This document shows positions 1-64,000 of a stretch of 64,000 nucleotides of DNA, piece by piece; the stretch's first letter is position 1, and each line of letters opens with the position of its first letter. The translations under genes were made by a program, and so were the position numbers. This DNA is from Primula veris (lineage: Eukaryota > Streptophyta > Magnoliopsida > Ericales > Primulaceae), in the NCBI GenBank assembly GCA_963682055.1, contig OY821749.1, positions 625,001-689,000 on the forward strand. Reading direction: 5' to 3'. The notes beneath the pieces are model-generated. The model was not told where the DNA came from. It did not search any database and was given only the letters and a program-made list of their open reading frames with translations.

Positions 1-636
1 CATAAATTGCAAAGTCATCACTTATCGACAACGGTTAAACTCACTCTTTTCATACATACTGCAGGTCAAGGAAACCGCTCTGTTATAAGCTAAATCACTG
101 CTCAATGTAGATGTACTGAAATCTTTATTTGCAAGTAAAAAACAGAAAAAGAAAAAGGGTAAAAAAACTTTGAAGGCTGCCTAGAATTAAAATTTTCAAT
201 TTGCTCAAAACACATGGTTCTTCGCCTCCTAAGCTAAAATATCCAACTACTGCTTCAAAAATACGATCCAAAAATGAAATGCAAAAAATAAGAATTCTAA
301 ATAATCTTCAGAAGTCTCATAAAAGTAAACCGCAGAATTTCAAAAATCTCCAAGTCCTTTCAAAAACAACATATTGCTTCTTCATTCACGAGAAACGTTA
401 AATAAACACCACTGCTACGCCTTCTAATAGGATTCTCTAGGAAATAGTTTGTACATATAAGAAAAAACATAGATCTTGACAACTTTCTTGAGAAAAAAAG
501 AAGTCTACAAACAACTTCTGATAAACTGATTACAGTCCAGTAAAAGCATCATCTGCAGTACTGATCTCGATATCTTGCACCATTCATCAACTTATTACCT
601 AAACCCAAACATACAAAACTGCATGCCATGTGTTCT
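1..636. other. 3' flank of the PPR gene, no gene seen
   Basis: AT-rich sequence downstream of the minus-strand PPR gene. It presumably holds the 3' UTR and polyadenylation region. Short open frames here have no recognisable protein character, and I see no RNA gene or mobile-element terminus. Confidence 0.5.
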
Positions 637-3600
637 TCAACTTTCTAACTTAGGCAAACCTTCTTCAACCACAGTCCACATATCACTGTGTTTAGGAAAC
701 TTCTCCTTCACCTTCTCAAGCAACTCCTTCGCCTCGTCAACCTTACCACCATTCGCGAGCCCATTTATCAGCATCTTCATAGTCGTGAAATTAGGAAACC
801 AACCCTTCTCCATACTCTCCTTACAAATCCTCAACGCATACTCGAATTCCCCACCAGTACACATAAAGTGAACAATCGTAAAATAACAGTTACTATCCGG
901 ACAAAACCCGCTGTTCACCATCTTCTTAAACAACCCCTTAGCCTCTTCCAATCTACCTTCTTTGCAAAACCCATGTATTAAATGATCGTAAGTCACCGAA
1001 TTAGGCCTCATCCCATTTGAAATCATCCCATCAAGCAAAGCCTTAGCCTCAACCGTCTTCTTAAGTTTACACAAACTCTTGATCCGAATATTATAAATAC
1101 TGAGACCAGGCGTCATTTCGTACTTCTTCTTCATCAAATCCAAAACCTTCCCAACCTCCTCATACTTCTCCTCTTGATAAAACCCAGCAATCAAAGTCCC
1201 AAACGAGACCCCGTTCGGCTTAATCCTCTTCCTATCCATCTCAGCTAAAATTGAATAAACCGAGGACGACGAACCCGATTCACAGAAAGATTTGATAACC
1301 ACGTTATAACAGTCTAGATCAAGCTCGAGACCGTACCTTCAAAAGCAAGTTGTAAAAGTTAAATTGGGTAAAAAATGACTTATCAATATAAACAAGTTGT
1401 AAGTCAGTAAAAAGGCTAAGGTGATGCCAAATACTATACTACTATATCAAGCAAGCCTTTTTCTTATTGCTTTTTTAAGGAGCTTCTTTACCAAAAAAAG
1501 TCGATGCCAAACGCGCCCTAAATTAAGATCAAGACTACCTTTATGAAATCAAAGTCAAGACTGTACCTTTATGAAATCAAGGAAAACCGGTTTCAACAAA
1601 TCAGTTTTCTTCAACTTTATAGTATTCTCTTATATGCTAGGTTTATAAATCAGTTACCAAACACTCAAGTGCATGTTTTTATAAGCTAGACTTTTGTCAC
1701 AGCTTTTTGTAAGCGGGCTATTAGCGAACAAGCTGACGACAAACACACCCTTAATAACCACATTATAACAATCAAAACCAATCTCAATATCCTACTTTTT
1801 CGGGAAACCGAAGAAACCTTGTATCAAAAAAAGACTTAATAACCACATTATAAGAATCCAAACCAAGTTCACAACCCTACCTGTTTGGGAAAAATCAAGG
1901 AAAACCCATTTCACAAAAAGACTTAACAACCACATTATAACAATTCAAACCAACCACAAGACCGTCCCTTCTCGGGAAATCGAGGAAAACCCGTTTCACA
2001 AATGACTTAATAACCAGTTAACCACATTTCAACAATCCAAACCAAGTTCAAGACCCTACCTTTCTGGGAAATTGAGGAAACCCCGTTTCACAAAAAAAAC
2101 TATAAGTTAAAACCAGATTACGATAATCCAAACCAAGCTCAAAATCCTACCTTTTTGGTGAATCGAGGATAACCCATTTCACAAAATACTTAATTTCCAC
2201 ATTTCAACGATCCAAACCAAGTTCAAGCCCCTACCTTTTCGGGAAATCGAGAACTACAAAAAGAGTAAACCAGGGATGGAACCGAAAACTCAAAAGGGGA
2301 AGGGAGAAAAGCTAATTTTACAAATGGGTGGGCTGAAACGTTGATTTTTTAAGATTGTAATCGAAATAACATAGAATTTTACTGTTTCAATAATTTTAAT
2401 CAAAATACGTCTCCACATAGTTCTTTCCCTGGACTAAATAACCACATTTGAACAATCCAAACCAAGTTCAAGACCGTACCTTTTCAGAAAATCAAGTAAA
2501 CCCGCTTCAGCAAATCAGGTTTCTTTTCAGAAAATTGAGGTAAACCCGTTTCACAAAAATACTTAATAACCACATTATAACAATAAACAATCCAACCAAG
2601 TTCAAGAGCATGCCTTTTCGTAAAATTGAGGAAAACCCATTTCACAAAAATACTAAATAAAATAACTACATTACAACTGAAATTACCTAAACCCGAAAGC
2701 CTAGGACCTAACAATAACAATTCAGATCAAGCTCAAGACCCTAACTTTTCGGAAAATCAACGAAAACCCGCTTCACCAAATCAGGTTTCTTTTCGGAAAA
2801 TCGAGGTAAACCCGTTTCACAAAAATACTTAATAACCACATTATAACAATCCAAACCAACCTCAAGATCTTACCTTTTCGGAAAATTGACCCGTTTCACA
2901 AAAATACTAAATAACCACATTACAACTGAAAAAACCTAAACCCAAAAGCCTAGGACCTAACAATAACAACGAAAACCAAGTTCAAGACCATACCTTCCGG
3001 GAAATCGACGAAAACCCATTTCACAAGAATACTAAATAAGCACTATAACTGAAAATACCTAAACCCGAAAGTCACACCTGACAATAACAATCCAGAACAA
3101 GTCCAGAGACCCTACCTTTTTGGAAAATCGACGAAAACCCGCTTCACCAAATCCGGTTTCTTTGCCACGTGGCAAGAAAACAACAACGCCTGCAGCGTCT
3201 TCGTGCTCCGTTCGATACCCATTTCAGGAAACTCCTCAAATGTCCGTATTGCGTCCTCCGGCATGCCGGCGTGTCCGTAAAGCACAACCGAATGCGACAA
3301 AAACGCCTCGTTCTTCAAATCCGGACGATTGTTTTTCATATTTTCTAATAAGGTTTTGACAGTGGAGAGGTGTTTGGAGGAGGAGAGGTTAGAAACAGCA
3401 ACGGAGAGAGAGATGCGGTCGAGGCGGGAGGAGGAGGGGGAGAGAGAAGCTGCGGATACAATATCGAGGATCTTTTCGGGATTCTTTTCGGTTTTTAAAA
3501 GGGATAAAGCTGCTTTGGACTTTTCTTTGGTTGTTAAGAATGATGCTTTTGAGTCTGGTGAGAGGATTGAGGTGGCGGTGGAGATGGTGCGGTGGTGGGT

Positions 3601-3645
3601 GGTGATGACGTGGCAGCGGCGGAGGAGGAGAGAGGTTGATGACAT
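637..3645 (-). CDS. PPR336: Mitochondrial P-class PPR protein, PPR336/rPPR1-like (2 exons)
   Basis: Exons on the minus strand are 3645-3116 and 1336-637; the intron is 3115-1337 (GT...AG). They join in phase 2 to give 409 aa, close to the length I recall for Arabidopsis PPR336 (At1g61870). The N-terminus is Ser/Arg-rich and presequence-like, followed by ILSPDSK and [12 protein letters not shown], both typical of this orthologue group. PPR repeats follow, including [15 protein letters not shown] and [18 protein letters not shown] units. The spliced junction reads [19 protein letters not shown], which is continuous in homologues. PPR336 is known as a mitoribosome-associated RNA-binding PPR protein, so a role in mitochondrial translation is inferred. 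Most PPR genes, including the Arabidopsis orthologue as I recall, lack introns, which makes this intron odd; its make-up is described separately. If the intron were not spliced the gene would be broken, because exon 1 reads into a stop at the donor. Confidence 0.88.
1337..3115 (-). repeat. PPR intron made of degenerate tandem copies of the exon junction
   Basis: On the minus strand the intron carries about eleven diverged copies of a unit of roughly 90-130 bp. Each includes a version of CCGAAAAGGTAGGGTCTTGA followed by a version of the exon 2 start (TTGGATTGTTATAATGTGG). On the plus strand the CCTACCTTTT-like mark appears near 1791, 1875, 1962, 2055, 2146, 2229, 2475, 2608, 2730, 2871 and 2990, and the donor copy is at 3111. 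Some copies extend further into exon 1 sequence (near 2500 and 2780). Donor and acceptor fall at the homologous AG/GT of the first and last copies. Non-unit sequence near 1400-1760 resembles hAT-like MITE pieces (ends like GCCAAAC). Confidence 0.85.
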
Positions 3646-3719
3646 GGCCTAGGGTTTTAGAGAGAGAGTAAACTTTGATTGGGAATTATTATTATTTTAG
3701 GAATTAAGTTAAGGTTTAT

Positions 3720-4210
3720 GTCTGATTCCTCCGCTTCGGTTCGGTTTTTAGTAAAATCAAAATCGAAATCGAGCATATTTTTTTATTTGTTTTTTTTTGC
3801 TTCGGTCTTTTTATTTTTTGGACCGAACCGAACCGGTCTTTTTCGGTCTACTTTCGAGTTTTTTCGGTTTTTTCGGTTTTTTGTTCTTTTTCGGTTATTT
3901 TTCGGTCTTTTTCGGTTCGGTTTTATTGAAAACCGAAACCGACCCGAAAAATTTTCAGTTGCTAAAAACCGAAACCGAGCATATTTTTTTTATCGGTTTT
4001 TTTGGTTTCGGTCTTTTTATTTTTTGGACCGGACCGAACCGAACCGGTCTTTTTCGGTCTACTTTCGGGTTTTTTTTTGTTTTTTGGTTATTTTTCGGTC
4101 TTTTTCGGTTCGGTTTTATTGAAAACCGAAACCGACCCGAAAAAATTTCGGTTTTTCAGTTTTGGTCTTTTTCGGTCCGGTTCGGTTTTTTCGGTTTTTC
4201 GTCCAGTCCT
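3720..4210. repeat. CGGTTT/AACCGA-rich dispersed repeat, two tandem units
   Basis: Low-complexity sequence of TTCGGTTTTT and AAACCGAAACCGACC blocks. It falls into two direct units about 206 bp apart (GAGCATATTT at 3771 and again at 3977). A related copy lies at 49818-50096 and ends with the same boundary (GTCCAGYCCTA). The open frames here are repeat artefacts. Confidence 0.75.
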
Positions 4211-4214
4211 ACTT

Positions 4215-4502
4215 GGCATCGTTTGGTTACGCGATTACTAATTTCGGTATTAATAATCCGGTACTATTCATAATATGAATAAGATTTGAAAAAAAAAATC
4301 CGGATAAGTAATACATACGAGATTGAACTATTACTAATACCACCTTCTATGGTATTGGAAATGCACTTTTTTGCCATTATTTCTAGTCCGGACCGAATAA
4401 CTAGTTTGTGGTTTAATGTTTTGTCAAACATAACATTTGTGGGGTCCACGAGATTAGTAGTCAAATCCCGATATACTAATGATACAACCAAACGAGGCCT
4501 TA
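4215..4502. mobile_element. MITE-like element with CGTTTGGTT inverted ends
   Basis: The left end reads ATCGTTTGGTTACGCG. The right end reads GATACAACCAAACGAGGCC, an imperfect inverted repeat of the left. The element is about 288 bp, non-coding and AT-rich, which fits a MITE. I could not define a target-site duplication, so the superfamily stays open. Confidence 0.55.
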
Positions 4503-4656
4503 GTTTATAAAAATCAAGCCAGTATCGAAATTAGGTGGAGTCGTATCTACTCTCATTTCTAAGTTTTTAAGAGACGAGCCTAAACAGAAGTGAAATAAGT
4601 CTTAACAGTAGACATATTAGGCGGCTCTCGACTGACATTACGCAATTTAAAACTTA

Positions 4657-4891
4657 CTCCCTCCGTTTTCATTTAATTGTCCACTATGAAACTATGTGCA
4701 ATTTTGACCGGTTTATAACTTGTATTAAAATTGTCGAAATGAATTTTATTAAAATTTAATCATAAAATTTAATATTTGAATTATATGATCAACTTTTAAA
4801 AAATTTTATTCCGAAAATTTTGATACAAATTCTTGGCCGGTCAAAATTGCACGTAGTTTCATAATGGACAATTAAATAGGAACGGAAGAAG
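4657..4891. mobile_element. Stowaway MITE (Tc1/mariner type)
   Basis: The 235 bp element opens with CTCCCTCCGTTT and closes with an imperfect inverted copy (AACGGAAGAAG), flanked by TA on both sides (4655-4656 and 4892-4893). The terminus and TA target are diagnostic of plant Stowaway. The interior is almost palindromic: TTGTCCACTATGAAACTA near the left end pairs with TAGTTTCATAATGGACAA near the right. Confidence 0.9.
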
Positions 4892-5543
4892 TACCAGTTT
4901 AATATAGGGTTGTGTTTCCATTTTTATATCATCTATATGGCATGATAGTTTTGATCTCAAATGATGATTAGTTTAGAAATTATTAAGGTTTAGATCCATA
5001 AACTATACACATTTTCCATCATTTCTAAAAAAACGAGCCGCAGCGAAAACTATGCGAACTTTAGGTGGATTAGGCGGTGGTTGAATGATATTAGGCGGAA
5101 TTAGGCGTTAGTCAACTTATTTTTGTCTAAAATTCATCTTACGCTATTTAAAACATCAATTCGATATACTATTGACCCTCCATTTTGATACCTATGATCA
5201 TATGATTTAATTACAAAAATAGTTTTTATTTGACAAGATTCTACTCATGTTTTACTTTTAAACCGATATTTATTGGTTTTTAGAAAGAAAGAAAAATGGA
5301 TTTGGATCCAACTTTTTAAGAATTTAGTGAATTGATCTATAATTCATTATTTATAAGTATATTTCTTCAAATAACAAGAATTGTTCCAGTTATTACTATA
5401 TGTATATGAGGACTATAATGAATTCAGTTGAATCTATAAGGACAAAATAATTGGTGTTAATTAATTAATTAATTAATTAATATCAATTAAAAATGAAAAA
5501 ATGAAAAAATGAAAAAATGAAAAAATGAAAAAAATGTAAAAAA
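4892..5543. other. Intergenic DNA with microsatellites
   Basis: No gene seen. A TTAA tetranucleotide run lies at about 5458-5481 and an AAAAATG run at about 5490-5540, directly downstream of the tRNA gene. The A-runs next to the tRNA supply its T-stretch terminator on the minus strand. Confidence 0.6.
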
Positions 5544-5615
5544 TGAACCTGACGTGAATCGAACACGCAACCTTCTGATCTGGAGTCAGACGCGCTACCA
5601 TTGCGCCACAGATCC
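5544..5615 (-). tRNA. tRNA-Trp (anticodon CCA)
   Basis: This minus-strand gene gives a full 72-nt cloverleaf. The acceptor stem GGATCTG pairs with CAGGTTC and the discriminator is A. The A box is TGGCGCAATGG, the anticodon loop is CTCCAGA and the T arm is GTTCGAATC (B box). There is no intron. T-runs immediately follow the 3' end (RNA polymerase III terminator), and a CAA motif with a TATA-like stretch precedes it, as is common for plant tRNA genes. It is nearly identical to the conserved plant nuclear tRNA-Trp. Confidence 0.96.
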
Positions 5616-7050
5616 TTTTTTGTTATAAATACAAAATCAATTTATTTTGTAGCACTAATAAATTTCTTAAAATATAAAACTGAAATACTCCTAATGTGGT
5701 ACTAATAATTATTTTGAGGTTGTTCTAATGAAGGATTTCAACAACAAAATTGGAAGATAATTGTCTAAGAAATCTGAACTTGTTCATTCATTTTATGTGT
5801 TAAAATTTCGTCAAACGTAATCGAATCTTTTATCACAGATATTTGTATATATTAGTACATATGGTAGTTTTTAAAACACTATCTACTTAATTGAGCCCAT
5901 TCCAATAAGAGCAATAGCGCCGCGCATAAGTTTTAGTTGAGCCTTCTTGCCGAAACTCTGATGTTTCCAGTTTCCACTAAAGCAGATGTAGCTTACTCGA
6001 TGCTTAGAAAAGCATATGGTAATTTCCTCTTTAGGAGATGAATATAAATATAGAAAGAAAGAGTTACGAAATTTATGTTAAATTTTATACGACACTTTCA
6101 CGACAAAATAGAGCATAATAATGCCTGTTTCTTACGAAATTTATGTTAAATTTTATACAACACTTTCACGACAAAATAGAGTATAGTAATGCCTGTTTCT
6201 TACGAAAGTATGATCTGACATAATCTTGCCGTACATGAAGAGTTGAACTTTTTGCACATACGATAATCGTATGTAAGATGTTTTCTTTCATATTCATGTC
6301 ACAAGTATATAAATAGGAGTATAGCATCAGCAGGAAATTTGATAATTCATTTTGATCTTCTATTTCAGCTTACAAAGAGTAAGAAAAAATCACAAATAAC
6401 CTCCTATGTTAAGAAAGCTTTTTTTGCCAAAACTCAACTATTTTAAACAACATTCACAATCTATAATCTTCTCTGTAAATGTTAATCAGCAGCTGAAAAT
6501 TCCAACTCGTTAACGTCTCCGAATAATATGAACAGCAGTTTTTCTGCTTTTGCATACTAAATTACTAATTATTGGTAAATTAGGTAATTATATCTGTAAA
6601 AACGCATCTATTTGAACAATTGCTTTGAATACTAACAATTGTCAGATTAAGTTTCTAAGCTACTCTTTTTCTAGGGTAAGGAAGTCGATCCCGTCATGTT
6701 TACTGGTAAGCACCCATATCTTACTCTGAAACTTCACAAAAAAGTGTTGTAGCTTTTCTTACTTCATTGGGTAGAAACTTCTAGCACCAAATAATCTGCA
6801 GTTTTAAAAAGGACCGATGGCATATCTGTTCTTGATAAACGGGCCAAAGTGGTTATATAGCAAATTGAAAGAAAAAAATATACAAAACTACAAAGCACAA
6901 CCATTGATAAATAAAAAGAAGATGAGCATTGCACCTCCTTTAAGGTTTAACGTTTAATTACAAAGCTACAACGGCCATGATTTGGGCGTCTCATGAAAAA
7001 AAAATCTCTAAATTATTTTTATATTAAGCATATATTACTCTCAGACGATG
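5616..7050. other. Intergenic DNA, partly one arm of a local duplication
   Basis: No gene recognised. Positions 6065-6133 and 6134-6202 are a direct tandem duplication with a 69 bp unit. From about 6570 the sequence matches the block at about 22560-23200 (for example GTCAGATTAAGTTTCTAAGC and AAAAGGACCGATG), and the match resumes beyond the Copia insertion. Confidence 0.6.
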
Positions 7051-7055
7051 TCAAG

Positions 7056-8020
7056 TGTTGGTGATTTTAGTATCATCAATATATTTTAGTAGTAATGTGA
7101 TTTATTATAGGCCGATGCAATAATGCGTTAAACTCGGAAACGAGTTAGGGAAGTGCGGAGTGCACGCTCGTCGAGCCAACGTATAATTGAATATGAATAA
7201 TTGAAACGGGGTGTGGGGCAGCGCCCCGAGCGAAATTTTTTCCGAACAGTTGCTTCCTTTCCGGAAAATTTTGAATAGTTGGACCTTTTGCCAACAGACA
7301 TGAGAAGTCATTTGGTTGGATAGTTGGAACCTTTTCCCAACAGACATGAGAAGTCATTTGGTTGGATAGTTGGACCCTTTCCCAACAGACATGAGAAGTC
7401 ATTTGGTTGGATAGTTGGACCCTTTCCCAACAGACATAAGAATAGTTGCTTCCTTTCCGAACGGTTGCTTCCTTTCCGGAACAGTTGCTTGCTTTCAGGA
7501 ACAGTTGCTTCCTTTCCGGAACAGTTGCTTCCTTTCCGGAACAGTTGCTTGCTTTCTTTCCGGAACAGTTGCTTCCTTTCCGGAACAGTTGCTTGCTTCC
7601 TTTCCGGAACAGTTGCTTGCTTTCAAGAACAGTTGCTTCCTTTCCGGAACAGTTGCTTCCTTTCCGGAACAGTTGCTTGCTTTCTTTCTGGAACAGTTGC
7701 TTGCTTTCTTTCCGGAACAGTTGCTTGCTTTCAGGAACAGTTGCTTCCTTTCCGGAACAGTTGCTTCCTTTCAGTTTCGGTTATTGATCTCCTTTATAAG
7801 AAGTCATTTGGCCTCGATTTTAGAAAAAGAAACATATAAGAAAATTCTCTCTATATTCCTAATCTATTCTCCTTGCCAGAAACAGATTGTTCTTCAAGAA
7901 TTATCCCCACAAAGATTTCGTGAACCCAGGCAATAATAGGGTCGAAATACTTTGTTCGGAAAGTGTACGAACACGATTCTTCGAAGTTATCCAGGATTAT
8001 CATACCCTAAATATCTAACA
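7056..8020 (+). repeat. 5' LTR with tandem 20-bp repeats
   Basis: The LTR starts TGTTGGTGAT and ends ATATCTAACA. Positions 7280-7440 contain three to four copies of a motif with AGACATGAGAAGTCATTTGG. Positions 7442-7778 hold an array of roughly 20 bp units (GGAACAGTTGCTTCCTTTCC and variants). A TATA-like TTTATAAG at 7792 suggests transcription starts just downstream, so the arrays would lie in U3 where enhancer repeats usually sit. Open frames through the array are repeat artefacts. Confidence 0.9.
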
Positions 8021-8046
8021 AACGAACAAAGTAGTTTCTGATAATC

Positions 8047-11000
8047 ATGGCTGGAGGAAGCACCGTCAAGGAGATGACTACAAATTTCGGAAAATTGGAC
8101 AAGTTTCAAGGACAAGACTTCAGGCGTTGGCAGAAGAAGATGCATTTCATGTTGACAACGTTAAAGGTGGTGCACGTCCTGTCTACACCGATTCCAGAAT
8201 TTGTAGAGGATGACACGGTTGAAAATCTAAGACGCAGATCAAAGTGGGAGAACGACGACTACATTTGCAGAGGGCACATTCTTAACGGTATGTCTGATCC
8301 CTTATTTGATATTTACCAAAATGTGGAATCTGCAAAGGAATTGTGGGATTGTCTCGAATCCAAGTACATGGCAGAGGACTCATCCAGTAAAAAGTTCCTG
8401 GTAACCGATTTCAACAATTACAAAATGGTTGAATCGAGGTCTGTCATGGAACAATTCAATGAACTCCTCCGAATCCTTGGACAATTCACACAACACGGAT
8501 TGAAGATGGATGAAACAATATCTGTCTCAAGCATCATAGACAAGTTGCCTCCTACGTGGAGGGATTTCAAACACAATCTGAAACATGGAAAAGACGAACT
8601 GTCTTTGATCCAACTTGGAAGTCACTTGCGCATAGAAGAATCTCTAAGAGCGCAGGAGGATGACAAAGGAAAGGGCAAACAAATTGCTGGACCCTCGGTT
8701 AATATGGTTGAAGGGGGTGGTAAGAACGATAACAACAAAAACAAAGGAAAGAAGCGTGCTTTCAAGAACAATAAGGGCAGTTTCGGTGCTAACAAGAAAC
8801 CGAAACTAGAATGCTGGAAGTGTGGCAAAACAGGCCACTTCAAGAGGGATTGCCGTTTCGGCAAAAAGCACGACAACGCGAATGCAAGTGGTTCAGGAAA
8901 AGGGTCTAAGGACCAATCCGAAAACCAAGGTCAGAAATCAATTCGTGATTTGAATAGTTTGATTAAACATTCGGTTTCACTAAATTCTGAAGCATTTTAT
9001 GTGCAGGATGATGCTATCGCGTGGTGGATTGATTCAGGCGCCACAACACATGTTTGCAAGGATCGTTTCTGGTTCAAGAGTTTTGTTCCAGTGGAAGATG
9101 GTTCTGTCCTCTACATGGGAGATGATCACTTCGCTCCCGTTGAAGGCAAAGGAAACGTGGTGTTAGAATTCAGTTCTGGAAAGACTATTACTTTGTTTAA
9201 TGTTTTGTATGTTCCTAAATTACGTAAGAATTTAATTTCTGGTCCTGTATTAAATAAGCTTGGATACAAGCAAGTGTGTGAATCCGATAAATATGTTCTA
9301 TCGAAGTCTGGTGTGTTTGTAGGATTTGGATATTATAATAATGGTATGTTTATGATGAATTTGAATGGAGTTCCTAATGATTCTGGTTCTGTATTTATGT
9401 CTTCTTCGAATGTTATCAACTTCTCGTTATGGCATGCTCGTCTAGGACATGTACATTATAAAAGAATGCATGAAATGTCTAAAGATGATTTAATTCCTGT
9501 TTTTAATGAAAATGTAGAAAAATGTAAAACTTGCATGTTAACAAAGATCACTAGGCAACCTTTTAAAAATATAACAAGGAAATCTGTCATTCTTGAATTA
9601 ATACATAGTGATTTATGTGATTTGCATGCTACTCCATCATTAGGGCATAAAAAATATTTTATCACTTTCATAGATGATGCATCTAGATTCTGCTATGTCT
9701 ATTTGTTGCACGCTAAGGACGAAGCCTTAGATAAATTCAAAATTTATAAAACTGAAGTTGAAGTGCAACAGAATGTGTTGATTAAAACATTGCGTACAGA
9801 TAGAGGTGGTGAATATTATGATCCTGTATTTTTCCAATCCGTAGGAATCATTCATGAGACTACGGCACCTTATACACCTCAACAAAATGGTGTGGCTGAA
9901 AGGAAAAATAGAGTTCTTAAAGAAATGGTGAATGCCATGTTATCTTACTCTGGTTTAAGTGAAGGGTTTTGGGGAGAAGCTATGTTAACGGCTTGCTATT
10001 TGTTAAATAGGGTTCCTAATAAAAGGAACAAGACTACCCCATATGAACTTTGGTATAAGAAACGACCAAACTTAACATTTTTACGTGTTTGGGGTTGTAG
10101 GGCCGTGGTTAGACTCCCGGACCCAAAAAGGAAAACTTTGGGTGAAAAGGGTATAGCTTGCATCTTTGTTGGATATGCTGAGCACTCCAAGGCCTATAGG
10201 TTTTATGTTATAGAACCTAATGACTCGATTTCTATTAACACGATTATAGAATCGAGAGATGCCATATTTGATGAGAATTGTTTCTCTTCTATACCTAGAC
10301 CAAAGGACTCTATACCTAATTCAGATGAATCTCTAAGGGATGATCATTCAATTGATGTGCCAAGTGAGACACTTGAACCCCGTAGGAGCAAAAGAGCTAG
10401 AAAATCTAGATCTTATGGATCTGATTTTCAACTATATTTAGTTGAGGGATCAAGAGATCAGATTGGTACTCAATACTATTATTGTTATAGTATAGAGGAG
10501 GATCCAAGAACGTATGATGAAGCTGTGAAATCTCGAGATTCTGTTTTTTGGAAAGAAGCAATTGATGAAGAGATTGGTTCTATCATGGAAAATAATACTT
10601 GGGTATTATCTGATTTACCACCAGGTTGCAAACCATTGAGTTGCAAATGGATCTTCAAAAAGAAGATGAAAGTCGATGGTACAATTGACAAGTTTAAAGC
10701 TAGATTAGTTATCCAAGGCTTCAGACAAAAGGAAGGGATTGATTATTTCGATACCTATGCTCCAGTTGCCCGTATCACTACTATTAGATTGTTGATTGCC
10801 TTGGCGGCTATTCATAATCTAGTGATTCATCAAATGGATGTCAAAACAGCCTTTCTGAATGGTGATTTGGAAGAAGAAGTGTATATGAAGCAACCTGAAG
10901 GATTTGTAATGCCTGGTAATGAGCATAAAGTGTGTAAGCTAGTTAAGTCGCTGTATGGGCTGAAACAAGCTCCGAAGCAGTGGCATCAAAAGTTTGATGA

Positions 11001-12042
11001 AGTTGTTTTGTCTAATGGTTTCATTCTAAACCAAGCAGACAAATGTGTATATAGCAAATTTAACACATCCGGTAAAGGAGTTTTCATTTGTCTATATGTT
11101 GATGACATGTTGATCTTTGGCACCGACCAAAATCAAGTTGATAAAACGAAGAATTTCTTGTCATCAAAGTTCTCCATGAAAGATATGGGAGAAGCGGACG
11201 TTATTCTTGGTATTAAGATTAAACGGGAGAATAAGGGGATTGTAATTACGCAATCTTATTACATTGAGAAAATACTCAAGAAGTTCAATTATGAAAGTTG
11301 TTCTCCAGTAAGTACTCCCATGGATCCGGGAGAAAAGCTTATGCCAAATACAGGTAAACCTGTGGATCAACTTGAATACTCAAGAGCTATAGGCTCTTTG
11401 ATGTATGCTATGATTAGCACTAGACCGGATATTGCTTATGCGGTTGGAAAGTTGAGCAGATTTACTAGTAATCCTAGTAGACATCATTGGCATGCGATAA
11501 CTAGGGTATTCAAGTACTTGAAGGGTACTATGAATTATGGATTGGCATATATGGGATTTCCTTTGGTGTTAGAGGGTTATTCGGATGCTAGTTGGATAAA
11601 TAATGCTGAAGACTCATCCTCTACAAGTGGATGGGTGTTCTTGCTTGGGGGAGGTGCCATCTCATGGGCTTCCAAGAAGCAAACATGTATAACTGGTTCC
11701 ACAATGGAATCTGAGTTTGTAGCATTAGCAGCTGCTGGTAAAGAAGCGGAATGGCTCAGGAACTTGGTATATGAGATTCCGATATGGCCTAAACCGATAT
11801 CACCAATTTCTATCCGTTGTGATAGTACTGCCACACTGGCTAAAGCTTATAGTCAAATATACAATGGAAAGTCTAGACATTTGGGTGTTAGACATAGTAT
11901 GATTAGGGAATTAATCATGAATGGGGTGATATCTATTGATTTTGTTCGGTCGCAACAAAACTTAGCTGACCACTTGACGAAGGGGTTAGCTAGAGACTTA
12001 GTGAATAAGTCGGTAATTGGGATGGGATTAAAGTCCATTTAA
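8047..12042 (+). CDS. Copia gag-pol polyprotein, 1331 aa, intact
   Basis: Single frame of 1331 aa. Domains in order: Gag (UBN2/retrotran_gag type), CCHC zinc knuckle [14 protein letters not shown] from residue 256, aspartic protease WIDSGA with catalytic Asp329, integrase zinc region LWHARLGH (His463 onward) and CKTC, integrase core D522, D585, E618, reverse transcriptase with YVDDM at 1017-1021, and RNase H starting YSDASW near 1178. Integrase before reverse transcriptase is the Copia order. The start ATG is 26 bp after the LTR. There are no stops or frameshifts, so the element could be autonomous. I did not assign a named lineage. Confidence 0.97.
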
Positions 12043-12602
12043 ATCTATTAGCTGTGGTATACCCAATTCCCTTCGAATACAACGTTAGAAGCAGAATTCA
12101 ATGTGGAAAGATCATAGTTAGAGATTGGAGCAATTGTGTTTATCTTCCCAAGGTATGTGCTCAGACCTGCAAGTGATGGCTAGGTTGAAGTAAATCTTCT
12201 TAATGGTTCTTTTGGAAAATTGCAAATGCAGGTGCAAGATTAAAAGGATCACCTATGTGAGCATGAAGTTTTGCCGCTTCAAGAAGCTTGGACTTGGCTT
12301 CCTATATGCTTATTAATGGATAAGGACACATGGCTTGTAAAGTGTCAAGTATGAATAGTAGAGTATTGTAAGAAACATATGTGTACTATATCTTCAGATA
12401 TTCAAATGGATTGACGGGTTCAATCGTTATGACACCTAGATTTTCGAGTATTTGGAATGTATATTTGTACTAAGATGAAAATTCAATCGTAAGACATTTT
12501 TATCTATGCATTTGTTTGATTGTTATACCTGTGTGTTATACCCTTGTATATATTATTGTATATACTGAGTAAATCAAGGATTACACTAAAATGGGGGGGA
12601 TT
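12043..12602 (+). other. Copia 3' non-coding region and polypurine tract
   Basis: This lies between the gag-pol stop and the 3' LTR. The purine tract AAAATGGGGGGGATT at 12588-12602 directly abuts the LTR and is the expected plus-strand primer site. The rest is non-coding. Confidence 0.85.
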
Positions 12603-13547
12603 TGTTGGTGATTTTAGTATCATCAATATATTTTAGTAGTAATGTGATTTATTATAGGCCGATGCAATAATGCGTTAAACTCGGAAACGAGTTAGGGAAG
12701 TGCGGAGTGCACGCTCGTCGAGCCAACGTATAATTGAATATGAATAATTGAAACGGGGTGTGGGGCAGCGCCCCGAGCGAAATTTTTTCCGAACAGTTGC
12801 TTCCTTTCCGGAAAATTTTGAATAGTTGGACCTTTTGCCAACAGACATGAGAAGTCATTTGGTTGGATAGTTGGAACCTTTTCCCAACAGACATGAGAAG
12901 TCATTTGGTTGGATAGTTGGACCCTTTCCCAACAGACATGAGAAGTCATTTGGTTGGATAGTTGGACCCTTTCCCAACAGACATAAGAATAGTTGCTTCC
13001 TTTCCGAACGGTTGCTTCCTTTCCGGAACAGTTGCTTGCTTTCAGGAACAGTTGCTTCCTTTCCGGAACAGTTGCTTCCTTTCCGGAACAGTTGCTTGCT
13101 TTCTTTCCGGAACAGTTGCTTCCTTTCCGGAACAGTTGCTTGCTTCCTTTCCGGAACAGTTGTTTGCTTTCAAGAACAGTTGCTTCCTTTCCGGAACAGT
13201 TGCTTCCTTTCCGGAACAGTTGCTTGCTTTCTTTCTGGAACAGTTGCTTGCTTTCTTTCCGGAACAGTTGCTTGCTTTCAGGAACAGTTGCTTCCTTTCA
13301 GTTTCGGTTATTGATCTCCTTTATAAGAAGTCATTTGGCCTCGATTTTAGAAAAAGAAACATATAAGAAAATTCTCTCTATATTCCTAATCTATTCTCCT
13401 TGCCAGAAACAGATTGTTCTTCAAGAATTATCCCCACAAAGATTTCGTGAACCCAGGCAATAATAGGGTCGAAATACTTTGTTCGGAAAGTGTACGAACA
13501 CGATTCTTCGAAGTTATCCAGGATTATCATACCCTAAATATCTAACA
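12603..13547 (+). repeat. 3' LTR of the Copia element
   Basis: Near-identical to the 5' LTR. It lacks one 20-bp unit late in the array and has one C-to-T change inside it. It ends AACA at 13547, followed by the TCAAG target duplicate. Confidence 0.95.
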
Positions 13548-13552
13548 TCAAG

Positions 13553-14670
13553 TAAGAGTTCTTTCATCGCAACACTATGAATATGTAATAAACCTTTGGG
13601 CAATAACCATAGACGAAGCTCACTAATGAGGCCATTACAAGTATAGATGTCCCATAATCTGGCTATATCATTATTAGGCTCTGAATCTTTTTTCTGAGTT
13701 TGTTGCGTTAAAAATAGAGAATTAAGAGTGCTCGAGCTACCAGTAAATAAAGTTGTCTTATTCAGTTCAAAACACAAAAAAAAGAAGTAGTTTATCTTAT
13801 TTCAATTTATTTTTCTACTGTAATTTCTGTCAAGTTTCGTTTCCTTTGTAAGTATTTTATTTTCTAAAGTCAAAATACAGACAAATAGTCCCCAAAGTCA
13901 CCGGTTTGCATCACCATATCTGTTTGATTCAACTTGATTAGTACATTGGAGTTTCTTTGATCTGAGTTCCTTACAGAAGAACAACATCAAATTACCCTTC
14001 AACTTGCAGAAGGTACCAAAAATTAAAATCTTGTTTGAAATTACTCTTTATGGATGGATTCACAGGGCCAGCCCTAGCATAAGCCAAAATATTTCATATG
14101 CTTATATGTCCCAACAACAACAAAAAACGTTTTATTTATTTATTATTTTATCGACTTATTTTTGATATAGAAGGATTTTTCCTACTTTTCTTTGATTTTT
14201 AAGTTTTTTATGCCATCTTCGTTATAGAATATTTGCTAGTATTTGTACCTAAGCTTGCAACGCATATGTTCACAAAATATTTGCTTTCCTGCTTATATAA
14301 TTCTTAACTGTGTATATAACGTCCCGTTTTTCAAGTCTAAAGTCATACTATCCGTTATCCCTTTAAACAATGACGGTACCATTAACCCCCAAACTGGCCT
14401 CTATGTGGCTCTCGGTGGGATAAAAAGCTGGAAATTCGTGGAAGATAAAGGAATGTCATGGTAAATTGTTTTGGCATCAAGTTCGTCGTAAGAAACAAAT
14501 TAGAGTGCCGTGTTTTTGCAATTAGGCTAAAATTCCAGTTAATATAGCCATATAGCCTGTTAGAATCTTATATATTGATATAAAGGATCACGATGAACTA
14601 TCTATATGAATTTGCAATATAAGTCTGTTAGATTCTGATATTATACTCTTATTTCTTATTCCAATATAAA
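13553..14670. other. Intergenic DNA, continuation of the duplicated block
   Basis: Positions 13553-13720 match the block at about 23185-23420 (TAACCATAGA, GGCCATTACAAG, TTGCTATATCATTAT). Beyond that I see no gene. A short frame near 14330-14464 has protein-like composition but no family I recognise. Confidence 0.55.
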
Positions 14671-16558
14671 TGTCACGCCCCAAAGTTCAAAAAACACGGA
14701 TATCGACGCATGACCTTTTTAAAAACAAAAGCAAAGAGAAACCTGTTGGTACGAAATTAAAAAAAAATTTAAAAGAAAACACAAGCGAGCTAAAGGAACT
14801 ATTAAACAATAAATAAAAGCATGCCAAACGCGACTACACGACCAAAAGGTTTTGACAAAATTATAAAAGAAAAGAAACGAATGTAAATCGCCCGTAGGCT
14901 ACAACCTCAAAATGAACTAACTAAAAAGAAAGTGACTAAAGAAGCCCCGAACCCATGCAATACCGCGCTAATGCACCTAGCCAACGCCTCAAGCTAATTT
15001 GTACCTGAAAGACAAAAATTGTAACGGTGAGTCCCACGCACATAACTAGACGGGACGGCACCACAGACACCGTCACTCCATCCCATAAATGCAAGAACTC
15101 ACAAATTCTACAACTACGATAAACTACGTATAAAACGAAATATAATGACATTCTACAACTACGATAATCTACGAATAAAAAGAATATAACGACATTCTAC
15201 AACTACGATAAATTAAATAAATTAACTAACATCAACACACATCTAAAGCATACATGGACCTCTCACGCCACCTACCCCGGTCCGTAAGGTAGGTCATTCT
15301 CTATCCCTTCGGCCGTCATATGTCCCCGGAATTAGGGAGAGACATAGACCATTGCAACATAAAAGTAGATTTATAGTGCGCACTTGGACCTCTCACGCCA
15401 CTCGCCTCAGTCCGTAAGACGAGTCATTCCCTATCCCTTCGGCCGTCATATGTCCCCGGAATTAGGGAGAGACATAGACCATTGCAACATAAAAGTAAAT
15501 AGTGCACACTGGGACCTCTCACGCCACTCGCCCTGGTCCGTAAGACGAGTCATTCCCTATCCCCTCGGCCGTCTTCTGTCCCCGGAATTAGGGAGAGACA
15601 GAGACCATTGCCACTACAGCTAACACACAAGGCCTCGGCCAATGATATAAATCTAACCAATTAACACAATCTCATACGTATAAATATAAAGGCTTCGGCC
15701 AACAATATTATACTAATCAAATAACACCACCACATACGTCACGTAACGTAATACAACATAACACATAACCATATGTACTAAATTCGCAACTAGCCAAACA
15801 ACTCCAATAACGTAAAATCCCATTCGGGCATTTTAACAAACACCTAGTATGCATAAACTACAATTAACCATTATTCACCATAAATTCATCCAATACCATC
15901 AACAACTATATAATCTCATAAACAACTAATAAATCATGCAAACCCATCCATAATCTCGCTAATTCGAAATAAACATATCTAAGGCTTCAACCTCTACAAT
16001 TTAAATAATGGAACTAAAACTACAACAAATAATCCCAATTAACAATTTAAGAACACAATTAATATAAACGGCAAAAACCCCCAATTTATAATAAACACAA
16101 AACCAAAACCTAACATACACCCTCGTCTAGTCGAAATGGATAACTCCCGTTACCTTAGAGCGTAGAGGAGATGCTTCCGGTATGAACCCGCTAATGGTGG
16201 TTTCCTTCTTCTTCTTCTCTTTCTTTTCTTTTCTCTCTTTTCTCTACTGAATCTTATATGTAGAAAGTGGCTGAAAAGAGTTTATAAAAGCTGTTTTGAT
16301 AAAGTTTGAGGTAACGAACTATTTGGTCCCCAAAGTTCTAATAGTTAACTCTTAATCCAAAAATATAGTTTTACTACTCAAAAATAACAAATCTTTAGAA
16401 ACAAAACTATTGGGTCCTTTTTATTTATAAAATTAGTAACAGGTTTTAAAAATAAGGTTTTTCGGAAGTGTTTCGGTTTTTGGTAAAATTTTGAATAAAA
16501 CGCTTTTGGATAAATTAAATCATAATAAAAACCATTTATAAAAATACGGGATGTTACA
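14671..16558. mobile_element. Probable solo LTR, 1888 bp
   Basis: The unit begins TGTCACGCCCC and ends CGGGATGTTACA (TG...CA). It is flanked by a perfect 5-bp duplication ATAAA at 14666-14670 and 16559-16563. There is no internal coding region and no second LTR. Such termini are common among plant LTR elements. The termini and target duplication are seen; the solo-LTR interpretation is inferred, and a short non-autonomous element is the alternative. Orientation is uncertain, because the reverse strand also gives a plausible LTR (TGTAAC...GTGACA). Confidence 0.75.
15256..15620. repeat. Three tandem units of about 126-130 bp inside the solo LTR
   Basis: Units start at 15256, 15386 and 15512, each with GGACCTCTCACGCCAC, then GGCCGTC, then CCCCGGAATTAGGGAGAGAC and ACCATTGC. 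The frame through them has no protein meaning. Confidence 0.88.
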
Positions 16559-19033
16559 ATAAATTTGCAAGCATTCATGTTAATATTTATGAAGAACGCG
16601 CATAAATTTTGGGATTTCTATAACATTCCGTTCCTTATTAGGTTTGATTTAAACAAAATCTATTATCAAAACCCTTCACTGAAACTTTTGTCGGTTCTTT
16701 GTCCAACTAATCCTTTCTTTCTCCTGTCCTGCCTGAAGATTTTTTGCTAAATTATCAAGCTTGTATTTTCCCTAAGTATTCCGAGCAAGAAATTTAGGAT
16801 TATAAAATATCAATTGAAAAGTTTGTTCTTCTTGTACAGATATGGTCCATATGGATCTAGAAGCAAACACAAGTAGAAGGAAGAATATCTGGTTCACTAA
16901 TATGTATACTTATGTGGTTCACTAATTATATGTACACTTTGTGTGGTTCACTAGTTATTTATTTTTATCCATGATTGATAATTTTGCAGCCTCAATTGTG
17001 CTCACGAAAGGCTTTCTCTGTTTTACCCATAAATTAGTTTATCTTGTTTCTGTTTCTACTGGTTCCGGTAACTAAATCTATAAAATTTCGAATTAGTTCT
17101 TTCCACACCATTCGATTTTATTCTACTGACAACCAGCAGGCACTGATATTAAGTTTGTTGCTCTAAACTTGAAGTAGAATTATGAAAAGAGTTTGTAAAG
17201 AGTAACAAAATATTGAGCTCAAGCACAAGCTATTGAGGTCATAAAAAGCTAAAAAATAACCAGATAAGTCAAAAGGCTTGTTTGGCTTCTGTTTTTAAGT
17301 TGATAAGTTCAAGTATTTGAGGTGGTGAAAGGTTAATTTACCGTTTATATAGTAATTCTTTCAGGACAGGAAATAAAGATTGAGGAGAAACAAGTTATTC
17401 ATTCCATAAAATATATGATCAATGATCTGTTGATACATAACTTTTTTTCAATAAAAAACTAAAAACTTACATACTCACCAACTCCACTTTCTTCGAAGTT
17501 AGTAAATCTACTTCTAATAGACTAAACGTAGTCTTCTATATTTCGAATATACCCTTCCGAGCTAATTTTACACATTCAATTTAGTAAACTCATTCACCTT
17601 TGATCTTCACATCTCTATCAACTCTGTGTACAATCGTCTCTCAATTGATAATGGTTAAATTAGGTAATCATAAATGTATAAATGTGTCTCAGGTACCATG
17701 AGCGATAATTATGACAAAACTGTTCAAATCCCAATAATTCATGATTCCCGTCACCTTATCAGACTAAAAGACTGAAAGGGTTTTAATTATGACTATGAGG
17801 GGCAAAGATAACTTAATTAGAACTATAGAACCCAATAGTTAAGTGTGTAATCCATCCTACGATTGACGGTTAATCGGTTATAAACTGATAATTAATAACA
17901 CTAATAGTCCACTTAGTTACAAGAAATGCTATCTCTCGCATTTATCCTTGTAATTGCAATTAATAGTTCCGCTTAACAAAAAATGATTTGCAATATATCT
18001 TTATATTTTATATCAGTCATTTTATTTTGTACCTCTTACTAAAAAAGTAGGTTTTTTTTGGCAAATGTTAAAAACTATTCTTGTTAAATCAAACCATGGT
18101 AAAAATATAAATATCTAATGAGATGTACTCTATGGTAGTACTATAAATTTCGGAAAACTTGTACGTATATGAAAATTTGAGAAAAATTTATAGTCCGCTG
18201 GATGCCAAAGAAAAGGTGTATTGGTTCACTATCTATTTAGATGCAACTAATAGTTCCGTTTGTAGAAGTTATTTGAGTTGTTTATTTTTATTTTGGGCAA
18301 GTTTAGTTTGTATCTTATGAATAAAATATTAGTGTTTTTTTGGAAGATGTCAAAAATCAATCTTATTAAATCAATATATGATAAATAAAAAAATTATATT
18401 AATGGGATGTAGTATAAAATTAAAAATCGAGAAAATATGTAGTGTTATGAAAAATTTACAACCTCTCAACACTATTCAAAAGTTTGTTTTTATTTTTAAA
18501 AGTATATACTGGTATAACACAAAAAACCGAGATATGTATTTATTGTTTGACCAAAGCCCTGGAAATTCATGTTTGTGTTTAATGTGTAAATAATTAACTT
18601 CTACTCTAGAAAGTAGCAATATGCTAGACATCAAATTGCTGCATACAATAAAAATAATGGGGAAGTAGATTTATTCAATAAATAACAAGGAAAAAAGATT
18701 TTATTTAGAACTATGAGGGTGACATAGAACTTGAGTAATTAAACCAAATACAAATACAAATACATAAAAGGCGGGTTACAATATTTAGTATAAAAAGCAT
18801 TCCCAAGCTTTTAAAATAACACATATTTCATTCGCAAAAGCATAGAGAGAATTTCCAGTTTTACAGGTTTAAGTATTATATAAGAAGCATTATTTCTTTT
18901 ATTGTCAAATATAATTAAAGCATTATTGATATTGTTTTTTACTTTTACAGAAATACCATTCAGAAATAGATTGAAAGGGTTAGATATAAGCAGTATTAGT
19001 GTAAAAGGATTATAACATTAGATATAAACATTC
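16559..19033. other. Intergenic DNA upstream of the NAC gene
   Basis: AT-rich, no gene recognised. Positions 16840-17080 resemble 21120-21320 (repeated TGTGGTTCACTA motifs), which again suggests local duplication. Positions 18055-18190 and 18330-18470 look like diverged direct copies. A TATA-like TATAAAAAG at 18789 could serve the NAC gene. Confidence 0.5.
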
Positions 19034-20173
19034 ATGGAATTACCGATAGGATACCGTTTCTCACCAACTGATGTGGAACTTGTGAGTTTCTACCTCAAGA
19101 ACAAGGTGACCGGCCAACCTCTTCCATTTAATCCGATCATAGAGCGAGAAGTTTATGGTGATAAATCTCCATTGGACGTTTTTTATATTGATGATCCATG
19201 GGTTGAAAGTGTAGCGGGTAAGAGTACCAAGATGAGTTTATATGTCTTCACAACTTTGAAATACTTAAGCGATAAGACAGTCAATGAAAGGATAGCTCGA
19301 AAGGCAGGGCGTGGCACCTGGCATGGGGAAACGGGCTCACGTCGACAAGATGTCGTCGACAGCTTCACTGGTGTTGTGATTGGAAAGAAACAGACATTTA
19401 AATACGTTTCGAGAGACGAGTCGTTGAAAGGTTCTAAGGGTCATTGGTATATGCATGAGTACGCGCTTACGGGTTCAAGTATGTCTGTTCTTTGCAAGAT
19501 CACAAGGGATGATAGCAAGCTACTCAAGGTTGAAACGCCACCAAGCGAGGCCAATAAGAAAACAGCACGTGTTTATGATGAAGAAGGTGTTAACAGTGTG
19601 TCAAACACGATGACTACGGAGCCTCAAGCCTATGTTGATGGTTTTTCTGAAGAAGGAGAGGCAGATTCTGATTTCACAAGAAACTTAGAAGTATATCTGA
19701 TGAGCGAAGATGACCAAGAATATCAAGGAGGGACAAATCAGCAATCGTTGCAGGACCTGGATCTTGACAAAGCCACAAGGATGACACAGTTGGAAGCTAC
19801 GCTAATCCATGTTTCTGATCAAGAAGGTGGTGAACAGATCAACCATCAGGAGTTTCTACGTGATGATCAGGTGGCAAACACGATGTGTACGAGCGCTCAA
19901 TTCTTGGAGGAGAGCTGCACAATAATCCCTCTACCTGACCATGATTTCCCCCAGGAAGACCTTTTCGATGGTTTTTCCGGAGAGTATGATGTGATGCTGA
20001 TGGAAAAGAGGCTCGATTGTCGGAATATTGAAGAACCACTAATGAGTGACAATGACCAAGAATACCAAAGAGGGATGTATCAACCATCAACACATGATCT
20101 TGACTACGAGCACGCCGCTAAGAGGATGCGATATGATACTACAAGAGTCTATTCAAACCGTCCTGAAGTGTAG
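19034..20173 (+). CDS. NAC-domain transcription factor, divergent, single exon
   Basis: 379 aa without an intron. The NAC domain covers roughly residues 1-160. Subdomain A reads LPIGYRFSPTDVELVSFYL (family: PPGFRFHPTDEELV). Subdomain C is divergent: WHGETG stands where WKATG is usual. Subdomain D has VIGKKQTFKY...WYMHEYAL and E has VLCKITRD. Members bind DNA as dimers in the nucleus through this domain. The acidic C-terminal part carries an internal duplication (about 190-250 and 275-365) with paired motifs MSEDDQEYQ and MSDNDQEYQ. Canonical NAC genes have an intron inside the domain, so a single exon may reflect a retrocopy or a divergent clade. No transmembrane helix is seen at the end. I cannot name the orthologue. 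Confidence 0.9.
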   Translation: MELPIGYRFSPTDVELVSFYLKNKVTGQPLPFNPIIEREVYGDKSPLDVFYIDDPWVESVAGKSTKMSLYVFTTLKYLSDKTVNERIARKAGRGTWHGETGSRRQDVVDSFTGVVIGKKQTFKYVSRDESLKGSKGHWYMHEYALTGSSMSVLCKITRDDSKLLKVETPPSEANKKTARVYDEEGVNSVSNTMTTEPQAYVDGFSEEGEADSDFTRNLEVYLMSEDDQEYQGGTNQQSLQDLDLDKATRMTQLEATLIHVSDQEGGEQINHQEFLRDDQVANTMCTSAQFLEESCTIIPLPDHDFPQEDLFDGFSGEYDVMLMEKRLDCRNIEEPLMSDNDQEYQRGMYQPSTHDLDYEHAAKRMRYDTTRVYSNRPEV

Positions 20174-22560
20174 GAGTGTGTGTATATATATGCAGTTAAT
20201 TTTGTAGATCATTCCGTGTAGCAATAGAAACTGAAGATGTAATCAGACACTAAGAACTACGTGCGGCTTGATCCCTTAGTTTATAAAAGGGTACGTAGGC
20301 AGCCTATGAAGTTACTATAGGCTCAGCTGCATCTTGTTTATATAATTTATTCTAATCTTGGTTATATTTAGGATTGGCAATGAATTTCGACAATTCTTTG
20401 TTTTCTGAACTGCCAGGAAATTTATTTACCTTATTTTCCTGTGAACAATGGTTTTTCGGTTTTGAATTTCCTCGGATATTTGTTATGGTGTTCATTAGCA
20501 CCGACTTGACGGAGATATATTTGTTGGCTTAAGGTTTAAAAGTTGGTTTCGTTGCTTCTTAGTATTTGAGACCGAAAAACAACGCATGACTATACGTAAA
20601 TATAACAGAAAAACTGGCTTTCAAGCTAATGTTAGTCAATGGTAAAACAATGTTAGTCAATGGTAAAAATACATAATATATGTATGTTGCAGAATTTATT
20701 GGCTTCTTTGGTTGCAGATTCATAGCAATAAAGAAAAAGTGTTGGATTTGTCTAGCTTAAAGCTTCTAGCTTTTTGAGGCAAAAAACAGAAAAGCTCATC
20801 TTTTTAGCCAATCAACCAATTGCAGAACAACTTGTAAGAAGAAAAAGAGATAGAAAAGCTAAGCCTAAGCGACCAAACATGGTCGATTCTATGGGGTCTA
20901 TGTTTGTCTTTCTCTATCTTTACTCTTTACCACATCAATTTTTCTTCTCTTCAATACTTTTAATGCTCAATTTTCCAGCAATTTTAGTCCGTGCCTAACT
21001 CTTTTCCAATAACTCAACCGATTCATTGTTTTTTAACTCGCTAGAGATGTTTTAAGGTAATTAACCAAGTTTGTCTTTTCTAATATACATGTTCTTCATT
21101 ATTAGTTTTGATCTCGGGGTTGTTCTTCTTCTTCTTCTACAGTTTGAAATCTAGTGACAATTTGAGGGTTACGGTCATCATGTGGTTCACTAGTATGTAC
21201 TTGTCCATATATGTGGTTCGCTAAGTATTTCCGATTCTAATTTAATAGCGTTGCCAAGTGTTCTTGCTTCAGGCATGGTTTGATTGTTTTTCCTCATAAA
21301 TTTTGGTTTTCCTAGTTTCTGATTCCAAAGGATACGTAAATAACATTGAATAAGTTCGAAATAGTATTTTTGGGTATTAAATCCATTTTATTCAACTACG
21401 ACTTAACCTGGTTTGAGCTCCATTTTATTCAACCAAACAAACTTTCATTAAATAAAAGGTGGAACCTAACCCAGTTTACAAAAGAGACTATGCTGTTGTT
21501 TAAACTTGAGGTGTTATGATCGAAAGAGTCGTAAAAAATTACTGTGTGTTAATTTCAATTTAATGACCTATGTTTTGGACTGACATTGATTTGGTGATCC
21601 GACTTTCAGAAATCTTGATTTTGTGAACTGTATTATGCATTGTTAATGATTTAGTTTGAAAATTTATAATTTAACCTTAAAATTGTAAAAATTGCTGATT
21701 TCATTTTGGAAAAATTAAATTATAATATTTCAGCTTAATTTTTTGTGACACAATTAAGGAAAATTTTCTCTACGATTCAAAAGCTTTTAAAAAAATGTAT
21801 TTTTATTTATTATTTTTGCAGAAATGTGTAAAAAACTACTACTTTTTAGAAAGACAAATTTTAAATATAATAAGTAAGAAATAATATATTTTTTTTCAAA
21901 GAAAATAATTAAGAAATAATATTGATTTTTAAAGATATATTTTTTTCTACGAAAAAATTGTTTAGTATATAAATCTTTTTCCAAAATAAATTATCAAGTT
22001 CACATAAAAGGTTGCATTATCTAAAGAATTTAAAATCCTTAAAAACAAAATTCTTTTCGCAGTTATTTTTTTTTTTTAGTAAAGTTAATCTTAAGTAAAC
22101 AATTCGAGAAATCAAACATTTTATTGGTAAAAGAGAAAACAATTTAGTACATTTTTTAATCATAAATTAACAACTTCTTTTCTTTTTTTTTGAAAAACTC
22201 GCATTTTCTTGATAAAAAAAACTTTAAAAAATTACAAATTTTTCGAGAAAATTTTCTAAATTTAAAATGTCTTTTTCTCAAAAAAAATAAAAAAAAATCT
22301 TCCGAAAAAGGGTTAATTTTATCGTTTTTGTCAATTTAATGGTTGAATTATTAATTTCTAAACTATGGAGACTACACTGTAAATGTTGAAAACTTCTAAA
22401 GTTAAGTTTAACGTTTTTCATTTAAAAAGTTAACAGGAAATCACTAAATGATTTACGGTGTATAACACACGTCACTAAATCAAAATTTTAGAAATGAGGT
22501 CACCAAATTAATATTGGTTCAAAACACATGTCAGTAAATCGAAATTAATCCCAAACTAAT
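20174..22560. other. Intergenic DNA downstream of the NAC gene
   Basis: 20265-20340 holds a GGGTACGTAGGCAGCC motif that often occurs in dispersed plant repeats. 21120-21320 resembles 16840-17080. 21660-22330 is very AT-rich with long A and T runs. No gene seen. Confidence 0.5.
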
Positions 22561-23420
22561 CATATATGTAAATTAGGTAAAATCATATCTGTTAAAATGA
22601 GTCTATTTGTCTATTTGAACAACCGCTTTGCATACTAATGATTGTCAGATTAAGTTTCTAAGCTTTTTTTTTGCTAATGTAAGAAAGTTGACCATATCAT
22701 GTTTACTGCTAAGCACCCCCATATCTGACTCTGAAAATTCACAAGAAAGTGTTGCATCTTTTCTTACTTCATTGGTTAATAACTTCTAGCACCACTAATC
22801 TGTGGAAGCAGAGTACCTGACTTTGAGTCAGGGTTACTCTGCTTTCTACCGCCATTGGATCTGTTACAGTATTAATAAAATAACAGATCTAATGGCTGTG
22901 GAAAACATAGTAACCCTGACTCAGAGTCAGGTACTCTGCTTCCCTAATCTGCAGTCTTAAAAAGGACCGATGACATATGCGCTCTTGATAAACGTCTCAA
23001 AGTGGTTATGAATTATTATAGCAAAATAAAAGGCAAAAATATACAAATTATGATATGTACCGTTGATTAAAAAAGAAGAGTATTGCTCTCACTTTAAAGT
23101 TTCACGTTTAACTACAAACGTGTATTACCATAAAAACTCTCCAAATTAATTTACATTATGCACATCTTACTCTAAGACGATGTTAGGTAAGAGTTTCTTT
23201 CATTACAACACTGTAACTAATGACTATGTAATGACCTTTGAGTGATAACCATAGAAGAACCTTAAAGGCGAATGAATTGAGAAATTCGAACCATCTTTGA
23301 TCAAATAGAGCTGTGTTCTCACCAATGATCAGGCCATTACAAGCACAAATATATGTTCTTCAATCTTGCTATATCATTATCAGGGTTGGAATCTTTTTCC
23401 CGAGTCCACTGCGTTAAAAG
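22561..23420. repeat. Local duplicated block, partner of 6570-7055 plus 13553-13720
   Basis: Diverged but collinear with the first block: shared TTGTCAGATTAAGTTTCTAAGC, CATGTTTACTG, AAAAAGGACCGATG, CTTGATAAACG, AAGACGATG and GGCCATTACAAG. The partner contains the Copia insertion and this copy contains a small MITE, so each copy gives the empty site of the other's insertion. I find no clear coding sequence in it. Confidence 0.75.
22804..22943. mobile_element. Palindromic MULE-type MITE, 140 bp
   Basis: The ends are GGAAGCAGAGTACCTGACT and its inverse AGTCAGGTACTCTGCTTCC; the inverted arms continue about 37 bp, and the interior (GCCATTGGATCTGTTACAG) is also mirrored. The flanks are CTAATCTGT and CTAATCTGC, a 9-bp target duplication with one mismatch. 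The site is empty in the paralogous block near 6800. The same family occurs at 59221-59342. Confidence 0.85.
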
Positions 23421-23810
23421 CAATGTTTTAAATAGCGTTATCGCTACCGTAGCGTTTTTTCGAGAGAAACGCTAAAAGCGCAAATAGCGTTGCTACATAG
23501 CGTTTTGCGGTGTATTTTTTTTTTGCCTAAATACATATAAATATAGCATTTAATTCAAAACATTTAATAAAAATTAACTAAATATATATAAAAAAAATTG
23601 TAACTAATAATGACAAAATGATTATACTTGAGATGCCAGAGTATTTACTTTGTTTGCAAGAGTTTTGAGGTTTGATTCTCTTTAAACTCCAATAATTTCA
23701 TTAAAATTTTGACAAAAAAAAAATAAAAAATTTGGACTGCACCCGCTATAGCGTAAATAGAGTTCCTATAGCACGAATTTAGCGTTTTTCCATCCAAAAC
23801 AGTGCCGAAT
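23421..23810. mobile_element. MITE-like element rich in TAGCG motifs
   Basis: The left end is CAATGTTTTAAATAGCG. The right end is GCGTTTTTCCATCCAAAACAGTG, a rough inverse. The interior repeats TAGCGTT and CGCTA on both strands. A related element lies at 59450-59630. Target duplication is not resolved. Confidence 0.5.
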
Positions 23811-23966
23811 ATTGCTTTGCTTTCTAAGGAGGCTAACATCCGAATCTGGTTCAACTGCTATTTAGCTAGATATCAATAGCTCTTTTAGTCCTTTTTCCGT
23901 CTTCGTTTTGCACTAACCATTTCAATCAAACAAAATATATCTACATATTTCTCAACTGCTTATGGG

Positions 23967-26900
23967 CTATAGTTTCCCTTTGATCGCCATAGGTCTGCTC
24001 CTCATGTATTGTACTCCATATGCTCCAGTTGTAGCTACTGTCGTTGAAGCCACAAGCCAGCTATACCATAAAAAATAAATCTTGATAAATCTTCAAATTG
24101 TCGATGATGAAATTGTCTTCATTCAGAAAATAAAAACTGAACCAAACAATTTGTTTAAATTATAGCTTCTAAGCCAGCCTATTTGGGTTTCTGATTATAA
24201 GTTGCCTTTGTTTTGACCAGCGTAAGATCTGGATAAATTTCTTTTTCTAGTCACGTAAAGTTTAGAAGTTTCAACCTGCATAGCATAAATAGCTGCGAAA
24301 GGTAAAGAATAATGCACCTTAAGTAATTTATGTATGGTAGAGTTTCAGGAGTTCCAAACTCTGGTTGTAAAAGAGCAGCTGCAACTAGAGCCAATTGAAA
24401 AACTGTATTAACCTGTCAAAGCAACAGAATATTAGCGAATACTAGATAGTTAAATCACTCTTTCTTAGAACAACTAAGTCAAGAACTCGAGTAGAAAAGC
24501 TTACTTTGCTCAAAAACAAAGGTTCAACCTTCTCAGGACGCATCCCATCAATGTTGAAAAATTCGTTCCAATTTTTCCACTGGAATAAGAAATAATATGG
24601 TTAGAATTAGGACAACTCATCAAAACAAATTAAAATGGTGCAGTCTAAATTCACTCACATTCCAATCCAAACTGCTAGCCCTTTTGTAGAAGGCACCCCC
24701 TACGAGACCAACATCTCGAAACACAACAAGCGCAACTAGTCCAGCTTCAATAACGTAAAAAAGTATAAGTACATCGAAGATATAATTAAAAAATATAGAA
24801 AACTAATAATCACTAACGTAAAACTTAATTCCTACCAAGTCACAAGGAAATCTTGCTTCCTATTTAGTGGTATTTCGATGGCTCACATCCAATGAACTGA
24901 TTTTTAATTTGGTAGACCCTACTATAAAGAAATGGATTCACTTTAATAGTCATACACTTCAAGAACTAAGTTTTGATTGGCATATTCTTCTATTAATAAA
25001 ATTCATTTTTGATGCACATACACTTCAATAACTGATTTGGATGTTCATACCGAGTAGTATGAAGTAATACTACTGTGCATAGCATTAAAGCTAAAGACGT
25101 CCAAAATATGTCACTTGATTGGAACTGCCCCCATTAAAAAAAAGGAATATCACATACTCTATATTTGAAAACGGTTTTCTTACAAGCAATGCAATACTTG
25201 AAACCTATTAGCTGATCAACCTCTTGTAAAGCCTTAAATTCAAAAATGGAAAGATAAAGTGTTGAAAACTATTGCTGATCAACCCCTTGTAAAGCCTTAA
25301 ATTCAGACATGGAAAAATAAAATGTTGACGACTTACGATGCAAGAGACCATTATTAACCATTGCCACAGCAACACATCCAATTAGAACCTGTATTGGAAG
25401 GGAGTAACATTTGACTAATATCCAACCAAATAATATGTTCACATACTAAATAAGGGAAGAGTAATATTACCTTATCTGCCAGTGGGTCGAGATAAGATCC
25501 AACAAGTGAATTGATTCCCATTCTTCTAGCTACGAATCCATCAAGCTACAAGATACGAACAATGAAGACGAAGAAATTAAGGGGTGTATCTGATATACTC
25601 AGGGCCTGTAAATTAAACTTAAATACTGACGCTCTTCGTACCCAATCACTTGCACCCGAAATGCCAAGCCCAATAAATGCAGGTAGATACATTTCATTCA
25701 CTATCATCCTGAAAATCAAAGCCCGGTGTAAAGCATATGATGATATGAATCACAATGATTAAGCAGTGCCAAATACTCACAAAAGTTAAGCCCGGAATAT
25801 AAGGTGCTAAGTACAGTATCTAACTAGCCAACTAGTAGAGAAACAATGCCAACATTATTCAATGGGCTAACTCCACTTTAAAACTAAAAATGATGAGAAG
25901 AAAGTGAGAGTTTCACTAATAACATTCACGGTCAAGGTAATTAACATTCCACAACCTATTAATGATTAGATTTGAACACGCCCGGAGGCTGATACAAGGA
26001 TTTTCCGTAATGTTCATATATAATTTTCTTCCCTTACCATTTTCCCTGCACGTATATAAACCTCTAAACTTTCTTATCGCTTTGTTCGCAAGTTTTCAAA
26101 TCAAATATTCTCACAGCCTGTTTAAAATGACCAGAAGCTAGTAATTTACTTGCTTCCAAGTTCTACCCTAAATTCCAAATCACTTCAGCTAATATTAAAA
26201 AAGTCAAAAAACACATAAAACCCGATATGAAGGGAAAAACTACTAGGCTAAAAGGGACTCCAGCATCCCTCAATGCCCTCATATTGAGAAAAATTCGATC
26301 TTTTACCATTTATCTTGATTTCTTTTCCCAAGTCTAGCCTTTCAGCACTCCATAATTACGGGAAAAAAACTGTTCTAATTTCGCCACTGCCCAATATACG
26401 TTCAAAAAAAGGATACACTAAAACATATAGTAAGTAAAAAAGCACTATTCAAAGCTCCTTAAAAGCTTGAAAAGTTCGCTTTTCCGCATTTTAGGCCGCT
26501 AAAAGTTTACGCTTTGTACTCTTTAGCTAATTTTCTCTTTTTTAAAAACACTGGTTTATAATGACCAAAAGTTCTAAGTTCTACCCTAAACTTCCTAATC
26601 ACTTCAGCTAGAATTCAGAATATCAAAAAACCCATAAAACCCAATATATATTAAATAAAACAAATGCACAAAAACATACACTAAAAAGTACACAAATACT
26701 ACTAAAGGCTAAAAGCTACTCCAACACCTCCATATTAAGAAAAAAAACCTATCTTTTACCAACTATTTTATTTATATATATATATTTTTCGATTATAGTC
26801 TTTCAGCACCCCCTAATTATGAAAAAAAAAAAAAAACTGTTCAAGTTCGGAAAGAGAGGATGCACAAAAACATACACTACGTACATAAAAATAAAATTAT

Positions 26901-27333
26901 AAAAAGGATACCATCCAAGAAAGGGCCCGGAAACTAATCGAGCAACCGAGATCAAATTCGGCAAATTAACGAAACTCCCAACAACCCCTTTCCTTATCTC
27001 TCCCTCACTAGACTCACCCCCATTCCTCCGGTCCGGTACCGGTGAACTAATCTTCAAATCCTCAAAACCTCTCTTTTTAACAAAATAGTTCCAAGATTGA
27101 ACCTTTGGGGAAAAAACTATATCACATTGGGCATAAAAAGGAGTAGAATAATGAGAAAGCATCCATGGAGAGAGATTTTTATGGGGAGAGAGATATTGGG
27201 AGAGATTTTGGAGGGAGAGAGGGTTTTGGGAGAGATTTTGATGGGGAGAGAGAGAAGGGAAAAAGAAGGTGTTTTTGAGGTGGGTTTTGGGAGAGATTAA
27301 GAGGGTTTTCAGTGATCTGTAGTAATACGCCAT
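23967..27333 (-). CDS. CLS: Cardiolipin synthase, mitochondrial (8 exons)
   Basis: Exons on the minus strand: 27333-26912, 25708-25642, 25545-25471, 25388-25337, 24744-24659, 24579-24505, 24412-24318, 24060-23967. All junctions are GT...AG and keep frame, giving 321 aa, near the size I recall for Arabidopsis CLS. The CDP-alcohol phosphotransferase signature is complete across exons 2-3: SDWLDGFVAR...GSYLDPLAD (Asp162, Asp165, Gly166, Ala169, Arg170, Gly179, Asp183, Asp187). [13 protein letters not shown] precedes it and [14 protein letters not shown] and a hydrophobic C-terminal segment follow. The family joins CDP-diacylglycerol and phosphatidylglycerol to make cardiolipin in the inner mitochondrial membrane. 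The presequence region is Ser/Leu/Gln-rich and encoded by a GGAGAGAGATTTTG-type minisatellite. A phosphatidylglycerophosphate synthase is the main alternative; I favour CLS from the flanking motifs. Confidence 0.9.
25204..25331. repeat. Tandem duplication of 64 bp in CLS intron 4
   Basis: Two direct copies (about 25204-25267 and 25268-25331) share GCTGATCAACC, TTGTAAAGCCTTAAATTCA and GTTGA. The second copy ends a few bases from the exon 4 donor at 25336. Confidence 0.85.
26159..26905. repeat. Diverged tandem duplication filling CLS intron 1
   Basis: Copy one is about 26159-26445 and copy two about 26576-26905. Shared marks in order: AGTTCTACCCTAAA, ATCACTTCAGCTA, CATAAAACCC, GGCTAAAAG, TCTTTTACCA, TTTCAGCAC, AACTGTTC, AGGATGCAC. 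The second copy runs up to the exon 1 donor at 26911, so this intron grew by duplicating its donor-proximal part. Confidence 0.75.
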
Positions 27334-28070
27334 TGTTGATCATTAATTTGAAGCTTTTTTGGGGGTTTTTAGAACATAGAGACAGAAGAAAGTTAGTGGT
27401 GACACGTGCTGATCATGTGCAATGTTCTATAAGTCGCAAATCGGGTTTCATCGTAAACATGTCCGCTTAGTACTTAATCTCGTCTAATTCTGCCTAATCA
27501 TACATAATTTATTAGGTGCTTATCCGACTTATGTATTGGATCCGTCTAATTTTCGATTAACTTTCACTTTTAGAACACTGATTATGTGTGTACGTTCAAT
27601 TTGGATTAGCAACTAAAAACTCATTTACTGGATTTTATAAGGGCAAACATCATGTTATTGGTTATCAAAACTTTCAAAAACCATATTTTATGTTTCTCAT
27701 TATTGTATGTGTAGTTTTTTTTTAACACGTTTCACGTTTTCATTTCCCGTTTTAGTTCTTGCTTTTGTTTCTATTTAACGAGGAACCATCGTCATTATTA
27801 TTAAATTATTTTATCTTTAAACATATTTGAAAATATTAACACACAAATGCCTCGAATAGAATTACAACTAGCAAATCACAAATTTTCGAGGTGCAAGAAA
27901 TTTTTCGTAACTGACTAGCTGAAAACATCGTTTATGAATATCTTATGTACCTATTATCTTTTGTGAGTTGTTTTTGTTGAACGATGTTCTTCTAATCGAT
28001 TGTTTTAATAATAACAAAATATGTAAAACATGATAAAAACTCGTTTTACTTACTAATCATTTATCTAGCT
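27334..28070. other. Intergenic DNA upstream of CLS
   Basis: Holds the presumed CLS promoter. I see no clear TATA box and no other gene. Confidence 0.45.
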
Positions 28071-28190
28071 TGTTAAAGGTTCGAAATGATAAAGTATTTA
28101 AATACGAAGCCAACGATTCAAGAGGAACAATAATCGGACTTAAAACGAAGAAGTTACGAATAGCGGGAAAACCGAGAAAATGCCAGAAAA

Positions 28191-28372
28191 ACGACCGATC
28201 GTTTTGGACAAACGACCGATCGTTTTTGGTCCAAAATGTTCCAGTGAGGTCATGATAAAAACGACCGGTCGAAACAGACAAAACGACCGATCGTTTTTGG
28301 TCCAAAATGTTCCAGTGAGGTCATGATAAAAACGACCGATCGAAATGCAGAAAACGACCGATCGTTTTCTGC
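28191..28372. repeat. Six palindromic ACGACCGATCGT motifs in a 69-bp tandem repeat
   Basis: Copies start near 28193, 28214, 28261, 28283, 28331 and 28354. Two (28261, 28331) vary at one arm. The intervening GGTCCAAAATGTTCCAGTGA is present twice, giving two 69-bp units. The motif is self-complementary and could form hairpins. Confidence 0.85.
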
Positions 28373-28530
28373 AGAATTCAAAAAATAGCTTTTTGACTTA
28401 TTCTGGGAAATTGGAAAACTGCTAAAAATCATTGGATAAAGACATAACCCTTCATACAACGGTAACAAGACCAATTATACTTCAAATAACCCCCAAATTC
28501 CTTAATGAATATCACCCCAATTCACACACA

Positions 28531-31012
28531 ATTTTTTAAATAGGTAGTGGGAATTCCCACAATTTATTAAAAGAAGTGCTGAGGAGAACCTCCCAAAACA
28601 ATTCATAAGTAATTACAGATAGAATCTCTAAATAAGAGATCTAAAAGAAATAAAAGCAAACTATTACATCAAATTAAATTACCAAAACTAATTGGACTCA
28701 CTAGATTGGCGATTAAACTTTAGGGACAGGATTGAAATAGATGTAATAACACTGTATCAACACCTGTCCCCAGCACCTCTTCATTTCTCACTGTGAAACC
28801 CTAAAAAATAGCCTCTCTCTCTCCTACGCTCCATCTTCATTTTCATCTCTTTTTAAACAGTAATAAATACCATCCTCTTCATCATCATCTTCCTCTGATT
28901 CTTAAATTAGAAATACCTGTGGCTTCAGTAATTATGATCCCCTTTAAAACCTGTGGAAAATCATCCAAATTAGAAGAGATGGAAACTCCCTCCCAATTCG
29001 CAAGCAGATCAGCAGCCTTGTTCCCTTCACGCGCCACATATGTAAACTGGTAGTCTCCTTCTTTAATTTGATCTTGAATACAATTAAATAGATCTACTAA
29101 TTTCCATGGGCATTTTTGTTTACCTTTGATAATATTAATTAACTGTAACGAGTCACTTTCAATTATTAGAAGCCTTTTTGGAGAGATTTGTAAGCCATAA
29201 TATAGTGCTTTGAACTCAGAATAGAGAGCTGAATAGCTTGTGACAGCCCTAGAAAACCCCTTGATAAAATTCCCCTTTTCATCTCTAATTAGTCCACCAA
29301 TACCATTTAGAACTTCAGATTGGATAAAGCATCCATCTATATTTAGTTTCAGATAACCTGGTGGTGGATGTATCCACTTAATAAGAATGGCTTTTTTTGA
29401 TATTCATCTTACCATTGTAATTGGAGTAAGAAAAATTTTTCTCCTTATAACCAGACTGAATAATCAAGTTTTCAGCATTTCGAATAATATTACTAGAGCT
29501 CATTTTGATATTCTCAAATTTGTATGAACATCTAGATTTCCAAATAACCCAGATAATAATAGAAGGTAGAACCTGACAAATTTTCCTTTCAGAAAATGAT
29601 TTTTTCTTACTAATAGAAGACCACCAACTGTTAATTCTTCCCAACAAAGAGTTATTCTGAATAGTGATACCCCATTTACCTTCAAAGAAATTCCATACCT
29701 CTGTAGCAATTGTACCATTACTAAAAAGATGATCAAAATTTTCTTCTGAGTTTTTACAACACCCACACATAGAAGCTATATTAATACCAAATTTATGCAG
29801 GTTGCAATCCAAGGAAATAGCCTGGTTAAAAAGCTTCCACATAAAGCCAGATACTTTTAAAGGTATCATCTTATTCCATATAAATGAGCTTCTCCAGTTT
29901 ATAGGACTTACTTTCCTGACAATATTCCAAGCTGAATTTATAGTAAAATTTCCTAGAATAGTAGGTTTCCATATAGGTATTAACCCATTAGCAATTCTGG
30001 TAGTATTATTCTCAGTTAATTCTCTAGCTTGAAGCATTCTGCACCAAGTAGTAGTACCTTTTTTAATAGGAATATCTTCTGCTCTTTTCCTTCTACAATA
30101 TTTAGCTTTCATGAAATTGGTCCACAAAGTATCTTTAGTTTTGAACTTCCACCAGAGTTTCATAGCAAAAGCTTTTGAAATGTCATGAAAACTTTTAACA
30201 TTTAATCCTCCTTCTTTCACAGGAAAGCAAATTTTGCTCCACCTAACCCAATGGAACTTATTTTTTCCATCTTTATAACCCCAGAAAAAATTAGATAATA
30301 GTTGATCAATTCTTTTAATAACTTGTAGAGGTGGATTCATGGCTGCTAATGTATAAATAGGAATAGATTGAAGAACATGCCTAATCAATATCAATTTACC
30401 ACCTGAATTAAGCCAATTGCCCTTCCAATTAGCTAATTTACTTCTAACTTTTAGAATAAGTTCATGAAAAAGTATACACTTTTTATGTCCAGAATATAAC
30501 TTGCAACCAAGATAAGAGAAAGGAGGTTTCTTACTTGCAATATTAAGCTCTTTGCAGATAATACCTTTTTGTATCACATTAACACTTTTTGAGAAATAGA
30601 CTGAGCTCTTTTCTAGACTGATTTCTTGACCAGAATCTTTATTATAACATTGCAGGATATTGCTGACCTTTCTAATAGAATGAAGATCTGCTGAACTAAA
30701 AATTATCAAGTCATCAGCAAAGGCAAGGTGAGTTATTATAGGACTTCCAATAGGAGCTTTAAAAGCTGACCACCTTTTGTTACCAATCAATTTGTTTAAA
30801 TTCCTGCTTAACACTTCAGAGCAAATAATAAATAGACTAGAAGATAGTGGATCACCCTGTCTTAGACCATTCCTTGGAGTAAAAAGCTCAGTAGGACTTC
30901 CATTGACCAAAATAGAGGTTTGATTTCCAGAAATAATCCTCCAAACTAAATCAATAACCTTCTTAGAGAAACCCAATTTTCTTAAAGTAGAAATAAGGAA
31001 GTGCCATGAAAT
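28531..31012 (-). mobile_element. 5'-truncated LINE (L1-like), minus strand
   Basis: Only the 3' half of a plant L1-like element remains. It begins inside the reverse transcriptase (WHFLISTLRKLGFSKK) and ends with a short A-run at 28536-28531. The endonuclease and the N-terminal part of RT are missing, which is typical of incomplete reverse transcription. It is inserted in an LTR remnant. Confidence 0.85.
28885..31012 (-). pseudogene. LINE ORF2 remnant: RT, zf-RVT and RNase H, frameshifted
   Basis: From 31012 to about 29388 one frame encodes RT motifs (GLRQGDPLSS and FADDLIIF), then a zf-RVT-like region (WNKMIPLKVSGFMWKL, CGCCKNSEENFDHLF). At an A-run near 29388 the frame shifts by one base. 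The next frame reads IKWIHPPPGYLKLNIDGCF and then ESDSLQL and AREGNKAADLLAN, a type-I RNase H domain ending at 28885. The 5' end and the frame are both broken, so it is non-functional. Confidence 0.88.
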
Positions 31013-31615
31013 TTATGATTAAGTTATTCCTTCAATATAATCATTAAGCTTATATTTCATTTTACTCACTTATATTCATAAATACTCTTGTGTGTAATCT
31101 TATTTTAATCCTATAAACACCAAGATATTATTTGTTGGTGAGTGATACATTTCAATTCAAAATTGTAGAGTGATTTATAAACTCAATTGTGAGCGAGTGC
31201 TCGGGTAGAGGTTTTATAAGCGAGTATGGCTTAAAAGGTCTAGGTATTTTCATTCGGGATACTCATAGTAAGGGGGAACTTAATCCGCGGATTAGCTCGT
31301 TAGGTTGTAATCTTGGGAAGAAGATTCTAGTGAAATACTCGGTAGTGTGAATACCGAGGAGAGGACTATGCGCGTTTTGCCGAACCTCTATACATCTTGT
31401 ATTATTTCTTTTCCCTTGAATTTTTATTTTTCGCACTTATTTATTATTTATTTTGTTTGCTTGGATAGCTTAAACTAGCATTATATAGTTAACAAAATTT
31501 GGTTAGTTATAAATTCTACTGTTAGCGTTGTTAATAGCTCAAATATTTTATTTACGAAAATCATACGTAAATCTTATTCACCCCCTTCTAAGGTTTAAAC
31601 ACTTGCGGACCAACA

Positions 31616-33021
31616 GTTTTTACTATTGGTAAATGGTAACATAGAACTCGATGCCGTTTAGAACTTGCCCCATGCTTGGGGGCAGTTTCTAATTAGTTGA
31701 TTGGAGCCTTTCGTTCTTCAATAAACGATACACCGTGTTAGAGAGTAAACATTTTCCCGATAAAGCGAATGGGACCATCCTTTGAGACGTTAATTTCCCA
31801 GAAGTCGCACACTCTTCTATAAATTAAAGTCGCACTGGAAAAACAAGTGACCCATTCTTAATTTCCACTCTCTTTAGATAAAATGCAAAGCAATATGACA
31901 CTATATGTTCATCTTTTAGAGACTTATGTAGGAATACTTCAAAAATTGGCGAAACGAATAATAAAACTACACTTATGTGGAGATTAATGTACCCAAACTA
32001 CGTTGACCCATGGAACTTTCACATGGTTCAATCGAATCGAGTACAAAACGGACTTGACATATACCCAAGAGTTGGTTTCGGGACCCACGAGAAAACCGTG
32101 ATGGAAAGTGAAATTACTGCAATATCTATACAGAACTCGCTCATAAAAATTGAAATTTTATCCGAATGGGGCTGTCCGAATATAATTATTAATAAGCTCT
32201 AAGTACGATAATACAGGAGTAGCTAACATTATTTGCAGAAACGATCCGTAAATAGATAATTGTATGACTTGGTAACTTTTATCATATCCAAATAATGTTA
32301 TTCTGTCAAATATAATATTAGTTCAAGATATATAGGAGACCATTACTACAATATAAATAAGCCATGAAAATACAGTTACGCTTTTAAATAAATACAGTCA
32401 CGTCATAATTTTAAATATTTGATTCAATTAATAGAGAAAAAAACTTTGAACTCTATAATGCATGCACGTTTATGAACTCTTGAGCTTTTGAAATGGTTTC
32501 AATAGTGTAAGATTTTACTATTTTAATGACAAAAAAACAAAAGTTTTACTATTTTAGGCTTTGAACAAAAAACAATTACTAAGCTGGCTAAAATCAAGGA
32601 TAACCTTTAATCATTTCAAACACTATACATACATAATTTTTTCCAGATTGCAAAATTTAACAAGCTTTATAGGGTAGGGTTCCACTAATTGCAAACAAAT
32701 TTGCAGGTTTTAGGCATTGATATTATTTAATGTCAATGTCTAAACTGCAAACTTGTCTCAATTAAGTGAATGCCACGTTCTTTTTTCTCTTTCAAGGAGA
32801 AGGGTATAGATTATTATTATTGTATTTTAAAATAAAACATTAGATTTACAAGTTACAACAACATTTATATCGTGGGTGTCATTTCTGGATAATTTTCTCC
32901 TACTTTACTGTATATGCCAACTATGTTGCATATGTAAACTGTATTGTTGTCTGTCTTCTAGAATCTAAATCTCACCAACTGCGGTTTTGCATTAGGATTT
33001 AAACCGTTTCGAATTAACAAA
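31616..33021. other. Intergenic DNA upstream of the kinase gene
   Basis: No gene recognised. The short frame at 31975-32202 has no family resemblance. The 3' part presumably holds the kinase promoter. Confidence 0.5.
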
Positions 33022-33063
33022 ATGATGGGTGTGCTAGAAAATGAGTCTCCTGTCTTGTTGTAA
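33022..33063 (+). promoter_or_regulatory. Possible uORF overlapping the kinase start
   Basis: Two adjacent ATGs at 33022 and 33025 open a 13-codon frame that ends TAA at 33061-33063. It overlaps the main ATG at 33041 in another frame. If included in the mRNA it could reduce translation of the kinase. The transcription start is unknown. Confidence 0.4.
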
Positions 33064-36000
33064 ATTGGAACGAACCGATACGAGCAAAAACATATCTGAA
33101 AAAACTCGAAGTTGTTTTCCTGAGCAGAAGAAACACGTAAAGAGATACGGAAAACGACGGAGGCTTGCCACTTTCGTACGGAAAATTTCCAAGCACACTG
33201 GTATGCCTTTTTTCCTTATTTATTTGTCTATTTATGTTCGTATTTGTTTTCGGGGCTCTATTTTTTCCTGTGTTCGGCAAAACTGCAACTTTATGTTTGA
33301 GCTGAAAACTTCTGTGTTTGATGGTTTATGCGTAACTTGTTTATGGTCACACTAAAATTTCTTGTAAATGACTACATTATAATTGGTAAAAATATTCACA
33401 TTTCTATAGGCTTCTTTGTTTTGCAGCTTTTGAGCTTGATTTATTCATTATTTTACTTCTAGTTAAAGGTGCATTTGGTTGGCAAGAAACAACAGTTTTT
33501 TCTCAGCAAAAAAAAAGTTCAGTTTCTTTTCATAAAAGCTGCAGTTTTGCCAGCCAAACAAGCCATACTTACGACATTTTATGGGTAAATTGAATTATCA
33601 CCCATAGCTCTACCATCCATCCATTTAAGCCCATTCTTGATACCAATTTAGAAAATTTCGCATTTCTAATTTTAAGCCATTATTGTTGAACAACTCGATT
33701 ATGCGCAGGTAGTATGGAGGAGAAGAACCTAGCAAACGAGATACTAAGATTAGGAATTGTCAAAGTAAAAGCTCAGGTGTTCACGTTACGACAATTAGCT
33801 GCTGCAACTGATAATTTCAACCATGATTTACTCTTGGGAGAAGGAGGATTTGGGAGGGTGTATAAAGGTTATATTAAAAACCCAACTGACCAGGTCTCTT
33901 TTTTACCTTTTATGGCTCTGTTTGGTTGTATCTTTCAAGCTCAGAATTCTGCTTTTTCAAATTTTATTTCTAATTAGTCTACATTTGGTAAAAACCGAGT
34001 TTTCTAGTGGCTATTTGTAGGCCTGACAAAGATAGAAACTCTTGAATCAAGTTTTTCTCAATCAGAAAAAAGTCCAGCTTATTTGCTCAAAATCTGTACT
34101 CAAACAAGCCTTATACGCATCTTAACGACTTTTTCGTCTTACGTTGTTTTTAGTTGCAGCTTTTAAGCTCAACTTTCTGCTTTTATTCTTAAAAGCTAGA
34201 CTGGATGGTCGAATAGCTAAAAACCCGAGTATTTTTTGTTATAGTTTTTCCGGTTTTGGCCAGAAAATATATAGAAGCTTAGAATCCAGTTTTATTTTTC
34301 AATCTGAAAAAATCCAGATTATTTGCTCAACATCAAAACAAGCCTAATTTGTGTCTTAATGACTTTTCCCATCTTCTGGCCTTGACAGTAGCACTTTTAA
34401 GCTCGCCATTTCTGTTTTTTTCCGAAAAAGCAAGACTGCATATGGTTGACCAGCTCAATAACCGAGTTCTTCAAGTTTTTTATTTTCTGTTTATTTCTTC
34501 TTCTTCTCACTCTTTTAAATCCAGCTTATTTTCTCGATATCTGCATCCATAATTGTGTCTTAGTGACTTTTTTCCTGTTCAGCCTGTAGCAGTGAAGCAA
34601 CTAGACAGAAATGGGATTCAAGGAAACCGAGAATTTGTAGCTGAGGTTTTGACATTAAGCCATGTTCATCATCCAAATCTAGTTAATTTGATCGGATATT
34701 GTGCCGATGGGCAACAAAGGGTTTTGGTATACGAGTATATGTCTAATGGATCTTTAGAAGATCATCTTCTAGGTATGCCAACCAAAATTTCCTCATTACC
34801 TGAATGCATCATGGTTTTTTCGTCCTATGGATTTGTTTGCTAAAACTTTTTATCAGGTTTGAAAAGCTTTCTAATTGCTTACAAGATACATCTGAACAAG
34901 CACTGTATGAGCTTCTTCGGTCTTGAATTTATTTATTTATTTTCTTGTGCTTACAAGCCGATTCTTAGTTTCTTACTACATTTTGGACCTGAAAAGATAA
35001 AATAAAATAAAAAACCGAATGAGCCCAGCATATTTATCAGAGAACCAGCTTTTTCACTTGATAAATGCAACCAAACATATGCCGACATGCACTTGTTGCA
35101 TTTAAATATCCACATTGCTACATATAAACTAAAAAAGCTGTGGCTTTTGGTTCATTTGTATTCTTGTATAAGTTGTGAAATTTAATAATGTAATTTCTAT
35201 TTATCAGATTTGCCCCCGGGTGTGAAAGCACTTGATTGGACGACTAGAATGAAAATAGCAAAAGGAGCAGCCAAAGGACTCGAATACTTGCATGAAACAG
35301 CTCACCCTCCAATTATATACCGTGATTTCAAAGCATCAAACATATTACTTGACGATGACTTTAATCCAAAATTATCCGATTTCGGACTTGCTAGGTTGGG
35401 ACCCACAGGAGATCAAGAACACGTATCTACGAGGGTTATGGGCACATACGGTTATTGTGCTCCAGAGTACGCTAGAACAGGACAACTCACCACAAAATCG
35501 GATGTTTATAGTTTTGGTGTTGTGTTTTTAGAGATTATATCTGGGAGAAGAGCTATCGATGTGTCAAGATCAGCAGCAGAAGCTAACCTCATTTCTTGGG
35601 TATGTTCATGAGCTATCTTGGTATTGTCTAGTCTTTCAGGCAAAAAAAGGAAGAGAAAAAGCAGAAATACCAGCTTGTAAGTGAATAGTAAAACAGCTAA
35701 ACTTACAAGCTGCAAGCAAAAACAAATTAAATGGTCTGCTTTCAGGCTCGCTTTTCATCGTAAACCTTGAATTTCATTTCATAATTTTTATGATTTTATC
35801 TATAGAGTTGTTTTAAAGGATACAAGTTTAATTTTGTACAGAACTCACCCTTCACATGATGATATGCTTTAGTGAAACTATAACAAAAACGCTTTGTCTT
35901 TGCTTTCTCATTTAAAAATATGTCTTGACTACTTAAATAAGTATTTTTTTTGATCATTTACAGGCAGAGCCATTATTTAAAGACAAAAAGAGCTTTTCAT

Positions 36001-36188
36001 TAATGGCAGACCCAAAACTTGAAGGGAAATATCCATTGAAAGGATTATATCAAGCTCTTGCTGTAGCAGATATGTGTCTGCAAGAGGAAGCTAACACACG
36101 CCCTTTAATTAGCGACGTTGTCACAGCTCTCGAGTATTTAGCAATGCCATCGGACGATATCGAATTTTCAGAGGATTCTTACGCTTAA
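33041..36188 (+). CDS. Receptor-like cytoplasmic kinase, RLCK-VII/PBL type (5 exons)
   Basis: Exons: 33041-33200, 33709-33893, 34583-34772, 35208-35599, 35964-36188. All junctions are GT...AG, giving 383 aa. The N-terminus MSLLSCCK has a Cys pair suited to palmitoylation but no Gly2, so no N-myristoylation. A basic stretch and [13 protein letters not shown] lead into the kinase domain: GEGGFGRVY 97-105, Lys120 in VAVKQL, Glu136, catalytic [12 protein letters not shown] with Asp218, DFG at Asp236, and [25 protein letters not shown] instead of HRD is normal for this subfamily, so it should be active. Family members act at the plasma membrane in immune and developmental receptor signalling. Its position next to phospholipase A I matches Arabidopsis At1g61860 as I recall. 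Intron 2 has tandem repeats. Confidence 0.93.
33905..34582 (+). repeat. Three tandem units of about 230 bp in kinase intron 2
   Basis: Units begin near 33908, 34141 and 34371. Each carries CTTTTAAGCTC- or TTTCAAGCTC-like, ACCGAGTT-like, AATCCAG(C)TTATTTGCTC-like and (A)CAAGCC-like marks, and ends in a block like GTCTTAGTGACTTTT. The last unit ends at the exon 3 acceptor. The unit has CTGTTTGGTTG and CAAACAAGCC near its ends, so it may be a MITE that was tandemly copied with flanking intron. Confidence 0.65.
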
Positions 36189-36469
36189 GGACCATATCTC
36201 TATATATATGGATTTAAAGAAGAGTTGTATAATAAATTGAGTGTGTATTAGACTACATATAACCAGTGTATTATAGACTTTTTCTTTACCAAATCGGAGA
36301 GATGAATACATTTCACAACAAGACATAAGAAACAACCTAAATAAAAACCGACTTAAAAATTATCGAGTGATTAATTCACCTCTAGTAATCCTGTGTGTGG
36401 TAACTGAGACGAACTTATTGATCCTGGCCCCAGGTTATTAACAACCCCATGTTCACTCGGATATTTCTT

Positions 36470-36751
36470 CTAAATATCATAGATCTTCGTATCAGCTTTT
36501 AGGTTCCTGTAACTAAAAGTTGATACTCTATTTTCGAAAATATTTCTCATAGATGACATATTCTTCTTCTTTTTTCCACATAACACGAGATTTGAAATGA
36601 AGTTGCTTCTTCTAGACCTCATATTTGTCATATGATCTCTAGGATTTACAGAGTTTCCATTCCCGATTCTGCGAAAATACTCAATCTCGTCTATCACAAG
36701 GGAAGCAAAGGTGCCTCGTGTGCCTATCTCAACTAAGCGAAGTGAGCTCAT
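36470..36751 (-). CDS. Small uncharacterised protein, 93 aa
   Basis: I take the start at 36751 (MSSLRLVEIGTRGTFASLV) rather than the upstream ATG of the longer frame, because a TATATATA stretch (36790-36815) sits just upstream and would be promoter. The beginning TRGTFASLVIDEIEYFRRI looks like a small plant-specific family with a conserved GTRGT.ASLV..EIEYF core, from memory and not checked. The remainder is basic (GKKKKN). There is no signal peptide or membrane segment. It lies convergent with the kinase gene and downstream of the phospholipase gene. Confidence 0.55.
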   Translation of the reverse strand: MSSLRLVEIGTRGTFASLVIDEIEYFRRIGNGNSVNPRDHMTNMRSRRSNFISNLVLCGKKKKNMSSMRNIFENRVSTFSYRNLKADTKIYDI

Positions 36752-37700
36752 ATTACAGGCTATACTTATTTCATTATTTGGTGTCGTAAAGAGTATATAT
36801 ATATATATATAGCTTCTAGGTCGTTGGTTAGAAGATTGCTTGAATTTCAATGCAAGTTTTATTTCTGCTCAATGATGCATTCATATGTATCTTTCTTAAA
36901 GTGGTGTGGTGTAAACACTCCTCTTTTTTTTTTAATATAGCTTCTTTTCTCAAGTGTGATGATTGAATGAATATTATTAACTATATATATATATATACTC
37001 CTAAATAATGAAATGCAATTTGACATGAGTAGAGAGGGATAATTTGGTGCATGCGTTGTTGTTATTGGACAAGAAGATGAACTTTTGATTGCTTATAAAA
37101 TAAGCTCACTTTATTTAAACATGTAACACTTCGAAATAGTCTCAAATGTGCATCATTATTATGACTTTGAGCACAAGCCATATACACTTACCTAAAAGTT
37201 ACTCCAGAGATAACCCCCACAACACCACTAGCTATCAAACGAAAAATGTACAAGGAAATTCATTTCGCCTTTCAAAAAACATGTTTCCCGTTTTCTCATT
37301 ATCTCACGTGTAAATTTACATTTTCCCATTTTTTTTCACATTTTCTGTATCGTTTAACTGTTTCCGGATCCCTTCCCTGTAACTAACAGTGGAGTTGCAT
37401 TACTTCCCAATGTCAATCAAGTTAGCGAATTGCAAATGAAAACACACTCGGTGTCTAAATGATCACACAGATACTTTTTGAGTTTCATTATGAGCTGAAG
37501 ACGTTTACTGTAAAGAAGCAAGTCTAAGTATAACATTTCATAGGCCTCAAAATTTGATTGGTAAGTTAGAATACCACTTATTTTACCCATACATCTGTAT
37601 TCACCTCTCTTCCTCTTTGTTTTCTATATTCTTTATTTCTATCAAATCTTTTGGATTTTTTACATTTACCATTTACATATGTTAACTATCAACAAAATTG
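36752..37700. other. Intergenic DNA between the small gene and phospholipase A I
   Basis: TA-dinucleotide runs occur near 36797-36811 and 36983-36995. The small gene's presumed promoter and the phospholipase 3' UTR lie here. No other gene seen. Confidence 0.5.
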
Positions 37701-40700
37701 TTACGGTATACTCGGAAGATGACACGAATACCTCAGCTTCCGATGTGAAGCAAGAGCATGTTGGAGGGCAACATCTACTCTCTCACCTTCTCTAAACAAC
37801 GATTCATATAACAAACGCACGAATTGAGACAGCTCTTCTTCATCATCATCCCAAAATCCGATTGACCGCTCCCCACTTATCTCAGGCTCACTATCCTCCC
37901 AGTCGCTGACTGGACTAACGGGTTCTATGTCATCATCCTCAACTTCATCGCCAATCTCAAACTTGCCATTTTCTAAAGCGGTGAAATCTCCTGATCCGTG
38001 AAACGTAGTCAACTGCATTTCTTGTGGTTCGACAGAGGAGCATATAACGGCTTTTGCACCAGAGTCTAGAAATGATTTTATCAGAGGCGGGATTGGACCA
38101 TATGTTCCTGTGCATATTACTATCCTGTCCCTCCACGCTCCAACCTATCAACAAAAGAAAAAACATTATCGTGGCTCATCTATAAATCCAAAAGAAATAC
38201 TAGAAAACATGGCTCAGTAATCAAAAAAGTACTAATTAAAAGATAAATAACATTTTTTAGCCCCTAAACATTGGTCTTTGTCTCATTTCCGTCCCTATGA
38301 TTTTGTTTTAAACTGTTTTAGTCCTTGAATTTCACAAAATGTGCATTTTTCGTCCCAAAAGCTCAGAGTTAGTTTTCCTATGAAATATAACGATTTTATA
38401 TAGTTTTACAACATATTATAACTTTTCTTCCCAAAATTCATGTCTAATTTCCCAATTATGTAAAATTAAATAGAAGTATTTTTTTTTAAAAGAAGTATAT
38501 AATACTCTTATCTTCAGTGGAAACACTAACGGCATTAGGCGGCTTAAGGAAGAACATGCACAAATGGTACTGAAGCTTGTTAATACAAAAGTCTAAGCAA
38601 AATAAAGGGGTAAAGACTAAACTTTACAGAATAATTAATTAACCCTAACCAAAATCTTGAATAGAGTATTTGAAATCTCACCATCCAACGAATATCATCT
38701 GGCATTAAGTGCATTGATGGAACCGTTCTTCTAAACATGTAAGCACCAATTTCTTGATCATCTTCCATAACCTTCATTGCCAAAAGAAAAAAGAACAGAA
38801 AAAACATGAGTAAAATAGAAAAAACCTCTTAGATGTCAATAACATAGAAGAGATGAATCCCACATGTGAAGGCTTGAAAGATAAAGAGGAAACTTACTTG
38901 TGTTTGTCGTCCTATGTATCGGTGGGCAATGCATCCAATTTGGAAGTATGGTCGACATGCTACTAATTCGGAAAGAGAAGAAATGTTGGTAATGGCCGAT
39001 TTATACTTCCTTTGTCGTCCCCGCATCATTGACAACAAACTAAATTTGACACTTTGCAGAAACTTATCAGCAAGTTCTCCAGGTTCAGCAACCACAAACA
39101 CGTCATTTTGCCAACTATAAAATCAAAAGAAAACAGCAATTAAGGAAACTCATATACTAATTACAGGAAATACTTGTTTATCAAGTTATCAGCTCTTAAG
39201 GATTAAAACACCATGATAATAAATTTAACAAGCTCCTGCCAATCTACATAGATTCGAACAAGTAGAACACCGAAATATCAACATTCACAATTTAGACACA
39301 AGATTAGACAAAATCAAACAATTAGTACAACCGCCAATCAAAATTAATGAGTGCTTAATGTTCACAACTTCAACACTGTTCTAATTGTTTAATTTGAAGT
39401 ACATTGCTAGACCAGCTCAATCGAATAATTAGTACATAACACTGCCTTTGACTCGAGTATCTAGTACATGGTGTACCATTTGTTTAATTTTATGTAGATT
39501 GGTTTCTAATTGTACAGGAAAAGAGTATGGTGTATTAATTGTGTAAGTTAATAGGTTTGCTTACACGTTATTAATTTCCCCCATAATTACTGACTAAAGC
39601 AGCATCAGAGAGAAACACTTACCTTAAAATTGAGCCACAAGTATCATTTTGCAAAGCTAAATGTACAACTCCGACCTGTGGCGAATTCTGTAACTTTTCA
39701 TGCAGTGATTTAACCGGCAAAGATAGTTGCCGCGACATTGGAGGGGAATTAGGTGGTGAATTAGTAGTTTTTGCAGATTGAAATCCGTCTAAGCTTAAAG
39801 GTGGAACCAAATCTATTCTACCAAGCCTCTGTGGACCCATATCTGGACTATATAAAAGCGGGGTAGATGGAAAACTCCCGGTAAACAAAGGCGACACGAA
39901 TGGTGTTGGGAATGATGTTCCAGGGACAGCCTTTAAGGTACCTGATACATCGTTTACTAGAGACACTCTTATATTGTTTTCTCCGCAAAATGACTCAAGT
40001 GCCCTCGCATGGTGAAAGATTCTTCCTGAGTCGAGACTGTGAGAAGCTTCTACAAGTAACACATTTCTTCTCCAACCCAGAGATGGGCCATTCTCGTTTG
40101 GAACTGTTGAATGCCAAAAGCAGTCGAGGTCAAAAACAAACAGAGAAATAATTACGCAATAATTTTAGAACATACCACTTTTGTAAACAAAACTATCAGC
40201 TTTAAACAATTAGTACACCTAGCTATTAACTTACAACACACCAATCAACACAAAGTTGAACAGTTGATACATAAAATCGGAATATTAATACAAAGTTAGA
40301 AATCAAGCATTAAAATACATGTGAAAATTGTTAGGTAGGTGTATTTATTGTTAAAATTTGTGTAAATTGGTTTCTTAAATGTGATTTTTGATGGATCTGG
40401 GCAGCGATTGTTTCTAATTATGTATATTCATGATGAATCATGCGTTTTCATAAGGTTTACTAATCGTTAAAAGATGATAGGTGTACAATATTTGATAATT
40501 CCCGTAAATATTAAGGGCTAGCAATGGCAGGTTTGTAACTTTGATTTGACATTGTTGCAACACTGAGCACCTTCGACAGTTTTATATTTTTTATTTGGCA
40601 GCGCAGCACGGGTGAAACACTTTGACAAGTGTTTGTTTATATATGAGTTGATGAGAAATGTCAAAAAAAAACATGTACATATAAACAATAATTATACTAG

Positions 40701-43700
40701 TATTCTTAAGAAGCAGTTTAGAGGCTATACCAGAACCAGAAGGCTTTCCATTAGACATGTTTTGAGACTTCGAGTACTCTGGTAACTTCTCATCAAGCTG
40801 GTTCAGAAGTAGTCTTTCGCAGACATTTTTGAACAGATGTGAGTTGTTTTTTATATAATCTTCAGTTGCAGCCTCTAACTTTAACCATATTGTAGGATCT
40901 GTCTCATCCAGCTCCATATCACAACGTTCATCAACTGTACACCTCAAACATAAAATATTAGCAAAACGCAATTACCGATGGCAATGCATGTCCTTAAAAC
41001 TGCATAAAGTGACAGTTCACGTAAAATTTATGCGTCAAACAGTGATTATAAGAAAAGAAACAAGAAAGGCACCTGGATTAAAGCGGAAATAATGAATTTC
41101 AGGAAGCATTGGAAGCAATGAATTTAAAGCTTCCTCCACCCGATCTACAGAGCAGGCACTCTCAATTAACACCTGCCCAGTATCTAAATAACGCCAACCA
41201 CCCTTCCGCACCTAAGATATTATGTAAACATGTCATAAATCGGGAAAAAGTACTTCTGAAAATTCAAAGAATGAAGAGCCACTCATGCTCTGAACAAGAC
41301 AATACTCTTCATCTCTCATTAAGAGAAGATGAAATAAGTAACAGTGATAACTTTCAGTTAATCATCGTTGATGATAAAACGAGTGATATGATTGTAATCA
41401 AAAGATAATTCTTCACTAGAAACTATGTTAAATTTAAAAAAATATCACACAGAGAGCACTTTTCAGCAAAGTCTAAATGCCCCAAAACCTGTAACTTTTG
41501 GAGAAAGACAAAAATGTAACAACTAACAAATCATTAAAGGAAAAGGGCTGCTTACCTTGGTTGGAACAGACCCGCTACTAACGGAAACTAAACAGTCAAT
41601 TTTTGCATCCGGCCATAAAAGTTGTGCTTCACGTATAGCAAATATTGTAGGATTGTTTGCTACTATAGCTCCATCTTGCCAACGATACAAGTCTGCAGAA
41701 TTTCGGACCAAAGAACATGACATATGAGAGTCGAAAAAAAGTGACAGACTGTCAAATTAATGGTCAAGCCAGTCAGGAGAACATAAAATTACCATCAGAG
41801 AAATCATCAAGATAATATGGAGCCGCAGATGATGCTCTTATAGCTTGCCATATATGATGCTTACAACTTCCAAAATAAGCATTACGTTTGTATCTGACTT
41901 GACTTGTATTGCTACTTCCTACCCCACTTGTAGCTGAGCCTTCCGAAACCGCAAATGGTACCTCGAGAGTGCCAGCCGGGTACTACACTTTGAAACAAAA
42001 AATAAAATCAAATATCGATTTGCATTGCAAAATCAATTATGTACACTAAATATATATATATACATATTAGAAGTTACAGCTACTGTATGTCGATATGAGC
42101 ACATTAATATTTTAACCTGATAGTTGCGGAATATAAAAGGCTGAGCTGGCACAGCGCTAACCAAAGTCGATACAACAAAAACTTTGGGTATACTTTTAGC
42201 TGCCGATTCAATCAAGAGATCTCCATCTTCGTCTGCACACATCTCTTTCAGCAACCTCTCAAACTGATCTGCACTGTGCTGCAAACAAATAATAAATTAA
42301 CGTCTCTTATTACCAATTAGAGATCAACACAAACATTATAGCAACATAATTTCAGTGGCACACGGTGTGTGATTTGCAACTTCTTCAAGAACCCTATACA
42401 CGAGGAGAAATTTGAGAAAAATGAAGTCTACCAGCGAGAAGGGACAGGGTAAAATGATGCTATTAAGATTTAGGGCTTAATTGTCACCAATTTGGAACCA
42501 AGGAAGTTTGGTGCAAGTTATAAATTTAGAGGACTTTTCTCTTATTTTCATAAAACCACTTCAGCAACAATAGAAGCCCTATAAATCAATTATATATAAC
42601 AGCTCCGTGCGAGATAGAAGGGCTCCAAGAAAGAAATCAGCTTTAATATACAGTATACTGCGTTTTAAGTAATGTCTCTTACAGTACCTTTATCAGTTCT
42701 TCATCATTTTTTAACCCAAATTCAATTAAGATATTTAAAAGAAAACGAAAAGTACCATACTCACATTGCCATTGAGTTCCAAAGCTCTGAGATTTAATTT
42801 TGATTGATTTGAAAAAGTAGTTGATTCATCACAAACTTGCAGCAAATTAATGGAAGTATGTGAAAGAAACAGTAGTTATATGAGAATATATCCCGGAGTC
42901 TTATAGAATTCTTTTCATAAAATACAATGCAATAAAGAAAAATTATCAAGAGCTTTGTAATGAAATTACAAATAAAACAGCATCTAGAACTATTTTTTAT
43001 AAAACAAAGAAAGATGGTTGCATACTTTGGATCCATGTACAACCACCCTAAAACTTTGAGATGAGCTTTTGTACAGCTGATCCAACTTCTCTCTCCAAGT
43101 TGCTGCTTCATTATCCTTCGGCACAGGCTCAGCAAACACTAGCTTCCCTGAGTACACCAAAATGATAAATCAAAAAAGCATTCACAACAGGATCCTCAAA
43201 CCACCACTTCGGTGCAAATTTGAAGAGCTTTTGATGAAAATGCGCATAGCAAGCTCTTCATACTTCTTTTATTGCAGGACTATGGCAGAGCTACGATATA
43301 TATAAGGAGCGTGATGAAAAATCTGCAGTGACTGCTTAAGAAGGAAGTGCTGACTATTCTAAAGTGAGCATTCCATACGTACCAAGTTTTTTGTATATCT
43401 CTTCACATTTTTCCAACGACATCTGTTTGATAGCAAGAGCAACAGCAAGCATACCACCAGTTGATGTGCCACATATAAGATCAAAAAGCTCGTGTATCTG
43501 TTTCCCAGTCCCTCTTTCAATTTCCTTTAACATTTGTACAGTTGCCATACCTTTCATCCCACCCCCGTCCATTGCAAGTATACGTAGCCCTTGTTTTGAC
43601 ACGGGTTTAGCTTTAATCGCACGACGTAGGTTCTCATTCTCACCTGAAAAGGGCATATATCTGGCATATGTAATTGAAATGAAATTAAGTGTTTTTCATC

Positions 43701-46700
43701 GCAGAGTAGTAGTGAGAGAAACGAACCAAGAATTGCCAGAGCACGAGCAGCAGCTTTACTGACACGTGGCTCAGTTGCAACTGTAAGCCGTAGAAGAAGC
43801 TCCCTCAAACTCTCTGAAGTGACAAGCGTACGGCGATTCTCCAAGCAAAAGGCTAGATTTCCAACCACTAGTAAAGCTAACTTTTGCACCTGATAAAAAG
43901 CAACCATGCATATCAGATATGGAAATTTTACTGTTGTGTATACTAAACCTATCATGAACTTTCAACTTTGAACATTAACCTGTCCTTTTTTTACGTTTGA
44001 TACACTAACATAGATTAAATTAGCAAACAATGTAACTCAGTCTAATATAAAGAAAACCTCACATTTTTATGGTCACTTCCGTATATTAACCCATTGGTCA
44101 ATTCACTCTTTTACATCAAACAGCATGCTAATCTTTCATAGGAGTTTACTGATTGAACAACAAAAATTTAAGTTATGGGACTAATTACAAAATATTATAG
44201 GTTGGTAAACCAAATCGAGAAAATGTAATAGGTTGGTGTACGAAACATAAAAAAAAAAAAAACTAAATCGAAAGATTTACCTCGGGTTTTTTATGGGCAC
44301 ATAAGGTTTTTAAAGATTTTAAAATATCCTTGGTCATCATCTTTTGAGCCACCGTATCAGATGCAAATGCCAATTTAACCATGACTTGCAACACAGAGGT
44401 TAATTCTTCAGGACCAACAGACTTTAATACTCTTTCAATTGGTTGCATAATATCAGATTTCATTAATTGCATCGCCAATGATATATTGGTGGCCAGAGAC
44501 GACAGCGCAGAGCATGCTTGTTCAACCTAAGAGATAATAGTGCACATCTTCGTCATGGAACAATAAAATGGAAAAAAGAGAAGGAGAGAGGGGATAAAAC
44601 CTACAAAGTCTGGATTTTGTTTTACTTACCACATGGCGGTTATCGCTAGTTATCATGCTAATAAGCTGCCTAACAGCATTTTCATCCTTGCCAACGAATA
44701 CATGGTTGCCTTGGTCTTGCATTATCTTTGCCAGAGCAGATGCTAACAATGGGTGATGACAAGAAGAAAAACGGAATATAAGCGAAAAAAAGGCACTCAA
44801 TTTGTGCCGTGACGCACCAAAATAGGAGTTGTTCTCCACCTGACAATAAATAGATGGTGAAGATAGTGGGGTTAACGATTTAGAAAGATCCAAGAGTAGA
44901 GAATCAAACCAAAGAAGATCAAAGACATAAATTAATCTCCCAGAAAACTGAATAACGGCAGTTACCCAACTGCTTGACAGTTATTTTATGTTATATATAT
45001 TAGGATCTGTGTGTATTTTCTCTTTATGTGTGATTAGTAAAACTTTTACTCTAATCTCAGTTTAGTGTGTGGAGAGATTTGGCCTTTAGAAAGCCAATAT
45101 TCCATTCGGTTTGTAATATAATTCCATTTGTGAGTGTTTATTACAAAATCCCGTCTTTCAATTCAGTACCTAGATCTCAACTTTGATAGTTTGCACTGGA
45201 AAATTATACAGAAAGTAACTGAAACGTTACACATAACCACAAATTTATTTATATATACTATTAAACTTGTCATAAAAATAGTAACAAAACTAAAAATGCA
45301 GTACTCTTACTTCTATCTGCACATTCACAGATCTTAGATTTTCATCCGCAACAATTCTGATATTTGCAAGGGACAGGTGACGAAGCTTGCGCAATGGCAA
45401 AATTTCAGGTAGGAACTCAAGAGGGTTACCAAATAATCTAAGAATTTGCAGCTCTGCCATAGCCCTGCAATAAAAGAAGAGACTCTATTTTCACGTAAAA
45501 AATTACCCGAATAACCAGATGCAACTTCTAGTTATCAACATTTAATTTTCACAATAAATGACCTGAAATCAAGTAGAGGCCGAACGAGTTTGTTGTGTTC
45601 GAGTGAAAGTTCAACCAGCTCAACACACTGTCTCAGTTCAACTAGTCACAATTTCAATGAAAAATAAAACCAAAAGTTATGATATGGAATACATGTCTCC
45701 AACACGGCCGGACATTATCGCGTAATTAACTTTAGGAAAAGTAACAGTAATCAATGCCATTTAGAGAGATATCCAGGCTTACCGGGAACTGAAACCAGCA
45801 TATTATAGTCAACACGAAGAACTTTTAACTTTTTCAGATCACCAACCTCAGATGGCAAAACAGAAAGCTTGTTGTTGTCAAGGTATAACTTCTCAAGAAA
45901 CGGCAGTCGAGTCAATTCTACAGGAAGAGCCTGTTGAAATTGAACAGTCGAATAATAACAGAAGAATTCTCTTAAAAGAAGCCCCTCTCAAAAGAGGCCC
46001 AGATTGTCCATACTAATTTAAGATAAAATGATCTTTTACTTCAATACAAAATTTAACACAAACTTCACATCAAAAAGTGATTAGCACTATGTAACCTTAA
46101 CTCCAATCCCTTATCTCACACTCTCTACACTTACCATATGTTACCCTATTCTCAACTCTCCAGATAACAGACAATCCCAACTATTTGACCATATAACCAT
46201 AAATTCCAGTTCACTTAAGACTTAAGAGAGTACTCACAGACAAGACAACCCACATCTGCCGAGACTGAAAAGCCCTCACTTCTAAACTACCAGCATTAGC
46301 AAAACAAAAAAAAAAATGTTTCTCATTTTCCGCAGTACACAACACCAAGACAAATGAAGTTGGAGCGACAAAAACTAAATCTTGAACACCAGATCAACAA
46401 ATTCAATTGCTCGGTCGTTAGTACTTATCAAATAATAGGTTTGTTAATATAACACACTAACGTCAATGAAATCACCTTTACTGCAATCCCTACTCTCACA
46501 AGCTAATCACCTACCATATGTTACCTTATTTATAAAGCTCAACATTTGCCATAGTTACCCTATTCCTACATTTCCAAACAACATACAGTTTCAACTATTT
46601 GACCATATAATAAAAAGATCAATTATTAAAAAAGAACTTACCGACAACCCACAGCTGCACAGACTAACCACGGTAACACTCATCCAATGGTCACTGCACC

Positions 46701-49495
46701 CAGCCACCCCCTCTCCAATACCGTCCTCTTTTGACCCAGCCTTCATAAGCCTTGTCAGCACCCCCACTCCGTCGGTTTGCTGCCCTGAACCTCCTGCCTT
46801 CGACATCACCACCGCCCTCAGAGGATCCCTCCTTTTCACAATCTAAAATTAAAAGAACCAGACTAAATTAGTTTATATTTCTTTTCAGTAAAATCCAAAA
46901 AAAAAAATGCTTTACATATACAGATTTCACATGAAATTAATCTGGAAACTCACAAACGATCGCAAAATTAAAACAAGCTAAACTCAATTCAAAATATTCA
47001 CATGTGATTAATCTGCACTTATCAAAGTACATAACTAACTTCGTAGTAACACCAACATTGTCCATATGACCACGTCAAATCAACTAGACGTTCCTAAATC
47101 CATGAATTATTCACTTCAAACCTATACTAAAACCATACACAACACTGTTCTGCAATTTTTTTCTATTTGATTGAAAAATCTAATAGAAGTCTTGAGTTTA
47201 ACAAAGAAAATCAACTTCAAAACAGCAACAAATTTCTTACAGTAACAAAATTCATTAAAGTTCAAACCAGTAACTTATGTGGCTATGTTGTATTTTTCAT
47301 CTGTGGTATCTTAACCTAAAAAGATTACTGAAATTCACTTCAAACCAGTAACAAAATTCTTACAGTAGCATAATTCACTAAAATTCAAACCAGTAACTTA
47401 TGTGGCTATAGTGTGTCATATGTGGTATCTTACCTTAAAAAAATTAAAGATATTCACTTTCAAACCAGTAACAAATTCATAATGGCTCAAGTTGCTAATG
47501 TTGAGTAGCCTTAAATTCTAAGCTCTATATCGTTTCAATCAACGGTTATTTGTTATGGTCTATCTCTCATATCTAAGCCTATAAGAAATATTGACTTCAA
47601 ACCAGTAACAAAATTCATGCAGATGTAAAAATAATCAAACAGATCAAGTTACTTGCTAGCATTAACTACTCTTATAATTCATTATATGGTCGAATATCAT
47701 TTCCATCAATGGTTAATTGTTACTTCTTTGAAAACACAAACAAAATTCATACAAATTCGAAAACAGTAACTTTTGTGGCTATGGTATTTAAAAAGAAAGT
47801 AAAAATATTCACTTCAAACCAATAACAAAATCCATCACACGGTAACAAATTGACCATTCAGTAATAAAATTCGCCGCATGGTAACAAAATTCATCAAACG
47901 GTAATAAAATCACAAAAAATTAAAACCAGTAACAAAATCATACGGTTACAAATCCACCATACAGTAACAAATTTTAAACCAATAACTTTTTACCAACTTC
48001 AAATCCTACATTAACTCCAATTGCTATTGTCATACTTTTCCATTCAGAAAATAATAATTGTCGAAGCCACAGCCACATTGTCCACGTCATCCACCCCGAG
48101 CTCAAAACTTAATTGTTACTTATCTTATATCAATAATATCGTAACCTAATATCGTCGAATCTCAAATTGTTACTTATCTTTATATACTCATATCTGTAAT
48201 ACCATAGCCTCTATATATACATACATATATCTATACTATTACTTTATGTCAACACCCCTTGTGAAGCCTTGAAACAACTATTTACAAAAAAAACCCTTCA
48301 ATTACACAAATTGCAAATAAAATAAATACTAAATAAAACTGCTATGTTACGTTAACTGTCATCCCACTTTCAAATTCATTTGTCTAATAGGTTTCTCTCT
48401 CCTCTTCTCTCCCTATCTCTCCAATTTTTCTACTATTCCAGGTATGAAAACTTCATTTTTTTTCCAATAATATTATTGTTATTAATTTATGTGATTTCAA
48501 TTGTATGGTTGTCAAGTTTATATTCGATTTAATTAGTATCTATGAATATAGGTTTCCGTCAGGCCAACGCATCGCGTGGGCAGGTCTGCTAGTACAGTAC
48601 TATATACAATAATATTTCCGAAAAATACCCTTGCTAAGTAAACAAATTACAAAAAACATATCCAACACTTGCCAGATATATACATACACACATACCTTCA
48701 AACCGACCCCGACATTGTCCACGTCATCCATCCCGAGCTCAACGCTTAATTGTTACTTATCTTAATTGTTACCTTCAAAGAGAGGGCGAAATTATCCACG
48801 TCGAATCACAAATTATTACTTAATCTTTATATACTCATATCTATAATACCATAGCCTTTATATATACATACATATATACACAGTAATATTTCCGAAAAAT
48901 ACCCATTCTAAGTAAACAAATTACAAAAAACATATCCAACACTTTCCAGATATACATACACACATACCTTCAAACCGAACCCGACATTGTCCACGTCATC
49001 AACACCGAGTTCAACAGTTATTTGTTACATACATATAAACACATACATGCATACATACATACATTGTCCACGTCATCAACCCGGAGCTCAAATCGTTAAT
49101 CGTCTTATACTACTATCGGACATTAAATAGAGATAGATAGAGAAATAAAGGACCTTCAACCCGACGGAAACGCGGTCGACGTCATCAAGACGGAGATCGA
49201 CAGAGACGGAATCACGGGGAGACGGGATGGAAACCATGATCTCAGACTGAAGACGTAAAGCGGTAGTATCCTCGTCATCACCGCCATTCCAATCAACCTC
49301 GATCCGAAAACCTAACTGACAATCACCGTCATCCATGGCAGTGGAAGAGGAAGATCGGTTCGACGATCCGTCAAAAGATGATGTGGAAGATGAAGTGGAG
49401 GAGGGGGAAAAGTCATAATAAGCGTCTTCGGTACCGTAATTTAGGGTGACGTGGAAGCTCTCAGAAGGTCTTTTCCAACCCAATCCCCATGACAT
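37701..49495 (-). CDS. PLA I: Patatin-related phospholipase A I, LRR/ARM-patatin (19 exons)
   Basis: Orthologue of Arabidopsis pPLA-I (At1g61850), 1329 aa. Minus-strand exons: 49495-49154, 46842-46642, 45930-45783, 45641-45563, 45464-45311, 44839-44630, 44526-44281, 43889-43727, 43643-43383, 43147-43026, 42278-42117, 41982-41793, 41692-41556, 41211-41073, 40934-40731, 40103-39623, 39114-38898, 38771-38682, 38144-37701. Phases agree throughout. Order: MSWGLGWKRPSE N-terminus, leucine-rich repeats (exons 3-5), ARM-like repeats (6-8), patatin domain (9-13), acidic C-terminal region. The active site is complete: DGGGMKG 540-546, GTSTGG with Ser575, and Asp766 in DGAIVANNP. The family releases fatty acids from membrane lipids. 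The donor after exon 1 (AAG/GTCCTT) is weak, so that junction is the least certain. Confidence 0.93.
46080..46670. repeat. Exon 2 end of phospholipase A I duplicated into intron 2
   Basis: The exon 2/donor region (46630-46680) and following intron (46480-46630) recur at about 46080-46280: ACCATATGTTACC, CAACTATTTGACCATATAA, then GACAACCCACAGCTGC against GACAACCCACATCTGC. On the minus strand the copy still shows a donor-like CTGTGAGTACTC. Confidence 0.7.
47150..47990. repeat. Degenerate tandem repeats in phospholipase intron 1
   Basis: Many imperfect copies of a CTTCAAACCAGTAACAAAAT-like motif recur (for example 47212, 47337, 47457, 47593 and 47812), with ATTCATACAG- and GTGGCTATGG-type satellites. 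No coding meaning. Confidence 0.7.
48060..49110 (-). repeat. Tandem copies of phospholipase exon 1 3' end in intron 1
   Basis: At least four copies of the exon 1 end lie near 48066-48115, 48694-48750, 48967-49025 and 49064-49105. On the minus strand they read GTTGAGCTCGGGATGGATGA-like, matching the exon's VDLRLDDVDRVSVGLK as VELGMDDVDNVGVGLK and variants. Two copies end AAG/GTATGTGTG, a better donor than the exon's own. Longer direct repeats (about 48146-48765 with the Helitron, and 48797-49030) carry them. Confidence 0.85.
48230..48592 (+). mobile_element. Non-autonomous Helitron, 363 bp
   Basis: The 5' end TCTATACTATTA and the 3' end CTAG follow Helitron rules; insertion is between A (48229) and T (48593) without target duplication. 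The hairpin GCCAACGCATCGCGTGGGC ends about 7 bp before CTAG. The tandem copy at 48850-48900 shows the same flanks joined without the element, so the empty site is visible in this window. No Rep/helicase is encoded. Confidence 0.92.
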
Positions 49496-49700
49496 TATCG
49501 ATCTTTTTTCTTTCTTTCTTTTTATTTATAAATACATACAAATATTATGTATCTATATTTATATGTGTGGAGTTTAGTAGTATAGAGAGAGAGAGAGAGT
49601 TTGTAGAGAGAGAGAGAAACTGAATTAAATCAAGGAGAAGAAGATATCAACGGTGTCGTTTCGTGTTTAATTCTCTTTTTTTTTATTATTTCTTAATTTA
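49496..49700 (-). promoter_or_regulatory. GA-rich leader/promoter region of phospholipase A I
   Basis: Upstream of the minus-strand ATG lie CT-rich runs on that strand (GAGAGA tracts at 49583-49617 on the plus strand), typical of plant core promoters and leaders, and a TATAAATA-like run near 49525. The transcription start is not determined. Confidence 0.4.
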
Positions 49701-49817
49701 CCTTCTTTGTTTCTTTCTTTATTTATAGTGGCATGTACCGTTCGAATTTACGTACCAATTTAGTAATTACTTAACATTTAAGTCTTATTATAAATTATAT
49801 CCATTTATCAATTATAT

Positions 49818-50096
49818 TACGGTCGCGTTCGGTCCGTTTCGGTTCGGTTTTTGTTAAAACCGAAATCGAATGAATTTTTCGGTTCGATTTTTTTTGCTTT
49901 TCGGTCTTTTTATTTTTTGGACTGAACCGAACCGGTTTGTTTCGGTCCGGTTTCGGTTTTATTTTTGGGTTTTCGGTCTTTTTCGAGCTTTTTCGGGGGT
50001 TTTTCGGTTCGGTTTTATTGTAAACCGAAACCGACCCGAAAAAGTTTCGGTTTTTCGATTCGGTTTGGTATTTTCGTATTTTTGTCCAGCCCTAAA
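49818..50096. repeat. CGGTTT-rich dispersed repeat, second copy
   Basis: Same family as 3720-4210: TTCGGTTCGGTTTT, TTTTTGGACTGAACCGAACC and AAACCGAAACCGACCCG blocks, ending TGTCCAGCCCTA. Confidence 0.75.
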
Positions 50097-51146
50097 TTAT
50101 ACGGTTCTCGTCATCTCCGTCGCTCCAATCAACCTCGATCATGATCGCGATGACGTGGTGTCGGAGAAGGACGCTGATGTGGCGGAGAGGGAGTAGTCGA
50201 TGAAGGAAGGGGAGGAGAGTCGAGGGTGATGTGGAAGGTGTCGACGGAGGCTTCCACGAGAGATTTTTTTTCAATATGCAAAATGCTGGTTTCTATAATA
50301 GACGTGGGATTGAGAATCTCACGTGCACGTCTGTCTGGCAGTCCACGTGTCGCTGCGATTTTTTATTTTTTCCTTTTTTTCTCTTCTTTTTCTGTTTCGT
50401 TTTTTATGTGATTTCCTTTTTATAATACTCTTCCGGATAATTTATCTCATCCGGATATTATCCGGATGAGATAAATTAAAATTCATTTTCCAAATATTAT
50501 AATTGTTATCCATACTGATAACACGAATGATCTTAATTTGATATAAGAAATAGTTTGGTGGTTGATGGTTATAATTTATTTTTTACAAAATTGGGGGAAG
50601 TTTTATTTTGGTAAATTATGATAGGTTTTTTTTTTTGTAAAATTGAGGATAAATGTAGTGGTAGAGTGATGTTGATTTGAGAAAAAAATATATTCATTTG
50701 ATATATGAACGAGTTTGATGGTTAATGGTTAGAGTTTTTTTTGGGTAAAATTGTGTGAGTTTTTTTTTTTGGGTAAATTGGGAGAGGTTTTTTTTTTTTT
50801 TGGTAAAATTGGGGATAATTGTAGTGGTAGAGTGATGTTGATTTGATAAAAAAAATATTAATTTGATATATCAAGGAATTTGATGGTCGATGGTTAGTTT
50901 TTTTTTTTTTTGATAAAATTGGGAAAGTTTTGAGGTAAAATTGAGGAAGTTTTTGATATATAAAAAATAAATCACAGAAAAAACGAAACAGAAGAGAAAA
51001 GAAGAAAAGAAAAGAAAAAAAAAATCACAGCGACACGTGGACGGCCACGTAGACGTGAGATTTCCAATCCAACATATGTTATATAAACCAGCATTTTGCA
51101 TATTGAAAAAAGAATCTTCCGACTTCCACCCCAATCTTTATGACAT
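50097..51146 (-). pseudogene. Decayed copy of phospholipase A I exon 1
   Basis: On the minus strand 51146-51117 mirrors the gene start (ATGTCATAAAGATTGGGGTG against ATGTCATGGGGATTGGGTTG), with a stop in place of the third codon. 50262-50100 continues with sequence encoding IEVDWSDGDDE, against IEVDWNGGDDE in the gene. An inverted-repeat insertion separates the two parts. It sits just upstream of the real gene in the same orientation, so it is a tandem partial duplicate. Confidence 0.8.
50263..51115. mobile_element. Long inverted-repeat element inside the exon 1 copy
   Basis: The left arm (about 50263-50440) and right arm (about 50940-51115) are inverted copies, both with TTTCAATATGCAAAATGCTG, CTCACGT and CCACGTGTCGCTG. 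The centre has GGTAAAATTGGG-like tandem repeats (50570-50940). It is about 850 bp and non-coding. Target duplication is not resolved. Confidence 0.75.
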
Positions 51147-53269
51147 TGCTAATTATCCGTGATTATAATTATATTATATGTATTTATCTGTAATTATAAT
51201 CCGATCGATCTGCATTTGTATGTATATTAGTATACTATTAAACGGTATTCACGCGTTGCATGTGAAATTTTATAAATTGTGATGACGATACAAATGTAGA
51301 GTAACACAAAAAATAGGATATAAGAAAAAAAAATGATATAAATTGCGATGATGATACAAATATTTAGAGAGAAAAAAATATAGGATATAATAAATTTTGT
51401 GTGGTTAAAAGAGAGAAAGAGTGTAATTAGTTTTTATTTTTTATGAAATTAGTTAATATGATAATTAATATAAAAAAATATATGATTATTTTTGAAAAAA
51501 AGATGGCTAAATTGGGCAGACTCGTTTGACTTGTGTTGGGTTATTATATTAGTATATATATGTATGCATGTGTGTATGTATATGTGTGTAGTGCCTTTTT
51601 GGAACAATCACCTTAGCTGTTTATGTAACACCCACATTAAATTAAGTTAGATTAAAAAATGGATATTTAGATAATATTTTTTAATAACTAATTTATTTTT
51701 TCTATTTTCAACAAATTAGAATTTGATAAATTAAAAACAAATTTTACAACACACTAAAAAGTCAAATAAAAATATAGAACCCTAGGAAGGCCTACTATAA
51801 ACTTAAATATTGATCAAAATTTAATTTTTTTATATATTTGATAACTTTTTATGCTAACGGGTTGTGAAGCAGTTATATAGTCCAATTGTTCCATAGTAAT
51901 TATATGAGTATGTGGAGTATAGTTGTAGAGAGATAGTAACTTAAATGAAGTTTAGAGGAGTGTTTGTATCAAACCAACAAGATTTTTCATACAGGTGCGG
52001 TTTCGAGTTTAATTTTCTTTTTTTATTTTATTATTTCATTTGGTTATATTTTAGTTAAATTTTTTATTTTTGATTTTAAAAATCAGTAGCTGTTTAGACA
52101 ATCAGAGTATTTAGCTTTTAAAAAAATTATTTAGGATGAAAAGTCTAAAAAATCAAGAATTTTGAAATCTGAATTTTTAAAACATATTTTATTTTGGACC
52201 AAAAAAAACTGTTACTAGTGTTTGTTTTTCCTTTTTAGCAATTTTTTTATTCACTGTGTTTTTTAAAATAGTCGTTTTTCTATAGCTAAAACATAGGAGT
52301 ATTAAATTTATTGTGACAACGATTTACGACGTCACGTCGGTAACACGTTCGAAATTGTTATGGACAAAGGCCGGCTGAGAGCGAGAGAGAAAGTAACTAG
52401 ATGGAAGTTTTAGAGAAGTGTATCAACCAGCAATAGGATTCATATGTTGCCGTTTCGGTTTTATCGATTTGTCATTTCTTTCTTGATTTTATTTAGTTAT
52501 ATTATAATTATATCCGATCGATCGTCCAACTATAATATCAAGAATTCAATAACCATGGTACAAAAGATACAAAAATTGAACATTTCTCAATTTATGTGTG
52601 TTACCCTTGCAAATCGGTCATGCTATCTTAATTCTCTGTATTGTTCCAATTTATCGGATGTCCCAAAGGGACCAACTGATTCCATTAACGACAAATCTTC
52701 GTATACATTGCTTCCGAATTTGTACTTCACTTTTTACTGTCAAATCTTTGCTTGTTCCGGTTAATTAGGTGTTTGTTCGGATGCTTGTTGTAAGTTGATA
52801 AGCGGACGCCGGAGTCTCGTTTTATTGTTCAAAAATATCACTTTCAACTCCTTAATTTGAAATTATGCCTTTACAAGACCCTAACGAGTGATGCTACTAC
52901 AAGTTTTCTTCTCACAAGTCACAAAGTAGGCAACTTTAGACAACTTCACCATTATATCTAAAATCATCAAACTAGTAAAAAATGAAAATGATTTCCACTT
53001 AATTACAATGATTAACTGATACAATTAAAATACAGAACATTGATACTTACACTGATGTTTTACCTTATATAGAATCTTAACCGGTACCGGAGGCTGAATT
53101 GTAATCATTTAAATTACGTTTCCGTCTATAAGTAGTTATAAATAACACTTTCAAGGATCGATAAACTTAGCGCGGAAGTGATCATTTCACAAAGTTACTA
53201 TTACAAAAATATCAGCGACTTACCACAAGGTTACTAAATTAAAACAACATAGCTAGCATCTTCAATAAG
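51147..53269. other. Intergenic DNA with possible copies of the phospholipase 5' leader
   Basis: 51895-52040 and 52370-52500 resemble the real leader at 49566-49690: GAGAGA runs, ATCAAC-like, then a GTTTCG(A/G)GTTTAATT-like end. I see no intact gene. The frame at 52444-52764 lacks any recognisable domain. Confidence 0.5.
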
Positions 53270-56200
53270 TTATGGCCTAGCCAAAATAACAGCTTTAAGC
53301 GGATCCTTCATCACAACAGTGAAAGCAAAAGTCTCGGTCGGGTCAGGAGGGTAACCCGGGACCGGGATCCACTTATACGCATGCACCATACGCGCGAGCA
53401 ACATGTGAATGTGCAGCGTGCCGAGGGTGCCAGCTGGACATATCCTACGTCCTGCACCGAAAGGCAACATTTTCACTCCTCGGTTTCCTGTCACGTCCAC
53501 GTCAACACCGTCGCCTGTCAAAAACCTCTCTGGTCGAAAATCACTTGGGTCCTCCCACATGTTTGGATCCTCGGTCACCCATGCGGTGTAAAATTCGACG
53601 CTCACGTCTGCTGGAATCGTGTATCTGTACAAAATTTGAATAAGTTATAACACTACAAAAAAATATCTAAATAGTGACGGAATTAGTAACGGTATTTTTT
53701 GTTACGAGCTTATTAGCGACGGTTTTTGTGACGGCTTTGACACAGTTTAGTCAATTTACGACACATTTGTGACAGATTTTTAAATTAACGACAGCCTTGT
53801 GACAGCTTTTAACTCTCACTAAATCAAACATTATTTTATAAGGTAAGATAAGGTAAAATTGAAATTATATATAGTAGTACATTAAATTTCTTCACCAATA
53901 CATGATTTTGTCATTTAATTTACCCCCCCACAATGAATTGGTTACGTGTGACAGGGTAGCCAACTACCAATATTGTTGTCATAATTAGTTTTCGTGACTA
54001 AGTCTTATTTTCAGTACTTGAAAATTAATGCGGTCACGAGACTAGTGTAAAACATAGTAGTATGCTTTTATAATTAAACATTAAATATATGTCACAACAT
54101 ATACCAACTATATCCAAACACTTAATAAAGTACAATCTTTGTACATAATCGTGTAATGGAAATCTAAAACATGCATATATATATATGTACGACCTTCATT
54201 ATTCTTTACATGAGTCAAAAATCAACCTCATAATTTGAGTTGTATACTCCTCTCTGATAGAACGTTTTATTAGTAAATAGTAGGAAATTTTAAGAAAACT
54301 TACAACTTACTTATAAGAAGGGTACTTTTTACTTTTTTAGCATTGAATCAATATAGTATTCGTTTGCAAAATGAGTTCATTCAACTAGGAATACCTAATG
54401 GAAGTAATTAACCATTTCTTTTCATTAAAATTATATACATACCCGCCAAGTTCGGTGTCATTCAACGCCGTATGGGACAACAAAAAGTGGCTAGGAGGGT
54501 GTCGACGAAACGTCTCCTTCACAACCGCACCTAGATAAGGCATATTTTCCACGTCATCTTCCGTTACCATCCCGTTTTTACCAACCGTAGAAACTATCTC
54601 TCGATACAACTTCTCTTGTATCCCTTGGTTTAGTACCAAGTGAAGTAGGGCCCACTCAACCGTTGTGGCGCTTGTATCTGTACCCGCATTTATGGTTTCA
54701 GATACGAGGGTTATGAGCTCTTCATCTCCAAGCTGGCCTCGACCAGGAGCGTCTATTTTAAATAGAGAGTCGATGTAGGCAGCACCCACAGGGCTAACCA
54801 TGTCTGGGTCATTAGAGTTTCCTGTTGAGTGTTAATAACAAATTAGTTAATGTTTGTTACTAATATTTGTTTGGATGTAATCATGTGTAGCTTTTTTCTT
54901 TTTCTTTTTTTGTAAATACTTTTGGCTTAAAAAAAGTTCCTAAATTTAAACTGACAAAATAATTAGTTTGATAGTAAAGGTTATAATAATAATATTAATA
55001 TATACTTTAGTTCTTTGAAAATTATTTTCTGCTTGATTTATTAATTACTTTTTAAGCAAAATAATTAGTAGTATCTTTTTAGGTTGGGAACATGAAATAG
55101 CACGTTTATCCAGATTAGACCTTCTAGCCTTTTAGGAAGAAAACTAAAAAGGATATTAAAAGAGTTGCAACCAGAAAATCCTATGGGACCGTTTCACTAT
55201 GTAATAATATTTGATTTAATAAGAGTTAAAAACTGTCGTAAATCTGTCATTAATTTAAAAAGCTGTCACAAATCTGTCATAAATTGACTAAGCTGTTACA
55301 AAACCGTCACAAAAACCGTCGTTAATAAGCTCGTAACAAAAAATAACATCACTAATCTCGTTCGTATTTGAATATTTTTTTTTTAGTGTTTGTGATTAGG
55401 TTACATTTTGGCTTAAAGCATAAGATCACTATTGTACACTCGATCAGATACGAGGATTGCCCATCACCCCATCCAAACTTTTCAAATTTGTAAACACATG
55501 AATACATAATATATAGTTTTAAATATATATCACACAAAATAGTAATATCACACAATTTTGTCTTATTTAAATAGCTTATGCTGCTATACAACTACTCAAT
55601 TAAGAAAAGATATTTAATGCCATGCACGAAAATAGACATTTGCTAATTCTTCCTTTACTAGAACGTAAACACTATTTTAGTAACTTTCGCTATAAAAAAA
55701 ATATCCAAATAACGACGGGATTAGTGACGGTATTTTTTGTTACGAGCTTATTAGCGACGGTTTTTGTGACGGGTTTATGACAGTTTAGTCAATTTGCGAC
55801 AGATTTGTGACAAATTTTTAAATTAACGACAGACTTATGACAGCTTTTGACTCTCACTAAATCAAATAAGTGATACAATATGACGAAGAATTTTTGTTTG
55901 CATTTATGTGAAGAAATGGACACATTTCTAATCTCATATGGAATTAAAATGCCCAATCAAAGCTTCTCAAAAGCGTAACTTTGACATATTGGGCACACTT
56001 ATTAATTGTAGTACTAAGAAGAACGATATCAATTTTTCAAAGGTGTGTACGTCTATATCTATCACATGTAACATCAATATAATTTGACTAAGTAATTAAT
56101 TAACTACTATAGCTAGTATAACAAAAAAAAATGTAACATTACCATCGCTTTCGACAAATGCTCTTCTGTTCCTCACCAAAGGTACCAAGCACTCGATTTG

Positions 56201-56935
56201 CCTCATCCGTAGCTCCTTCGCCGCCTTCAACTGGCGTCGAAAGAGCGGCATTAGCACCGGAAGAAAATCTGGCAGCTTCGGAGCTGTCATAAGCATTACA
56301 TCTTTCAACACACTTTCTATCTCTTTAATTTTTTCTTCGGCCAACTTTGCACCGAAACATAGACATATTAGTATGCTACAAACCGTTAGCCTGACATTGC
56401 TTATAACCTCGACGAAACCCTTATCGACAGACTCATTCTTGAGCCTAAACAAATGGCCCTCGAGGGCAAACTTACGTATCCAACTACATTGCTTAACCCT
56501 AGTCGGATTAATCAACTCCGTCACAAAGTTCCGGCGTAAGGCACGCCAGAATGGGCCATACGGGGCCGAGTTGATGGCACATTTTCCAACGCTGAAAATG
56601 AGTCGAATGGGTGAATCTGGTGGGCGAGAGGCAAAGAGGGGACCTCGTTGAACAAGGGCCTCATGGATAAGTTCAGAGCTCGAGACAATGACTAGGGTCC
56701 TTTGTCCCATTTTCATCGTGAATATAGGCCCATACTTGGCACGTAAGTCACGTATCACGAAAATGAAATGACGTTTTTGGAGGACAACTTGAATCAGGTT
56801 ACCCACTATCGGCCAACCTGGCGGGCCTGGAGGGAGGTTCTTTGCTCCGTCTTTGGTGGCTGAATAGCGTAACCACACGAGACGCAGGATATATGATGCC
56901 ATGAAAAATATGACTAGGTCTAATATTATTTTCAT
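53270..56935 (-). CDS. CYP77B: Cytochrome P450, CYP77B1-like (3 exons)
   Basis: Minus-strand exons: 56935-56143, 54821-54443, 53624-53270, giving 508 aa. N-terminal membrane anchor (about residues 4-22), then LPPGPPGWPIVGNL. I-helix AGTDTS at 310-315, ExxR at Glu367-Arg370, FRPERF, and heme loop FGAGRRICPAG with Cys453. VKQCSWIRKFA, SPVGAAYIDSLF and FTVVMKDPLKA point to CYP77B1. CYP77 enzymes are ER-bound; CYP77A members oxidise fatty acids for cutin and CYP77B1 is reported to epoxidise fatty acids, so a lipid substrate is inferred. I recall Arabidopsis CYP77 genes as intron-less; here two introns (1321 and 818 bp) hold CACTA-like ends. Heme-loop Ala after Cys-Pro is usual in this subfamily. 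Confidence 0.94.
53651..53829 (+). mobile_element. CACTA-like terminal fragment in CYP77B intron 2
   Basis: Starts CACTACAAAAAAATATC, close to plant CACTA (En/Spm) termini, followed by the GTGACGG, GCGACGG and GTGACAG subterminal motifs usual for them. It ends near AAATCAAA. No partner end is seen in the intron. It begins 26 bp upstream of the exon 3 acceptor on the minus strand. Confidence 0.6.
55210..55388 (-). mobile_element. CACTA-like terminal fragment in CYP77B intron 1, inverted copy
   Basis: Reverse complement of the 53651 copy. The terminus at 55388 reads CACTAAAAAAAAAATATTC on the minus strand, and the body has the same GACGG/GACAG motifs. Confidence 0.55.
55688..55867 (+). mobile_element. 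CACTA-like terminal fragment in CYP77B intron 1
   Basis: About 180 bp, strongly similar to the 53651 copy, starting CGCTATAAAAAAAATATCC. Together with 55210-55388 it forms inverted arms whose termini face each other across 300 bp. Confidence 0.55.
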
Positions 56936-57200
56936 GTTAGGGGAGTGAAGTGTTATGTGGGCAAAAATGTGAGGGTTTAGTCTTGTGGTTAAAATGAGAC
57001 ACAGTCATCTATGTTATATAGACAGTATTTAGGGTAAAGTAAATGATAATAAATGACTTTAGCTACCAATGCGAGTGGAATTGAATTTGTGAGCAGAAAA
57101 TATTTACTCCACATATTACATATACACGTATATGGTGTTTAATTATTTTTTTGATACAAAAGAAAAAGTCATCTGTTAATTAAAGACGTTGTGTGTTTGA

Positions 57201-57412
57201 TGCAGACGGCGGCTGTATTAGTGTGGTGGTATATAAGTCACGCCACGTAATAAAAACTCAATCTACTAAAAATACAAAAAAAAAATAATTTTTTACTTTT
57301 AATTAATATTTAAATTTAGGATAGACTTAACTAGGGTTTCAATATATTTATTTGAGTTTTTAATGGGTTTATTTTTTAATACGTGGCGTGACTTGTACCG
57401 TTATCGTCTGTA
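57201..57412. mobile_element. MITE-like element with CAGACG ends
   Basis: The left end TGCAGACGG and right end CGTCTGTA are inverted. The arms also share AAGTCACGCCACGTA against TACGTGGCGTGACTT, and AAAAACTCAA against TTGAGTTTTTA. It is about 212 bp with no target duplication resolved. Confidence 0.65.
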
Positions 57413-59220
57413 TTAATCAGATACTGTCTGCACAAAGCATAAGCCAAAGAAAAAACATACAAACTAGGAAATTATAAGGCTATTTTTCACGTCATTTAGT
57501 AGCAACTTATTTAACATTTGAAATGAGGTTAATTGTGTATAGTGTTGCGAAAACGAAGAATTAACTAAATTCATTCTTCATTTTATTATCCAATATTTAT
57601 ATTTATGTTGAAGCCTGCATTTGAAGTTAAAGTAACTTTACTATTATTACTTTATGGACATATTTTATGTCTTGAATATGCGTTTTTACAACTTATAATA
57701 AAACGTTTTGCTCTATACAAATTATCAGTTTTTTTATAAATTTCTCTATCACAACTATACAACTCATATTTTTGTTATTTTATTAATTTATATGTGAAAA
57801 TTACAAATAAAGATGAGAAAATAAGAGAAAAGTAAGAGAAATAAATTATTATTTTAATTATATATAAGTGAACATCTTGATCCCTTATATTTGAGGGATA
57901 TTTGAGTTCATGTATATTTAAGGTAATTGATAAGAAAATTGATACATATACAATTTTAAAACAATGTTATCATATTTAAGCTAAATTTGTAATATAAGAA
58001 AACTGATGTGAATGATGTGAGTATGTCTTTGACCTAGGTTTCCGCTTAGTATGAGTCCAAATCTTCTATCTCCTATTCTCTATCCCCTTCCGTGCACACT
58101 TGCTTATTTTTACTCAAATTTTAAATTTTCACAACTTATACCGCAACTTTATAAACTTTTATAGTATATTGTATTTAAATTTTAAAACATTTGAACATAA
58201 TATTGTTTTAGACAATTTTTTTAATATTCAATGTTTAATTTACATTAATTTATACATTTATTCCAAAACAAATTGTGTGTGGATTTTCTTTTAAAAATAA
58301 TTATTGAAATGTATTGATACATATATTATAGTAATTGTACAATTTTTTTCAAGTTTTTTAGAATTTTTTTTGGATAAAATAAACAAGGAGGAACGGAATG
58401 GGGTAGAGAAATAGGATAAAAAATTTGGACTCGCTTAGTATCAATAGACTCATAGAAGTATATATCTAGACAAGTCTTTATCATAAATAGGTGTGTTAAA
58501 TTTTGTTAATATTTAGAAGTGAAAGGTGGCAATAATATCATATATACCACAAAACCCTAGCTTGATCCTGAATATTGAATTTGTTAGGGATATCTTTAAC
58601 TTCATAATAGGTACGTTTCAGAAACTGGCACCTCTTTTTTTCATGACTGTAAAAAAACGTGTACTTCATTTGCTCATTAATTAATTTAAAGGTCCCAAAG
58701 AAACTAAAAAGAGATTCACAAACCACCTATCCATATCCATAAGGACTATAAATGTGTACTTCATGTTTTACGTTTCTCGCTTCTCATTTTCCATGCTTTC
58801 AGATCATGTTTTATGTTTTCCGCTTCTCATTTCCTATACTTTCAGATCATGTGTTCCGCTTCTCATTTTCCATTTTTTCACAAGTAAATTTTAGAATAAT
58901 TTTATTTTTATAACAATTCACGTTTCTATTTGCCATTCCGTTTTCTTTTAATTTTCTCACAACTATAATTGGGACTCAGGTTTCTACTTTAAAGTAAATT
59001 TTGGAAATCTATACATTTATGATTTACTTACCAAGTTACCAACAACTTGAGTCCAATAATAATAAAGTTTCAGACACAGAACTAGCTAATTAACCCACAG
59101 ATCTGGGCTACCATGTGTGGTATGCAGAAGTTGTATGTATATCTCTTCCATTTTTCTGTCCATGCAGAAATTAATACTGGTATAAATAAAAAGGATAAAC
59201 ATGGCCACTCTGTGTTATGG

Positions 59221-59342
59221 GGATACAGCGTAGGCGACTCAGAGTCCACGACCATTGAATATTGCTACAGTTAAAACTGTAGCAATATTCAATGGCTGTG
59301 GATTCTGAGTCATTCTAACTCAGAGTCACCTACGCTGCTTCC
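59221..59342. mobile_element. Palindromic MULE-type MITE, 122 bp
   Basis: Flanked by a perfect 9-bp duplication GTGTTATGG (59212-59220 and 59343-59351). Ends GGATACAGCGTAGGCGACTC and the inverse of GGAAGCAGCGTAGGTGACTC. The whole element folds on itself around TACAGTTAAAACTGTA. It is the same family as 22804-22943. Confidence 0.92.
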
Positions 59343-59449
59343 GTGTTATGGTGATGGGTTTTCTGATTTTTGTTTTCTGGTTAATCTTTCTAATTGTATA
59401 CATTCTTGATCATATGAATTCTGGTTAATATTATAAGTGTATAAATTTA

Positions 59450-59630
59450 GTGTTTTAAAAAACTAAATCTCAGCTAAAGCGTTTTTACGAGAGATTGCTA
59501 GGTTAAAGCTAAAAAACATAAGCTTTAAGCGACCTAAAAAATGAAAAAATGAGTTTTTAAGTTTTTTTTTTTTTTTATTCGAGTTTTTTTCGTTACGAAG
59601 CGTGTTTTTTCAAAACAGTGAGGGTATTAG
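59450..59630. mobile_element. MITE-like element related to 23421-23810
   Basis: Left TAGTGTTTTAAAAAAC with AAAGCGTTTTTACGAGAGA. Right CGTTACGAAGCGTG and CAAAACAGTGA. It shares the GCGTTTTT..CGAGAGA block and the AAAACAGTG end with the 23.4 kb element. Confidence 0.45.
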
Positions 59631-60788
59631 ATTAAATAATATACATTCGTTAATTAATTAACCGGTTACCATGCACCGTTTTATGAACAATTATCAAGTA
59701 CTCCACCTATCATATATAACGTTTGTTGTTTTTAGTCTGCCAATATGACTTTTAGTTCCGATACAGTCCGAGTCTGCAGTCTCTCTCCATTTTTTTAAAA
59801 AGATGAAAAAATAGATTTTTTCTAATGTATTTTAATTAAATCATTTAAATTTTAGTGTTTCAGTCCCCATTATAAAAAAAACTATATAGAAAATCAATAC
59901 CATTTCACAATCATTATTCCGTCACTGCCATTAATTAATATTTTCCTTCAAAAAATATTTGAAGACTTGTAAATAATAGAGGTAATAAATCTGACATTGC
60001 TGCAGGCATAACATGGAATTATTGGTTCAAACTAATAAATACATAAAACTGCATAAACTTGTCGGTGAGAATTTTCAAAATGCTTACAATTTTAAATTTT
60101 TAACAAGCCAGGAATTAGTTCATAAGTAATTCAAACGATATATAAGTGATCAGGATTTGCAAAAATAAATAAATCATAAGTTGGTAATATTAACAACTAC
60201 AAGACCTTGCTAATAATTCTTATCGTTATAAAATGTTTTAGAATTAATCGAAATTATATACTACATTTTTTCACGAAAGTTAATTTAATTAATTACCGGA
60301 GGTTTATTTCCATATATCATAATTCGACGGAATTCAATCTAACATCGACACACCTAAAATTAGTAAAATATAGCTAGCTTGCGGACGTAGGTGCTCACAA
60401 TATTTAAGTTACGATACTAAATGCAAAATAAACAATGTATACTATAATGAATAAACGAAAAATTTGAAAGCACGAGCCTACAATTCCGTCTTGGTACGTA
60501 GTCGCATATCGCAGGTTGAGCCTCGATCTTAGTTAGACCAAGCAGACCTAAATAATGTTGCAAAAATAAGCAAGACCTAAATCATGACACGAAAATTACT
60601 AAACCTCAAATCCATATATATATACATATCTACAACCACGTATATCACAAATTCGATTCCACGGTATTTTGTTGATCAATCTCCATATAAAACGATTAAC
60701 GTTTTTGAAACCGATACCCCATTGGTGCAGCTTCGGTTACAACCATGAACAATCAATAATTAATCACATTATAAAGTGGCTCTCCAAT

Positions 60789-60930
60789 CGCTACAGAAAA
60801 AAATGATGCGTAAATACCGAGTAACTATTTAGCGAATGTTTTTATGACAGATTTATAACACATATGACAGTTATGTGACAACTGTATAAACAAGTGATGG
60901 TTTTTTATTATGACTAAATCAATGTTATTT
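60789..60930 (+). mobile_element. CACTA-like terminal relic
   Basis: Starts CGCTACAGAAAAAAATG and carries TTTAGCGA, TATGACAG and GTGACAAC motifs and an AAATCAA end, a decayed relative of the copies in the CYP77B introns. Confidence 0.4.
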
Positions 60931-61980
60931 TCGATCATATCGACGACTCATAGAAAATGAGAAAGTAACAGACATTTCTGAAAAATGAGAACATAGTGTA
61001 CACAAATCACGTTAAAATGGTCAAATTTGAATAATTACATATTTCCCAACAAATATATTTATTAATATAGCACTGCACACTATTTTCTAGTATTACGAAA
61101 TAGCTAAGTACACTTTATTAAAAAGAAAGTTTTAATTAAGAAGATCACCATACAAATGTACAATATAGCACATGAATGGATTTATTCGAAATTAAAAGAG
61201 CACAATGATCAACATGGGAGCCTAACTACACTTTCTTTTTGTATAGTTAGACTAATTATATATTCTTTTCACTAAAAAAAGTTATATATTTCTTATTATT
61301 TTTTGTATAGTCAATGATTTCATCATTTTGTTAATAATTGCCTTTTAAAAAATTGATTTTCATGTTCTTATAACCTTTTGACAATTTAAATGTTAATTTG
61401 GCATTATTTGATATTTTAAATAGATATAATTCAAAAAAATATATAAATGTTTACTTTTTCAATTTTTTTTTAGTTTCAAGCTATAAATAAATAGAACTAG
61501 TGATTTAGTAATAAAACCAGGTAGTGTTAGACTAACTATATAAAAATGTATAGTTTGACACACCATATCCAAAATGATATTTAGAAGTTAGAACCACGCT
61601 TACTAGAAACTCGTTTTTTTTCCTTCAAAATCCGTATTTATGATTTTTCGCTTCACGTATCCAACATATCCTGTTATATCACGTCTAAATTATAGATGTT
61701 TTTTCATGTTTCCATTACTCGTTTCGGATTCCCGCTTCGGTTTCCCCTCATAACAAGTATGGTTAAAACAATAGGAAAGAGTTAACGTATTCCGAACAAA
61801 AAGAACAGATTTCGATAAAAATCCTAAAGAAAAAAATCCCATATTCCCAAAACCATTACAAAAAGCAAAGGACTAAAATGTAAATTCAATTAAACTATAA
61901 GTCTCTCAACTAATAGATAATTACAATATTAACCCCTGAACTTCATTTTTATCTCTCTTTTAAACCCTTTAATCTCAACA

Positions 61981-62189
61981 ATGGCGATTGTGGCGGCGAG
62001 TTTAGCTTCAATCGCCGCCGTGAAACCGACACTCCGGACCACCGCCACGTCACATCTCCGACACATCCGTACGTTAGCCTCCGCCGTTTTCTCTCTCAAG
62101 AAAAACTCTCTCTCTATATCTATATGTATGTATAGAAGAAACAGAGCATTTGCTTCTCTTTCAGAAATTACCACTCATGCCACTAATTG
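61981..62189 (+). CDS. First exon of an unidentified, probably organelle-targeted protein
   Basis: ATG at 61981 opens 69 codons plus two bases and reaches a donor AATTG/GTAATT at 62190. The peptide MAIVAASLASIAAV... is rich in Ala, Ser, Thr and Arg with almost no acidic residues, which is typical of a plastid or mitochondrial transit peptide, and ends RAFASLSEITTHATN. Without splicing the frame stops at 62193. Downstream exons lie outside the window or were not recognised, so the product cannot be named. The exon 3' end is copied several times in the intron. Confidence 0.6.
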
Positions 62190-64000
62190 GTAATTACCCA
62201 TTTTTAATTTTTTCTTATTAATCATTTTTCAATTTTTTAAATAGTGTGTTTTATGTAGGGGTTTTAGACCTTTTTAAGGGTTTAAGCTTATTTTATTTGT
62301 TGTTTTGTTACCACTCATGCCACTAATTCTCCTAATTGGTAATTACCCATTATTTATTTTTGCTTATAAACCATTTTTTTCAATTTTAAAATGGTGTGTT
62401 TTATGTAGGGGTTTTGGACCTTTTTTTTAGTTTTAAGCTTGTTTTATTTGTTGTTTAGCTTAATTAGTTGATGCATTTGCTTATAAATTATTTGCTGCTC
62501 TTTTAGAAATTACCACTCATGCCACTAATTCTACTAATTGGTAATTACCCATTTTTTATTTTTGCTTATAAAGTGTTTTTCAATTTTTTTAAATGGTATG
62601 TTTGTGTAGGGGTTTTGGACCTTTTTAAGGTTTAAGTTTATTTTATTAAATTATTTGTATGTATGCATAGAAACTGAGCATTTGCTGCTCTCTTAGAAAT
62701 TACCACTTATGCCTTTGATTCTACCATTTGGTAATTACCCATTATTTATTTATTGCTTATAAAGTGTTTTTCAATTTTAATACGGTGTGTTTGTTATGCA
62801 GGGGTTTTGGACCCTTTTAAGGATTTAAGCTTATTTTAGCCTTTTTTCTTAGCTTTTTGATAAAAAAATCCATGAGTGTTTGCTATGTCAGCTTTTAATC
62901 AAAAAAGCTTAAAAGCTCAAAAGCGGAGAAGTTAGGAGTTTGCGGATTTTTTAAGCCTTTTGATTAAATTTTTCAAAATCAAAAACTTTGTAATAGAATG
63001 TGTTTGTATATTCACAATGTACTTATAAGTTTAAATAGGTGACCAATGACTTATCAATAAAAATAAACTTATAAGTAAGTCACCTATAAGTAAAAATTAA
63101 AGTTACGGTGGTGCCAAACACTAGCTTTTCTTAAGCAAGCTTTTTTCTCATTGCTTTTTTAAGGTTTAAGCTTCTTTTATTTGTTGTTTTGCTTTGTGAG
63201 TTAATATGCAATTGTTACCACTCATGCCATTAATTCTCCAAATTGGTATTACCCATTCGTTATTTTTGCTTATAAAGCCTTTTTCGATTCAAAAACGGTA
63301 TGTTTATGTAGGAGTTTGGACCTATTAATGTTTAAGATTATTTTATTTGTTGTTTTGCTTTGTAAGTTGATATGCATATGTTTCTTAAGCTAAGCCTTTT
63401 TTGATTTATAAAACATTTTTCAATTTTAAAATGGTAATATTTGTGTAGGGGTTTTGGACCTTTTTAAGGGTTTAAGCTTTTTCTATTTGTTGTTTTGCTT
63501 TATAAGTTGATATGCAGCCTTTTTTGCTGCTTGTTTTGATTAAAAGATAGATTTTCTGATTGTGATTTTTGACTGAATTTATGTACTTTTTTTTATTTCA
63601 CCTAACTTATAAAGGGTTTGTTTGTTTGCACCATTTAAGCTCTACTTATTTGTTATTTAATATAAGTTGCCACCCTTTTGTTTACTTTGCCTAAAGCTGT
63701 GAGCTTAATTGGCATTCCTATGAAATTTTATGGTAACCAGTCCTGTATCAATTTCACCTTTATATCATTATGTAAGGGTTTACTTGTTGATTGCACCTTT
63801 TTAAGGCTTAAGCTTAGTTTATTTGTTGTTTTGCTTATGAGTTGATATGCATTTGTTTACTTGTCCCAAAGATGAGTTTTCTTTGCTTACTAATCCTGTA
63901 TAATTTCACCTAGTCTGTATTGATTTTTTTAGCTTGCACCTCTTAAGCTCAATTTATTTGCTTTTCATCTTATAAGTTGCAACCCTTTCGTTTACTTGAC
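62190..64000 (+). repeat. Intron of tandem units carrying copies of the exon 1 edge
   Basis: Units of roughly 150-200 bp repeat to the window end. Exon-edge copies ACCACTCATGCCACTAATT...TTGGTAATTACCC lie near 62308-62350, 62491-62550, 62658-62740 (the longest, with GCATTTGCTGCTCTCTTAG) and 63215-63256 (one base lost). The intronic part GGGGTTTTGGACCTTTTTAA then TTTATTTGTTGTTTTG recurs near 62257, 62408, 62609, 62799, 63308, 63447 and 63790. A possible hAT-like MITE (ends GTGTTTGCTATGTC and GGTGGTGCCAAACACTA) sits at about 62874-63123. Confidence 0.8.

Follow-up and report, generated by a model that had tools for sequence, protein, structure and literature searches.

A predicted intron in a Primula veris mS76/rPPR1-like gene, probably born when an AGGT-bearing coding segment was duplicated in tandem

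Introns from duplicated exon sequence

Published surveys were unable to trace where most gained introns had come from (PMC4974935, PMC3629103). According to a 2012 review (PMC3443670), tandem duplication was at that time the only proposed mechanism of intron gain that had been shown in vivo. The vertebrate case, ATP2A1, goes back to Hellsten et al. 2011, as cited in PMC4974935 and PMC3443670. Two fission-yeast introns, SPOG_01682 and SOCG_00815, are described as containing 24-nt tandem repeats with AGGC, and spliced ESTs are reported for these repeat introns, one of them disagreeing with the annotated intron (PMC3629103). For human genes, AGGT sites that serve as donor or acceptor are reported to be enriched in tandem repeats, and the DSS expansion model put forward in the same source has introns created by expansion of AGGT units (PMC10809524).

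Here we describe a predicted intron in a PPR gene from a 64,000-nt stretch of Primula veris DNA (the window; all positions refer to it unless stated otherwise). As described for ATP2A1, an AGGT within the duplicated coding segment would provide donor and acceptor at equivalent positions and leave the protein unchanged, but here the segment appears to have been re-duplicated, in part as blocks, to 14 recognisable copies, the 3' part of the intron is transposon-like, and the intron itself is a prediction. Like the fission-yeast introns, it holds several tandem copies of the neighbouring exon with a proto-splice site in each; unlike them, it comes from a plant, has a unit of about 85 nt with AGGT, and is known from DNA sequence alone (PMC3629103). 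Among the systems we compared, and as far as their published descriptions go, these two introns are the nearest likeness. In polyubiquitin UBC, too, AGGT recurs at the same register in the repeats, but the UBC repeats stay coding and are variably spliced, whereas the copies described here are non-coding and frame-broken, with inner sites that are candidates only (PMC10809524). Potato RdRp offers another plant intron born from tandem duplication, although the duplicate is there described as crossing an existing intron boundary and inheriting its 3' signals, whereas the template here would have lacked an intron (PMC4974935).

The mechanism is already known in the form of the tandem-duplication model; what makes this intron unusual is its copy number, the decay of its copies and its transposon-like 3' end. 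In a literature search whose matches were mostly at title level, we did not come across such an intron in a PPR336/rPPR1 gene. If our reading is right, a single locus shows the source segment, the splice-site register, later growth and the take-over of the 3' end by a transposon-like repeat, and this readable history sits in the gene for a core mitoribosome protein. The tandem-duplication model would then become testable in plants, with the prediction that unit numbers form a stepped series across sister species.

The gene and the copies inside its intron

Exon 1 (530 nt) begins with an ATG at 3645 and ends with AAAAAG in phase 2. Joined to exon 2 (Table 1), it gives a reading frame of 1230 nt that encodes 409 amino acids, and the spliced coding sequence reads AAAAAG/GTACGG at the junction (here and below, the slash marks the splice position). 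Read without splicing, translation meets a TAG stop directly after exon 1, and the predicted intron contains 33-46 stops per frame. Pfam models find PPR repeats in the 409-residue product, whose best-matching solved structure is mS76 (rPPR1; chain 9evs_j, E 2.7e-143); the alignment covers query residues 5-406 of 409 and is gap-free across the exon junction. Judged by its predicted product, the minus-strand gene is a PPR gene closest to mS76/rPPR1 (PPR336), PPR336 being the earlier name of rPPR1 (PMC9304396). An earlier sequence-only reading of the window had placed an intron on the minus strand at 3115..1337 (1779 nt, GT...AG) and had held that its removal restores a protein continuous with homologues; the coordinates proved right, and the continuity is borne out against 9evs_j, the one close relative compared. 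Just upstream of the start of the PPR gene, dense short CGGTTTTT and CGGTCTTTTT repeats form two similar blocks at 3834-4200.

Table 1. Features of the predicted gene and its intron, listed in the direction of transcription (extents in brackets are relative to the spliced junction)
Feature	Position	Strand	Basis or score
Exon 1, mS76/rPPR1 (PPR336)-like gene	3116..3645	-	translation; alignment to 9evs_j from residue 5
Predicted GT-AG intron, 1779 nt, phase 2	1337..3115	-	gene model from sequence
Copy c00, homologous to first exon 2 bases; forms donor AAAAAG/GTAGGG	3084..3115	-	score 28, below shuffle maximum
Copy c01 (-32..+17), across junction	2977..3024	-	score 51
Copy c02 (-36..+65)	2809..2903	-	score 85
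Copy c03 (-48..+31), most exon-like, 89%	2714..2792	-	score 113
Copy c04 (-36..+65)	2543..2649	-	score 74
Copy c05 (-48..+42)	2438..2526	-	score 98
hAT-like insert CAGGGA...TCCCTG, imperfect 8-nt flanks ATTTAGTC and GTTTACTC, splits array	2271..2431
Copy c06	2197..2253	-	score 39
Copy c07	2111..2187	-	score 54
Copy c08	2019..2095	-	score 69
Copy c09	1903..2003	-	score 92
Copy c10	1824..1902	-	score 57
Copy c11	1751..1816	-	score 52
Non-unit stretch between c11 and c12	1612..1749		without unit match; without second copy in window
Copy c12 (-47..+19)	1548..1611	-	score 61
Copy c13, partial, weak	1518..1545	-	score 24, below shuffle maximum; also a 28-nt tandem
Dispersed transposon-like repeat, start GGGCGCGTTTGGCATC, last ~170 nt of intron	1346..1518		ends approximate, by eye
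Exon 2	637..1336	-	start GTACGG; stop codon ends at 637

With the spliced junction (-110 to +110) as the query, masked local alignment returned 16 matches in the predicted intron, 12 of which score 39-113, every one of them running across the splice position. The highest scores among the controls were 35 (300 dinucleotide-shuffled introns) and 31 (33 further stretches of 1779 nt taken from both strands of the window), which rules out chance similarity. The other four matches are the donor copy (score 28), a partial copy (24) and two short matches at noise level (22 and 20) that do not cross the splice position. There are thus 14 recognisable copies, twelve strong and two weak (c00 and c13), and repeat finders independently recovered the same repeat families. 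The sequence-only reading had spoken of about a dozen copies making up the intron. Its count was correct, with twelve matches above every shuffled control in addition to two weaker ones; its description of the intron as made of copies holds in part, in that 58% of intron bases lie inside matches (the two noise-level ones counted in), while the last ~170 nt are a dispersed repeat and a hAT-like insert splits the array.

Measured from GTGAA to GTGAA in exon coordinates, the unit is 85 nt long (-32 to +53). In the undisturbed stretch of the array, successive units are spaced by 84, 91, 92, 87 and 85 nt (two of the five being multiples of three), and AG/GT is intact in 9 of 13 internal copies. A PPR motif spans ~105 nt; expansion of such motifs is ruled out as the origin of the array, the unit being about 85 nt long and the copies carrying stops and indels. 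The array appears to have grown both by single units and by blocks, because c03, c05 and c12 reach further into exon 1 (to about -47), an extra insert is common to three places in the array (repeat family D9), and intron positions 92-400 match intron positions 340-665 at 83%.

Is the array found anywhere else? We searched the plant's own genome (436.5 Mb in 34 contigs) using window positions 1750-3163 as a DNA query, in a search that skips very common words, and found no match to the array elsewhere: every one of the 16 candidates was scored, and the 16 non-self matches fall without exception in the hAT-like insert. Of the parts searched, only two inserts are dispersed, which rules out that the array itself is a dispersed repeat. 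Among viral and prokaryote contigs (7 and 47 pattern matches), no relative was confirmed.

Decay of the copies, splice signals and inserts

Between the copies' consensus and the exon there are 15 differences over 85 positions, of which 12 are synonymous and 12 lie at third codon positions. By contrast, only 12 of the 94 changes private to copies are synonymous, and these changes are spread 39/31/24 over the three codon positions (Fisher p 2.7e-7 for the synonymous share; changes common to related copies enter the count of 94 more than once). When each repeated change was counted once in an independent MAFFT alignment, the difference persisted (12/16 versus 10/76 synonymous, p 2e-6). Of all possible single changes, 22% (56/255) would be synonymous, and base-matched random placement of the changes gave p about 3e-4 with either the exon or the consensus as the starting sequence (this control used a hand-made consensus with 14 differences, 11 of them synonymous). 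Since the exon-array differences are mainly synonymous and the private ones are not, the aligned sequences indicate that the exon stayed under protein selection and that the copies decay freely, with the changes that separate exon and array left unpolarised in this exon-array comparison. Where exon and array differ by C versus T, the exon has C in six of seven cases; selection for a U-rich intron can nevertheless be rejected as the cause of the exon-array differences, given that the excess at third positions remains (p about 3e-4).

Exon and array have diverged at 12 of about 19 synonymous sites (the 19 being our estimate from 56/255), and the copies differ from their own consensus by 8-23%. 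Under one clock, the synonymous distance between exon and array is too large relative to the divergence of the copies among themselves. The source could have been a diverged allele or a paralogue, the exon could have undergone later conversion, or it could have changed fast at synonymous sites. In the tree, c03 falls together with the exon (support 0.895), suggesting that the exon was copied again at a later stage.

The two splice sites differ in how far they can be traced to the unit. When alignment is anchored at the donor, intron bases 1-33 match exon 2 bases 1-32 with a score of 25, compared to a maximum of 5 in a null of 5000 shuffles; anchored in this way, the donor copy is secure. The exon side of the acceptor lies at the equivalent position of the unit. 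Alignment of the last 70 nt of the intron revealed no significant similarity to the unit (p 0.11) or to the tail of exon 1 (p 0.59), and end-anchored tests of the acceptor side gave p values of 0.035 over 12 nt, 0.041 over 20 nt and 0.13 over 32 nt. The proposal that donor and acceptor occupy the same position in the repeat unit therefore stands for the donor and for the exon side of the acceptor but is not supported for the acceptor's intron side. In strength, the donor is ordinary, conforming to 7/9 positions of the donor consensus; the best inner donor-like site, AAG/GTAAGA at intron position 242 in c02, conforms to 8/9, and several other inner sites to 7/9.

Branch-like CTGAC (-71) and TTAAC (-26) motifs and a pyrimidine-rich tract precede the acceptor inside the dispersed repeat, which is likely to carry both the branch point and the pyrimidine tract of the predicted intron. 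The 42-nt AG-free stretch before the acceptor is not special, with five inner gaps measuring 46-52 nt. The dispersed repeat itself extends to roughly 10-16 nt from the acceptor (ends judged by eye) and has at least 47 other matches in the plant's own genome, all within window positions 1341-1534 (40 of 224 candidates scored). A relative lies at 63024-63177, and the region around that relative (62168-63857) contains segments of about 20-130 nt in several copies, tandem or dispersed. The second insert, which we take to be hAT-like by class, has 16 other matches in the genome, all to window positions 2268-2428; it interrupts a unit and must therefore be younger than that unit. By its appearance, the stretch that separates c11 from c12 could be a further short insert.

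How the intron may have arisen

What history would leave an intron of this kind? The best explanation of the sequence, and in our view a probable one, is that the intron was born when a coding segment with an AGGT in it was duplicated in tandem, and that it then grew through further duplication. A coding segment of about 85 bp (-32 to +53 of the present junction), holding AAAAAG/GTACGG, would have been duplicated in tandem, possibly between short imperfect GTGAA.CGGG repeats at its ends. With those ends, the 85 bp do not amount to whole codons, and without splicing the duplication would have disrupted the reading frame. Splicing between the two AG/GT sites would have restored the original message exactly, and the duplication could survive because splicing removes just the added stretch. 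Once out of the message, the new intron would have been free to change: its units would have been re-duplicated singly and in blocks and then have decayed by indels and stops, and transposon-like inserts would have entered, one of which may now supply the sequence just before the acceptor.

Much of what we observe fits birth by tandem duplication, which the sequence-only reading had also favoured and which is well supported by copies that run through the splice position, by the donor copy, by the blocks and by the lack of another match to the array in the genome search. The intron opens with a copy of the start of exon 2, the expected product of a tandem duplication that holds AG/GT. Moreover, alignments show none of the 13 internal copies to be interrupted at the splice position; the duplicated template would therefore have been without an intron at this junction, as a template with one would have given interrupted copies. 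From these sequence patterns we infer in what order things happened, where the first duplication began and ended, its rescue by splicing and the present-day use of the junction. The GTGAA.CGGG repeats are not proven as duplication ends, their score being reached by 201 of 8463 overlapping window pairs in the coding sequence and hence not exceptional, and the length of 85 nt follows from provisionally taking them as the ends. Some observations count against birth by duplication: no derivation from the unit can be recognised on the intron side of the acceptor, the predicted donor is ordinary (7/9) and a better one (8/9) lies inside the intron, and the exon-array synonymous distance is excessive under one clock.

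Imagine instead that an older intron had been present at this site and later took in flanking exon edges, cDNA or paralogue copies, which came to replace its own sequence. The final ~170 nt and other stretches that are not unit-derived would then be accounted for, and a synonymous divergence between exon and array that exceeds the divergence among the copies would fit a separate coding source. However, a template with an intron should have left interrupted copies (0/13 internal copies are), the first bases of the intron are themselves an exon 2 copy, and DNA search uncovered no second source of the array in the plant's own genome. We consider an older intron unlikely.

Very unlikely, in our view, is a broken gene copy, in which a decayed array within the gene remains unspliced and the locus is a pseudogene. 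The stop directly after exon 1 and the 33-46 stops in each intron frame speak for such a state, but both exons are open over all 409 codons, similarity to the core mitoribosome protein extends along nearly the whole length, most changes of the exon relative to the array are synonymous, as under selection, and DNA searches of the plant's own genome found no second copy of the array with short exon edges.

An origin of both the intron and its splice sites in a transposable element is scarcely credible. Although the last ~170 nt belong to a dispersed element and a hAT-like insert sits mid-array, most of the intron derives from the exon (58% of its bases in matches, the two at noise level included), the dispersed element occupies the 3' end, the hAT-like insert is younger than the unit it interrupts, and a test for one element supplying both splice sites found the donor to be a coding copy.

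Returning to birth by tandem duplication, one can go further and propose that the in-register inner AG/GT sites act as dual-specific or recursive splice sites, that the array keeps older third positions whereas the exon has undergone synonymous change since then, and that the transposon insert took over the 3' signals. Taken as a whole, we hold this extended proposal to be unlikely. If it were true, the intron would be removed stepwise or with variable inner products, and it would constitute a record of its own birth.

Elsewhere in the window, a tRNA-Trp gene (CCA anticodon) lies on the minus strand at 5544-5615. Positions 7056-13547 hold a young retrotransposon, presumably of the Ty1/copia type, with one open frame of 1335 amino acids (8035-12042) flanked by two long terminal repeats whose 965-nt match is broken by a single mismatch and a single gap; the first of these contains 45-nt and 20-nt tandem repeats. 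At 28885-31012, two adjoining open frames on the minus strand have, by eye, the look of a LINE-type reverse transcriptase and RNase H.
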